This document shows, in pieces, positions 1-64,000 of a stretch of DNA of 64,000 bases. The notes below the pieces were generated by a model that saw only the letters and a program-made list of their open reading frames with translations, was not told the DNA's origin and did not search any database. This DNA is from Branchiostoma floridae. Taxonomy: Eukaryota; Chordata; Leptocardii; Amphioxiformes; Branchiostomatidae. Both the position numbers and the translations under genes were made by a program. The DNA lies in NCBI RefSeq assembly GCF_000003815.2, contig NC_049987.1:16087329-16151328 (forward strand). The letters are read 5' to 3'. Numbering within the stretch: the first letter of the stretch is position 1; each line of letters begins with the position of its first letter.

Positions 1-503
1 GTTTTCTTAGTATATAACAGTTCTTTATCACATCTTATGAAATTCAACGTAAATTTCATGACTCAATATTCATAATTTATGCTAATTTGATGACGTCATC
101 AGGCAAAACCCAAGATGGCGACCGAGATTACCTAGATGACGTCACAATGTCGTCATATAACATGATAATGGCACAAAAGTTGTTACAATAATTTTTGGTT
201 ACATGTACATCATTCTCTGAAAATTTCGTGATCCTACGATAAGTAGTTTAGGTGTAGGTCGCAAAAGTTTGTTTAAAAAAATGCTGGGGTCAGTTTTGAC
301 CCCACTGGACCATGCATAATCTTTCTAGGATAACTTAATAAATAATGAGCCAATCTCGGTAAAAACGTATAAGAAGTTATAGGACATATATACAAACAAA
401 CTCCTAAAAGAAAATTTGTTTTCCACAAGAAATGCCATAATGGCACACATCGATATTCGCCTGGGGTCAGTTTTGACCCCATACGGTGGTTTGAGGGTTA
501 AAG
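1..503 (+). mobile_element. Right part of a TTAA-flanked MITE-like repeat (family A)
   Basis: The segment ends GGTTTGAGGG directly followed by TTAA (about 489-502). It carries two imperfect palindromes, GGGGTCAGTTTTGACCCC, near 286 and 463. Positions 1-300 match the reverse complement of about 14060-14330, and the outer end matches the reverse complement of the start of that copy (CCCTCAAACCACCGTA). The family therefore has terminal inverted repeats beginning CCCT. CCCT ends beside TTAA are typical of piggyBac- and Kolobok-type elements, so that class is inferred. The other end lies outside the window. Repeated TGACGTCA-like motifs occur at 88-175. Confidence 0.55.
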
Positions 504-972
504 ATTCGAGATCAGATGGGCCAAAAGGTATTCCTTTCTCCTGGCTGAGCACGAGAAAAGCCAAAAATTCAAATTGATACCAAATTTTAACACCCAGGAA
601 GGAAGGCGAGTCTAAGGGGCGGTTCTTTGCACATAATAGTACAAGGCCGCCTCCAATGAGAGCTACAGTACCGCCTGTGCTTCAGTTCTTTCATCATACT
701 GGACTAGAAATTCCCTAAAATCTTACATTTTTGAGATCGGAAAGTCGGGCTCTAGAATTTAACCCATTTATTATAGGGTAGGTATTACAGGGGGGGTAGA
801 CCCGCTTTTAGTTTGTTTACGTAATGATGGGGGCGGGGGGGGGGGGGTAAAAGCTCACGGGTAACAGTTTAAACAACAGAGCTTTCGGCTAGATAAAAAA
901 AATCATACTAAAGAATCCCTCTTGTTTAATGGTGCAATCGGGTTAAGTTATTTGCCTGTCATACGTTTTTTC
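504..972. other. Non-coding stretch with a poly-G tract
   Basis: I see no gene-like reading frame. A run of 13 G at 835-847 follows GGGGGCG. Nothing else stands out. Confidence 0.5.
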
Positions 973-1311
973 TTACAGCATAGTCGTAGCAGAAACGAAC
1001 ATAAGGCGGGTTACTGTAATCAGTTGATATGTTGCATAGCGCATACCCATGGTCTTAAATTTGACGCCTGTGGTATTTGCTTCTTTTCCTAACTTCATAC
1101 GAGCATCTAACTTCTGTACATAACGCTTATATGTGGTGTCCACGAAACTGGGCTTACAATACCACCTGCTTTTATATACAATCCGTGCGCGTGTGCCTGT
1201 CGGAACATACATTATGGACGGCTTTTGCAATCCAGAAACATGTTTAAATATGTACGTGTGCATCTTACTAGTACACTTTTGTAACCTTGGATGGTCATGA
1301 ATCCTTCTCAA
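973..1311 (-). CDS. Orphan ORF, 112 codons, doubtful
   Basis: A single open frame of 112 codons starting with ATG on the minus strand. The product is basic, with many Lys, Arg, Tyr and Thr residues and no motif, signal peptide or domain that I recognise. No clear splice acceptor or polyA signal frames it. Its length is within what chance can produce in this AT-rich sequence, but its composition is less skewed than most shadow frames here, so it is recorded at low confidence. It could be an exon of an unseen gene or nothing. Confidence 0.12.
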   Translation of the reverse strand: MRRIHDHPRLQKCTSKMHTYIFKHVSGLQKPSIMYVPTGTRARIVYKSRWYCKPSFVDTTYKRYVQKLDARMKLGKEANTTGVKFKTMGMRYATYQLITVTRLMFVSATTML

Positions 1312-2459
1312 TCTGGTATGATAGAAGTAAAAAAGTAAATCAACCCCACAAAATATGGTCTCGTCTACGGATATAGTTACCTAACGCAACTAGCGCTGAA
1401 AAATCGCGGAGTAGATCCTGGTTAAACATCGTTTTCAAAATTTTGCCCTAGCCCTAATTGTTGATTTTTAATGAATATTTCTTAGTTTATATTAAGGTCT
1501 CATTACACAATTTCGCCGTCCCATAGGAAGTATACTGCTTAAATCTCACAACTTCTAATATAAAATAACTAATAGCCACATTATTGTCATTATTGTATTT
1601 CATCGCCGAAATAAGTTCTCAGATGCCGTTTTGATCGTATTGAAATCAAATGGATTTAGGGACTGGACGATATCTACCGGGGTGGGTGGGGATTGGGAAG
1701 GGCTGGTGCAAAATAGGTCTCCCCCTCCCCCCAGAAAATTTCAATGGCCCTCCCATCCAAATGTTTCCTTGCCCTTTCCATCACACAAACTGTCTTTTAT
1801 TAGATGATATAGCAATAATAATAGCGGTGGTGTTGTTGGAACATGACGCGATTGGAGTTTCTGACCTGCGTGTCAACAAATTACGCACGTTCGAGACCTG
1901 CTGGAGCATATCTAGAGATTATTGGCGTCCCTCCAAAACTTTTATAACAGCCGACTTTTCATTTTATTTTGATGACACGTATACAAACATGTAGCACTTG
2001 GTGATGTTACACTCGCACTTCAATGGTAATAAGACTTACCTTGTCTGATATCACTTCTCCGATCGACGTGAAAAAATCTTACTGGTAACGTTACGCTTGC
2101 CAAGATCACGAAACTGAGCATTTCCGTCAAACCGACGGCTATTAAAGGCCGTGTCCAGGGATGGGAGGGCCAAAGGCCCGACCGTCTAGGGGGTTCGGGG
2201 CATGCTTCCCGGGAAAATTTGACATTTTGACCATTCGAAACGCAATTTCCCACATTCTGTGAGGCAAAATAATTAAAGTTGGATTTTATGCGTCCACATC
2301 AACGCAGAGAAAAACGGGCAGGGAGGGGCGGTTTCACGGCGATCTTTTCCACTACACATGTAGGATATTTACACAAAAGAAAATGAATTAATGTTTTTAG
2401 TTGGAAGAGATTTGGGTACATTATAGTAATATTGTTACGAAAATCGCTTCAAGACTGCT
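1312..2459. other. Intergenic sequence, no supported feature
   Basis: AT-rich sequence with some G-rich patches (1680-1700, 2180-2200). I see no repeat unit shared with the rest of the window and no convincing coding frame. The 114-codon frame at 1650-1994 has no recognisable content. Confidence 0.45.
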
Positions 2460-4985
2460 TTGATAATTCCAAAATGGGAGTTATTTCGGCTGATCTTCAA
2501 ACTTGCCGAAAAATTTTCGCGCCATTATCATTACGTCATATGCAGCAGAGAGCCCCCTATCACGAAAGTAAACATCGTAATATTTCATCCCGCGGCCGTC
2601 CGTGAACAATTCCATTTACAAAGAACCGATGCACACAGGATTGATATTGATACCAATTTTACTTGCTATAGTCTTCGTGAACTTTGTGCGAACATGGAAG
2701 ACTTTGTCGACCGGATATGGATGAAAACAATGGAGCGCAGAAAACGAGACATACAAGCCCTTGACAAACTGAGGGAGGATGCAGTAAAGAGCAGGAGCAG
2801 AGCAAATTAGTTGCATCATTTCAGGACAGTGAAGAGTCAGAGACAGACAGACAGCTAGAAAATGGAAACAGATGAAGATGCCTACACAAAAGAACTCACC
2901 TCGTTCCATACTAAAGAACTCACCTCACCTCAACCCACCTGAAGGCCTGCCTCCTAAGTATCAGCACATTCGGAAGAGCATTCGAAAGGTAAGTCCAGAG
3001 TTCTATGAAACTGTGGATAAGCTGCAAAGCTGCTATCATATGTCAAATGCACAGGCTTCAGCAGCCGTCATTACTGTAGGAAACCACATGTTTGGTAGAA
3101 GATGGAAGGCACATGATCATCCAGATGTCATTGATCTTGATACATTACCTGCATCCACAAGCGTTAGATATGCTGGCAAGAGCATTGAGGTATCAGCTTT
3201 GGATGAGAATGTGAAGGAGATAATGGACTCTGATGAACAAGTAGTTGTTACATATTCAGATGATGGCTCAAAGAAGCAAGGTGCTGGCTCCTTCTCCGTA
3301 CAAGCGATCACCGTGAAGAGTAGATATAGGTCACTTCCCACATTAAACATCGCATCAGAGTCCAGGCAAAATCTTGCAGACCTTAAGGTAACAATGCTTC
3401 AGATATTGCAAACAGCAAGTGGTGTGGCCGCCAAGACCCTGTTTGAGAAGATTGACTTCGTCATGACAGACCAGACATCTCACAATTTCAACGTTGATGA
3501 ACTGGTAGCAGAGAGCCTTAAGTCTGAGCACATCCCTGATCATCTTTTCTGCAATGTTCATCCATCTCTGATGTTCAACCGTGTTATCACCAAACTGTGG
3601 GCTGAGATAGAGAACACCATGGGTAGAGACAAGATCTACTCCAACTTCTTGGTCAATGCAACAACATCAGCAACAAGTGTCACCGAACAAGCCCCTGACT
3701 GTATGACTCGGCTGATAAATCATGACTTTGACCACAAACCATGGAATAAATCTCGTGACTTCGATATCCACATAGCACCGCGGCCAAACAAATCTGTCAG
3801 TCTGAAGGATGAGCGTTTCAACCGTCTGACACTCACCTGTGCTATCAGTCTGTACCATCTGGATGACGTAGCATCTTACCTACGGAAGTATGAGCATGTA
3901 ACCAATCAGCTGGCAAGCATTGTCAGGTGGCATAGTACGGTGTTCCTAGGACTTCTTGAAAGTAATGTACTGTGTTGGCGCCCTCATTGGTCTCCATCTA
4001 GTTGAGCCGTTTCTGTCCCTGACTACATCGACTTAAACAACATAAGGAAAACTCATCCCAGCCTTCCAGAATCTGTATCAGGAACTTGTAGAGGTAGATC
4101 CCGCCACCCTGCTGCAGGAGAAGGATCCAGCCTTCAAGTTTGTTTCAAATGAAAGGTTCCAACATACAAAGTATGACGACGACGTCTGCAGTGCTATTGT
4201 CCAAGTAGCAACCACATACCAGTCTGAAGTAACAAGGGTACTGAGGCTGCTACTCCCAAAACTAGCCGCTGGGTTCCAGAAGCAGAAGGGGGACATCTTT
4301 GGCTTTGGAGAGTATGATGAGGCTGCACAGCACTCTGTCACACAGATGGATCAGGAGAAGCTAGAGGAGGCACCAGTCCACAACTTGGATGCTGAGCAGA
4401 GTGTGGGATTTGTCAACTATGAGCTGTCAAGGAGAGGGGCCAAACAGCTAAAAGCCGCGTCAGCCGCCAAAGTCAAGTCCAAATCATCCGATCTGATAGA
4501 GAGAAGAGAGCCTGGATCATTCAGACAATACAATAAGGAAGTCAGGAAAGGGGGCAGGATACCAGAGATACTGATGGCCTGAGAGAGGAAGCAGGAGGAG
4601 CTAAAGAAGGAAGGGCTCAAGGAGAAGGAGATCGCAAATGTCGCAGTCGATCGAAGGAGAAACAAAGACTTACAAACCCAGAAAACCCAAGCAAGATGGT
4701 AATTTCACATCGGCAGCAGAAGTTGATATGTATGTGGCATCAGGTGATGTGGATGACAAAACAAAGCTGGGCCGACTGTACCTCGAGGTTTGCTATGCCA
4801 GGGACACAGCGCTGTCACTACCAAAAAGTAGTGACATTTTCCGTCTCCTCAAAAATCACAAGAAACTACCTCTAACCACCTATGCAATCAACCTTAAATT
4901 GTTCTTGAACAGTTCCCTAACTCATGTGACACTGGAGGACTTCAATCAAGCAATTGACACCATCTACAATCAGCAATCAGTATAA
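2460..4985 (+). pseudogene. Decayed intronless gene with RNase H/DDE-like motifs
   Basis: A coding region of about 2.5 kb is broken by small frameshifts. The pieces are about 2694-2810 (possible start MEDFVDRIW; the frame is already open from 2460), a continuation in another frame to about 2860, the long frame 2930-3970, then frame changes near 3970 and 4050, 4060-4579, a TGA at 4580 read past by coding-like sequence, and 4660-4982. The centre has motifs suggestive of an RNase H-fold nuclease: YSDDGSKKQG (about 3253-3282), VMTDQTSHN (about 3460-3486) and LFCNVHPSLMF (about 3544-3576). The next part is charged and coiled-coil-like (ERKQEELKKEGLKEKEI). The absence of introns, the frameshifts and the polyA signals just downstream suggest a retrocopy or a dead transposon-encoded gene. 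I do not recognise the family by name, and the nuclease reading is inference. Sequencing indels are an alternative to true decay. Confidence 0.6.
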
Positions 4986-5016
4986 ATATGACTATGATTC
5001 TTTCGATTCTGTTGTA

Positions 5017-5034
5017 AATAAATGTAGTAATAAA
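5017..5034 (+). promoter_or_regulatory. Two polyadenylation signals
   Basis: AATAAA occurs at 5017-5022 and again at 5029-5034, 32-44 bases after the last stop codon of the broken gene. The placement fits the 3-prime end of a transcript or of its retrocopy. Confidence 0.5.
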
Positions 5035-5040
5035 ACATTC

Positions 5041-5805
5041 GTTGTTGAAGTTCAGTATTGCATGCGTCTTGCTTATAATGAGAGATAGGGTATTAAGGAG
5101 GGGCATGTACAGTAGTAGAGCTTAGAAAAAGGTCAACTGTTGCTTTACTGTCCATACCTCAGAAGACATAATACCAAAACGCTGGTTTTAAGCTTGGCAA
5201 AAATCCTGTATTTGTAACCCTGAAACAATGTTTTGCTTTGAAGTTGCCCAATTCCTTGACGTCGAGCTTTCGTAAATTTTACAACTACACTTGTGGAGCT
5301 AAATAGTTGATTTGGGTACTCCTTTATCATTCCTAGGACTTGCTGTATTACTGCCCAGCCACGATTTCCCTTTTTTTGACCAAATAGTGGGAATTCACCC
5401 CAATACGTGTTGTCATGTTGCCATAGCAACAACTCGTATAAGCCAAAACTTGATAGAAAGGTATCTTGGAGTTTGATGTATCATGTAATCACACACAACG
5501 TACAAAAAGAACTGAAGTAATGTTCCCAGTGCTTGCAGACCGTAGCAACATGACAGTAGTGCATGGGAGGGGGTATGTACAGGGGGGTTAGAGTTTAACA
5601 ATTGCCAAATTAAAATTTTGTGATTTCTGTGTTTAGCTATACCATCTCCATATTTTACAATGCGTATTTCATAAAGTTCGTATAAATGCGACCCCCCCCC
5701 CCCCCAGCCGGAGGGTCGTGGGCGCTGAAGGCGCAAGCCGTTGCAAGGGACGACCAGAGAAAAATTGAAATCTTTCAGGGAGACATTTTGCTTGTATCTA
5801 CCAGA
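5041..5805. other. Non-coding stretch with a poly-C tract
   Basis: No supported gene. A run of about 14 C lies at 5691-5705, followed by a short GC-rich patch (CCGGAGGGTCGTGGGCGCTGAAGG). The minus-strand frame of 159 codons crossing it has a Gly/Pro-rich stretch produced by the poly-C and is not credible. Confidence 0.5.
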
Positions 5806-5930
5806 GAAAAAGGCAATTTTTGGCGACGCCTCAGGGACGGAGACATTCTTAACAGTATTATGATTGCTTTGAAAATATTCCAAAAATTGCACGAATGCAT
5901 TCCCTTCGGAACTTGTTTTGAGGTAGCCTT
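5806..5930 (+). repeat. GCCTC-hairpin dispersed repeat, copy 1
   Basis: The motif GGCGACGCCTCAGGGACGGAG, followed by a conserved run through CACGAATGCATTCCCTT, matches about 45668-45765 closely. In the second copy the head forms a hairpin (GCCTC/GAGGC); here one arm is mutated (GAGAC). Confidence 0.6.
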
Positions 5931-6744
5931 TGCCTGTTTGGCCTTTTGTCGGAACAGAAACGGCATTTGTTGCTTGGTATCTTACAGTTACATTACTGTT
6001 TCGGACAATTTGCTTCTTTTAGCACCAAAAAAAACATCGTCATAATCAATGCTTTAAGTACGTTTTTTTTTTGTTTCTGGCAATTGGGATTTACATTACA
6101 ACTCTTAATCGCTATTTCGGTGTTCTTTGAGAGAAATAGGAACGCTTTATAAAAGCTTTTATGTTTAAAGTACGTTTTCTTTTGTTTCACCTTTGAGCAC
6201 AATAGTATTTTGAATTTACTAAATCTGATTTGAAACAATGCTTATTTGCAAGATGTTTATAGAAGGCAGAAAAGGCCACGACTGTCTAGTCATTTCAAGA
6301 CAAACGATCCACACAATTGCTTCCACCTTTTATTTCATCAACATACACATCAAATATACTTTTATCACATCTCAAGACACAAACACAGAGAATATAAAAA
6401 CCCTACAGAACATGGCAAAGATGCGTCATTCTTATAACTTTGGATTTACTTCTATAACAATGACACTTGGTGATACATTCAAGCCAAACATTTTTATTGT
6501 AATTCTGTTGACCGCATTATAAATTGTTTGCATGCTTACAAAATTCCTGGAACTATAGAGTCAGGTCTGACTACATGTACATTGAATTCCGTTTCCTTGA
6601 GGGGGTAGATTGTGTTGCATTGTAAATCTATGGTTACTAACAATCTGACTGCCGTCTAAGTTCAACTATTAAATTCTTGTGACGTTGTCGTTGTCGCCTT
6701 GTAGAGCTGAAAGAAATAACATAGAACAGATTAGGTATAGTTAA
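5931..6744. other. AT-rich stretch, no supported gene
   Basis: Several short overlapping frames rich in Phe, Lys and Ile are products of A/T tracts. I see no domain, splice pair or repeat shared elsewhere. Confidence 0.45.
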
Positions 6745-6930
6745 CCTGGAATCCAGTCTACTACTGGCTCGGCCTACCGTAGTTAGTGCAGGCTTTGTAC
6801 GGGGGCCGTTTAGCTCCCAGCCGCCGGGGTAATCGGCCACACCCGGTGGGATTTTCACGCGGTTAGACTTTAGCCCAGTGGGAGTTAATTTGTGGGAGTT
6901 AATTTGCCGGCCAGCAGTAGACTGGGGAGA
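6745..6930. mobile_element. Short MITE-like inverted-repeat element
   Basis: CCAGTCTACTACTGGCTCGG near 6753-6772 is the imperfect reverse complement of GGCCAGCAGTAGACTGGGGA at 6909-6929. The arms of about 20-25 bp flank about 140 bp of unusually GC-rich sequence with a duplicated GTGGGAGTTAATTTG (6877-6906). The layout fits a small non-autonomous TIR element. I could not fix a target duplication. Confidence 0.5.
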
Positions 6931-8049
6931 TCCTTGTTTAAATTTCCTCGAGATCAGATTTGCGATAAGGCTTCCTACACCACGGGAGTCCCTCAGCACA
7001 CGGCACAATTGGCCTGAGCGCACCATGCGCTGGCGAATCCACTACTGCCTTGTTACATATCCATAACCTGCTTGCCGGGATGTAATCATTTCACTTTCGT
7101 ATCTGCACCACAATCGGGCGGTTTTGGGATCCTAGTAAGCCTGAATAAATGTCACAACTGACTAAATAACACTTTAGTCTTTTTTTTAAATCGAAACGTG
7201 AGAAAAGAACATGAACAATGGATATTGGAAGTTCCTGTATGCAACGTAAGACTAACACTAAGTTTTTTTTTATTCACGAAGAGAAATGAATCTGGAGACA
7301 GACAAAATATCAACGTATTTCTATGACTGTGTGAAAGGCAATCACAGATGTATGTAGTGTTGTTTTTTTTTCGTTAGATATAACCTAATGGTACTTTATA
7401 AACAACGTAGATAGACCAGTTGAATGTTATTTACACGGATAATAAGTTGTATGGAACAACAGCAACAAGTCATGACCCACGTCTCAAAACGAGCTGAAAT
7501 CTCCTAATCTGCACGCCTCTAATCTCATTGGGAGTAGCGTCGCCAACTGATACCCCAAGTCATCTGGCTTTTTTTACCTGGTCTCTGATCAGGGCGACCA
7601 GAGGGGACAGAACAGTCTCTATAATTTGGGAAAGTTGGCTGTCTTCAGTCGATCTGGATGAATGAAGACCTTCATTGCAGATTTTTGCCACACCGGGCTA
7701 AGTACAGGTCACAACAAGACATGTTGAAAAGATACAGTTCACAAATACAAAATGATACTATTGCTGGATAAATTCAACTTCTCATCGCTTTTCTGTTATA
7801 GTGGAGATAAAAGAGCAGATATGTTTTATGATCGATGGTTTGTCTAGTTGCATTTGAAATATGAATTTAGGGCTGTACTGCTCAGGACAGTTCCTATCCG
7901 GACTTCTCGAAATGAATGATGTTATATTCTTCATAAATCACGATGAGTCATTGACGGATTTCTCTATTTCTTCTTAATGAAAAATCTCACGGGTACTGGT
8001 CAGCCCCATGCAGTTGCAAAAGAAACAATTGTGTACTGCGGATACTAAC
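6931..8049. other. Intergenic sequence, no supported feature
   Basis: Plain AT-rich sequence with several T8-T10 tracts (about 7170-7370). I see no coding frame or repeat. Confidence 0.4.
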
Positions 8050-8215
8050 CTTCCGAAGGGATTTTCTTTCAAACTTTTCATTTGAAACGTCATAGCTTCT
8101 TCTCATATTTTGGCTAAAGATACCCTTTGTCGTTTGATTCAAAGGTAAGTAATAAATATCTTTGATTTCATCTTCGTGAGCACACGTGCGGTACTCAAGT
8201 TGGGCATTGAACAAA
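8050..8215 (-). CDS. Candidate internal exon of an unknown gene
   Basis: A 166-bp open segment on minus is bounded by an AG acceptor (CACAG before 8215) and a GTTAGT donor (after GAAG, ending at 8050). Its frame encodes a hydrophilic peptide including YRTCAHEDEIKDIYYLPLNQ and then ERKSLRK just before the donor. The base composition is more coding-like than its surroundings, but the acceptor lacks a strong pyrimidine tract and no partner exons were found. I do not recognise the product. Confidence 0.22.
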
Positions 8216-9703
8216 CTGTGTTATGTGAGCCCTTCACAGAAGTCACAACGCATGTACATTTGCGGCGAAAGAAATTCTAGGAAATATGTCAATGTACATA
8301 AAATAACAAAACTGAAATCATTTTGACTGTATATGTTTCACTAACAGGACTACTATAACTCATACACATGGTTCTCAGGCTGTGGCTCTCATTCAAAATT
8401 AAATCATTGCTATACATCCAGGTTAAACATGTTAACACTCAACATATAAAGAGGGGAATGTGGGCTCTGATATCTTTACTTACGCCCCTACATAATCAAA
8501 TCCAATGACATAACACAATAAATTTCCTAAAGTGTAACTCCAGAAAATGTGACAAATTATATTTTGACAACAAATCTGTTTGCAATCAACGCTCACTATG
8601 ATAGCATCCGTAGAATTATTTGGTAGGCCCTATCCCTGGCATGCGGCCAAACATCTGAATCGCAGGTGTGCCCCCCCCCCCATGACCTAGTGATTTATGA
8701 GTGAACGCAGCTGGCCATGGGAAACAAAGGGAACAAAGCCTTTTAGAAGAGACAGAACAGTCAATCAAGCAGGCTAACCCTGGGTAGGTTCGTCGAGACA
8801 ACTAGAACAATTCGACCATTAGAAACAACCACATAATAGTTTGGACAAGCATACGTCGTAATATATGAAGCTGGAAAATGATGATCACTCACCTTTTGTG
8901 CTGTTCTGTGTCCGTCTGTCCTCAAGAAAACTCGGCCAAAGATTGCCTTAACGATGATGGGCTAGCTATAGACGCCTGATTATGTCTGCTCCCATCACTG
9001 GAGGGTCTATTGTGTTGATTAAAAAGTTCTCGAATGCTCTTCCCTATCTCTGTGCTCCGCCTTTGGGTTGATCTGACAGGTAGACAACCAATAATCTGTA
9101 TTCTTCCTGTGATCCTTTAATCATCAATATCCATGGAAAAATCTAAATAACACACAGCCACAGCCACTAAAAGTAGGAGGTCTACGTTAGGTCCATGAAA
9201 AATGGGACAAAATCTAATTTCCTTACAGCAAACTATTGCAGGTGTTAGACGTTCTGCGCAGAAATTGTTCTGTTTTGAGCATTCAAATTTGTTCTGGGTT
9301 TCAGAGAGCGGATATTTTCTGACTTTGAAGATTTGGTCTGATAACAGTGATCTTGCATTATGAGTAGTTTACATATTGACACTGATGGTTTGTTTTCATG
9401 ACTCATGTCAGTTCACTAAGTTTTCTGCTGGATCATGTCTTTCAAGCTTAACGGCACTAACGTTAGCATCTGCAGTAAACTATAAAGAGTCTCTGGACCT
9501 GTTGGACCTGTCGCATCTAAGTGTGATCCTAGCCGCTTTGTTTTGAATCGCTTGAAACTTGAAGTTGTTTTATCATTTTCTCAGATGTACCAGGCCGTGT
9601 CAGTACCATCTTAAATCAGTGCCACCTTCTGTCTGCGTGGATTGGAAGTGATTTACTCACTCTCAGCTCACTTGGCCATGCTGATATTGCACTTCTTTCT
9701 TTT
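8216..9703. other. Intergenic sequence, no supported gene
   Basis: Mixed AT-rich sequence with a poly-C run near 8671-8680. I see no feature that can be supported. Confidence 0.4.
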
Positions 9704-9940
9704 TTCCGTAACGTAAGGGTTGACTAAAAAATCGCAGCTCGAGATAGCGGACAGGCTTCCGTAACGTAAGGGTTGACGGAAAAATCGCAGCTCGAGATAG
9801 CGGACAGGCTTCCGTAACGTAAGGGTTGACGAAAACATCGCAGCTCGAGATAGCGGACCACAGCAGGACCTGGACTTAATTGACCACTTCCGTAATGTAA
9901 GGTTTGACGAAAACATCGCAGCTCAATATAGCGGGCAAGC
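9704..9940. repeat. Four-copy 53-bp tandem repeat
   Basis: Units begin TTCCGTAACGTAAGGGTTGA at 9704, 9757, 9810 and 9888 and contain ATCGCAGCTCGAGATAGCGG. The first three are spaced exactly 53 bp; the last step is 78 bp because of a 25-bp insertion (CACAGCAGGACCTGG...) at the end of unit 3. The units are 85-95 percent alike by eye. Confidence 0.85.
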
Positions 9941-10440
9941 AACGGGCCATGAACGACACCGGGCAACCTGTTAGTCCTCTGTACTGAAATTCCCAAGGGA
10001 GACATGAATGAACCCCTGGTGTAGATTTTACACGTAGCCACTGAAGGCAGTAACGACTGAGGCCTTGACTGACTGATGCTGTCGACCGTCTCACGAGACG
10101 ACAAGAGCCGAAGAAGGACTGAAGGCAGACTGTTATGAAAATACAATGATGTATTTAAATCGATAACCCGTTGTTTTGTAAGTTTTTTTGTAAGTTTTTT
10201 AAATGCCCCATGTTTCAGAATGTCCAATATTTCGCCACTACTGCCATTCTTGATGGAACTATAGTAAAGTCTTAAGAGCGGTCCGAAAAGTGCTACATTC
10301 TGAATCCTGTATCGGATTGCAATATCATCTTGATATGAGGCAAGCCAGTCACTGAACCTTCACAAAAGCAGTGTTTTTTTTACAAATATTGCCTTATTTG
10401 ACAGTTCTTCTTCAAATGGGAAAAGGTCTGAACACTCAAA
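9941..10440. other. Non-coding flank between the 53-bp array and the decayed minus gene
   Basis: Contains a small direct duplication (TTTGTAAGTTTTT near 10176-10199). A minus-strand frame of 167 codons crosses this region and the 53-bp array. It is open because the array has no stop in that frame, and its content is the repeat itself. Confidence 0.5.
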
Positions 10441-12549
10441 CTATAAGACTGCACAGAGTCCATATCCATAGGCTACGTCCCTGTTGGCTTCTCTAACTAG
10501 CTGGAGATTATTTTCTTTGAACTTGTCCTTGCCGTCTTTTTCTGGCTTTACCTTCTTCCTTTCGAGTACTTCTGTGATTAAATGATATAGTCCTCCGGGA
10601 TCTTGCGATTTTGCAAAAGACTCTTCAGCATATACCGATGCAAGCATGTCACCGGCCAGCATTTCTGTTGTCCAAACAAAGGCCATTTCGTCTCCAGTCG
10701 ACAGTGCACGTGGTTCTTGTTTGTGAGCCCATCTTCAACAGTCACATTTGTGGCATTCTTTCTATGAAATGTATACATTTCATCTTCTTCTCCACATGTA
10801 CTTGCTCCTTCTAAGTAATCACACTTTTCACACTACACGTCACTTCCTCATCTTGGTTGGGAAACGGCATGTACAGGTTCATATCTTCTTCTCCTGGTGG
10901 TGGTGGAGACCTCTCTATAAATAGTGAAGTGTCATTGTGCCCCATTCTCTTAGCAAAGGCAAGTGAAGAAGGAAAATCTAGGAAGGTGGGTCCATCCACA
11001 GACACTGTGTTTCTGTCAGACACTGTATCATGTCACAATCAATCTTAATACAGCTAGACTTAGGAGAGTAGCCGAACACCTTTCCTTGCAGTCTACATCA
11101 ACTCCTGCAGCCAGTAGGTGTTGAAACAAGCATGCATCTCCTTACTATATAACAACATGTACAATGCTACGGCCTACAAGATCTCTTATCTTAGACCAAC
11201 TATCTTTTGAATCTGCTATATATCTGCTGAAATCCTCTGCCCTTTTTGCACTGGCCAGCTTTTCTTGCATTTCTGCAACTAATCTTCTCATCGCCTTATC
11301 CTCCTCCTTCTATATTTTCCTCAAGGAACTCAGGTGTTTGGAGCTTGCTGTCCCATCATCCCATCATCCCCATTCTCCCGTTGTTCCTCTAAGTCCACAG
11401 GGATTTCTTCTCCTTCATCCCAGGGATCAGTTGAACTACTGTTCATTATGACAGCTTGATCTACTTTATGCTTTTGTTGAATTCCCGAACCTCTTCCTGG
11501 CTACCGAACTGTCAAACTGAATACTGCTCTCATCAAACGGAAGGCACTTGTCAACGCTTTTGATGGGAATGTTGAATTCCTTGCCAACTTCCTCATTTAT
11601 GCAGGCCGTACCTGTTAGCGCGGCTTCGCTTTCTGTTGATAAAGGAAGTAAAAGAATGTCTGTTTTTTTTCTGTTAGAATTCGGAGGATTTGCAGATCTT
11701 TGTTAAATTGTGCAGGATTCAGAGTTCTTGAGGTCTTGCTTGGATAGCTAAGATTTCTGTTGTGCTGTGGTTTTGTCAGTCTGGTCTCGTATGTCTTTGG
11801 GGAGTTTGTTCAGTGCTGTATCAAGCAGGTCCAAGTAGTAGTCATCCTGTGCTCTTTCTTATACCTCTGCCAAATTGGGTTGGGAGTGGGGAACCATCGT
11901 CAGCAATCAGATCTTCTATGGACCTCTGGGGCATCTCCGCAGTCTCCTTAGCTGTAACAGTCCCGCGTTGCCTGCCAAATTTGTCTTAATTGCCATCCGC
12001 AATGTGAAATCTGTGCCTTGCCTTTCAGAACTATAATGTGTGGGACATCCTTAACAACATTTATATTGTCATAGGCCGACATCACGGGGCCACCGTCACC
12101 AAACTTGTCATCGATAACTGCTTGAAAGCTATCAATCCCTTTTCCCATGAAGGCCATTGGCGTGTCCCAACTTTCGGACAGACCGAAGTGTTGTAATAAG
12201 GACGCGAACTGCTTTCCGGCCCCATATGATACAGCAACTACGCCAAACAATATGCTCGAGCTCACATCACTATTGTCCCTCGAACTACGTAAGTCCAACA
12301 GTCCACACAGAGCAGGCGTTACACTTTTCATCTTGAAAGTGTATTGTTTCTCGACCCTTCATCTGACACAACCAGTGTCCACAAAATGGAGTGAATGAGG
12401 GGGCATTCATCAGGGAGGGCCGTTGCAACCTGGCTAAACAATGTTTCGGCCACATGATCAATGGATCTTTCTCTTAAAACCAACACCGACCATCTTTCAA
12501 ATGCTTTCATCTCTTCTGAAAGTCTGCTCCTTGGACCACTGTGACCCAC
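10441..12549 (-). pseudogene. Decayed gene resembling DUF6589-type proteins
   Basis: On minus, coding-like blocks follow one another in shifting frames: 12549-12328, 12331-11948, about 11642-11470, about 11465-11350, about 11300-11165, 11023-10811, about 10800-10590 and 10686-10441. The second block contains SYGAGKQFASLLQHFGLSES, a run like GKGIDSFQAVIDDKFGD, and then MSAYDNINVV. The order 'H-x-G-L-S-x-S-x-D-T ... Y/F-D-N-I-N' recalls DUF6589-type proteins, which are widespread in invertebrates and fungi and may be transposon-related. That link is from memory of the pattern and was not searched. A later block has a coiled-coil-like MRRLVAEMQEKLASAKRAED. At least six frameshifts and internal stops, no introns and no clear promoter mark it as dead. 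A poor assembly could exaggerate the breaks. Confidence 0.5.
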
Positions 12550-14029
12550 TTTTTTCGTGTTCTCTCAGATGGTCAACATGCTCCTTGTATTACTGGACAA
12601 GGGTTGAAACAAGCTTGTTTCTTTGGGCCCAAAAGTCTACAAATTGTGATGCCACCTGGTGCTCTGCCCCATACTTGGATAGGTGTGCCCATATTTCCTT
12701 AAGGTCTACATCTACTCTGTCAATCAATATTCTAATGTTTGCTTTCGAATCTGTGGTGTCTGTGGCCGGCTGCAGTCTGTCTCACTAAGCTAAGTTGTTT
12801 GGGGTTCAGGTCAAAAACTGTTGTACATCACAGGGATTGACTCTTGCACCACTGGGTAGGGCTGTATCTGCAAATTAAAATGGTTTTTATCTATCTTTTT
12901 GCAATATACTGATGAGAAGTATTGAAAAATCAGTCAAAGAAAATCTAGTTTCATGATGTGTCGTTTAATACCCATGTCAACAATAAGTGCATCAACATCT
13001 TAAATTTTTGCTGGACAAAATACACACATACATAGTACATAAATCAAACACCACATTGCATCCAGTATTTTGAGCCATGGAGGCATATCAGGGCATGAAA
13101 ACCTCCACAAAATATAGAATAGACGCATGGTTCAAAATGAACTTTGTAGTAGTTGTTTGAATCACAAAAAAGTATCAGATTCCATATCAAGCATCCCACC
13201 CCCGTGGCGTTGCCAATCACCCCCCCCCCCCCCTCCAAACACATGCACGCGCGAAACTACGAACTTTCCGCGTCGGCCACACCAATGAAAATCACAGACG
13301 AGAAAAATGGCAATCGCCACCCAATCTATGTATATCAGAGAACATACGGCTAAAATACCCCAAACGGGTGGTAATTAAGTAATGCCCGTGAAATTTGGCG
13401 GTGAATTTTGCCAAAGATATTCACGATCGTCCACAAAATGGCGGCCACGTTTTCCCTCAACTTGCAAGTTGCCCCCTAATTTCATACAAATACTCGGCAA
13501 TTTTGTACCAACGGTAAGAAGTGGTCAACATACTATAGATACAAATCGATATAATTTTTTTGTGTGAATTTACCATTTGTCACAATAACAACGAGTTGAA
13601 CGGCGAACATACATAATTTGCACAGATCAAGACAAATCTTCCGCAATTTTTAGACGAACTTTACAAATCAACCAATCTTATCTTGATATATCTATTCCTT
13701 GTTGTAGCGACTCTGTGTACTAAAGAAAGCACGCATAGATTTCTAAAGCATTCAGATAGCGTTAACATGTAGAAAACTTACCTCCAAAATTATGGGCTGT
13801 CGTGCAAAAATCAATGCTATCGTACAGCGAGTTCCGGCAGCGTCGCTCTGATCCGAACAAGAATTTACGTCCCCACGATATAATCGCCCTCCAAGCATGC
13901 TTCGCGCAGAAAAAATGCGCTCTTTGTCCCAGGGCTGTCTTTGCGAACAAATCGCAAGTAGCCCTCGTGTGGCCAAAAAGTGAATTGCATAAAAGACTCA
14001 CACACGCATATTTAGTCGAACAAGACAAT
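12550..14029. other. Non-coding stretch with a poly-C tract
   Basis: Holds a C-run (about 13219-13233) and AAAATGGCGGCC near 13436. A minus-strand frame ends at a good GTAAGT donor near 13787 (GGAGGTAAGT), so a first or untranslated exon is conceivable, but no ATG or partner exon supports it. Confidence 0.4.
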
Positions 14030-14825
14030 TTATTACAACGCTGTGAAGGAGCGTGAAAAGTGTATGCATTGTTCATTGGGGTCAAAGCTGACCCCAGCAT
14101 TTTCTAAAGCAAACCTTTGAGACCCACACCTAAACAACTTATCGTATGATCACGAAATTATCAGAGAATGATGTACATATAAATCAACTATATGGTAATA
14201 ATTTTTGTGTCATCATCATGTTATATGAAGGCATCATGACGTCATCTAGCTAATATCCCCTGCCCTCATTTTCATAAATTATGAATATTGAAGCATTAAA
14301 ATTATTGTTGCATTTTATAAGATGTCATGAACAAGTGTGGTATGTCAAGATAACCTTAAAACTTGAATGTTTAAGCCAAAATTAGAAAATTTCGTAATAG
14401 ATATCACTATCAGAATTCCGTTGCAATGTTAACATGAAAAATGATGAACTAATTTCATTCCCTTAAATGTTTGCTATCAACATTTTCTGAAAGATACCAA
14501 GTGTGGTGGCCCTAGTATAAGTCATTCACAGGCTTTGCAACATTGAAGTTGGTGCGGGCATGAAAAAACCCTATCCGGTCTTAATAGCGTCAGTGCAAAA
14601 TGTGGTCCTCATGATCTTTTTTGCATAAATTATGATAATGATCTAGAATGATTCTCACCTAATCCTGTCAAACTGTCCCAAATAGAATATTTGGAACTAT
14701 ACATGTATACAAATCACAAAAAAGAGTCACAAAAAACTGTATTTATACAAAGCTTTATGGGGTCAGTTTTGACCCCATACGGTAAGATTTGTCGTAAAAA
14801 AAGCTACGGTGGTTTGAGGGTTGAT
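14030..14825 (-). mobile_element. TTAA-type MITE-like repeat (family A), inverted copy
   Basis: Read on minus, the element starts near 14820 with CCCTCAAACCACCGTA, then a GGGGTCAAAACTGACCCC palindrome (about 14759-14776). It ends at a second palindrome, GGGGTCAAAGCTGACCCC (14078-14095). Its inner part matches 1-300 in inverted orientation, including the TGACGTCA and TTTCGTGATC blocks. The flank reads TTGA rather than TTAA, so one base of the presumed target site has changed. Confidence 0.55.
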
Positions 14826-14904
14826 AATGTGCCCATGTATCAAAGTGGCCTTTATAGATAGCCAAATGGACCATAAGAGTGGCCAGAATTCTACATTTTA
14901 AAGT

Positions 14905-15705
14905 TGTCTATTCTCCAACGTTTTCTGTGCTCCTTCAGTCCGAACGTCATCCAAGCGCTGTCGATAGATTACTTAGTAGGGACTCTACCGATAACAATAA
15001 ATTGTGCTCGACGTCGGTGCCGCGATCTCAAGTTTACGCTTTGTTTTGTTTTTGTTCTTATTTCTATATACACTTTACACATGTACGGCCCATTCCTTAG
15101 AAAATATAGTACTATTGCAGCATAAATTGCTTTACTTACATTACCTGAAATATCGAGACAGCAGAAATCAGCTTGATATATATCGTTAGGGATATCGACA
15201 CACGAGCAACAAAAGTGCATAAACGATAAGACAAATATTAAGTAACAGTACTAACCAGCGATACAGCAAAAATGACTCAGCTGACAGTATTGCTCGAGCG
15301 TGTGACTGGATCTTGGCTGACTTTGTAGAAAATGGGAATTTTAACCGCTCCCTTCTGAGTTCTCTCTGAGATGTGTCGACGTGTCAGCTGATTCATATCT
15401 CTGCTTTGTTTGTTGTTCCCGCTGACGTGTCGTATTCTGGTCGCGCATTATACTTGAAAAATACTTCACAAACCTTACAGAGTTTTTTCAGTCCTTTTAC
15501 TTGATGGAATAATTTATCGCGAGACAGTTAAATAGTTTAATGAAGTAAAACAATTATCATTTTTCGAGATAATTTCTGCAAGCCGTTAACGTAACAAGAA
15601 GATCTTTCTACCTTAGGACATGAAAAGGACAAAAATAGGCCAAGTTGAAATCGTGGAATGATTTTACTCATTGGAATAACAATGACGAAATACTTCTTAT
15701 TGCAA
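14905..15705 (+). repeat. Left arm of foldback
   Basis: Pairs with 16010-16840 in inverted orientation. It contains CAGCATAAATTGCTTTACTTACATTA-type sequence, mirrored at about 16557-16580. Confidence 0.8.
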
Positions 15706-15994
15706 TACTTTAAATAGAATCCCGTCTTTAGTGATAATTCTTCCATTGTGTGCATTGCATAAGTGTTGCACATATTTTCAACAACACCAAGTTCGGGTAC
15801 TAGTATGCTGATATGTGACCTGCACGCCGATGTTTAGGGAACAGGAAAGTGAAAATAAACGATCTGCTCCAGGATCCGGGTCTACGTGCTATTTACCGCC
15901 TCATATCCAGAGCAGTATTCTCTCTTGCTTTGATGTGAATCCTTAACAGATCCGAACATCAGATTCCGTTATTCAGAACATTTAAATCCGTCAA

Positions 15995-16011
15995 AAAAAA
16001 AAAAAAAAAAA
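15995..16011. repeat. Poly-A tract in the foldback loop
   Basis: An uninterrupted A-run of about 17 bases lies at the inner edge of the right arm. Confidence 0.8.
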
Positions 16012-16840
16012 CATTAGAAATATTTTGTCATCGTTATTCTGATGTGTAATAAAATCATTCCACGAGTTCAACTTGGCCTAGCCTCTTTTGGTGCATACCA
16101 TGTCCTCAATGAGAAAGAGATGTTTCTTACTGTTACGTTAAAGGCTTGCAGAAATATCTTGACTGTTATTCTCTCTAGGCAGATAATTCCATGAAGTTAA
16201 AGGACTAAAACACATCACAACATTTGTGAAGTATTTTTTCAAGTATACTGCGCGACCAGAATACGACACGTCAGCGGGAACAACAAACAAAGCAGAGATA
16301 TGAATCAGCTGACACGTCGACACATATCAGAGAGAACTCAGAAGGGAGTGGTTGAAATTTTCCATTCTCTACAAAGTCAACCAAGATCCAGTCACACGCT
16401 CGAGCATTCCTAGGATCCTGTCAGCTTTTGATTTTGCTGTATCTCTGGTTAGTACTGTTACTTGATATTTGTCTTATCGTATATACACTTACGTTGCTCG
16501 TGTTTTGATATCCCTAACGATATATAGCAAGCTGATGACTGCTGTCCTTACATTTCCGGCGATGTAAGTAATTTATGCTGCAATAGTATTATATCTGTAA
16601 AGTGTAAATGGTAATAGGAGATAAAATGAGGACAATGGAAACTCGTAAAGTGTAAATGGTAATAGAAGTTAAAAAGGAGGTCAACGTTAACTCGGCGCTA
16701 AAACTGCTCGTGTTACCGACTTCGAGCACTATTTCTCCTAACGGTAGAGTCTCTAAGCTATCGACAGCAGTTGAGGTACAATAAGGCCTTAATGAAGGAA
16801 CACAAGAAAGCTTCAGCATAGAGAGATTTGGAATATAGAT
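16010..16840 (-). repeat. Right arm of foldback, with an internal duplication
   Basis: Pairs with the left arm. It carries its own direct duplication, GTAAAGTGTAAATGGTAATA at about 16597 and again at about 16647. The left arm lacks the second copy. Confidence 0.8.
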
Positions 16841-17468
16841 CTGAAGTGCATGGGAAAGTTGTCATAGTTCTGTATGATGTACTTTGTGACCTTGTCAGGG
16901 ATCTATGAGGACTAAATCGCTAATCTGATCAGAGCATGAAGCACTGACCAGTAGGGATTTGACAGGTCCAGGCAAACTACACTTAGGTTATTATATTTAC
17001 CTCCATGGAATGTCATGGAGGTTATATTTCAGCCTGCGTTTGTGTGTGGGTCTGTGTGTAAACAAGAAAAACTCAAAAACGGCTGGGTGAATTGGTTTCA
17101 TTCTTGGTGTGTTGGTATTGTATGATAAAAGCAGGAAATGATTAGATTTTTGGCCCCCTAATGACTTTCCTTGGTACTGCAGCGCAACTTCCGGGTTTGC
17201 TATCTCGTGTTCTGAACAAGCTTTCGACGCGATTTTTAGGTGTTAAATAGCTCTTGTGCACAGGAACAATTGACATAAGTTTGGACCCCCTAGCGGCTAG
17301 TTTTGGGATAGCAGGGGCATTTTTGTCGAAAAATTCTGAAGACGATAACTTAATAAGGGAAAAACGGATTTTCATGATTTTTGGTATGTAAATACCTTAG
17401 ACAATGTTGTACAAAAGGAAATACTAATTATGTAAAATAGGAGCACATTTGCATAATTAATGAGAATA
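16841..17468. repeat. Dispersed repeat with ACCTCCAT hairpin
   Basis: ACCTCCATGGAATGTCATGGAGGT (16999-17022) forms a hairpin. The following sequence, including GGTACTGCAGCGCAACTTCC (about 17172) and GTTCTGAACAAG, resembles about 30010-30070. It belongs to the repeat superfamily that fills 17-22 kb and 29.7-30.8 kb. Confidence 0.55.
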
Positions 17469-18286
17469 TTCTATCATAGCAGTTTTTTCTATGTATCTCT
17501 TATCCCGAACGTGATATGGTCTTGCTATTTAAGCGGTAGATAGCCTGCAGTATCATGACAAAGTATGGCAGGTTTTAGCCCCCTAACATGGCATTTTTGT
17601 CAAGACATTCCAAAGAGGATAACTGCAGAAAGGATTGACGGATTGGCATCATTTTAGGCATGTAGGTAGTTTGGGCAAAGATGTTCATATTGATATGCAT
17701 GCTATGCAAATGATGACATAATTTGAATAGTAAATGAGGAAATTGTATCATTCCATTGTTTGCAATAATTGGACCTCAATAAATGGAACACTTGTTAATT
17801 ATGATAGTTGGAATATAATTAGATACCAAATATTGCAATGAGGAACTTGCATAATCTATGTAAAAAATTGCAAAACCGCTTTATGATTAATGATTAATGA
17901 TGGGAAGTTTATAATTGTGACATGTGTACGTTAGTCAATGATGAACAACGCCACGCATTAATTATGTTAATGAATGCATCAATTGCATGAAATTTACAAA
18001 AGCTCTAAATATTTCATGAAGGTATGAGGTCGCCGAATTCTAGTTTATCAATATCACCGGAATGGTGAAATATATTGTATTCGTATTGTTTCTTCTTTAC
18101 ATTTCAGCCATACCACAGGTATGGTGAAATATATTGTATTCGTAATGTTTCTTCTTTCTCTTGTCACATCTGTCGTCCCTTGACAGAATGACCTGAAATT
18201 TGGCACAAAGGTCAAATGGGCCAATACCCTTGTTTTTTTTACCTCCATGAAAATGGAGGTATTGTTGCTATATTATAGTCAGACTA
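17469..18286 (+). repeat. 818-bp tandem duplication, unit 1
   Basis: Begins TTCTATCATAGCAGTTTTTT and is followed head-to-tail by a near-identical unit at 18287. It contains the 30-bp palindrome ATTTCAGCCATACC...GGTATGGTGAAAT (18101-18130), the core AATGACCTGAAATTTGGCAC (about 18186) and the hairpin TACCTCCATGAAAATGGAGGTA (about 18239-18261). Confidence 0.9.
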
Positions 18287-19104
18287 TTCTATCATAGCAG
18301 TTTTTTCAATGTATCTCTTATCCCGAACGTGAGATGGTCTTGCTATTTAAGCGGTAGATAGCCTGCAGTATCATGACAAAGTATGGCAGGTTTTAGCCCC
18401 CTAACATGGCATTTTTGTCAAGACATTCCAAAGAGGATAACTGCAGAAAGGATTGACGGATTGGCATCATTTAAGGCATGTAGGTAGCTTGGGCAAAAAT
18501 GTTTATAATGATATGTATACTATGCAAATGATGCCATAATTTGAATAGTAAATGAGGAAATTGTATCATTCCATTGTTTGCAATAACTGGACCTCAATAA
18601 ATGGAACACTTGTTAATTATGATAGTTGGAATATAATTAGATACCAAATATTGTAATGAGGAACTTATTTGCAAAATCTATGTAAAAAAATTGCAAAACC
18701 GCTTTATGATTAATGATTAATGATCGGAAGTTTATAATTGTGACATGTGTACGTTAGTCAATGATGAACAACGCCACGCATTAATTATGTTAATGTATTC
18801 ATCAATTGCATGAAATTTACAAAAGCTCTAAATATTTCATGAAAGTATGAGGTCGCCGAATTTTAGTTTATCGATATCACCGGAATGGTGAAATATATTG
18901 TATTCGGTTTGTTTCTTCTTTATATTTCAGCCATACCACAGGAATGGTGAAATATATTGTATTCGTAATGTTTCTTCTTTCTCCTGTCAAATCTGTCGTT
19001 CCTCGACAGAATTACCTGAAATTTGGCACAAAGGTCGAGTGGGCCAATACCCTTGTTTTTTACATTCATGAAAATGAAGGTATTGTTGCTATATTATAGT
19101 CAGT
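18287..19104 (+). repeat. 818-bp tandem duplication, unit 2
   Basis: More than 95 percent identical to unit 1 by eye. Differences are concentrated in the hairpins: the palindrome right arm is GGAATGG instead of GGTATGG (18924-18953), and the terminal hairpin has changed to TACATTCATGAAAATGAAGGTA. The high identity implies a recent duplication. Confidence 0.9.
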
Positions 19105-20130
19105 CTGGAGCTCATGTGGGAGATATCTCAAGAACCGTTGGAAGGTTTGCAATGGTTTTTGATGGGTGGGTAGGTGTGGAGATGGTGATGGTGCAAGTGG
19201 ATTTAGCGCAACCTGTTGGTTGACCTTGGTACTGTGGCAACAGGTTTTGTGTTATATCTTTGCATCTGGACTTGCTGTGGTGTTGATTTTTATGTGGTGG
19301 GAAGTTGTATGACGGATGTTGATTTGCTGTAAATTTCCTGTCTTTTAGCTGTTTGTTGTGGATCAGCAGGAGTGTTTGTTTTTTGGATGTTTGTGTGTGC
19401 AGCGAATATCCTAGGAAACTGTGGATGGGTTAAAGTGGGATTTGTAACGTGGTGAGGTAATATGATGTTGATTGTCGTTTTGCACTTTTTGGCCTTCTGG
19501 TGGTTGACCATGGTACTTCAGAAGGTGTTTTATTTTCATGATTCGAGTAAACTTGTGTGAAGAACGGTAGGATGAATTGCGATAATTTGTAGGATGATAG
19601 GTAGTTCTTGTGCTCTGGAAGAAGTTACTTTAGTTTGGGCCCCTTATCGGGTAGCTTTGGAAATGCAAAGGCATTGTTGCCAAAAACTTCCGAGGAGGAT
19701 AACTCAAGAAAGGAATAATATCTTGTCATGATATTTGGGGTGTAGGTAGGTTACGCAAAGATTCAAAATTAAATATAGATTATTAATTATTAATTAATAA
19801 GAATATTATATCAAAGTAGTTGCTTTAATGTATGTCTTGTCCCGGACATGGTGTAGTCTTGACATTTAGGTGAAAGGTAGCTTGTGGCATTAGGACAATG
19901 TGTGACAAGTTAGAGGCCTCTAACCTTTGATTTTGGAACTGCAGAAGCATTTTTGGCAATGCATTTCAATGAAAATAACTGAAGAAAGGAACGACAGATT
20001 GGCACAATTTTTGGCATGCAGGTAGCTTAGGAAAAGATGTACACAATTAAATGCATGTGTGCTAATGGCGATTTTTTTTAGCATGAATAATGTCGATATT
20101 GTGTGATGCCATTATAACCAATGACTGTTC
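19105..20130. repeat. Diverged members of the same dispersed repeat
   Basis: Recurring phrases such as CCGAGGAGGATAACTCAAGAA, GGCACAATTTTTGGCATGCAGGTAG and GCTTAGG-AAAGATGTACAC recur at 19690-20045 and 21050-21660. They mark diverged copies of one family about 0.8-1.2 kb long. No coding frame is supported. Confidence 0.6.
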
Positions 20131-20149
20131 AATTACCTTATGATTTTTG

Positions 20150-20550
20150 TGATGTTGAGTTGTTATTGTGTATGAGTTGTTATTAGTAAGTTGCGTATAT
20201 GATTTACTGATCCGAATTGGATTATTCTTTCTTATGTTCAGTCCGATTGATCAGGACAAATGGCACTGACATCTGACCTCTGACCGCAATGACCGTCCAA
20301 TGACCCTATGAGTTTGTTATCTTGAGTTGTTTTTGTTATTATGAGTTGTTATTCTTTTGAGTTTTCCTAAGTTGCTTGTATGATTTACAAACCCGAATTG
20401 GATTATTGCTTTGTTATGTTCAATCCTATGTTTGTATTCATCTTTTGTACTTTGAGTTATTATTATTGTTATAGGGCACCCTTGGAAATCAGTTACCACG
20501 TTAACTGAAGGGACTACCCTAAAGATCAATAAATAAATAAATAAATTATA
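20150..20550 (+). mobile_element. 3-prime end of a LINE (CR1/L2-like) with ATAAA tail
   Basis: A stretch ending GGGACTACCCTAAAGATCAATAAATAAATAAATAAAT (short repeats at 20525-20547) is typical of 5-prime-truncated CR1/L2-type LINE insertions. The block CGAATTGGATTATT-CTT-GTTATGTTCA occurs twice (about 20212 and 20393), so the tail region is locally duplicated. No reverse-transcriptase frame remains. Confidence 0.6.
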
Positions 20551-21900
20551 ACCCCGTTTTTTTGAAAATGGTTTAGTCTGCCTTGGGACAGTATGTCTAT
20601 GGCCTGTAACGTTATATTCGTCCCTCTGGCAGGCATGTGACTATGAAACTTTAAGCAGATGGAAGGCTGTTTTATTCCTTAATGGTAAAGTGTTAGACTT
20701 CCATTTACAAGTTTAATAAAGTTTAACATTATTACTGCGGGCCATTCTATAACTGCTCCCTGCTTTTAGTTGTGTACATAAATTACTGGTGATCAATGTA
20801 TTGATTGGATGCATAAATTTTGATTAAGGAAGAAAGGAAGATTGATAGAATCATAGATAGATTTGCATAATAAATTAAGAATTCTTATATTTCCAGAGTG
20901 TTTCAAGACCTGCTGCATATATATTTAAGCACCGTTGTAACATTTGGCCACATTAAGTGAAGTTTATGGATGACAGGTCATTCACTATTTTTTTCCAGAT
21001 TTTATTTGGGGATACGAGGAAGTACCAAAATGTGCAAATATGTTGTTTTTGGCATGCAGGTAGCTTAGGCAAAGGTTGGCACAGTTATATACATGTATGC
21101 TGATAAGTTTTTAGCATAATTAATGAGGATATTGTGTGATGCCATTGTAACCCCTTTTGGTAACAAATGGTTTAGTCTATCTGGAACAGTATGTAACGTG
21201 TCTTGTAAACTTGTGTGAAGAACCTTAGGATGGATTGCGATGATTTATGAGGTTAAGATAGTTCTTGTGCTCCAGGACAAGTTACATTAGTTTGGATCCC
21301 TTGCGGCTAGTTTAGAATTGCGGGGGTATTGTTGCCAAAAATTGCCGAGGAGTAGAACTCCAGAAGGGAACTGTGGATAGACGTGATTTTGGTATGAAAT
21401 ATAAATTATGAAAAATAGGCGGAATGTTGATTAATTACTGATAATAGTCTATGATAGTTGTTGCTTTAATGTATCTTTTGTCCCTGACATGATGTAGTTT
21501 TGACGTTTGGGTGGAATATAGCTTGTGACATTAGGACAAGGTATGACAAGATTGAGTCCCCTTACATTTTATTTTGGAACTGCAGGGGAATTTTTTCAAC
21601 ACATTCCAATGAAGATAGCTGAAAAAAAGGAAGAACAGATTGCTGTCATTTCAGGCATGCAGGTAGTTTGCGCAAAGATGTACTCAGTGATATGCATTTA
21701 TGCTAAAAAGTATATTTCACACAGTCATGAAAGTAAGGATACGAGACTGAAATAAACATGAATTTCTTAGGTCACCCTCTGAGGCATTACATTGATATGT
21801 GTACATTTTAAGGCCACAGGGCGCCAGGCACGTATCATTTATCCTGCCATGTGGCGGCTCAGGGTTGTGCCATGGTTGGGTCAGAGGATGTCAATTCTTA
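20551..21900. repeat. Diverged dispersed repeats
   Basis: Repeats the phrases of 19.6-20.1 kb at about 21050-21660 (GGCATGCAGGTAGCTTAGGC, GCATAATTAATGAGGATATTG). The 76-codon plus frame at 21525-21755 lies inside the repeat and is not credible. Confidence 0.55.
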
Positions 21901-21904
21901 ATAT

Positions 21905-22210
21905 CCAAGTACATGTGAGGAGGTAGTCTTCAAGAAGCTTTAAAAACTCCAAAGCAGATGTTAGAGGAAATGTCCGAACAGATAATAGGACATAACGTCC
22001 GAGTAGAAGTTAGGAGGTAATGCCCAACAAGATGTTAGGAGGTAATCTCAAATCAGGTGCGAGGAGGTAACTTCAAAGCAGATGTTAGGAGGTAATGTCC
22101 GAACAGATGATAGGACATAACGTCCGAGCAGATGTTAGGAGGCATTGCCCAAAAATATGTTAGGAGGTAATCTCCAAACAGATGTTAGGAGGAAATATTC
22201 AAGCAGATGT
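21905..22210. repeat. Minisatellite of about 29 bp with a 125-bp higher-order unit
   Basis: The basic unit is about CAGATGTTAGGAGGTAATGTCC, spaced about 25-32 bp, with some ten units. A larger period is visible: the four-unit block starting CAGATGTTAGAGGAAATG at about 21954 is repeated from about 22079, including the distinctive ATAGGACATAACGTCCGAG. Confidence 0.85.
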
Positions 22211-22277
22211 GTTGCTGTGGGGATTGTAATGTTTTTTGGAAGATGGGTCTTCGCAAAGAGTAATGATTGATTTTTAT

Positions 22278-22347
22278 ATTTCAGCCATACCGTAGGTATG
22301 TTGAAATATATTGTTATATTTCAGCCATACCATAGGTATAATGAAAT
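22278..22347 (+). repeat. Two adjacent copies of the 30-bp CCATACC palindrome
   Basis: ATTTCAGCCATACCGTAGGTATGTTGAAAT (22278-22307) and a second copy at 22318-22347 stand head-to-tail, 40 bp apart. Each has mutated one position of one arm. They lead into the CTTCTTTCT-rich run and the AATGACTTGAAATTTGGCAC core at about 22440. Confidence 0.85.
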
Positions 22348-23160
22348 ATATTGTATTCGTAATGTTTCTTCTTTCTTTCTCTTTTTCCCTTCCCTTTTTC
22401 CAAATCTTCAAAACACGATATATCCGTCGTACCTAGGCTGAATGACTTGAAATTTGGCACAAGGGTAGAGTGGGCCAATACCCTCAGACGTGTCTTTCAT
22501 TTTTGTCATATCTGCCCATTATTAAATGATTCTATTGAGGTTATTTCGCAATTTTTAGAACAAAACTGTAAATTTTGGCTCTGTACCCTCGTATTAAATC
22601 AGAATGACCTGAAATTTGGCACAGGGGTGCCTTGATTATATAAAACACATAAAGGCAATAACAGTTTTGGCATACAGTACATCGAAATGCATAATTTTGC
22701 GATTTTTAAAGAAGTTTTTGAGAAAAAAAAACAGTTTTTGGCTCCTGTACACTGATTTTACAACCAATTGAGCTAATATCTTGTATAGAAGTACGCTTTA
22801 CATATGCGCACAACAATTCAATAACACTTTTGGCATACAGTACATCAAAATGCGTAATTTTGCGATTTCTTGACAAAAAATGACACTTTTGGCTCCTGTA
22901 CACTGGTTTTGCAACCAAATGACCTACATTTTGGTACATGGGTGTACTAGATATTAATTCAAATGGCCAATGTATTATTTCCGGAATGAAGCACTTCAAA
23001 ATGATTTCATGTTGATTTTTTGGGTCCTTTTCCGATGACCACAGGGTCAATGACCTCAAGGTTGTTGACCCATTTTAAGGCTTTCTCACTTGCAGAATTG
23101 TATGCAAGTATCAAAAAGGAAACTAATCACTTAGCCCGAATCAATATCGTGATGAGGATT
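22348..23160 (+). repeat. Tandem array, period about 160-170 bp, type 1
   Basis: Units share 'TTTTTGGCTCCTGTACACTG ... AATGACCTGAAATTTGG ... GGCATACAGTACATC' (about 22600, 22740, 22800, 22870). This is the reverse complement of the 162-bp unit in the NXPE intron (40.1-42.2 kb), so both belong to one superfamily. Confidence 0.7.
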
Positions 23161-23660
23161 TGGCAGCCAATCAGCCGGCCTTGTTTTAGATGGAAGAGCC
23201 CATTGTTAAACAGAGGGGTCCATTTTTTTAAAATTCATCTTTGGACTGGGGATTATGTAGAGAAAGTTTCAGTGGGTCTACTTTTGGACTGGTCTATTTT
23301 GCAATTTTACATGGGGTGTGCTGGAAGAGTCCATTCTTGAACGAAGGGGGATTTTTTTCAATTTATATTTTGGACTTTGGTGACTACTATTATATCAAAG
23401 TCTCTCAGTGGGGTTATTTTTGGACCGGTCTAATTTGCAATTTGACTTGGTGTGTACTGGAAGAGTGCATTCTTGCATGGAGGGGAAACTTCTTTAAAAA
23501 TCCATTTTTGGACTTTGGTGACTATTTCAGTCTTTCAATGGAGTTATTTTTGGACTAGTCTAATTTGGAATTTTACAAGGGGCGTGCTTGAAGAGTCCAT
23601 TCTTGCACAATGGTATTTTTGTCCATTCTTGCACAGGGGGATATTGTAAGATTCATTTTT
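23161..23660 (+). repeat. Tandem array, period about 130 bp, type 2
   Basis: Units read 'GGAAGAGTCCATTCTTGCAC ... TTTTTGGACTGGTCTATTTTGCAATTTTACATGG'. The AGAG starts are at 23195, 23325, 23462 and 23592 (steps 130, 137, 130). Overlapping plus-strand frames (about 100 codons) exist only because the unit is nearly stop-free in some frames. Confidence 0.8.
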
Positions 23661-24180
23661 TTGGTTGAAATGTGATTAGTAAAAGTGATTTTTCAAATTG
23701 GTTATTTTGTTGTTACATGTGGAAGGAGATGGCTGAAATATGCTGTATTTGCTTTCAAGTCGGCCTAATGACCTAAACTTTCGTATAGGAGTGCTCTCTA
23801 CATATGCGCACATGGATTCAACAACAATTTGGGCATACCGTACAACATAATGCTTAATTTTGTGATTCCTTTGTCGATTTTTTTGACAAAAATAGGACAT
23901 TTTTGGCTCCTGTACCCTCGTTTCACAGCCAAATGACCTGTGATTTGGCAAAGGGGTGCTCTAGAAATCTATTCAAATGACCCATGTATAATTCTTGGCA
24001 TAAACCACTTTATAATTATATATTTGGGGATTTTGTAGGTCATTTCCCAATGGCCAGAGAGGTCAATGACCTCAAGGTCGTTGACCCCCACCGTCAGCAC
24101 GTGCACATGTCTATATAACTTAATTAGAAACTAATTTGGCAACCATTTGTGTAGGCTGATTCAATATTCTGTGTAGGTTA
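23661..24180 (+). repeat. Type 1 units again
   Basis: 'TTTTTGGCTCCTGTACCCTCG' and 'AATGACCTGTGATTTGGCAAAGG' (about 23900-23955), plus GGTCAATGACCTCAAGGTCGTTGACC (about 24060), mirror 22740-23070. The order type 1 then type 2 therefore occurs twice. Confidence 0.65.
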
Positions 24181-25250
24181 CCAAAGCCAGTCAGTGAGCC
24201 TGTTGTAATCTGGAAGAGTCCATTCCTGCACGAAGGGGTTATCTTTTTAAATTCCTCTTTGGACTAGTGATTATGTAAAGTCCTTCAGTGGGAGTATTTT
24301 TGGACTGGTCTATTTTGCAAATTTACATGGGATGTGCTGGAATCGTCCATTCTTGCACGGAGGGGGTATTTTTAAAAAAAGAATCATTTTTGGACTTCCA
24401 TGATGATGTCAAAGTCCTATTTTAGCGGATGTATTTTTGCACTGGTCCTCTTTACATAGGGGTATCACAGGAAGAGTCCATTCTTGGACGGATGGGGATT
24501 TTTTCAAATTCAGTTTTGGATGGGTGATGATTCAAAATTCCATTTTTAGCAGAAGTGTTTTTAGACTGGTCTATTTTACCTTTTCATGCACGGACATCTT
24601 TTGCTAAGTTTTATTTTGGACTGGGTTTCTTATTCAAAGGCCATGTTTTTAGCGGGAGTATTTCTGGACTGGTCTTTTGTGCAAATCCCAACGGGATGCA
24701 CTCAAAGAGTCCATCCTTGCACAGGGTAATTTTTTTAAGATTCCTTTTTGGGCTAAACTGTGCTAAGTAAAGGTGATTTTTAAGCAGAAGTGTTGCGTTT
24801 TCATACATGGGTGTTTTTGGAACTGTCTATTGTTGCATGGGGAGGGAGATGGCTGAAATATGCTGTATTTGCTCTCAAGCTACTGTCGGCCTTTCTAGTC
24901 GGTTGCTTTTTTGCATTGTATCTTTGGACCTGGATTTTAAAGAAGTGGAACTATAGCAGGTGTCTTGAACATACCATGATACTGCGCATGTGTAGCATGG
25001 ACATGTAGGACTAAGAAACAGATAAGGTGGTAGACGTAGAGAGTACAAAAGAATCTCCCTGATGAACAGCATCCATCGTAAAAACTTAAGCACTTACCAA
25101 CGTTGCTCTTCCTTCCTCCGTTCATAAACTATTAACCACACTCCCCACCAAAGCCCTACCATTACACAACACCCACTACAAACGCTCTGGATATTTCATG
25201 AAAGTATGAGGTCTACGAACTCTTGTTTTGATATTTTTTCATATCTGCCT
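24181..25250 (+). repeat. Type 2 units and family end
   Basis: AGAG(T)CCATTCTTG units occur at about 24215, 24341, 24473 and 24707, more diverged than in the first block. The sequence closes at about 25187-25225 with ATATTTCATGAAAGTATGAGGTC, also found near 18011 and 18833, a likely shared 3-prime end of the element. Confidence 0.6.
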
Positions 25251-26057
25251 TTTAGATACTTTTATTGAGGTTTTGATGTCATTTTTTGACCGATACGGTA
25301 TATTGGGGCCCCTTGTCTTGGGACTTACAATTAAACGACCTGAAATTTGGTATAGATAGGCATTGGATATTTGGTAGAATGATACAAGTAAAATTTATGG
25401 CATAAATCAATTTAGATTAATTTTAGCACTTTTCAGACATGAAATTGGTTTTCTTCCGGCCTCCTCCCGTGAACTCCCGTGACCCCACAGAGCCCCACAC
25501 CTGCAGAGGCCTCTGCTTTAGCGAGAGTTATTTGGTTAAATAAGCCAGCTAATCTGCGACGAGGAAGGCGAATGCTAATTAAAATGCATACATTGGGCCT
25601 TCCAATCCCGTATATATATAAAAAAAACCTTGCATATTACGACCTTACAGTGGCCATATGTCACCCTTTTCCCCGCTTAAAATGGTAAATTGCGAGGTTT
25701 AGGAGTTCAGACAGGGTCATTTGGGCGGTAGCGGACAGTACGCGTCCATTGAACGTTAGAATACCTTTTCTTTGTCGTTGAATTTGCCAACATTCCGCAT
25801 GGCAATATCGATCATTTTCCGAAGACTTGACATTGTTAGGTTCAGTTGAGACAATCAAGTAAATGTAACTTGGCGGAAAACGCGGAGAAATTGGCCAGTT
25901 TGCGTTTAGTTTTGATACGTAAGTTTTGAAGAGGGTTTATGTAGTTTGAGGGGTGAATTAACTTGTCAAAGTCCTGGCTGAGACAGCAAAGAGCAATTTC
26001 CCGGTTTTGTGGTTATGGTTGTTCCCAGGGAAAAAATCGCCAGTTTAAAATTTCTTG
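25251..26057. other. Mostly unassigned sequence with one core remnant
   Basis: One type 1 core remnant (GACCTGAAATTTGGTATAG, about 25338) lies at the left. The rest (25440-26057) shows no gene or repeat that I can support. Confidence 0.4.
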
Positions 26058-26275
26058 ATTTTCTAGCCTATCTTGCCATGTGACTTTTTCTGAACCCCCG
26101 ATTGTTTGATTATTATCCCAAAGTGCTATTGGGCAACCCTAGTTGGTCTATCCGTATTGTGAACAGTGACAAGAAAACTACACTTTTTCTAGCCTCTCTT
26201 GTCATGTGCCTGTTATTGGACCCCTGATCGGTTGATTCGTATCCTATAGTGCTGTTGGTCTACCCCTATTGATCC
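26058..26275. repeat. Two-copy 130-bp tandem repeat
   Basis: TTTCTAGCCTATCTTGCCATGTGAC (about 26060) recurs as TTTCTAGCCTCTCTTGTCATGTGCC (about 26187), with matching 'CCCCGATTGTTTGAT ... AAAGTGCTATTGG' downstream. The right edge is cut by the LINE tail that starts near 26278. Confidence 0.7.
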
Positions 26276-26277
26276 AT

Positions 26278-26820
26278 CTCTATTTTGACATTGACTTTAT
26301 TTGAAGTACCACATAATAATACAGTATGTTGCACCAGGCAGCATGATGGTGATGTTGTGGAGCATACACATCGAAGCACATACAAAGTACAATGATACAA
26401 TATTAATAGTATATCACCATAATCAAAGTACGCTAAATACAATTTAATTAAAATCAATCAATCGGAGCACATACCTTTTAGTGGCTCATAGAAAGGGGGC
26501 GCAGCTGAAATCTTTTAGTTGAGACAATCTAAGTGTGTAATGCATCGGACACTTGTTTGTTTGTGGAAAAGTTATAAGCTGTGGATCCTTGGAGTAGGAG
26601 GGGAACGGTAGGATGTTGTTGTAGGAGGTGTTGGACGGTGGATGTGAGGTCATGGCAGAGATCAGATCGAGTACAGGGGACAGTGTAGGAGGTAATGTGA
26701 GACAGTTTCAGAGGAAGCCCAACAGTCACACTTCTTGTCCTTAATCCTCATCTTGTGCAGAGTGGTGTTAAGTTGGCTCCATCCCATGCGTAGCCTGGCG
26801 GCATAGATGATAAATAATAA
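26278..26820 (-). mobile_element. LINE relic: reverse-transcriptase C-terminus and 3-prime UTR
   Basis: On minus, about 26815-26690 reads as LRMGWSQLNTTLHKMRIKDK, then a Cys-containing KKCDCW segment, then ETVSHYLLHCPLY. This is the C-terminal 'CxC ... E-T-x-x-H-x-L-x-x-C-P' region common to many LINE pol proteins. Frameshifts follow. The remainder down to about 26278 is 3-prime UTR ending near AATAAAGTCAATGTC. The copy is 5-prime truncated and dead. The clade is not determinable by eye. Confidence 0.65.
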
Positions 26821-28544
26821 GTAATATAGTACAGTACATTACTGAATTTGATACATACTATTCCAATTTGTTACCTGGCACTTTCTTTGTTATTCTTTGT
26901 AAGACTGAAAAGTAACAAAGGTCTTTGCCTTTTTCTTTAGGTGTCTGACCTAGAGCCAAGACTAAAAAGCGCACTGCAAGTGTTTGCTCTATTTGGAATG
27001 TGATACTCTGTAACCATATGGCATAGTCATATTAGTTTATAAATTATACCCTTAACATGTAGCTACACTGCCACTACAGTAATGTTGCTGTAATGCTTTT
27101 AAGATGTGTACTGGATTTGTTAATCACTTCTCTTCTTGTATGTATATCAAGAGAATTAGATAGACAAATAATTGGCAATTTGTATGTAAAATAATTATTT
27201 TTCTCTTTGGTTATTGGTTATATATCATAATAATTTCTACCATGATTAATATTATTGGTGTTTGTTTGGTACAGTCACCGTATAAGTATTTTTTATTCAA
27301 TGTTACAGACGTGATCAAACTTCATACATACGTCAATGTTAAGCTAGGGATGTGGTAATAAACATTACAATACTTTTCATATATTTTGTTGAGGTTTCTC
27401 CCCCTACTATTTTGTAATAGCTATCAATAATTTAAAGCTATGCTACGTAATATTTGGACAATACAAAAAGTAGATTTTCCTGCCAGTTCTTTACATAGTA
27501 AGCTAAATCTACCCTTTAGCATTGAATATCAAGGCTCAGTGAGAGAAGTTGCAACATCAGTGCATCAAACAAACATGTCAGATGATGTCTACAAACTGTG
27601 ATCTTCCTACATGGACCTCCATGCTTCCTAGGGAAACACGCCCACATCTGGCTTATCAGTGTCTTGTGTGCCTGACTGCACAGTGGGGTGTCTGATGACA
27701 GTTGCACCAGAGTTTTTGAAAACGTAATCTTTGCAAGATTTCTTGCAGTTTTGAAGGGAATGTAACCTCAGCTTATTGATACCCTACAAAATAGACTAAA
27801 TGCATGATTATATCCTATTCTGAAGTGAAAAAAAATGAGTGTTTGAAAAGAAGAAGATCTTCCCCTGTAGCCAGCTGAAATGTGATAAACCCATTATCCC
27901 ACCCCTAGGGTGCCTACTGGAGGCCTGGAAGTTGTTACTTACAGCCAAGAGGATCTAACTTGGGGGGACACAAAGATAATTACGTAGCATACCTTTAATG
28001 ATTTTCTGTTTCAAAGTATTTAACACTAGGTATGATCGTTCAAGAAAGTGAAATTCAATGCAAATTCTTGGTGTAAGAATACTGAAAAAGAATATCAGTC
28101 TTGAGGTCAGAAAGAAATTTTGAAGCAGGATCCTGAATCTTAGCACAAGAGGCCTATTCTGTTAACTAGCAAATTGGTTCTTGAGGACAGAAATGTTTAC
28201 TTGCTAACAAAAACACGTTCCTTGGGGATATTAGTTTATGATAGCTTCAAATTTTTTTTATTTTTTATATTATGTTAACATCGTTCTTTGAAAATTGGTG
28301 GTCAAACAATAAGCCGTTAAATAATTACAGAAGTTAGAAAAAAATCTGCAAGCGCCATTTGGGGACCGTGCGTAGGAGGATAGAGTTAGAAGGGGCGAAC
28401 CTCAAAAGCTTATATCGGCACAGATTGGCCAGATGGACCCCATCTCGTCATTTCAAAACGCTTTGGGTAACGATCACAAATTTAGAGGGAATGATTTGCT
28501 GGTAAATTTTTAGTTTTCTGTAACTTTGGTATTGTTATGACGTG
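26821..28544. other. AT-rich stretch before the assembly gap
   Basis: Nothing gene-like is supported. Alternating AAGAA/TTCTT sequence occurs near 28140-28200 (AGAGGCC, TTGAGGACAGAAATG) without clear units. Confidence 0.4.
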
Positions 28545-28644
28545 NNNNNNNNNNNNNNNNNNNNNNNNNNNNNNNNNNNNNNNNNNNNNNNNNNNNNNNN
28601 NNNNNNNNNNNNNNNNNNNNNNNNNNNNNNNNNNNNNNNNNNNN
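28545..28644. other. Assembly gap of exactly 100 N
   Basis: One hundred N in a row is the usual placeholder for a gap of unknown size. The true distance between its flanks, and so the 5-prime region of the sulfotransferase gene, is uncertain. Confidence 0.98.
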
Positions 28645-29066
28645 GGGCTAAAATCGTCTAAATATGGAATTTCCGCTGAACCTAAGGGTATTTGAATAGC
28701 AAAACGATGATCATAAAGGATACCTTATTAGTGTCTAATTCTGGCAAGTCTTTAGTTGCCAATGAAGACGACACTGAGGCCATTTGTCCGCCATCTTTGA
28801 TCGACAAGCTTCATTTTTTTAAGTAAGTTTTTTTTTTCTACATATAACCCCAAACCCAATAGAAGTGGTGTACAAAATATACGACCTCAAAGTTGGCGGA
28901 GGCAATGTTAGCCCCCTAGATAGGGTTAAACGGGATAAACATAGTCATCGCCAGTGGTTAGTTTGTTGCAGAGTGCACCGCACACTTTGCTGTTTTTCAG
29001 CTCTAATAATAATTCTATATTTTATTTATCTTTGCAATATAGAGAAGAACGGGAAGGTGGGCAGAA
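28645..29066 (+). other. 5-prime flank of the sulfotransferase gene
   Basis: A possible splice acceptor (ATTTATCTTTGCAATATAG, ending at 29041) precedes the start codon by 25 bases, so the 5-prime UTR may be split with its first exon upstream or in the gap. No TATA box can be assigned. Confidence 0.35.
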
Positions 29067-29257
29067 ATGACGACAGCCCGGATTCAAAACTGTTCAACGC
29101 CCGTCTTCAAAGTAGCTGTGGCTATTTTTTGCCTCGGGCTTAGCCTTTGCCTCCAGTTCATGATGCGTGCAAGCGTCGAAGAATCATCCTTACCTGGACA
29201 AAAGGGCGCTTCTGATACGAGCAGGCCTTGGGTTAGGGGCTCCATTTCGTTCCAGAG
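29067..29257 (+). CDS. GAL3ST: Galactose 3-O-sulfotransferase, coding exon 1 (signal anchor)
   Basis: The exon starts at ATG 29067 and ends in a strong donor (CCAGAG then GTAAGC). It encodes residues 1-63 plus two bases of codon 64: a short cytosolic tail, a membrane anchor of about 20 residues (KVAVAIFCLGLSLCLQFMM, about 15-33), and the start of a luminal stem with SSLPGQKGASDTSRP. That is the type II topology expected of a Golgi sulfotransferase. The two left-over bases AG join the first A of exon 2 to make an Arg codon, keeping the frame open. The exon's assignment rests on phase, topology and distance, since the stem itself is not conserved. Confidence 0.85.
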
Positions 29258-31257
29258 GTAAGCATATTTTGACCTGTTTCAAGGTGTAAAAGGAATTTTT
29301 GAATGTCGTCAATCCACTAAAAGGAATATCTCATTCTTCACAAGTTGGCGGGGCTGTCTACTGACTTTCATTATTTACTTTTGACAAATGTAGCTTCAGG
29401 TTGGGAACATTACATGTAGAATCACACTAATTCTGACACGTGTCCAAAATATACCTTTAGGTTTTACGTTTCATTTGATACCAACAGAGATCGACTGCAA
29501 GGAAGAAATACAACTAAAGGCAACGTTTGTGTACTAGAATGGGTCGTGATTCTTGGTTAATAATAGATCGTTCTTGGGGTGGAAAATAAGTTGTGTCCAA
29601 AAAGTGTAACATCTGAAAAGGAAGCCAGTTAATGCTTTTGTATATCAAAGCCATAATAAAGTTCCACGACCCCACACCTCAATGAGATATACTTCATGCA
29701 AATGATTATACATTTACATAATGTGTGCATGGTAAAGTTCAATTTTAACTTACATATGTCAGAAGTATAAAATTCTCACCATTTGTCGTTCAGCGGTTTC
29801 GCCATTACTTTAGTAATTTCAGCATGAAGGTAATATTTGGGATAGGGTTTGTATGTATGTATGTGTGTATGTATGTATGTATTTATGTATGTGTGTGTGT
29901 ACCTCACCGGCATAACTAGAGAATGCGTGAATGGATTGTATTGATATTTGGCATGTGGGTAGATCTTGATAACACCTTGACAAGATTTGATTTTCGCTCC
30001 CTTAGAGGTTTGTAATGGTACTGCAGCGGACCTTCCTAGTTTGATATCTCGAGTTCTGGACGGTAAGGACCGAGAGTAAGTGGTGTAGCCAGCCCCCCCC
30101 CCCCCCGGCTTGTTTTGGAACTGCATGGGCTGGTTAAGTGTAAGGCTTGGAAAGTGAATATCTCAAGACGGGGTTGACGGGTCGTCATTATTTGTATACA
30201 GATAGCTTTAGTGATTCTGGATAAAGCTCGATGTTGATTATGCAGATCGTAATCTCATTTGCGTAATTAGTTAGGAAATTGTCTTAACCCATTTTTTCTA
30301 TTATAGGACTATTACCATATGTGACATTGATGGCTGAGAGAGAGAAGAATATTGATTCATAAATATTACGCAGGGCTCCACTGCAAAACAGTGCAATAGT
30401 ACTGAGCCGGACCACCCTGGATATAGACCACAGAAATAAAAATAATAAATAGATGATAAAAATATGCAAATATAAGTCTAATTTGCAAAATTAATGAAGA
30501 AATGGTATGATCCTATTGTGGTAAATGATAGGGTTTTCTAACCTGTGGCATTTGGAAGTTACGTATAGTAACATCATTAAACATTAGCTATTCAAATAAG
30601 TTATGAGGAATGAAATGGATACTTCTTTCTTACAATAGATTGTATACATCTGTTATTTGGGGAAGGAGATGATGAACTAATATAATTTACGCAAATGAGG
30701 ACCTCATTTGCATAATTAATGAAACACATAACTAATACACCTGTTGAAAATGTTAAGATCAGTTGGCAAATGTATGGGGTGGTAAAACTCTAGTTAGTTA
30801 TAATTTATCATTTTTTTCTGGTTGCCATGCGTTTGTCGACAGACATTAATGACTAAATTGCTAATTTTTAGTTCTTACCACGTGTTTTTAATGTGTTTTT
30901 TTTTAAATTAGCCCTCATCTTACACTATTTGTAATTGATTGTGTTAACTTTCTGAGCTACTTACACACCCAAAATCCTGAAAATCCGTTGTTCTCTTTTT
31001 TTAGGTATTTTTTTTTCGGAATTATGCAATTCCTTGAATATCCGCTAGGAATCCCAAACTCAAGTAACGTCTAAAACACAATTGTATCTAGCACACAAAT
31101 CGTGTCCATAGCTAGTTTATGACCCGAAGTTCCACTGCAGTACCAAGGCAAGTCTTTCGGTGGGCCAAAATATCTAATTATTTGTACTTCTATCACACCT
31201 TACCAACAAACCAAGTAAGTATCAAATTATTCAGACCAGCTTTTATTGAGTTACTTT

Positions 31258-31301
<44 letters not shown>

Positions 31302-31383
31302 GTACATACTTGCATAGACGCTTCTGAAAATACAACCATGGAGGTAAAATATTAAAGATTTTAAATGACTTCATTTGTTACAG
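29258..31383 (+). other. Sulfotransferase intron, repeat-filled
   Basis: 2126 bp, GTAAGC to TTTGTTACAG. It contains a TATG/TG microsatellite (about 29850-29900), a diverged dispersed repeat (about 29930-30790, with GGTACTGCAGCGGACCTTCC and GCATAATTAATGAAAC), a poly-C run (about 30092-30106), a short LINE- or SINE-like tail (about 30335-30455, ending AATAAAAATAATAAATAG) and a CA repeat at 31261-31300. Confidence 0.75.
31261..31300. repeat. (CA)n microsatellite
   Basis: Uninterrupted CA dinucleotides, about 20 units, 84 bases upstream of the exon 2 acceptor of the sulfotransferase gene. Confidence 0.95.
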
Positions 31384-32635
31384 AAGCCATCACGGACCCA
31401 ACACCTGCAACTCCAAAACAAAGCTTGCTTTTATCAATGTGCACAAAGCTTCCAGTGGTACCATCATGCAGGTCATACAGCGATTCGGCTATCTGCGGAA
31501 ACTTTCATTCGTGCAGCATATATCAAAAGATGTTAATGGTTTATATCCTGACGGCCTGTCGAAGCCTGAAATACTTATGCCACCACAAGGAGAAAATTAC
31601 GATATACTCACATACCACACCGTGTACGATCGTCCCAACATCGTACGTCTACTAACGCCGGATGCTAAATTTGTCACGATACTCAGAGAACCATTTAAGC
31701 ACTTTGCTTCTGCATTCGCCTTCTATGGTTACAATAAGACAATCAATGTCACTGCTCCAAATCAATTAGAAGAGTTCTTAGAAAACCCCGGTTTTTACGA
31801 TAACCTGACAAAACGATCTCCCATGCTATTCCCGGCAAAAAAACCGATGGCCGTGGATCTAGGTTTCTCTTCAGACTTGTTTTCCCCATCTCTTCAGATG
31901 AACAAAATTGGCCACATCACCAGGAAATTTATAGATAAACTCTCTCATGAGTTTGACCTCGTGATGATGGCGGAGCACATCGATGAATCATTGGTGCTTT
32001 TGAGGCGTCTGATGTGTTGGGACCTTAAAGATATTTTGTACTATAAGTACGTCAGCAATGATCACTCTTCAGACTATGATACCAGTAATATCTCGCAAAG
32101 ACTAAGGGACAATCATGAGAAGTGGGATGCCGTAGACTATGCACTTTATAAATACTTTAATGAGACAATGTGGAAGAAAATATCCATTGAGGGGAAAAGC
32201 TTTGTTGAGGAACTGGCACATTTCCGGGACGTTGAATTAAAGTTGAGAGTTCACTGCAGCTCAGAATACTCGGCCCTGGAACCTATTGTCATCTCGGAAA
32301 CACCTTGGAACTCACCGTTCAAAATCGACTCAGAATATTGCACTTGGCTGACAACTTCTCACCTCTGTTACTACTACCTGATTAAAGACAGAAACAGAAG
32401 GTACCAAGCCGGATCAAAGGGACTCATGGGAAATGACACAGTCCCGAGGGATGGGGTTTTCTTTTCCCCGCCATACTGCAGTACGGAGTGCGACAAGATA
32501 AAGCAAGAATGCTCCCTTCATGAGTACGTGCAGCACTGTTACCAGGAGGGGTTGTTGAGAAAGTCACAGTCCAGTTCGCAGAAAATAAAGTTCCTTTCTG
32601 TTGAGGGGGAATTCGAAGCCCTACCGCTTGAGTAG
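31384..32635 (+). CDS. GAL3ST: Galactose 3-O-sulfotransferase, coding exon 2 (catalytic domain)
   Basis: Golgi enzyme of the Gal-3-O-sulfotransferase family, which transfers sulfate from PAPS to the 3-OH of galactose on glycolipids or glycoproteins. The exon follows TTTGTTACAG and completes codon 64. The joined protein has 480 residues, against about 420-490 in the family. Visible motifs: the 5-prime PAPS-binding loop KLAFINVHKASSGT (77-90); YDILTYHTVYDR (about 136-147); the 3-prime PAPS-binding segment FVTILREPFKHFASAF (160-175, Ser173); and LVMMAEHIDESLVLLRRLMC followed by WDLKD, a family signature. N-glycosylation sequons include NKT and NVT (about 181-187). The ORF appears to begin at a GTG, but that is inside the domain (Val83); the true start is in exon 1. 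No stop or frameshift is seen, so the gene is probably functional. Acceptor preference (galactosylceramide or glycan) cannot be read from sequence. Confidence 0.93.
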
Positions 32636-33180
32636 CCTTGCACTATACGACAAAATACTCTATGTTTTACACAAAAGTGTACGTATACAAAGCAAGGAAT
32701 AGAATTTATTGAGAAAAAACTTAATTGATAAAATATGAGTTTTTAAATGATATTTATCCAATTTTAAGGTTAACGCTATCCAGACTAGGGGAAGGAACTG
32801 AAAGAGTACGTGCCGACTTTGACGTCTTATAACTCCCAAACGGCTTGTGCTAGGACAACCAACTTTGGTGACTTTTCCTAGAGTATTGTTGGCAACAATT
32901 TCCAAAAAAGGTGTAGGGTTTATATTTTTTCCGTGTTGCCATATTTTACAAAATCACTAACTTTGGTGTAAAGAATGGGATTTTAAGATTTTCTTGCTAA
33001 ACTACACTTGTTTTCTTATAGATTTATAGATAATATTTGGCATCTTAATATGGAATTTATAATTACACATTAATAAATAATGGTAATGCAATGAAAAATG
33101 GGTCAAAATCCAAGATGTCCGACAATATCATAATAAAAAGTGTAAGGACCTTATTTTCAATCGGATTTTAACACTAGACA
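32636..33180 (+). mobile_element. TTAA-type MITE-like repeat (family C), left part
   Basis: TTAA at 32770-32773 is followed by CGCTATCCAGACTAGGGGAA, which resembles the reverse complement of the right end of the 44.5-45.38 kb copy (CCCTCTCCAGACTGGGC next to TTAA). From about 32815 it matches about 44535 onward (TTTGACGTC-TATA-CTCCCAAAC, GGTGACTTTYCCTAGARTATTGTTGGCAACAATT). The copy breaks off near 33180. The stretch 32636-32769 is the sulfotransferase 3-prime UTR or flank; I see no AATAAA there. Confidence 0.55.
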
Positions 33181-33919
33181 GGGTGTTTGCGGTAGAGGCG
33201 TGCCTTGAGCGCTATTAAAGATACGTCTTTGTTGGCGTTTTTACCAAACCGTATAAAATGTGCAGCCGACTTGTCATTTGTTACAGAAGTTGAATGTGCA
33301 AACTTGTTGGTTCTGAAAAGTGTGTAACATATTGCACGTGATCAGTTCATCAGCATTTTCTCTATAGTGGCCACATGTCTGATGTTTCCACAGTCGTTTG
33401 AGTGGTTGCTCTGAACAGGTTTGACTTTATTAAAGGAATTAATGATTAATGTCCGGCCTATTTTTTTTTCAAAGAACCAGGTTTTCCTTTTTCGAAAAAT
33501 TCAATTGGAACATGGCTCCCTTCCTTCATCCTTCCTTATGTGCCTAAACACACTAAAACAATTGTGGAATGCTGGGCAAGTAAATCCCAAATCAACAATG
33601 ACAATGGTGATAATCTTGCAGCTGAAACTTAAGAAAACTTGCAAAGAAATTGTTTTGAGATTTGAATAATTCACCATACAAGATTACAATTTAACACCAG
33701 AAAATAATGTTTAACCTACATATATTTTGTTAAAAAACTTTTAGGTACAGCTGCAGGTCCGAACCTGTACCTGAACCCGTGTACCTGTACCTGAAATCTG
33801 CATAGGTACACAGCTCTAGGTATTTGCTATAATGTTTCTTAAATATAGATATAATAAAACTTTGCCATTGTAATTTTTATTATCCATTTATTCATCAAAA
33901 ACATGTCATTTTAACCCTA
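33181..33919. other. Unassigned sequence
   Basis: One short AGGTACAG/CCTGTACCTG palindromic cluster lies at 33745-33815 (GTACCTGTACCTGAA). No coding frame is supported. Confidence 0.4.
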
Positions 33920-34513
33920 TTTCTTGAAGTAAGAAAGTATTCTTGATGTAAGGACTGAAAAGTAAGAAAACATTGCTGGCAATAAGAATGTTTGCTCTTG
34001 ATGTAGGAAAATATTTTGTCTTGATGTAAGAACATTTATCTTAGAAGTAAGAAAGCCTTTTTAGGCAAAAAGATTGTACACTTTCAATGTAAGAAAAATA
34101 TTCTTGATGTAAGAACATTCATCTTTGAAGTCTAAGAATAATTTCTAGGCAGTTAATTAATATAAGAATGTATGCTCTTGAAGTAAGTATACTTGATGTA
34201 AGAACATTATCTTAAAAGTAAGAAATCATTTTTATGCAATAAGAATGTATGCTCTTGAAGTAAGGAATGTATTCTTGATGTAAGAACATTTATCTTAGAA
34301 GTGAGAAAACCTTTCTAGGCAATAACAATGTATGCTCTTGAAAATACTCTTGATGAAAGAACATTTCTCTGAAAAGTAAGAAAACCTTTCTGGGCAATAA
34401 CAATGTATGCTCTTGAAGTAAGAAATGTATTATTGACGTAAGAACATTTATCTTAGAAGTAAGAAAACCTTTCTAGGCAATAAGAATGTATATGCTCTTA
34501 AAAATTTTCTTGA
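33920..34513. repeat. About 83-bp tandem repeat, seven units
   Basis: The unit is approximately TTCTTGATGTAAGAACATTTATCTTAGAAGTAAGAAAACCTTTCTAGGCAATAAGAATGTATGCTC-TTGAAGTAAG (shown by its phases). CTTGATGTAAGAACATT occurs near 34020, 34103, 34191, 34274, 34350 and 34430. The strand is purine-rich, with GTAAGAA three times per unit. Confidence 0.85.
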
Positions 34514-35800
34514 TGTCAACTTTGTTTGGAAGGATAGAAAAGACAGACTCAAAAGAGATGTGATAAGCCAGCCCCCTGGATTGGGAGGACTAAATATATT
34601 AAACCTAGATTAAAATAAAAATGCTCAGTTATCATATTGGCTAACATCAGAAGACATCTGTAGATCGAAAGCCCTTGTGTACCTCCATTCTTTTGGCCCT
34701 AGTAACGTGATACTAGAAAAGAAATTTAAAACTGAAAGTGATGGCTCAAACCTAAACAAAATTCCCATTTTTTTGCGTACAAGTCATACAATTGTAAGGG
34801 TGTCAGGACCTGGCCTGAACCCTGCTGTGATCTCCGTGTGATTCAGGCGACAATGTGTCAAAGTTCTGCTCAATTGCCTTTATTCTTCTCATGGTCGATT
34901 GTGATGGCCGTTGTTTACAATGAGTATCATTTCCCACTCTAAGTTGGCAAAGTCCAAAATGCTGCTTTCTTTCTCTGAGTCCCAGCTTTCAGGTTTTTCC
35001 AATATCAATTTTTAAACTGCTCAGAATTTTCGGCACGAAACAACTGCATCCCCTGAATGGAGTGTTTTTTATCTATCTTCTAAATATAGGGCTAAGCTAA
35101 TACCGCATAAGCTTAAGGTTAATCTTATGTGAATCCCTAATAGATTAATGACTTCTCAAAAGCCCGTAACTTCAGTGACATTGAATAGTAAGGCATAAGA
35201 AAACCAATTAATTTGTCATTAAAAAGCTCCTTGGAGTCTACCGGAAGGTCAATCTGGAGAAGTCGTAAACTTTTGACTCGGTCAACCCTCGGGCTATATA
35301 CCCCCTGGAACTGCTTTGGGAACAACCGGCCAAAACTTTCTACCGAACGCTCGAATGTAACGGTCAATCTTTTTGGACTGTACCAGCTCAAAGAGAGGGG
35401 ACGAGCAACATATATTCTGTCAGTCTAGACCACGACACACCACAAAGCAATAACTCAGTTTAGAATCAGTAGCCATACATTGGATATTGAAACAAGCAGA
35501 TACTACAATATAGCCCCTGACCAAAGGTTCTGTCCATTCTGCCCAAAGCATATTGAAGATGAATTTCACTTTAGAATGGAATGTTCTAGAAACACTAGTT
35601 TACGCAATGAATTATTCATATTTGTCGAATCAAGTACAGCAGAATTCAAGAGACCCAATGCTACAGACAGATTTGTATATATCTTTAGATGTCAGAACTC
35701 CCATACTGATGCAAAAATAGGCAAATATATCAAGGACTGCTCTGCTATTAGAAAGAATACCGTAACTAATGATGAGCCTACTCCATTGTAATACTATATC
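34514..35800 (+). mobile_element. LINE relic with reverse-transcriptase C-terminal pieces
   Basis: The left piece (34518-34613) reads FVWKDRKDRLKRDVI...GLGGLNILNLD, the 'F-V/I-W-K ... K-R ... G-G-L' segment that follows the reverse transcriptase in L1-like LINEs. The right piece (about 35440-35791) reads RISSHTLDIETSRYYNI, then FCPFC, then EDEFHFRMEC, the C-terminal zinc-knuckle region (CxxC ... H ... C). Between them lies about 800 bp without clear homology, so the two pieces may come from two insertions or from one with a nested insert. Both are open only over short spans. Confidence 0.6.
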
Positions 35801-36579
35801 ATAGAATTGTGTCAGCCCTTATTGTTATGTTAATTAGGTTGTTAAGCTTCATTCTATACCGCTATTTTGTACTTTGTGTAATATTTGTTGCCCAACATTG
35901 TATCATGTACAATTGTCGTGCAATAAACTTCTTCTCATATGAATGCCACACTATGGTCGCAATTTCGTACAGCAATTCTGCTATGTTTTAAACGGGAAAC
36001 TTCCTGGAGTTCTACTAACATTGCAGTATTCTACGTGGGCTACAACGTCAACCGGCAACTTAGAACACGGCGTTGTCATTAGCTCACTCATCAACTCATC
36101 TGCCAGTCAGCCCTAAGTTCTATCACAATCCTTCCACGTTGACCAAGTTATCGGCCTTCGGTGTACATCATAGGCTCCGGTCGGGTTACAATGTTGAGAC
36201 ATCTTTCGTCATAGACGAGTCTAGCACTTTTAGTAAGAAATATCGGTAACATAACAATATTCAGTTGGCTAACCTATAAATTTGGTAACAAGTTCTGCGT
36301 GCGTTCGTCTTATTTACAACGTTGCTAACCCCTATCCCATTAATCCAGGTACTTGACCTCTGCCACCTAGCTTAATTTCAGTGGTTACCCGGTTTCCAAT
36401 TGTGGGCCTTTTTTTGGCCAGCTGACAAGGGATGTCAAAGAACTGAGAGAACCCTGCCGTTGCTAGACACATTGACTAAAAGCTATCTGTCTAGCCAAAA
36501 CATTTAACTCTATGTGGGCTGGCCCCCTTACACGATACTATCGCAAAGTCGATAAAGTAGATGACATAAAACCCCATTA
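35801..36579. other. Unassigned sequence after the LINE relic
   Basis: AT-rich with no supported gene. It may be the 3-prime UTR of the LINE, but no tail is visible. Confidence 0.35.
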
Positions 36580-36831
36580 ACTGTAATAGTCCAGCTGACC
36601 TGTACAGCTAATATGGTGCAATAAAATGTGAGATCCATGGATAAAACGCCTTTCTTTTCCCAGTGGGTTAAAGAAGGAATCATCTATGTGAAAGACTTAT
36701 TCCCTAGTGAACGATTCTTTTCTACAGATAACCACCCAACGCTTCGCCATTGGCCCAGTACTTACATTGAACGCATTAGTTTATATCAAGTCATACACAG
36801 CGCCTGGAAAGATTCTATAAATATGCTATAA
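36580..36831 (+). mobile_element. L1-like LINE relic, reverse-transcriptase thumb region
   Basis: The frame at 36628-36831 and its upstream continuation give SMDKTPFFSQWVKEGIIYVK, then DLF. This matches the pattern 'P-x-F-x-x-W-x-x-x-G-I-x-x-V-x-D-L' that lies after the polymerase domain in L1-like elements, followed by YQVIHSAWKD. It precedes, in element order, the zinc region seen upstream at 35.5 kb, so this is a second, independent fragment. Confidence 0.5.
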
Positions 36832-38020
36832 GCTCAGTTGAAAGCCCAACTCATCTTGTTATCCAAACCCACATCTGCTTGAACCGATAACAAAAATGAA
36901 AATTTAAGACAAAATCAAACTTTAAGGGGAAATTACTTTCTACTGCTCTCGTTCAGAAACAAGGACTATTTCCAATATGTGAAATGACAGACACATTTTG
37001 ATATAGAGTCTCTGAATTAGAAGAATATTTGAAAAATGCTAGGCACAACTTCATGTAAAGAAACACAAATAGCAGAACTTGGAGTCGATTCCAAGTCACT
37101 GCGAGGGTTTTGAAATAATATTTGCAGCGAGTGCTAACTATTTTAGCTAAAGACAATTCCGAGTCACGCGAGGGATTTTTGATAATTGCAATCTGTTCGA
37201 ACTATTAAAAATGAAAATGAAAGTTTTTGAACATGTCTGAACCAATTTATATTTGCTGGAAACATTGAGAAGGTATTGGTATAATTGTATCTTTATTTAG
37301 AACAATTTTCAAACATCTCTGTGTTTTCGTCATTGTTGGAACATTTTCAAACAATCTGTGTCATTTTTCCCTCCATAAAAACTCTTATTGCCCCCGTAAA
37401 ACAAGGTGCTAAGCTTGGTCTTTTGTTTTGGTCTTTTTTTGCATTATGGGATTTTATTTAGCATTGTTTAGTTGACACTGGTGGCACATTTGTGGGAAGC
37501 TGTGAGACAGACATTTCTTGCACTTGGCAGGGATGTGTGAATTGCCCTTTTACCAGCTGACTGGCCCAGTTACACGATATTGTTTCAATGTTCTAGCATG
37601 TGGTTTGATGTTGTAACAGTTTCGAAACTAACAGAAATATTGTATTTGATATTAGAAATGTTTCTAACATGTAAGAATATTGTATCCAATTTAGAACGTC
37701 ACACGGATGGTATAAATAGTTCTAAACAGTTACTTATAACACTTAGATTGTCCAAAGATTTCTAAAATGTTAGAACAACAGGCAAGAAACACCATTTTGG
37801 TAATGTAGACTTGACTCTAAAAGAATGTTTCAGTAAAACAATTCGAGACTTTCAAACAATTAAAAATGAAAGTCACAACATGTTTGATTATGTTGGGACT
37901 ATTTCGAAAGCATCTGTACGAATATCTCTTTATTTAGAACAATTTTAAATCATTGTTTCAATGTTCGAATATGTTACAACAAAATCGACTCCGCGGGTTT
38001 CCAAATATTTGCAACGCCCT
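36832..38020. repeat. Diverged tandem duplication of about 650 bp
   Basis: 'ATTAAAAATGAAAATGAAAG ... GAACATGT ... TCTTTATTTAGAACAATTTT' near 37205-37310 is echoed near 37858-37950 (ATTAAAAATGAAAGTCACAACATGT ... TCTTTATTTAGAACAATTTT). TTAGAACA-type words are over-represented. This is an old two-copy repeat without coding content. Confidence 0.5.
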
Positions 38021-39201
38021 AATCTAAATTTAGTTATAACCTGTTGATCTAATTGCGTGTCACATACGATTTGGCATCTACGCCGACGTCTCTCATATCA
38101 AAGCCCGGTGTGCCGCTTGCGAGCAGGACTTTTCACATACTACGCCGGGGGAGGCGGGCAATATCTGCCACTGTTTCATGTACGCTGCCAAATTTGTTTA
38201 TTATGTTTACATTCATTATTCCTATAATGGAAACACCTCAAATATAGAATTTTCTCATTAACCATGTAATAAGGTCCAAATCTGTATCATTTGCACTTTA
38301 TATCTTTGCCAAAAATACATGCTAGATACCAATGAAATTCGTCGTTCCTATGTTCAGTTATGCTCCCTGGAAGATTTTGACAAAATGCCCCTACATTTCC
38401 AGTTTAAGCTGCTAGGGGGCCGATACAAATATAAACTCTTCCTTACATTAAAAGCTATCTGTCACAAAAAAGATAAAACCATGGCCATAACATGCCCAGA
38501 TCAAAAGATACACTATCTAATCCAAGAGGCCCAATGTCCTTCGTCTTTGCATTACATACACACATACTACTAATCATTACAATCCATCCAGAGGTTCTAG
38601 AGTTATGGTGAACACAAATATTCGGAAACTCAAACAGACACGCACACTGACAGACACACCAAATTCTATACCTGCATGTTTCATGCAACACATGCGTCAA
38701 ATCCTAGGGACTATTTGGCAGAACCCTATAGACCTATTTCTTAAGATGGCTTATGTGCGTTTGCTATTCCGATGGAAATGATCAACGATTATAATTTAAG
38801 CAAATGAGGGCATAATTGCATACATAATGAAAGACACTCATAATAAACTAGCTATAACGGTTATAAAGGTATGGTTTTGTGGACCTCTGGTATTAATGAT
38901 ATGTATGTATATGTATGTCACAAGTTTGTACAAAACTGAGGCAAGCAAAATTATTATGCATATCTAGTTTGTTTCTTCCCCAAAGCAAGTCTTGTTTTAG
39001 ATTGTCTTAAACAAATATAAGGGTTTAGAAATACGCAACATGATCTCAGATTTTTTACTAGCACAGTTGGTAATTAAACTACATGTAAATGATTCATCGT
39101 ATTGTTGGAACGATTTTCAATAATGCTGCGGATCAGATAACGCCATGTTGAAATTTAGGTAGCGGTGACGTCTTTCCAAACATGTTGATTGGTGGTTACA
39201 G
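38021..39201. other. 3-prime flank of the NXPE gene, no supported gene
   Basis: Contains an 84-codon plus frame (38319-38573) of unknown type, a cluster of TATGTATG (about 38900) and a likely repeat end (AAAGGTATGGTTTTGTGGACCTCTGG near 38867). I could not place a polyA signal for the NXPE transcript. Confidence 0.4.
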
Positions 39202-39992
39202 CTACTGTTCAATATTTGTCAACATTTCGGGACATATGTAAGACATAAGAATGTTCAATTCGTTGTCTTGCACATGCTGATTCGGATGTATATTGTGAGG
39301 ATACCACTGGCTAACTGTCATATCCCACACGTCTAAAATGGCGACGTTCAAATCTCCGAGAATGCTCCTCATTTCATGGTCTATTTGTTGTGCCAGCCAG
39401 TCTGACTGCTGGACGACTGACCTGTAGCTACGATGGCTCCGTGTGTTGCACGTCTTTACGATAACTTTGGTCTTGGGATACTTCCTGTGAAGCTCTTGTA
39501 TCGCCAACTTCACCTCGATCATGCGGGAACTGTAGACGTGTTTGGGTTCGGCTACGAAATGTGCACACAAGCTCAACACAAGCACAACGTTAGGACCACC
39601 GGCCATACTCCTGACTTCTACAGAAATTCCAGATTCACTTAAGTTGCGAAATGGGAACCAGCTTCCAGTTTGGATAGGAAGAGTGTGGAAGTTAAATGTA
39701 ACCATAATTCCCCTGCTGTGGTTGGTGGCGGTGTACGGGCCGATAAGGCTGTTTCCTGCACCTCTCTGTACAACTTTCCACTTTACTAGACGCTCAACCC
39801 ATTGTCTACAAGTAGAGTCGCCTCTGACGTGCACTGTGTGGTTAGTTAGACATTCTGTAACGTTCTGCGGGCTGAACTGCCGAACCTGACAAGAAAGCGA
39901 ATGCCATTTGCCATGGAGCCAGAATCCCTCGGGGTGTTTGTGTGGAATTCCAGGTTTACAAAACGGGAAAGAGTGCATCACAGTTCTGTTTT
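39202..39992 (-). CDS. NXPE: NXPE family protein, last coding exon (esterase-like domain)
   Basis: The terminal exon on minus follows a textbook acceptor (TTTCCCTCCCACGTTTTCTTCCAACAG-type tract) and encodes residues 231-492 plus the stop. It contains the NXPE C-terminal PC-esterase/SGNH-like domain: CKPGIP...GFWLHGKWHSLSC (about 241-264), the Gly-Asp-Ser block VRGDSTCRQWVERLV (about 285-299, catalytic-type Ser289), GGPNVVLVLSLCAHF, and a late D/H block with WDMTVSQWYPHNIHPNQHV. The family is secreted or Golgi-anchored, and some relatives act on glycan acetyl groups, but its biochemical role is largely unsettled. The frame upstream of the acceptor stays open into the intron as far as about 40215, which would make the exon look too long. 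NXPE genes are commonly multi-copy in lancelets. Confidence 0.92.
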
Positions 39993-40117
39993 CTGTTGGA
40001 AGAAAACGTGGGAGGGAAATTATAATAACTGGGCTCGATATTACTTTACAGCTAACAATTTTTAAATGTACGTATCTAGTATCCATGGTTACAAGTTTTA
40101 TTGTAAAAAAAAACATT

Positions 40118-41192
40118 TGCGACATTTGCTTAGGAGCAAATACAGCATATTGCAATCCATATTCATCCTGGAAAGAAATCCCAAAATTCAACAATTTGAA
40201 GTAATGTATGCCCAAAGGGAAAATAAAGTACGGTGGGCACTTGTCCTACACACTTTCATGCCAAATTTCAGGTCATTAGGTTTTCATACAAGGGTATAGG
40301 AGCCAATAATATACATTTTTTTGTCAAAAATGGCCGAAAAACCCGAAATAACTCATTTTTAAGTGATCTGTGAAGAAGGTGTTGATGGCACCCTGTGCTC
40401 ATATGTCCAATTTACCTATATACCAAATTTCAGGTCGTTTGGTTTACATACAAGGGCATAGAAGCCAAAAATATACATTTTTAGTCAAAAATGGCAAAAA
40501 ACTTAAAATAACAAATTTTTGAAGTGATCTATGAAGAAAGTGTCAATGGGGTCCTGTGAGCATATGTTCAATGCACCTCTGTACCAAATTTTAGGTCATT
40601 TGGTTTCTATACAAGGGCATAGGAATAAAAAATATACATTTTTAGTCAAAAATGGCCAAAAGCCCTAAAATAACTCATGTTTGGAGTAAACAATGAATAA
40701 AGCGTTGATGGGGTTCTGTGGTCATATATCAAACGCACCTATGTACCAAATTTCAGGTCATTTGGTTTTAATACAAGGGCATAGGAGCCAAAAATATACA
40801 TTTTTAGTCAAAAATGGCCAAAAACCCTAAAATAACTAATATTTGAAGTGATCTATCAAGAAAGTGTTGATGATTTTCTGTGCTCATATGTCCAATGCAC
40901 CTCTGTACCAAATTTCAGGTCATTAGCTTGTAATACCAGGGCACAGGGGCCCAAAATATACATATTTTGTCTAAAAATGACCAAAAACCCTAAATATCAT
41001 AAATTCTAAGGCCTCTATCAAGAAAGTGAATAAAAGTTCTGAGGGGTTTTGCTATTTCTACCACCCTGCCAAATTTCAGCTCATTTGACCCAAAAATGAA
41101 AAAGTTAATCCCATTTGAAGATTTTGACAGGAGAAACAAAGGAAAAACAGTATATTGCATCCATACTGTAGTATGGATTGCAATATAACTAG
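40118..41192 (-). repeat. Hairpin-bounded 162-bp tandem array, copy 1
   Basis: Begins with the hairpin ATTTGCT-TAGG-AGCAAAT (40124-40141). Tandem units follow; their CCAAATTTCAGG marks lie at 40261, 40422, 40583, 40746, 40908 and 41069 (steps 161, 161, 163, 162, 161). It ends with the palindrome TATATTGCATCCATACT/AGTATGGATTGCAATATA (41151-41187) and CTAG (41189-41192). The near end also carries ATTGCAATCCAT (about 40149), matching one palindrome arm. Confidence 0.9.
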
Positions 41193-41202
41193 AAAGGCCG
41201 AC

Positions 41203-42250
41203 ATTTGCTTAGGAGCAAATACAGCATATTGCAATCCATCAATCCATCTTCATCCTTGGAAAAATCCCAAAATTCAACAGTTTGAAGTAATGTTTGCTCA
41301 AAGAGAAAATGAAGTACTGTGGGCACTTGTCCTATAACCTTCATGCCGAATTTTAGGTCAATTGGTTTCAATACAAGAGCATAGCAGCCAAAAAATATAC
41401 ATTTTTTAGTTAAAAATGGCTAAAAATCCCAAAATAACTCATTTTATAAGTGCTCTATGAAAAAAACTGTCAATGGGATCCTGTTACATACAAGGGCATA
41501 GAAGCCAAAAATATACATTTTTAGTCAAAAATGACTGAAAACCCCAAAATAACTCATTTTTGAAGTGATCTATGAAAGAAAGTGTCAACGGGGTCTTGTG
41601 AGCAAATGTTCAATGCACCTCTGTACCAAATTTCAGGTCATTAGGTTTTCATACAAGGACATAGGAGCAAAAAATATACATTTTTAGTCAAAAATGGCCA
41701 AAAACCCTACAATAACTCATTTTTGGAGTAAACAATGAATAAAGCGTTGATGGGGTTCTGTGGTCATATGTCAAACGCACCTATGTACCAAATTTCAGGT
41801 CATTTGGTTGTAATACAAGGGCATAGGAGCCAAAAATAGACATTTTTAGTCAAAAATGTCCAAAACCCCTAAAATAACTAATTTTTGAAGTAATCTGTGA
41901 AGAAAGTGTTGATGGTTTTCTTTGTTCTTATGTCCAATGCACCTCTGTACCAAATTTCAGGTCATTAGGTTGTAATACCAGGGCACAGGGGCCCAAAATA
42001 TACATATTTTGTCTAAAAATGACCAAAAACCCTAAATATCATAAATTCTATGGCCTCTATAAAAAAAGTGAAAAAAAAAACTGGGGGTATTTGCTATCCC
42101 TACCACACTGCCAAATTTCAGCTCATTTGGCCCAAAAATGAAAAAAAGTTGAATCAATTTGAAGATTTGACAGGAGGAGAAGAAGAAACCAAGGAAAAAC
42201 AATATATTGCAATCCCATACTATGTATGGATTGCAATATAATTATGCTAG
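41203..42250 (-). repeat. Hairpin-bounded 162-bp tandem array, copy 2
   Basis: The same layout as copy 1: hairpin ATTTGCT-TAGG-AGCAAAT (41203-41220), ATTGCAATCCAT, tandem units with marks at 41346, 41626, 41788, 41950 and 42111 (one unit lost near 41480), palindrome (42203-42240) and CTAG (42247-42250). Units correspond in order to those of copy 1, so the whole element was duplicated rather than the arrays growing separately. Confidence 0.9.
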
Positions 42251-42985
42251 TGATAAACAGCATATTAGGCCACAGCAAGTTAATTTAATGGATGACATCA
42301 GCGCGCGCATTAATTTTCTCCTGATTTCAGAAAAAAAAACAAGAATTTTTTTCTTCTGCAGGGATGGTCAACATGACGATAAAGTACCAAAATAAGCAAA
42401 TACATAGTGTTGTACTTGTAGAAGTGACACTTGCGAGGTACCCAGGACTGTAGTTGTAGAAATGAAACTTATTGGATAGTTGTAAAAGTGACACCAATAT
42501 GGAAGCCATGAGTGTGGTTACCAACTTTGTTTGTGATGCCCGTCTACCACACTAGTGTCACTTTTACCACAGCAGTTCATGTCTTGAATACAAGAATGAA
42601 TGTCTCTGATACCATGTTTTGTACCTTTTAATTGTTTTTACAACAGTCATCACAACTTCATGGTGCCTATTTTTGAAAATGTAGCCATATTGTTTTTTTC
42701 ACCCATCTTGTTTTTTCGCCCTATCGCACTTTTTTTGCAGTCTGCAGAGGATGTCAACAACAAAATTTACTTGCTGTGGCCTTAGGTAAGAATCCAAGTG
42801 CTAGAATCATCGCCTTGTTTATCGATAATAAGCTTTCATAAATAACTACGTTTAGAACAATATTTTCTAAACAGGGAACGATTTTCAGAGGAAGTAGACT
42901 GGTATCAAAAACAATACATTACATATGTGATTAATTTTAATCTTTTCCACGCGGAAAATTTTTAGGAAAGGAAGTGTGTTCTCAC

Positions 42986-43050
42986 CGTCAGCTTCTCTAA
43001 CAGAGATTGTACCATTGATATCCGTAACCAAATCTGTGTTCCAAAAAGGC
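42986..43050 (-). CDS. NXPE: NXPE family protein, 65-bp middle exon
   Basis: Acceptor TTTTTCAATTATTGCAG, donor GTGAGA. It completes codon 208 (AG plus G, Arg), encodes PFWNTDLVTDINGTISVREA plus Asp and leaves one base G, which joins AA of the next exon to make Glu230. Both phases fit the neighbouring NXPE exons exactly, which is the strongest evidence for so short an exon. Confidence 0.88.
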
Positions 43051-43463
43051 CTGCAATAATTGAAAAATACATCCATTTTTAGAGAAAATATGTTATGTGA
43101 TATACTTCAATACATGCAATCCTCGCCTTTAGCCTATAAAACAACATGGCGATGATGTAACTCATTGCCGGATTATAGCATCAGGTTGAAATCAATGCCG
43201 GCTGCAAGAGAAGAACTGCCTTGGCATGAAATCAGTTGTTCACACTTGCCGGAGATGATATGATGAATCTTACGTTTTAAAACCGACAAGAAATTACCTT
43301 TATCGGAGCTAGCCAACCAAAATTCAGCCAAGTTAAGCCTAAGTACATAATGTATGTATTGACAATACATAATGAGCATAAATTCGTCTGCGAAATACGA
43401 TTCCTTAGATGCTACCTGCAGAATCCGAAGTACAACTCTCCTAAATTATAGCCTATTTCACAC
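43051..43463 (-). other. NXPE intron 1 (of those visible)
   Basis: 413 bp between GTGTGA and TTGCAG. No repeat or coding content is seen. Confidence 0.8.
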
Positions 43464-44086
43464 CTTTCGAAAAGCTGTCGTTCTTCAGAAGTCACCAATT
43501 CATCCACAATGTCTCTGGCTGATTTACACATCTTAATGTTGTCGCAGGTTGTTGTGTTTGGTTTTTGGCAAAACCAAGTGCGGCCTGTGTTTAACACCGA
43601 GAAGTCGCATTGACTTGATGAAGAAAGAGTTCGGCTTGGAAGAATCGTACAAGTCGTCGTCACATCTTCGCCTTCATCTTTGAACCTACAAGACCACCTC
43701 CTCTTGTTTGGAATCTCTCTGAGTTCCTTCAGAAGTTGCACTGCTTCGCTGGAGTGAATAAGCTGTACCTGAGGCATCACATTCCCCGTGAAACTGAGAA
43801 TAAAACTAACAGTGTACAGACCGTTCCCGTGGTCCTGCACCCTACCCTTTGTACTGGCGGTTTGGGCATTGTCTCGTAAAACTGCTTGGAGGTAATCACC
43901 GCCATACAACTTACGTCGTCTGTTGCCGTCCTTTGCTACGACCTCAATGAAAAGAATGTCCCCTATCTGATACATAGGTTTGGGGTTGACGATTGTGACA
44001 GAAGTGTAATTTGGATTGGTGACCCAGGTAAGGTTAATCCTCCGATTCGATGCACGCCAAGTTCCTATTGACGTAACACTGATTAC
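43464..44086 (-). CDS. NXPE: NXPE family protein, first visible coding exon
   Basis: 623 bp on minus after a TTTATGTCTTGTTGACAG acceptor. It encodes residues 1-207 of the visible protein plus two bases. Family features in order: SVTIVNPKPMYQIGD (about 29-43), KDGNRRRKLYGGDYL (52-66; the YGGD block is an NXPE hallmark), VQDHGNGLYTVSF (about 82-94), LIHSSEAV and a Cys-rich stretch (CRFKDEGEDVTTTC, RTWFCQKPNTTTC). This N-terminal module is neurexophilin-like and Ig-fold-like. The frame reads in from the acceptor at phase 0, so at least one further 5-prime exon with the membrane anchor must lie beyond 44086; I could not identify it. Overall 492 residues are visible, compared with about 540 in full members. 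Confidence 0.92.
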
Positions 44087-44500
44087 CTGTCAACAAGACA
44101 TAAAGGTATATTTTCGTTAGCTACAGATTCTATAGCATAACAGAATCAAGGCTGTTTTGCTGTTACAAAACCTCTAGCATTTCGACATTAAGTTTGCCCA
44201 TGTGCATTTCTGTCCTTCTGGTTCCAAGGGACATTGGTGACGAAAACTGATGATAAAAATCACAATTAATGTACAGCTATAAAAACTATAACATAACACA
44301 TTTATGTCGCATAACGCCAGAACGGCTTTAAATTTGATTGGATTTCCTAAAATTTACTTGCCAACGTATTGCAGAAATTTGACCAAAAAAAATTACATTC
44401 TACAACCTTAGGTAAAAATCGCTAATCAGTTCTAACAATGTAATTTTCACAAAAATAAAAGTTTATGTTATCCAGAAAGTCTTTTATTATTGAATATGCA
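44087..44500. other. NXPE upstream intron, unassigned part
   Basis: Nothing supported. The expected N-terminal exon was not recognised here or up to 48 kb. Confidence 0.4.
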
Positions 44501-45382
44501 TAAATTATGCAAATTTGAGGCTAAGAGTGCCTGCGCCAACTTTGACGTCCTATAGCTCCCAAACAACCAAACTTGGTGACTTTCCCTAGAATATTGTTGG
44601 CAACAATTGGAAAAAATAGAGTAAGTTCATAATTTTTTCGTGTTGCCATGGCAACGGGTTTCTGAAAGGCAAATTGGTGTAAACAATGGGATTTTAAGAT
44701 TTTATTGCTAAACTAAACTTTTCATATGTCTAACACATCTTAGTTGAACATTTATAATTAGATATCCATGAATAATACTAATGAGATGACGTAATTGGTC
44801 AAAATCCAAGATGGCCGCCTATATCATGATGAAAAGTATAATCAGGTTATTTTCACTCGGATTTCATCACTACTTGGTATTTTCTTACAGAAAACAATTA
44901 TGTGAAAATTTTCAATCCATTATCATGGGGTTTTAGCGTTTGTATGTTGAAAAAATATATCTTAAGACATTTAAGGTTGATAATCCAAGATGGTGGATGG
45001 CTAAACTACAGATGACGTCATTGTATTACGTCATTTGACGTCATTTTGACGTCGTTGAGTCAGCTTCTGACAACAGAAGTCTTATAACACTTAAACATTT
45101 ATAAGAAACATTTATTGGTAAGCTTTTGAGTGAGATATTTAGATATTATGGGAATTCCCTGTTTTAGCCAAAAAAATCAATTATTGACGTCATCATTACG
45201 TCATCTTACGCCATAAAGATATAAAAATTCAGGAATTATAAACCTCGACGAGCATAACATTCCCTGCAAATTTGGTGATCGTACATTCAGCTGTTTTTAA
45301 AATACGAAGGGGGGCCGATTGACCCCCCCCCCCCCCCCCAGTCCAGGGAATGGCCAAAAAGCCCAGTCTGGAGAGGGTTAAA
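44500..45382 (+). mobile_element. TTAA-type MITE-like repeat (family C), right part
   Basis: Matches 32815-33165 from about 44535 on. It contains many TGACGTCA/GACGTC words (45010-45060, 45180-45215), a C-run (about 45326-45341), and ends GCCCAGTCTGGAGAGGG directly before TTAA (45376-45381). The end sequence pairs with the start of the 32.77-kb copy. The layout is the same as family A (CCCT end, TTAA, GGGG...CCCC palindrome, GACGTC words), so A and C are likely related. Confidence 0.6.
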
Positions 45383-45617
45383 ACCATGCCCTTGCGGTTC
45401 TAGTGATAGCTGCAGCCAATATGATTTCTTCGAACCTTATGAACATAATAGACTTAACAACATGTATTCACATATTCCTATATAATTTATCAATACACAT
45501 TGTAGATCGATGTTTAATCTTGTTCTGACGTAATTTGAAGTGTTCTATGTATAACACCACAGAACACAAAGCATGTAACGTGTTGGGAATACATGGAATA
45601 AGTATTGGTTTTATTAT

Positions 45618-45770
45618 ATTTCAGCCATACCGCAGGTATGGTAAAATGTAGTGTATCCGTAATGTTTTTTTGGCGACGCCTCAGGGGCGGAGGCATTTTC
45701 TACAGTATTACGATCGCTTTGAAAAAATTTTGAAAATTCCACGAATGCATTCCCTTGGGAATTGATTTTT
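45618..45770 (+). repeat. CCATACC palindrome joined to the GCCTC-hairpin repeat
   Basis: The palindrome ATTTCAGCCATACCGCAGGTATGGTAAAAT (45618-45647) is followed at once by the second copy of the 5.8-kb repeat, starting GGCGACGCCTCAGGGGCGGAGGC (hairpin GCCTC/GAGGC, about 45670-45692). Two modules found separately elsewhere are fused here. Confidence 0.75.
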
Positions 45771-46714
45771 GGCTAAACCACAGGGGTGTCGTCCATACAG
45801 TGGTCATTGAAGACTATTCTAGCTGTTATTTTTCCTTTGTTGAGGAATTCTTTGTTTTCAGGATTAATGATTTAAGGGAACGGTCTTTTCACATAGCCGG
45901 AAGTGACTGCGCTCCTTGCATATCATAAGCCGTACACACAGATTATTACGATGTTTCGCATGCTTTATGAATTTGCAATGGCAACCAATATGTCCCAGCT
46001 TTTTGCCGTTATGTCTTTTATAAGCCTGTGCTGTCAAGTGGTTATCGTTCGGAGTCATAGAGAGTCTGATTTTGAGTGGTAGAAAAATAAGATGTTTTAA
46101 AGAAGACAAGACCAATATAGCACAACTTTTGCCAATATCTTCTGAGCTTTGCTTTTATAAGGTGGGATAATATGCTTCACGAGGTCAAAAAAATATAGAA
46201 GACCAATGTGTCACAGATTTTTGTCGATATCTTTTTATGAAATATGAAATGTTGCGCTTTCAGGTGGTTGTCGTTTTGAATTGAAGCTGGTGTGTTACGC
46301 CGAAGGACTGTCATACCAGGTTATACCGGCTATATAGATACAGGTTACGTAAAGCCTGATTTTGAAAAGTTAATAAGTCACATGTTTCAAACAAGCCATG
46401 AAACCAATGGGTTTCAAGTTGTTTAGATTCTGCTTTGAAGACTAGCATAGCTAGAATAAAGGAAGGACGCAGAGACAAGGTTTTCCGTACACTGGGCACG
46501 GGAGACTGATAAGATGGTTTGACGTTACTATATACTAGTAATGCTGGCCTCGCTAACCTCGTTCTTAGCTGCGGATCTCTCTTTCTCTTCTGAACTATAC
46601 TCTCTGACTCTCTGTCATACAAATACATTATATCTCGTGGTCACATTTTGGCGTATCAAACAGACAGGTCTTGTCACACCACAAAACAACGGTTATTTCA
46701 TCTACGGTCCATTC
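45771..46714. other. Unassigned sequence
   Basis: No supported gene. A minus frame of 105 codons (46628-46311) has no recognisable content. Confidence 0.4.
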
Positions 46715-46729
46715 ATATACATATAAAAT

Positions 46730-47400
46730 CAACTACTACAATGTATACACTAAAATACATATTCGTGATATAAACAGTCAATCAATCAGTCAATCCGTGA
46801 ATTCTATAACTGGTGTCATGTCAGGTTATCTATACATGTACAAGTATGATCGCAATCTATCGGCTGTACGTCTTGGCTCTGCTACTGGCCTCTACTCCCC
46901 TCATGTTGCCCTCCTTCTGTAGATGGCGCTGTTCTGGATGTTGTGTGGCTCCGCTCTGTTCAGAATTTTCAAGCCGCACAAATGTATATTCTGGCTCCTC
47001 CCAGCGATGGCCACTGCTGCATATTCTTATGTTGGTTTTCTTCATTAGTACATACACCTCCGGTTTGATTAGGTCCGTCGTCGCTGTGGGAAAATTATGT
47101 ACGGTTCTTTGTTGTACATATAAAATCCACTATTATAATATATACACATTATATATACATATTCATGGTATAAATCAGCCAAAACCAGCCCGTGAATTGT
47201 CTAACTAGTTTTAGGTTTTCTGTGGTTGTGGCAGTGCAATCGATTTGCTGCTCCAGATCTGCTACTGTTCTGGCATTCCTTAGGCCCTCTCATTGTCTTC
47301 CTTCTGTGGACGGTGCGGTTCTGGGTGATGTGTAGCTCCTTCCCGACTTTATAAGGTGCACAGACGTCTATTCCGGCTCCTCCAGCGATACAGCTCGTCT
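46730..47400. repeat. Direct duplication of about 400 bp
   Basis: About 46730-47000 and 47112-47400 share order and wording: 'ATATACATATTC(A/G)TG(G/A)TATAAA', 'CCGTGAATT', 'CTCTGCTACT', 'CCTCCTTCTGT-GA-GG', 'GGATGTTGTGTGGCTCC' against 'GGTGATGTGTAGCTCC', and 'ATTCTGGCTCCTCC-AGCGAT'. The duplication lies over exon-like blocks on minus. Confidence 0.6.
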
Positions 47401-47519
47401 CAGCGACTTGCAGTGGAAGGACTCGACTGACTTTGTGATGGAACTGTTTCGTCCTGATGGACACAGGTATGGGTGTCAAGTACATCTCGTCGTTGTCGAT
47501 CTTGTCCTGTATGGTTAGT
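47201..47519 (-). CDS. Candidate terminal exon of an unknown gene, tandemly duplicated
   Basis: Acceptor GTTCTCTCTCGATCCCAACAG, then an open frame of about 106 codons to a stop, including RLTIQDKIDNDEMYLTPIPV after the junction and CIAGGAGIDVCAPYKVGK. A second block upstream on minus (about 47845-47700) repeats the acceptor wording (GTTCTCCCTCGATCCATTTACAG) and the first coding bases in diverged form. A third (47057-46857) repeats the 3-prime half. The pattern looks like a duplicated last exon, as in clustered gene families. I do not recognise the product. It could equally be a duplicated non-coding repeat. Confidence 0.22.
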
Positions 47520-47819
47520 CTGTTGGGATCGAGAGAGAACACAAAAATGACATCGCCCGTTTCATATACTATACGAATATACTGATACTGACACTAATGG
47601 TTTATTCCAAAGTCACCCATAACTTTGTCATCGTCGTTGTACGTTTATTTGGGTGCTCGTCACAGCTATTAAAGATATGCTGTAGGAGCTGATGTTGAGA
47701 TATCACAAATAAAGAAAAAAGAGTCACAGTGTGTGGCGTGGCGGTGTTGTGGAGTCCAAGTGAACATCGTCATCATTGCTCTTGTTAAGTATGGTCGCCC
47801 TGTAAATGGATCGAGGGAG

Positions 47820-47848
47820 AACACACACACACACACACACACGCACGC
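47820..47848. repeat. (AC)n microsatellite
   Basis: ACACAC run followed by GCACGC, just downstream of a possible acceptor on minus. Confidence 0.9.
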
Positions 47849-48131
47849 AATGTTATAAACCATAACAACATAAATGACAGGACTGTTGAGTGGGCATCAC
47901 AGAAGTTTTAGACAAGGACGCAAGTCTGGGGACGTATGCAGAGCAAATGACTGGGAGCCAGACACAAGAATCCACGGATAAATCCCATCAAATTTCCTGT
48001 CCGATCACTAAGGTCGTTGTCTTCCCGTTCAACATAACCTTTCACTTAACTTAACTAAACATAACTAAGTAGATTTAAACCAGAGCAGCACAACGGGCAT
48101 ACTCACCTGAAGGAGAAATTCATACATAATC

Positions 48132-48704
48132 TCATAGGCGATTAGTTACTCGAATCCTCAGCATCCGGCCATTTGTCTCCATTTTGCAAGTCCATGTCAG
48201 TCGAACCAGTCCATGTTTCTTTTGAAACAGTCCAAGGTCGTCGTCATGCTGACTGGAACATTTCTGTCCGGGGCTAAAAATACACCAAATGTGAAGCCAC
48301 CTGGCGATTGAAGCAATTGAAAAAAAGTTAACAAAACAAGCCTTCAATTGGGAACAATTTGAAGAGAATGGCTCAGAAAAATACCGTTCAGAAACGAAAT
48401 AGTTAGGGTTTTTCTGCCACAGCTTTGCGTGGTACCATCTGTGAACGGATGGGGTAGCGTCGACGAGGGGGCAAAACTCGATACGAAAATCATGGTTGCG
48501 TGAGTGGAAGTCCGACATGTTACAGGGGGATTTCAATCGCCAGATTGGTTCAACTAGAGACGCCTGTCGAACTGAATGGATTTCAGAGATTTTGCGTGCC
48601 AAAGCTACTAAATCACGAGCTATGGTTTCTGGAGCCCATTGGCGTCTACATATATCATTGTGCCCTAGCTCTACGTACACAATGGAAGGACAAGTTTGTA
48701 ACAA
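48132..48704 (-). pseudogene. SGNH-hydrolase-like relic, probably retroelement-derived
   Basis: The first half of this minus frame (about 48690-48400) has the pattern of an SGNH/GDSL hydrolase: CPSIVYVELGHNDICRRQW (block like 'LGxND'), ETIARDLVALARKI, VEPIWRLKSP and SDFHSRNHDFRIEF. The later half (48380-48132) loses coding character. The N-terminal Gly-Asp-Ser block and the final Asp/His block are not found, so the enzyme cannot be active. Similar SGNH domains occur in some animal LINE proteins, which is my preferred origin, but a cellular gene fragment is possible. Confidence 0.45.
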
Positions 48705-48739
48705 GATACAACAATATGGCAGCTCACCGTGGAGTTGAG

Positions 48740-49400
48740 TTCGGTCACTAGGTTCGGCTAGTTGATCGGTGTTGACCGGATGTTCGCCTCTCTACGCTGA
48801 AGACGGGTCAAGAAGGGTCAGGAAGTCAACAGTCTGGGAGTACGTTGTCAAAGCACTTTCCAAGCAATGCCGCCGGGTATGTACGAACAAGTTCGGAGGA
48901 AATCCGGCTTGAGACCGCGAAAGTTGTGTCCTATGTTAAGGGCCTCGCAAGGGCTCTGTAGGAAGACACCGGAACGGGGACGTGATTGACCGGTACCGAA
49001 GAATGATCCGACGGAGACCTAGCTGACTTGCTCTGGGGACGGGCCGACGTTTACGGGGTCTTGGCGCGCTGGCTCCGCTGAACGGGAAGCGGTTTCGCCG
49101 ACGGGGCGTATACGTGGTGGCTTGGCCAGCAAGATGAAACTAGGGACAAGCGTGTTCAAATCGTCCGACAAGGTTAGAGGAAAGACTTAAGCGAAAACTC
49201 GAGAAATTTCAGAGCGAAAAGTCTGCGATGCATACGCCACGAGATGCGCTGCTGTAATGACCGCTTTAGCGGTACCGTGGCACCTTGCCGTGCCAGCGGC
49301 CGGGCCACATACGGAGTTCTGTCGGTAATAAACAAAGGGATGTTTTTGGCATTGATTAGCACGGCGGCATTTCGGCTCAGATCAATTAGGGATGTCACCG
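48740..49400. other. GC-rich island of unknown nature
   Basis: Markedly GC-richer than its surroundings (many CGG, GACGG and CCG words; GGACGGGCCGACGTTTACGG near 49036). Upstream, in minus orientation, of the SGNH-like relic, it may be the 5-prime part of the same retroelement. No continuous frame is open on minus. Confidence 0.4.
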
Positions 49401-50850
49401 ATTACTAAAAAATTCCGACATCACCAAGACAATGACGCCGACCCCATGTGGCCATGGTCTGGCTAACATCCCGAACTGAGATGAATTATGCAGATGGACT
49501 GATTACAAAGGGGCGCCGCAATGAGTAAAACTTTTGTCACTTAGATCGGCTCTCATTCATTCCATTCAAAACATTGTATTCGCGCTGATGTCATCCATAA
49601 TAGCTACTTACTGTGGCCTAATACTAGGTGAGGTGAAAGGGTCAACACAATATTGGATAAAAGATTTGCCAAAAGAATTAATAAATCTCTCAAACAAGAT
49701 CTTCAACAGCTCCTCAAAACTAAGGGTAATGTTACGGTCACATTTCCAAACGGGAAACGACCAGGCAACTTTCGCTCCTCAAGCTGGGGGTAGTTTTACG
49801 GTAACAGTTCCAACCAGGGGTCCGATTGGGCAGCTCTCGTGAACAACTAAAAAGTATGTAGAGGGCCTAAAACACACAAAATGCAAAGAAAATAAGTAGT
49901 GGCCATAATTTGTGAACTGATAAACGACCATAAACAGCTTTACTTTTTAATTTGGATGTCTATCCTTCATAAATGTAGCTTTATTTTTTTTTTATTCCGG
50001 TAACTTCCGGTTGGGAAATGTGACCGTAACATAAGACATTCATGATCATTCTTAGGTAGCCTTATTAGCAAGTTCACAGGTACCAGTTTTGTTGATGCCA
50101 AAATGCCTATGAAAAAGGCGAACACGTTCAAAAAATATGTCCAGTCTATTCTTTTTACTTTGCCGGACAGACTGAGACAGATAAGATAAAAGGCGTATAG
50201 AGTATTTGTACCAGATGTTTATGTTACTAGGTAACTAGGCTATTTTAGGAATAGGACACGTGACTACACCATATATGGAAGTTCATTTGAATGTAGCATT
50301 GACCAATGACTGGGGAGAAGAGCTATGAGTAATTGGCAGAGCGCCAAGTTTGAACTGGCCAAGACGCTGCCAATGCTCTGAGAGCTACTCTTGTATGTAG
50401 TAGTATGATGTATGAAATATGATGTAGTATAGCGCATGCTTCCGTGAAGTTCCGTCTGTAATTACCCTATCTGTGGAGTAAGACATGGTTAGGCTTATGA
50501 ACACAATTGTGCATACTTGGATAGTATAGACTGCATAGTACATGTAACATATGTGTCAGCCAGGTTCTGTCTGGCTGTAGGTGGTATCAAATCATCAAAC
50601 GTAGATCCTGTTGGCTCCACCCGCTGTTGTTCATGTAGACATTTGTTTTCGGCTGTGTCCTCACGTGCATCGTAAGCCACTTCTAGCTATTTACCAGGAC
50701 TTGAGGTGGCTCGTGACTGTTCGATTTTAGCTGGAGGGGAAAAGCAGGTGTTTCAGGGGGTTTTTTTTGGGGGGGGGGGGGTCGTGATCTTTGGGCCTCC
50801 TTCCCAAGGGTGTACCATCGGGCATGCATTTGGTATGCGGAAGTGTGACC
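49401..50850. other. Unassigned sequence
   Basis: Contains a local 2-copy phrase (GTTACGGTCACATTTCCAAACGGGAA near 49730 and TTTTACGGTAACAGTTCCAACC near 49793). A G-run is at 50770-50781. No supported gene. Confidence 0.4.
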
Positions 50851-51000
50851 TGAAAACTACGAATGCTCAGAACTACATTAACCATATTTTTCTCTGTACT
50901 AATAATACTATGTACAAACATACTGTTGAAGATGATCTACACTTTTTATTATCATGTCCCTCGTTTATATTGAGGAAGGACAGAAGATTATGGACGTAAT
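50850..51000 (+). mobile_element. LINE relic, C-terminal zinc region
   Basis: The plus frame ends YKHTVEDDLHFLLSCPSFIL then RKDRR, matching the 'E-D-x-x-H-F-L-x-x-C-P-x-F/Y-x-x-x-R' end of many LINE pol proteins. The upstream part of the frame is Gly-rich from a poly-G tract and not part of it. The relic is about 50 codons long. Confidence 0.5.
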
Positions 51001-51600
51001 TACCTTGTATATTGTGCATCCTATAATCCGTCTTCTTATGGACCGAACCGGTCAGATAATGTCACATAGTCCTTAATCTTTAATTCTTTGGAATTCTAGA
51101 TGTACATTATTGTTATGGTTATCTTCTTTATGAGAAATCAGGAGAAACCAGACTGATGCGTATGGCAGAAGGAAAGCGAATCCTGCGAAAAGAACTCTAC
51201 AACAGACTTGAGTTAGCTTGCAGATGTGCCCTATGTGGCAGAGAATGTAATGCTCGTATAGGGCTGTTTAGCCACAGTCGCAATTTAAGTCCTTAATTTT
51301 TAATGCTTTAAATCTCTCTATTATTGTTATGGGAAGTTCTTGATACAAGTCTTGAAGTTTTGTACATGTACTATGAAGGATCGATCGACTGACAATTCGT
51401 ACTATAACCAAAGTCAAAGATAATGTCATAATAAGAAAATTGCCTGTGTAATAGTATCAGAAGTTCAGAATATTTTCGCCCCTCCTTAATGCCACTTTTG
51501 ACCCCCCCCCCCTAAGGAACCAACCCCGCACAAACAAGATACCCCCCCCCCTCAAGCTCACCATATACACCCCGGGGCGGGTCAGTAACATTAAAATGCG
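51001..51600. other. Unassigned sequence with C-runs
   Basis: Two poly-C tracts (about 51504-51512 and 51543-51550). Possibly LINE 3-prime sequence near 51000-51400. A direct echo 'AGTCCTTAATCTTTAATTCTTTGGAAT' and 'AAGTCCTTAATTTTTAATGCTTTAAAT' (about 51070 and 51289) suggests a 220-bp duplication. Confidence 0.4.
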
Positions 51601-51605
51601 TCGCC

Positions 51606-51770
51606 TATAGGTGTCTTTTTTAGACACCTGTACTTGTTTCTTCTTTCTTTATTCTTCTATCTCCTCAAATGTCAAATCTTCAAAGCGCGTCATCTCCGTC
51701 GTTCCTGGACCGAGTGACTTAACATTTGGCACAAGGGTAGAGTGGGCCAATACCCTCTAATTTTATCCAA
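51606..51770 (+). repeat. AGGTGTCT hairpin plus shared core
   Basis: AGGTGTCT-TTTTT-AGACACCT (51609-51629) is a perfect 8-bp hairpin. It is followed by the same pyrimidine-rich run and core (CAAAGCGCGTCATCTCCGTCGTTCCTGG, TTTGGCACAAGGGTAGAGTGGGCCAATACCCT) that at 22.35-22.49 kb follows the CCATACC palindrome. One core, a different hairpin head. Confidence 0.8.
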
Positions 51771-52440
51771 TTTTTTTATATCTGCGCTTAAAATTATTTT
51801 ATTGATTTTTTGGGGACAATTTTTGAACGAAAACAGTTTATTTTTGTACCCTGGTATCACACCGAATGACCTGAAATTCGGTACAGAGGTCCCTTTGATA
51901 TTTAATAAAAGGATCTTTTATGATATTTGGTATAAATCACATCAAAATGGCTCATTAGGGAGTTTTTTGGGAGAATTTAGGATTTTTTTAAAATTCAGTT
52001 TTGGACAGGGGTGGTGATTCCGAATTCCATTTGTTGAACAGACGTTGACCCCACCTGCATACTATACCGGATTTGATTCCAATCAGCAAGTCTGGTGTTA
52101 TCTGGAAGAGTTTATTCATGCACGGGGGCCTTTCTTTAAATTCAGTAATGGATGGTTTGCTCATTACACAAAAGGGCCATGTTTTCAGTTGGAGTATTAA
52201 TATTTCGGGACTGGTCTATTGTGAAATTCTAAAATAAAAACAGGTTGTGTTGGCTGGAAGAGTTCATTCTTCCACGAAGGGGATTTTTTCTAATTATTAT
52301 CATTTTGTACTTTTGTGACTTTGTCTTTTATTAGGAGTATTTTGGGCTTGTATATTTTGCAATCTTACAGAGGATCTGCTGACAGAGTCCATTCTTGTAC
52401 GGAGATATTTTATTTTATTGTGTGGTCAAAGTCCTATCTT
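51771..52440 (+). repeat. Type 1 then type 2 tandem units, diverged
   Basis: AATGACCTGAAATTCGGTACAGAGG (about 51863) is a type 1 unit. Type 2 units (TGGAAGAGTTTATTCATGCACGG near 52102, GGAAGAGTTCATTCTTCCACG near 52256, CAGAGTCCATTCTTGTACGG near 52383) follow. The order is the same as at 22.4-23.65 kb. Confidence 0.6.
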
Positions 52441-54110
52441 AGATCGCTCCATGTTACCATGGTATCAATCATAGAAGGGTACGGTGACAAGCCCCTTCAC
52501 GGAAACGAGGCTCGACTCAAGGTTTTCGCTAGGGATGACGGGTACCCGGAAGTGGTACGCGCGGTATATTTAAATCGGGGAGGCCTTGGATAGCGATTAT
52601 AGCGATATAATATTACATTGATATCCAAGTAGATCTACTGATCTTCCGGGTGCAGGATCGTTATGTAGGCAAAGTCAGGCAAACAATAAACAATACTTAT
52701 ATGTATTATATACATACAAAGGATGATTCTGAGAGGAGAAGAAGAAGAAAGCCAATTTTTTCAGCATTTGTGACAAAAGAAGAAAAAGCTGTTTGTATTT
52801 GCAAACCTTTGGTGAAAGCATATTTCTCACCTATTCCAATGTCTATTTCCATAAAATAATCATGTAATCAACATCTTGAATTTGCTGTACTATATTCAAG
52901 TTACAATTATGTAACTTTTTTGTTGAACCTTAACATCTCCCAAGATTGATCAACTTTCCCTTCATGAACAGAAATGTAAGTCAAATAGTACTAGAGGGCA
53001 AATATTCCTTTATAATATTGGATTCCTTTATTGCTACCGTTAGGGTAACGATTAGGCTTTAGTGTGTTCAAGGTAAGCAAATTTTATGTATTCATGTATC
53101 AATATTTATGTTCAAAGCATCTGTATTATTGTTGCATCACACTTGCCAGTGCAAAATAAGATGCATATCAGATACAGACTTGTGTTGCACTTTATAATCT
53201 GCAAGAAGAAAACATGGAAAAAACTGCCATTAGGTGGTCATTTCTTACTGGACATAGCTTGGACATAAGTTCACACAAAACACACAAGTACTATCATAAC
53301 AAAGTACCTTCAGCTATATAGAAAAGCTACATACTGCAGGCTGAATTCATACATTCTGTCCATGTTAATATCATACAGTGAAAAACTGGTACATATTTCA
53401 TACATTATCCAATATTGTTGTACTCACTGAAACAGTATTTTATTACAGGAAATACTCATACATGGAATTCCTAATGTCAAAGGTACCATTACTGTTTTGG
53501 TACTTAATTGTTAAAACCAGCAAACAGAAAATATCAATGACTTTGAAAAAGAAAGCTTCTAAAACACCGGCCAACTAGTGCATTTTAGTGCTATATACAG
53601 TTCTAAATGAAATCAATCGCTATGGTTATACATCCTTCTTTTCCCCTCAACCATAAAAACAGTAGAATATTTATCATAGTTAACTCTAAAAAAGAAAACA
53701 AAAATGAGCAGTTACAAAAGGGCCTTTTTAACGTACTTCTGTGGAGTGGTTTTAAGCTTGCTGTTGAAACTGACATGCATTTTGTTTACTGTTAAAAAGG
53801 AAATATTTGCAAAGATTCTAAGCTTGCAGTAACTTCATCACTGTGAAAAAGCATGAAAACATAAAACCACTGCAGACATTACCCTTTTACAATATGCTTT
53901 TATACAAATCATACAGGCAACTTAATAAATTGAAAAATTGAAAATCCAAAACTCTGAGTACAATGTCATAATATTCTCCTTTGTTGCATTCAAGTAATAG
54001 AGGAGGGTATGTAATGCTATGTCAAAACTTGATTGTCTTGAGTGCAAGATGATTGCAGAGATAAGCAGAAACCATCTGAAAAAGAAAGAAATATTTCACA
54101 ATGGAAAGTA
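52441..54110. other. Unassigned AT-rich sequence
   Basis: A frame at 52460-52591 (MVSIIEGYGDKPLHGNEARL) is short and of unknown type. No repeat or gene is supported to 54110. Confidence 0.4.
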
Positions 54111-54119
54111 TATAAACAA

Positions 54120-54245
54120 TTAGCATCAAATTACCTCCTCACCTCACCTCACCGGTCCCATAGCCTCACCGGCCGTAGGGGCAGCACATCCATCAACATA
54201 AGTTTTCCACCCTTTTCTGTCCTCAGCCAAGGTTGCAAGATGGTT
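54120..54245 (-). mobile_element. LINE relic, extreme C-terminus
   Basis: On minus the frame reads LATLAEDRKGWKTYVDGCAA, then PTAGEAMGPVR and a stop. The 'L-A-x-D-R-x-x-W-K/R-x-x-V' ending is common to many vertebrate and lancelet LINE polymerases. Only about 40 codons are left. Confidence 0.5.
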
Positions 54246-55060
54246 ACCACTACTTTGATATTGGTCACTATACACAACTTGATCACCTTGAATGGTCAGA
54301 TACATGTAATCTATGTGTGTGTGTGGGGGGGGGGGGAGTGTATGCTTGGCACACTAACAGCAGACCAGTATAGATGGAGTTATCATGACATCAGCATGTA
54401 ATCTTCAATGTTTTCTACATGTACTTGACAGTTTCAAAACATTTTTCTCCCATACAGCAAAGCAAACAGTCTGTAACCAAAGCTACATGTACTTGTATGC
54501 ACAAGTCAACATTCAACACACAGCAAATATGCTTTTAAGCATAAAGTTTTAAGAGTTAATATTTTTTCATCAAAAACAAAATGAGTTCATGTTTCTCTGA
54601 TTAGTACTGAAGATACAAGTACCAATGACCTATAAATATTGTTCCCTTTTGGGGGGTATTTAAGTCAACACTATGGCTGACCAACTTACATTTCCTGATC
54701 TAAAGCATATATTTGTTCCATTATCCCATTTGTGATGAAGAAATGGGAGTACAAATGACTTCTATCATTTCAGGGAAATCATGCAATGCATATAGTTCAT
54801 TTAGCCAGGGAATACTGAAGTTCACAATTACATGAATATATGGCCGAGCAACTTTACATGCATTTGCAGCGTGCATATCTCTAAATCAGAAAGTTGCGAT
54901 TGATTTCAAATATCCTCATAAGTTGCAGACATATAAGTACTGTAACTATTACTAGTTTTCGAAAATCAGAATGACGTGGTTTTATAATTCCAGAGAATTT
55001 TTCAATTGCAAATTTGCAGAACATACATACTAAGGGGTCAATCTAGATTAACTTCCAAAG
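54246..55060. other. Unassigned AT-rich sequence
   Basis: A TG run and G11 tract lie at 54313-54336. No gene is supported. Confidence 0.4.
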
Positions 55061-56200
55061 TGCATAATTCTTCATCAAATTTATTGATTGACCTCATATT
55101 CCCGTATATGTTGGAGAGATATAAGTACTTTTAAAAAATCAGACATGATTTCATAAGTCCAGGGAGTTTTGGAATAGGGCCAGGAGTGAATAACCTAACA
55201 TGTGAAAAGAAGCTCAAGTTCCAAGCTGCATATTTCTTCATCAGAAGCATGGATTGACTTGATATTCCAATATATGTTGCTAATATATATGTATTATTGA
55301 TTATTGCCATTTTGTAAAGAAATCAGACAAGTTTCTCTATTTCCGTTATTTTTTAATGTGGCTGGGTACCAATGGCACAAGAGGTCAAATATATGTCAAC
55401 TTTGGATAAGTATTTTTCTTCATCAAAAGTATGGATTGACTTTATATTCCAATATATGTTTTAGAGATATACATACTATTGATTACAGCTATTTTTTCCA
55501 AATCAGAGAATTTCCGTGGATTTCTGAAATGTGCCTGGGTCTGAATGATAAAAAGGGTGAATTCAAGGTCAACTTTGGATGACCATTATTCTTCATCAAA
55601 AGAATGGATTGACTTGATATTTCCATATATGTTGGAGGGATATAAGTACTATTGATTATTGGTATTTTTTCAAATCAGATAAGTTCTTGTATTTCCGTGG
55701 ATTTTTTTATGTGGCTGGGTACCAATGGCACAAGACTCTCAAATATAGGTCAACTTTGGATACGTATTTTTCTTCATCAAAAGTATGGATTGACTTGCTA
55801 TTCCAATATATGTTGGAGACATATACGTGCTGTTGATTATTGCTATTTTTTTGGAAATCAGACAAGTTTTTGTATTTCCGTGGATTTTTGGAATGTGCCT
55901 GGGTCTGAATGACAGAAGGGGCCAATTCAAGGTCAACTTTGGATGACCATTATTCTTCATCAAAAGAATGGATTGACTTGATATTTCCATATATGTTGGA
56001 CACATATAAGTATTATTGAATATTGCTATTTTTTTCAAAATCAGACAAGTTTTTGTATTTTCGTGGAATTTGTGAATGAGCCTGGGTCTAAATGACAGAG
56101 GAGGTCAATTGAAGGTCAACTTCCAGTCTCTTTTTTTCTTCATCAAAAGCATTGGATTTGCTTCATATTGCCTCATATGCTGTACCATTCTATCTACTAA
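55061..56200 (+). repeat. About 183-bp tandem array with alternating A/B units
   Basis: TTCATCAAA marks lie at 55071, 55237, 55419, 55592, 55773, 55956 and 56139 (steps 166, 182, 173, 181, 183, 183). Units of type A carry GGCTGGGTACCAATGGCACAAGA (about 55363, 55713); type B carry TGCCTGGGTCTGAATGA (about 55535, 55895, and 56080 in variant form). The array reads A-B-A-B-B, a higher-order dimer of about 360 bp. Apparent ORFs of up to 99 codons on both strands follow the unit. Confidence 0.88.
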
Positions 56201-56640
56201 TGATACAAACTACCTTTGTAAGATTTACATTAGTTGATCACATCCCTGGGACATGTTGAAGTTACCACACTTCTGAATAGTGGGGCTAGTAGACACGGTG
56301 TCAACTTCAATGTAGCTATGTATTACCGTAACCATTTAGGACTTTGGAAATGTCAAAAAATGTAGTTTCTGTATATAATCACAAGATACAACACATGAAA
56401 GAAGAGCGATCGGCACGTTAACAAAGTACATATAGTATACTAAATAAAACACCATATTATCCCCTGCCCATACGTACCTTCCATGTGTCCACACACTGCC
56501 GAATAAACGCGCAGTCCCCGGGGTTCTACAGCACGTCAATCCTCGAGAATTCGGCCGGCGCCATCTTGGTGCGGCACGCCTAGGTATCCTAGAATGCATA
56601 GCGTTTCTTCTCCCCTCCTGCTTAGCTTCATGATTTTATA
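56201..56640. other. Unassigned sequence
   Basis: A GC-rich spot with GAATTCGGCCGGCGCCATCTTGG lies at 56547-56570. The minus frame of 87 codons over it has no recognisable content. Confidence 0.4.
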
Positions 56641-57200
56641 TAGAGTATCACAGGAAAAGTCCATTCTTGCACGTATGTTTTTTTAATCAAGTTTTGAACG
56701 GCAGGTGATTCAAAATTCCATATCGTAGCGAGTGTTTTGGACTTGTCTATTTTACCTGTTTATATGGGATGCACTCGAATGGATTCAATATACTTGGACT
56801 GCTGTAGTTTATATTTTGGTATCACAGATAGAGCCCATTATTGCAAGGAGGTTTGCATTTCCGTTTTTTTATCGGATGCTTTTTTTAGTCTGTTTTGTTT
56901 TACCTTTTCATGCATGGAGGAGCTTGTTTGCTTCAATTTGGGACTAGGTTTCTTATTCGAAAGCCATGTTTTCAGTAAGAGTATTTCTTAGGTTGTTCTA
57001 TTGTGCAAATTCACATATTGTGCACCGAAAAAGTTTATTCTTGCACGGGGAATGTTGTAAGATTCGTTATTGAGATAAAGTGTGATTAGTAGAAGTGATT
57101 TGTAAGGAAAAGTGTTAAGATTTTTACAGGGGTGATTTGGGAACAGTCTATTGTTGCATCGGGAGATTTTGGATGAAAGGGCTTTAGATGTAGCCATATC
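56641..57200 (+). repeat. Type 2 tandem units, diverged
   Basis: AAAAGTCCATTCTTGCACG (about 56655), TAGAGCCCATTATTGCAAGG (about 56827) and GAAAAAGTTTATTCTTGCACGG (about 57028), with TTTGGAC-TGTCTATTTTACC between, are members of the 23-kb family. Confidence 0.6.
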
Positions 57201-57229
57201 CCAACAGGGATATTTCACAGGTATTTGTA

Positions 57230-57690
57230 ACAAATGCTAGCAGATTCAAACGGATTCGAGTGGGATCTGTAAAATATCCGAAATTTGGATTTCTGGGATC
57301 CGGAATAAATGGATCCCAACATATCCAAAAATTGGATTTTCCACGGATGCTAAGCAGCATCTTTAAGAATATATACGTATTTTTATCCGGATCCTAAAGA
57401 ATTAAAATGTAAGATTTGCCACGAATGCTACTAGTAATAGTTTTGTATGGATATTGCCGTATTTTTGGAGTTCTCCGGATGCTAATAAATCCCAATGTAC
57501 AATTTTCTCCGAATGCTAAATTGTCTTTCAATGAATATTGCCGTATATTTGAATTAATCGTATCCTAAAGAATTCCAACATGGCATTTTCCACGGATACA
57601 TACTGTTTTTTTTTACCTATTCGCATATTGAGAATGATTAGATCCTAAAGAATCCCAAACGGGATTTTCGGCTTATACAAGATCGCTTTA
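57230..57690. repeat. About 85-bp tandem repeat, five diverged units
   Basis: 'GGATCCTAAAGAATCCCAACATGGGATTTTCCACGGATGCT'-like blocks start near 57300, 57389, 57478, 57561 and 57643 (steps about 83-89), each followed by TATTGCCGTATTTT. The units are about 70-75 percent alike by eye. Confidence 0.75.
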
Positions 57691-58114
57691 ATGGGTTATT
57701 TCGTACATGTGACAAATCACAGCACCATGTGTGTCAAAATAATTACATTTCACGTGAATAAAGAATTTATTGCAACAACATGTTATCTGATTATGTTAAG
57801 GGAAAGTTAAATCATTTATCTGCCGATATCACATGACGTCTTGTAATTCCAAATGGAATATAGGATCAAATGTGAATACAATTTAATTTTATATGTGTGA
57901 ATTTGACATTGGAGTCTTTGGCTAATCTTGCATCTGTTTCGTTTACAAATCATAGTCTTCGCGATGTCCAACTCCAAAAAATTTCCACATCAGGCTACTG
58001 GATACGAATACTGATAGTAAAAAGAGCTGGTAATTCAACATACAACTAACATGACTTATAGTATCAGTACGTTCAGCTTCTCGCAACTTGACAAAGGCTC
58101 CTCTCTAATACAGA
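57691..58114. other. Unassigned sequence
   Basis: AT-rich, no supported feature. Confidence 0.4.
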
Positions 58115-58225
58115 CTACTTCATTGTCTTCAGCCTAGTTACGCCCTGATTCTGTGGCTCTGTGCCCTTCCTGTAGACCAGTTTTCTCCCAGCTGTTGACA
58201 TGGTCAGAGATTGTCGGTCCGCCTT
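58115..58225 (-). CDS. Candidate terminal exon of an unknown gene
   Basis: A very good acceptor on minus (GGATTATCCTTTTGTTTTTTTCAG) is followed by an open phase-0 frame of 36 codons and a TAG. It includes ADRQSLTMSTAGRKLVYRKG then TEPQNQGVTRLKTMK. It is basic, with no domain. About 90 bp upstream on minus, the frame 58512-58321 has a plausible acceptor (AAAATGCAG) and a hydrophobic segment (ASLGLFGTLMWIVTVIMAI), which could be the preceding transmembrane exon, but I could not find a donor that joins the two in frame. Confidence 0.3.
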   Translation of the reverse strand, partial: KADRQSLTMSTAGRKLVYRKGTEPQNQGVTRLKTMK

Positions 58226-58320
58226 CTGAAAAAAACAAAAGGATAATCCAATCAAATTTTGAGGTAGCTAAAGCATCCATGTTTGAAAGAATTTAATAGA
58301 GAAACGAGCAGTCCGTCAAA

Positions 58321-58782
58321 TCAATTAGGATGAATTAACGTGATTGGTTTGTTATACAGCAGGAACCGTTGAAATGCATCTGATTGTGTTATCGCCATTA
58401 TCACTGTCACAATCCACATTAGCGTACCAAAAAGACCCAGGGAGGCCCGGGCAGAAACAGCAGAGTGCTCAGTAATTAGTGAAAAGGTGATAGCTGCATC
58501 CCCGGTCGGACTCTGCATTTTGCACGAGACGATGCGCATAAACAAACACGTGAACACTCGTTGGAACAGAATGTTTCTTTGCGAATAAATACTAGGATTG
58601 GGACAAACATATGTGCACACAAATACTGTTTTGATGTTGATGACTATTCCAATTTGTCCCAAATAAGACAACATTTCCTCAGAGATTATCATGCTTGTAA
58701 CTTGTGTTTTGTAAGGCTCCCTTTTGTCGTTTTCTGATAAGATTCTGTTTAGCCCAAGGATACCAAAAATACTAGTCAACAA
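58321..58782 (-). CDS. Open frame with hydrophobic segments, doubtful exon
   Basis: A 153-codon frame on minus with two hydrophobic stretches: LSYLGQIGIVINIKTVFVC and ASLGLFGTLMWIVTVIMAI. An internal acceptor near 58513 would start a shorter exon with SPTGDAAITFSLITEHS. It may be part of a membrane-protein gene that includes 58225-58115, but no complete splice solution was found. Confidence 0.25.
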   Translation of the reverse strand: MLTSIFGILGLNRILSENDKREPYKTQVTSMIISEEMLSYLGQIGIVINIKTVFVCTYVCPNPSIYSQRNILFQRVFTCLFMRIVSCKMQSPTGDAAITFSLITEHSAVSARASLGLFGTLMWIVTVIMAITQSDAFQRFLLYNKPITLIHPN

Positions 58783-59440
58783 AGAATGTAGTCACGAAGA
58801 TGAAGTCAAAGTGGGTATTAGATACACCAGATGATTAACATTGATGGAAATAATCAGTTCTATAAATCATACCTCGTCGTGAGATCCGCAGGACGGTGAT
58901 GTAAAATGGCTCCAGGACGCCAAACTACAAAAACAGGGTTGGCTGTTTCAGTCCTATGTCATCCCGTCCGTCAACTACCACTTTGGTCACCGCCTCAAAC
59001 ATCACCTGCTACGGAACCTCCCGCACATGTGTGTACTAATCCATATCCCGAGTTCAACGTTTCAAAGCTCAAAGTTTGAGGCACAAAAATGGCGGTCCGC
59101 ACAGACAATTTTGACTATCTCCGCTTTAGTTAAAGCTGACTGATGTGCAGTCTGATTGGTCAGAGAGACAACGATTGGATAACCCACAAAATACCGCTCC
59201 AGTGTACGGATGCAAAAAATACAGAGTCAGATATCCAAGATATCCCAACATTACCAACAATGCACAGTCAGTGCTCCACTGGAGGGGACTCCTCAAGGTC
59301 GTTGACCAAATTTCTATGTTGCAGGTATGTATGTCTGTATAACTCATTTAAAAGGGTAACTAATCGCTCGGCCTGGATCAATATCCGTAGGAGGAAATGA
59401 CAGCCAACCAGTTCGCATTTTATCTGGAAGAGCCCATTAT
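58783..59440. other. Mixed sequence with possible small exons on both strands
   Basis: On minus a 52-bp segment (about 58871-58922) lies between CCCTGTTTTTGTAG and GTATGA and reads FGVLEPFYITVLRISRR. On plus, 58891-59140 is open in one frame (including KWLQDAKLQKQGWLFQSYVI). Neither is recognised. The right end (59400-59440) is a type 2 repeat unit (TCTGGAAGAGCCCATTAT). Confidence 0.3.
59433..59440. repeat. 8-bp target-site duplication, left copy
   Basis: CCCATTAT, identical to 60706-60713. Confidence 0.85.
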
Positions 59441-59453
59441 GGGTCTCACTAAA

Positions 59454-59690
59454 TACCGAAAACAACCGAAAACAACCGAAAACAACTTTCACTAAATACC
59501 GAAAACAACCGAAAACAACTTTCACTAAATACCGAAAACAACCGAAAACAACTTTCAGTAATTACCGAAAACAACCGAAAACAACCGAAAACAACTTTTA
59601 ACTACCGAAAACAACCGAAAACAACTTTTAACTACCGAAAACAACCGAAAACAACTTTTAACTACCGAAAACAACTCGACACAACCATAA
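59454..59690 (+). repeat. Left terminal array of ACCGAAAACA units
   Basis: About 20 units, interrupted by CTTTCACTAAAT or CTTTTAACT spacers, so a second-order unit of about 30-45 bp is visible. Confidence 0.9.
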
Positions 59691-60483
59691 ACAACAGACA
59701 ATCATTTCAATGGGTTATTATTTAATAATTTTGATTTTATTTTGGACAGAAGTTAGGCTAGGACGACCCATGTTATTAATACAATATTAGTAATAATAGA
59801 GTCAACGATCTCCTTTGCCTTTTGGAATATATTAATGTTCGAATTCAGATTCACGGATCCTGTAAGTATCCTGTATGTTATAAACGGGGACTGCTTGGTT
59901 AACTCGCAAACTCATCAATGGATATCTATACTACTTGGCATCTATTGTGTAACTCCAAGCAGAGGTTACGGTGGAGCGGGGGTGTAGTAGTGGCCCCAAC
60001 ATGAAATCGCAGTCACTACTATCCCCCGACAAAACTGCTTCTAAAATGGGTTTGCTTATCAATTATTGTTGAATCTGCCTGCTGCGCATTACTTCATGTG
60101 TACTACATTTTCTTCTAGCAACCAAAACAATCTAGTACATTTCTTGCTCAATAATAACGCATTCCGCCATCACAACAAATCGGTTTAAATGCACAAACCG
60201 CAAACGTGTATTACCACAGAGGCCCCTTATTCTGGATTAAACTAAATGATCAAAATAAAACAGTGTGTGATAGAAAGGTGTTTCCACAGTCTACTTCCCC
60301 TTTGCTGCAAAAATCCTCCAGAATCACCCCATTCTCTCCCTCGACCAAGGAGAAAATAATGCAAGGGATAGTAACGAGTAGATGAAAATAAAATAGCAAT
60401 AAGTAGTTGTTTAAGAGTCATTTTCCGGCTGTTTTGGAGTTCTGATCGGTTGTTCATGCGTGTTTTAGGAGGTTTCGAGTAAC

Positions 60484-60690
60484 TGTTGTTTTCGGTATTT
60501 ATTGAGTTGCTTTCGGTATTTATTGAGGTGTTTTCGGTATTTATGGAGTTGTTTTCGGTAGATATCAAATTGTTTTCATTGTTTTCCGTATTTTACGGGT
60601 TGTTTTCGGTTGTTTTCGGTAGATGTCAAGTTGTTTTCGGTTGTTTTCGGTTGTTTTCGGTTGTTTTCGGTTGTTTTCGGTTGTTTTCGG
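60484..60690 (-). repeat. Right terminal array, inverted
   Basis: TGTTTTCGGT units in inverse orientation to the left array. The outer part (60600-60690) is homogeneous, the inner part (60484-60600) more diverged. Confidence 0.9.
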
Positions 60691-60705
60691 TATTTAGTGA
60701 GACCG

Positions 60706-60713
60706 CCCATTAT
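60706..60713. repeat. 8-bp target-site duplication, right copy
   Basis: CCCATTAT, immediately outside the terminal GAGACCG. Confidence 0.85.
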
Positions 60714-60860
60714 TACACGGAGGAGTTTATTTTTTTATTTTTGTAAATTCCTCTTTGTGCTGGTGATAATATTAATTCTTTCAGTGGGGTTATTTTGGAC
60801 TGGTCTAATTTGCAATTTTACATGGCGTGTGTTGGAAGAGTCCATTCTTGCAAGGATGAG
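60714..60860 (+). repeat. Type 2 tandem units flanking the transposon
   Basis: Continues the interrupted unit (ACACGGAGGAGTTTATTTTTTT...) and one more (TTGGAAGAGTCCATTCTTGC near 60833). The step is about 130 bp, as at 23 kb. Confidence 0.75.
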
Positions 60861-62911
60861 AGCTGCGCCGGTTAACCTCAGCGCATTGCACCGCAACGCT
60901 TGGCGTGATTATATTCGGGAAACGGACTTGCGGGATAGTGTACGCTCGACGTGCACCTTGGCCATGCAGGCTGAGTACAGACATGAGAGTAATGTTGTCT
61001 TAAAGTTTGTGTGCAATTGTTCTAAGATTTGTAGTCAGGCTTTTACTTGCAAATGTTGTAACTCTTACCGTGTACTCCATAGTGAGTTATAAACGGCATG
61101 TGAATAAACTAGGTTGGTCTATTCTATACCCCTTTGTCTTGTGCGATTTGCTTGTTAGCGGCACAATGGTGAGATTTCAACAGAATAAATGATTATAACT
61201 AGAGAACGTTCTCAAACGAGGGTCGTTCTTACTGGAGGACGTACAAATTTAATCAATGCGTTTTTCAGAGACCCCATATTCCACAAAGATTGATTTGTGC
61301 AACTTACTGTTGTTCCAGTACAGTTTGTTTTTCATTGAGTCCCTCCTGCCTCTTGTGGAATGCATAATGGATTAGCAATTATATTTGCCACATTCATTCT
61401 ATATCCTATACTTGATGACCTGCAGATTGCTAACGCTACGGTTGAGCCTGATTGATGGGACAATTGACCCGCTATCCCTTAGACCGTTAGTGAATCACAC
61501 GTGTTCACAGAAACCGCCTTTGTTTACATGGTGAGTTCAGAGTCCAGGCACACGACAGTAGAAATGGTACAGAAGCCAGCCAACGTTGTATTAAACTTAA
61601 CATAACCAAACACTGAAATAATTGAGACTTATCCAACTTGAAGCTATATTTTCCTCCAGAGTGCTATTTTTAAAGACCACATCTTTATGTACATGTTGTA
61701 ACAATTAATCACAAATAAGCAAATAAATTAACCATGTATAATCCATTAACTGAGTACTGCCCCTCATGCCCCTAGTGTGGGCGTAGCTTTGTGGCAGAGA
61801 TGGGGGTAGGTGTAACTTGAAAGAGAACAATGTCCATTGGATTTTTAAAGTTCACTTTGGCGTGATCTATTTTCTCAAAAGGTTTGAATGAAATGGATAA
61901 AATTTCCATGGGAAGAGGTATTGAGTGACATGTTCTTTGAAACGTTTTTCTGCAATGGTGGCTTTGGGCTACATACGGCGATAAATATAAAATGTCTACC
62001 AGATGTACCTTTGCTTATGCTACTGAGTATATAAATCCATCTTCCTGTGAAGTACGCTTTGTAAACCAAGCTTCGTTGTTAAAAACGTGCATTACGTGAC
62101 TATGTGTAAGGTTGGTCTGACACCTCTGGGCATTGTTTGCCTAAAAGATTGCAGTAAATGCAAAGCTAGACTGAAAAGGAATCCTTCAATTAAAGACAAA
62201 ACAATCATTACCAGACCTACCTGCTTCCATTTGTCCCGCTTTTCGTACAGTGGAGTGGAAAGCGCTCAGCACTATTTTGAGCCCTTGGATCGTAGCTTTA
62301 CTGGACGATGCAGTTGTACTTAGTACGTTTTACGTTGTATTCGTGACGTAGGCAACATGAATATCGAAATTATAACGTTTACATAAATATATACCGCAAC
62401 AGATATAACAATACCGATGAGATCATGAAAATTCAAAATTACTGGAGTCATTATCTTTAATTGAAACTGTGCCTTGTTCAGATAGAGACGACTGGTTACT
62501 GAATTGTTAACCTTTGAATAAATCTTTGGTGCAGAGAAGTTCCGGCGAAGAGGAGAGAAGTTCCACCCTGACGTGTTGACCTGCTGGTTAACAAAAAGGA
62601 GTCACGGTTTTTTCTAAGTAACCATAAAAAAGCTTTGCTTCCTCTAATCAGTAAGTTAGTCACCAAATATTCCTGGTAAACTTAATTGAAAAACAATTAT
62701 TTTTTTTTTCTAAATGAATTCTTTTACATATATTTCGATATGGCTATCAACTAAATTAAGCTTGATGGACCCTTTATGTTTTACTGGAATGTTAGCATGT
62801 CCAAATATCCTTAATGGTTATAGCCTTTAATATATACATTTTATGATAGCTGTTCAGACAGCTGTTGACTCTAATATAGGATCAGATTTGCACATTTGTG
62901 AGGACACTAAC
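60861..62911. other. Unassigned sequence, probably intronic or intergenic
   Basis: A short GC-rich patch at 60856-60975 (GAGAGCTGCGCCGG...) is open on plus but unrecognised. No repeat family of the window is obvious from 61.1 to 62.9 kb. Confidence 0.4.
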
Positions 62912-62992
62912 CATAAGATTGAACAATGATGCTCCTCCTGTCGCTAAAATTACAAACACTATCAGGACACGTCTCACCACCAGCCACGTCAT
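62912..62992 (-). CDS. Candidate first coding exon with signal peptide or anchor
   Basis: On minus, an acceptor-like TTCTCTTTGATATAG (exon start 63011) precedes ATG at 62992. The next 27 codons read MTWLVVRRVLIVFVILATGG then ASLFNLM and end exactly at a GTTAGT donor. The peptide has two arginines followed by a hydrophobic core, as in signal peptides or signal anchors. No downstream exon could be linked with certainty. It may belong with the candidate exons at 58 kb or to an unrelated gene. Confidence 0.4.
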
Positions 62993-64000
62993 TGTCACTC
63001 AATGTCCTCTCCTATATCAAAGAGAAGGAAATATATCGATGTATGAGTAGGCATGGGTAAATCCAAGTTATGACTGGAACTACACTGGTATTTGTCGTTG
63101 CCAGGATGCTTGACCTTTAACTGCGTGTGTTAGTAGTAAGAAGTTTAATTGGTAAATTGGTTAATGCAATATTTATCAATGCAAACCTACATAAGAAAAA
63201 GAGAGAAAATGAAAACCACAACTGTATCATCATACATGGGTTGGCTGGCATTTAACGATGGGCAGGCTTCAGTACGTCTGTATTACATAGTTGACATAAA
63301 GCACCTGTATTAGCAGGAATGAGAGAGAGACAGAGAGAGAGGGGGGAGGTAAAGAGAAAGATTGATAGATTTATGCCTAACAACAAACCTGCATCTACTG
63401 GGGCCGTCTTACACGATGCATAAAGTTGCCCCTGTAGGACTTAATGCGCCAGTGGACCAAAGGGTGCAAAAGGAAGTGCACACCCCTCCATCACCTTAAA
63501 AAAAATCAAGTGCAGGCCAGGCCAGATCGCCTAACCCACCCTGCCTGCCTTTCATTGTCGTCCGAGACAGACGGATGCCAACAACACAACCAACCAACAA
63601 CATATTCTTAATCTATAGTGATATAACAGATAGACATTGTTCAGTAAAAATATTGCCTGCATGCTCGTTTTGAAATGCAAGTACTGTAATTAACTCTTGA
63701 TTAAGTTGCTACTTTCACTTACCACATAAACCTCTCACCCTTCGACAAAAGGCACTAGCGAATGGTTGGATTTGGATTACTTTAGATATATGCAAATGTT
63801 GAAACCCTTACCTCACCTGTGTTAATACCTAAGAGAGAATCGGTCGTAACAATTACGGAACGTCTCAGCTGCTGCTAAAAGACACAACCGTATGGAAAGT
63901 CCGTGGCCACATGGAATGATCAAATATCTACAATAGGGTATCACAGCCTTCTGCAATTCCAAGACAAAAACAACAACAATACGTACAAAATGAAGATGTC
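62993..64000. other. Upstream flank, GA-rich microsatellite, no gene
   Basis: GAGAGAGAGACAGAGAGAGA lies at about 63319-63345, within a purine-rich run to about 63360. No other feature is supported. Confidence 0.5.

What the first reader, a model, noticed from the sequence alone, without database searches (positions are those of the whole stretch)
40118..42250. Two complete hairpin / 162-bp array / palindrome / CTAG elements in the NXPE intron
Both copies have the same five parts in the same order: a 7-bp hairpin (ATTTGCT/AGCAAAT), ATTGCAATCCAT, tandem units with a very regular 161-163 bp step, a long terminal palindrome (arms of about 17 bp that repeat ATTGCAATCCAT), and CTAG within 1-6 bases after it. 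A 3-prime hairpin followed by CTAG, with a subterminal inverted match and a tandem core of about 160 bp, is the layout known for helentron-associated non-autonomous elements. Here it is found in a probable lancelet, arranged head to tail, with units corresponding one by one. A step near 162 bp is also close to nucleosome spacing.
Basis: partly seen in the sequence, partly recalled or inferred. Interest (0 to 1): 0.7.

Follow-up and report, generated by a model that had tools for sequence, protein, structure and literature searches.

The report
Lancelet Helentron copies inserted end to end
Two tandem pieces of DNA in a lancelet gene are small rolling-circle transposons (HINEs), and comparison with other copies suggests that such tandems grow because new copies land exactly at the ends of old ones rather than by repeated copying of one unit.

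Summary
Other genomic copies show that CTAG belongs to the hairpin end, not to the long palindrome. The elements lie on the minus strand: 5' TT-palindromic subTIR, left module, 162-bp repeats, 3' subTIR, 7-bp hairpin, CTAG 3'. The CTAG at 41189 is the 3' end of one copy; the one at 42247 is flanking DNA. The 3' end occurs 2,317 times genome-wide against 0 in a reversed control. Autonomous elements with the same ends carry OTU, DUF6570, Helitron_like_N, PIF1 and endonuclease domains. So these are non-autonomous Helentrons (HINEs), an anatomy known from oyster.

Less expected is how the tandem arises. In 17 of 19 adjacent pairs both copies have a closer relative at another locus, an autonomous Helentron sits inside one array, and copies land at a resident's exact terminus or just behind its 5' palindrome, same orientation in all sequence in hand. 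Successive self-targeted insertion fits better than a rolling-circle concatemer. For the window pair itself, sisterhood is not formally rejected (p-AU 0.106).

The parts
41189..42241 (-). HINE copy WIN_1, complete: 5' TT at 42241, 3' CTAG at 41189-41192
   Evidence: Ends agree with copies at other loci
40120..41188 (-). HINE copy WIN_2; 5' TT at 41188, 3' terminal GCCTTTCTAG missing
42200..42241 (-). 5' palindrome (subTIR plus inverted copy) of WIN_1
   Evidence: folds at z -6.0; occurs as a 42-bp unit, one or several in a row, in other copies
41147..41188 (-). 5' palindrome of WIN_2
   Evidence: folds at z -5.8
41371..42036 (-). 162-bp tandem core of WIN_1 (one unit about 47 bp short)
40261..40994 (-). 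162-bp tandem core of WIN_2
41226..41239 (-). 3' subTIR of WIN_1 (ATGGATTGCAATAT on the minus strand), inverted match of the 5' subTIR
   Evidence: inverted repeat I5
41203..41220 (-). 3' hairpin of WIN_1, 7-bp stem, 14 nt from the 3' terminus
   Evidence: z -1.9 in context
40147..40161 (-). 3' subTIR of WIN_2
   Evidence: inverted repeats I3 and I4
40124..40141 (-). 3' hairpin of WIN_2
   Evidence: z -2.8
41188..41189 (-). Exact head-to-tail junction CTAG|TTATATTGC between the two copies
   Evidence: same junction found 81 times genome-wide with up to 2 mismatches, 0 in the reversed control
42247..42250 (.).
   Evidence: not conserved after the palindrome in other copies

Best explanation
Two non-autonomous Helentrons (HINEs) on the minus strand, most likely moved in trans by lancelet Helentrons that carry the same ends and encode an OTU - DUF6570 - Rep - PIF1 helicase - endonuclease protein. 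The inserted unit is 5'-TTATATTGC...CTAG-3', placed before a T without target-site duplication (shown for copies nested in relatives). The tandem arose by successive insertion of separate copies at the ends of residents of the same superfamily, head to tail (well supported for the arrays read, not proven for every pair or for the window pair alone). Inferred mechanism: the HUH Rep nicks resident copies strand-specifically where it would cut in transposition, at the 5' terminus (N^TT), at the GT just behind the 5' hairpin (TTG^T) and perhaps at the 3' terminus (CTAG^T). These nicks serve as targets, which would fix both position and orientation.
For: Fixed ends in fetched copies and 2,317 exact-type 3' ends, control 0. 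Autonomous elements with both ends on C1 (13,003 bp) and C3 (14,008 bp with 100 N); domains. A-type copies nested in B-type elements in L018, L024 and L026 with joined flanks continuous with B references at the join. Next base T at 77 of 78 3' ends. Of the 78, 38 run into the first 75 bp of a relative (32 by script, 6 added by eye) and 1 clearly plus 1 weakly into a body (sample weighted to arrays). 81 exact head-to-tail junctions in 41 loci; no head-to-head or tail-to-tail junction in the roughly 359 kb in hand. On C1, 17 same- against 2 opposite-orientation neighbours within 5 kb (random 0.55 and 0.54). In 17 of 19 adjacent pairs both members have closer relatives elsewhere; 8 of 15 adjacent pairs rejected as sisters. 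Three of three A-type autonomous 3' ends read run into palindrome-less bodies of relatives.
Against: For the window pair sisterhood is not rejected (p-AU 0.106); 6 further pairs are not rejected, and in 2 of these the forced tree scored slightly higher (no correction for multiple tests). L023 and L028 hold near-identical i, i+2 copies, so some growth is by duplication. Age polarity along arrays, judged by eye, shows no consistent direction. No nicking evidence exists. Genome-wide counts for opposite-orientation junctions could not be obtained. No empty site in ordinary host DNA was found.
Confidence: 0.78

Rival explanations
1. The tandem is a rolling-circle concatemer: one element was copied more than once and inserted as a multimer, the usual reading of head-to-tail Helitron arrays.
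For: Exact end-to-end junctions are also what a circle or concatemer gives; Helraiser makes circles with precise head-to-tail junctions (PMC4778049, passages), and tandem arrays are cited as support for rolling circle (PMC5876387, passages). Window pair not rejected as sisters.
Against: Adjacent copies are no closer than copies at different loci (mean 0.077 against 0.069); 8 of 15 pairs rejected as sisters; arrays mix families A and B and include an autonomous element; stacked and foreign 5' palindromes with the matching body behind are not explained.
Confidence: 0.12
2. Array growth by unequal crossing-over or segmental duplication of a first pair.
For: L023 copies 1/3/5 and 2/4 differ by 0.3-1.2%, L028 copies 1 and 3 by 0.
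Against: Explains only i, i+2 similarity; the first junction of unrelated copies still needs an insertion. Adjacent copies differ by 4-12%.
Confidence: 0.08
3. Plain satellite DNA with ends varying within the array.
For: Regular 162-bp core.
Against: Fixed ends at over two thousand places, short cores inside complete elements, autonomous relatives.
Confidence: 0.01
4. A cut-and-paste or foldback/MITE-type element that happens to carry a tandem core.
For: Long palindromes and inverted subterminal repeats.
Against: No target-site duplication in the nested insertions, asymmetric ends, Rep/helicase partner with the same ends.
Confidence: 0.01

Closest known systems
Cg_HINE elements of the Pacific oyster (PMC7492417; parts 1-3 of 7 of the text read)
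   Same: 5' subTIR plus inverted copy, short left module, satellite-like core of mostly 140-180-bp units, 3' subTIR plus palindrome, no target-site duplication, T-rich sites, dispersed copies, presence in introns.
   Different: Other sequences and host; oyster paper reports TT as preferred site and, in the parts read, no end-to-end arrays or partner element with the same ends.
Helentrons and HINE/DINE-1 (PMC4067079; passages and sections 8 and 11)
   Same: Rep/helicase protein with endonuclease; subTIR near the 5' end and about 38-60 bp from the 3' end (37 here); 3' palindrome of 5-10 bp 8-35 bp from the end (7 bp, 14 nt here); palindromic subTIRs; no target-site duplication.
   Different: Those Helentrons insert within TT with variable T runs; here the ends are 5' TT and 3' CTAG and the site is N^T.
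proto-Helentron of Phytophthora infestans (PMC4067079, section 11)
   Same: 5' TT and 3' CTAG, insertion before T, no target-site duplication, about 14 kb.
   Different: It lacks the endonuclease domain, which the lancelet elements have, and inserts between A and T.
FoHeli elements (Helitron2-like) of Fusarium (PMC5148889; passages and section 10)
   Same: Asymmetric terminal inverted repeats, hairpins, copies with several stacked 5' termini, a self-insertion model; one three-copy tandem in Metarhizium left undecided between insertion into a 5' end and rolling circle.
   Different: Lancelet arrays show the reciprocal halves of the resident and unrelated neighbours, which favour insertion; element sequences and host differ.

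Membership tests
Helentron/HINE | Autonomous partner with Rep, helicase and EEP-type endonuclease and the same ends | tested here: met
   Domains. Both ends present on C1 and C3 elements. Of 8 further Rep loci read 3.5-4 kb downstream (one of them the C3 element), 4 show the complete 3' end (L063, L064, L065 type A; L070 type B), L067 shares the A-type 3' region but the stretch stops short, L068 shows only an internal-type copy of the end, the end in L069 belongs to a separate short B element (433-2135), L066 has none
Helentron/HINE | subTIRs: 5' one within a few nt of the terminus, inverted match about 38-60 bp from the 3' end | tested here: met
   5' subTIR 2 nt from the terminus; 3' subTIR ends 37 nt from it, just below the stated range
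Helentron/HINE | 3' palindrome of 5-10 bp, 8-35 bp from the 3' end | tested here: met
   7-bp stem, 14 nt from the end
Helentron/HINE | No target-site duplication | tested here: met
   A-in-B joins in L018, L024 and L026 continuous with B references; host empty sites not obtained
Helentron/HINE | Insertion within a TT dinucleotide | tested here: inconclusive
   Next base T in 77 of 78, but nested sites are G^T or A^T with the TT belonging to the element; at host sites the first T could be target or element
Helentron/HINE | Monophyly of the Rep/helicase protein with known Helentrons | not tested
   No tree with reference Helentron proteins was built; domain order only
Canonical Helitron (Helitron1) | 5' TC, 3' CTRR, hairpin about 11 bp from the 3' end, insertion between A and T, no endonuclease | tested here: not met
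   3' CTAG and hairpin fit; 5' end is TT, endonuclease domain present, subTIRs present
Satellite DNA | Array without fixed ends | tested here: not met
   Fixed ends
Rolling-circle concatemer | Array members identical at birth, hence sisters | tested here: not met
   17 of 19 adjacent pairs have closer relatives elsewhere on both sides; 8 of 15 rejected as sisters, 7 not, the window pair among these

The most novel reading that the evidence does not exclude
The transposase's own nick sites on resident copies (5' terminus, GT behind the 5' hairpin, 3' CTAG^T) are favoured targets. Head-to-tail arrays of mixed, unrelated Helitron-type copies are then logs of successive strand-specific insertions, and stacked or foreign 5' palindromes record which resident was hit. 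Tandem arrays in this group would no longer count as evidence for rolling-circle concatemers.
Probability: 0.45. Interest if true: 0.7.

Novelty: new variant of a known kind. Interest (0 to 1): 0.5.

Why it matters
HINEs carrying satellite-like repeats are known from molluscs and other animals, so the element itself is not surprising. It adds a lancelet superfamily with identified autonomous partners and a combination of ends (5' TT, 3' CTAG, endonuclease) that PMC4067079 assigns to two different groups. More usefully, its dozens of natural arrays separate two accounts of how tandem Helitron arrays form and name the nucleotide positions to test.

Tried and rejected
Plain satellite: rejected. 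Rolling-circle concatemer for arrays in general: disfavoured. Age polarity along arrays, read by eye from nearest-relative distances: no consistent direction. Co-mobilisation of L018_1 and L024_2 (99.2% alike, both ending CTTT instead of CTAG) with their neighbours: the shared stretch runs on only through the conserved palindrome, so it proves nothing. Patterns meant to tell A-behind-A from A-behind-B palindromes matched the same 24 places at 2 mismatches and were not used. I first counted L068 and L069 as complete Rep-element ends; on re-reading L068 shows only an internal-type copy and L069's end belongs to another short element, so the count fell from six to four. Literature: searches (listings, often only the first 15-20 of the papers found) showed no paper that I recognised as describing Branchiostoma Helentrons; an amphioxus transposon paper (PMC5802833) does not mention Helitron or Helentron in its main text. 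Repbase was not available and may hold entries for these families.

Full report
1. Place. The window lies at C9:16087329-16151328 of a genome of 513,431,437 bases in 431 contigs. Size and genes fit Branchiostoma floridae; that name is recalled, not a tool result. The array lies between frames coding for NXPE4_C (39202-40245) and Neurexophilin (43412-44089) domains, both on the minus strand.

2. Ends. A DNA search with the two-copy stretch listed 99 matches (3069 first-look candidates, 32 scored). I fetched 20 places and compared flanks. Identity starts at CTAGAAAGGCCGAC on the hairpin side and stops at GCAATATAA on the palindrome side. The 3'-end pattern with up to 2 mismatches occurs 1143 + 1174 times, reversed control 0 + 0. 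From the head of that list, skipping one Rep locus, I took 20 ends without regard to arrays. All 20 read CTAG then T; 2 of 20 run into a family member (L088, L090); the other 18 run into sequence not recognised as family DNA, except that one (L075) has a weak match to an element body.

3. Families and partners. Families share the 3' hairpin and CTAG but differ in the 5' palindrome: A (ATATTGCAATCC) and B (ATATTTCAGCCATAC, also in this window at 22314-24884), each with a matching 3' subTIR, and probably C, seen only as the flank of L016. Helitron_like_N (PF14214) gives 79 hits. A B-type autonomous element of 13,003 bp on C1 has both ends; its coding region is split by a stop in the frame read (571 and 1775 aa). 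An A-type element on C3 (9536673-9550680, 14,008 bp with 100 N) has both ends and an open frame of at least 2177 aa with OTU, DUF6570, Helitron_like_N, PIF1 and Exo_endo_phos domains. The C1 frame of 1775 aa has the same set without OTU. Of eight Rep loci read downstream, the C3 one included, four show the complete 3' end (L063, L064, L065, L070). L067 shares the A-type 3' region but the stretch stops short, L068 shows only an internal-type copy of the end, the end in L069 belongs to a separate short B element, and L066 shows none. The first 314 bases of the HINE align at 71% to the 5' region of the C1 element, so the repeat unit may derive from the Helentron's own 5' part.

4. Insertion. In L018, L024 and L026 A-type copies sit inside B-type elements: the B palindrome ending GAAATATATTG in front, TATTCGTAA... 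behind. Joined flanks align to the window B element and to the C1 element without a gap at the join, so no target-site duplication, and the inserted unit begins with TT. L024 has a second insertion nine bases further in (TATTCGTAA^TGTTTC). In L016 an A copy follows a third type of palindrome ending AATATTG.

5. Where copies land in relatives. GGCCTTTCTAG|TTATATTGCAATCC occurs 81 times with up to 2 mismatches (69 perfect, control 0 + 0), in 41 loci, beside 424 A-type 3' ends. Of 78 3' ends with at least 40 bp downstream, weighted to array loci, the script assigned 17 to an exact 5' terminus, 15 to the first 75 bp, 2 to a body and 44 to none. By eye I move L018:1684 and L090 to exact, L018:3884, L026:2770, L023:2763 and L023:4883 to the 5' zone, and L024:1799 from exact to the zone. 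That gives 18 exact and 20 zone, 38 in all, with 2 body, one of them (L075) weak. Some of the 38 are duplicated units, not separate events. Three of the 78 (L062:8784, L068:3921, L070:2936) are internal-type copies of the end within autonomous elements. On C1, 17 consecutive ends within 5 kb share orientation and 2 do not; random 0.55 and 0.54. Sequence in hand holds no head-to-head or tail-to-tail junction.

6. Neighbours are mostly not sisters. Of 43 copies over 850 bp, the nearest relative is an array-mate in 9 of 33 array members: 7 are i, i+2 copies in L023 and L028 (duplicated dimers), 2 are neighbours in L027. Mean distance within arrays was 0.101 against 0.092 with shuffled labels. After dropping L018_2 and L024_4 (far from all), both members of 17 of 19 adjacent pairs have a closer relative elsewhere; adjacent pairs average 0.077, between-locus pairs 0.069. 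The window copies differ by 0.107; the one at 41189-42241 is 0.039 from a copy on C3 and pairs with it at 99/99. In the tree of 37 copies no adjacent pair is drawn as sisters. Forced together, 8 of 15 pairs are rejected at 0.05 without correction; the window pair is not (0.106), and for L005_3/4 and L027_1/2 the forced tree scored slightly higher.

7. Mixed arrays. On C3 four HINEs end in an exact junction with the 5' end of the autonomous element, whose CTAG runs into a B-like 5' zone. All three A-type autonomous ends read run into palindrome-less bodies of relatives. L090 joins a B-type 3' end to an A-type 5' end. A concatemer of one HINE does not make these.

8. Mechanism. Shown: ends, partners, absence of duplication at nested sites, preference for the end zone, head-to-tail orientation in what was read. 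Inferred: Rep's strand-specific nick sites on residents act as targets. An exact junction cannot tell insertion at a resident's 5' end from insertion at its 3' end. The roles of HUH and tyrosine residues are recalled, not tested. Fusarium elements also show multiple 5' termini with a self-insertion model (PMC5148889), while tandem arrays are elsewhere cited for rolling circle (PMC5876387).

9. Verdict. A HINE whose 5' TT/3' CTAG ends and endonuclease-bearing partners combine features that PMC4067079 assigns to different groups; its tandem is best read as successive insertions.

Noticed in passing
window 22275-24884 (+): A related B-type element with two stacked 5' palindromes and the same 3' CTAG end, followed by TCGG; its 3' hairpin has changes. 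A second, damaged 3' end lies near 23727-23760.
   Followed up: partly
window 18099, 18922, 45616 (+): Further B-type 5' palindromes, so the window holds several more remnants of this superfamily.
   Followed up: no
L018 and L024 (copies L018_1, L024_2): Two copies 99.2% alike end in CTTT instead of CTAG, yet both stand exactly before an A-type 5' end; unexplained.
   Followed up: partly
L062 8750-8784, L068 3887-3921, L070 2902-2936 (element orientation): B-type autonomous elements carry an extra hairpin-plus-end copy; in L062 and L070 it lies about 133 bp before the true 3' terminus, perhaps a former terminus.
   Followed up: no
L016 5' flank: A third palindrome type (TATTTTCACTC...GAGTGAAAATATTG) directly before an A-type copy, suggesting a further family.
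   Followed up: no
L023, L028: Near-identical i, i+2 copies: duplicated dimers on top of mixed arrays.
   Followed up: partly
window 31328-32635 (+): Open frame with a Galactose-3-O-sulfotransferase domain.
   Followed up: no
window 34162-34516, 55234-56169, 59445-59695, 60485-60691: Other tandem arrays with different units; not examined.
   Followed up: no
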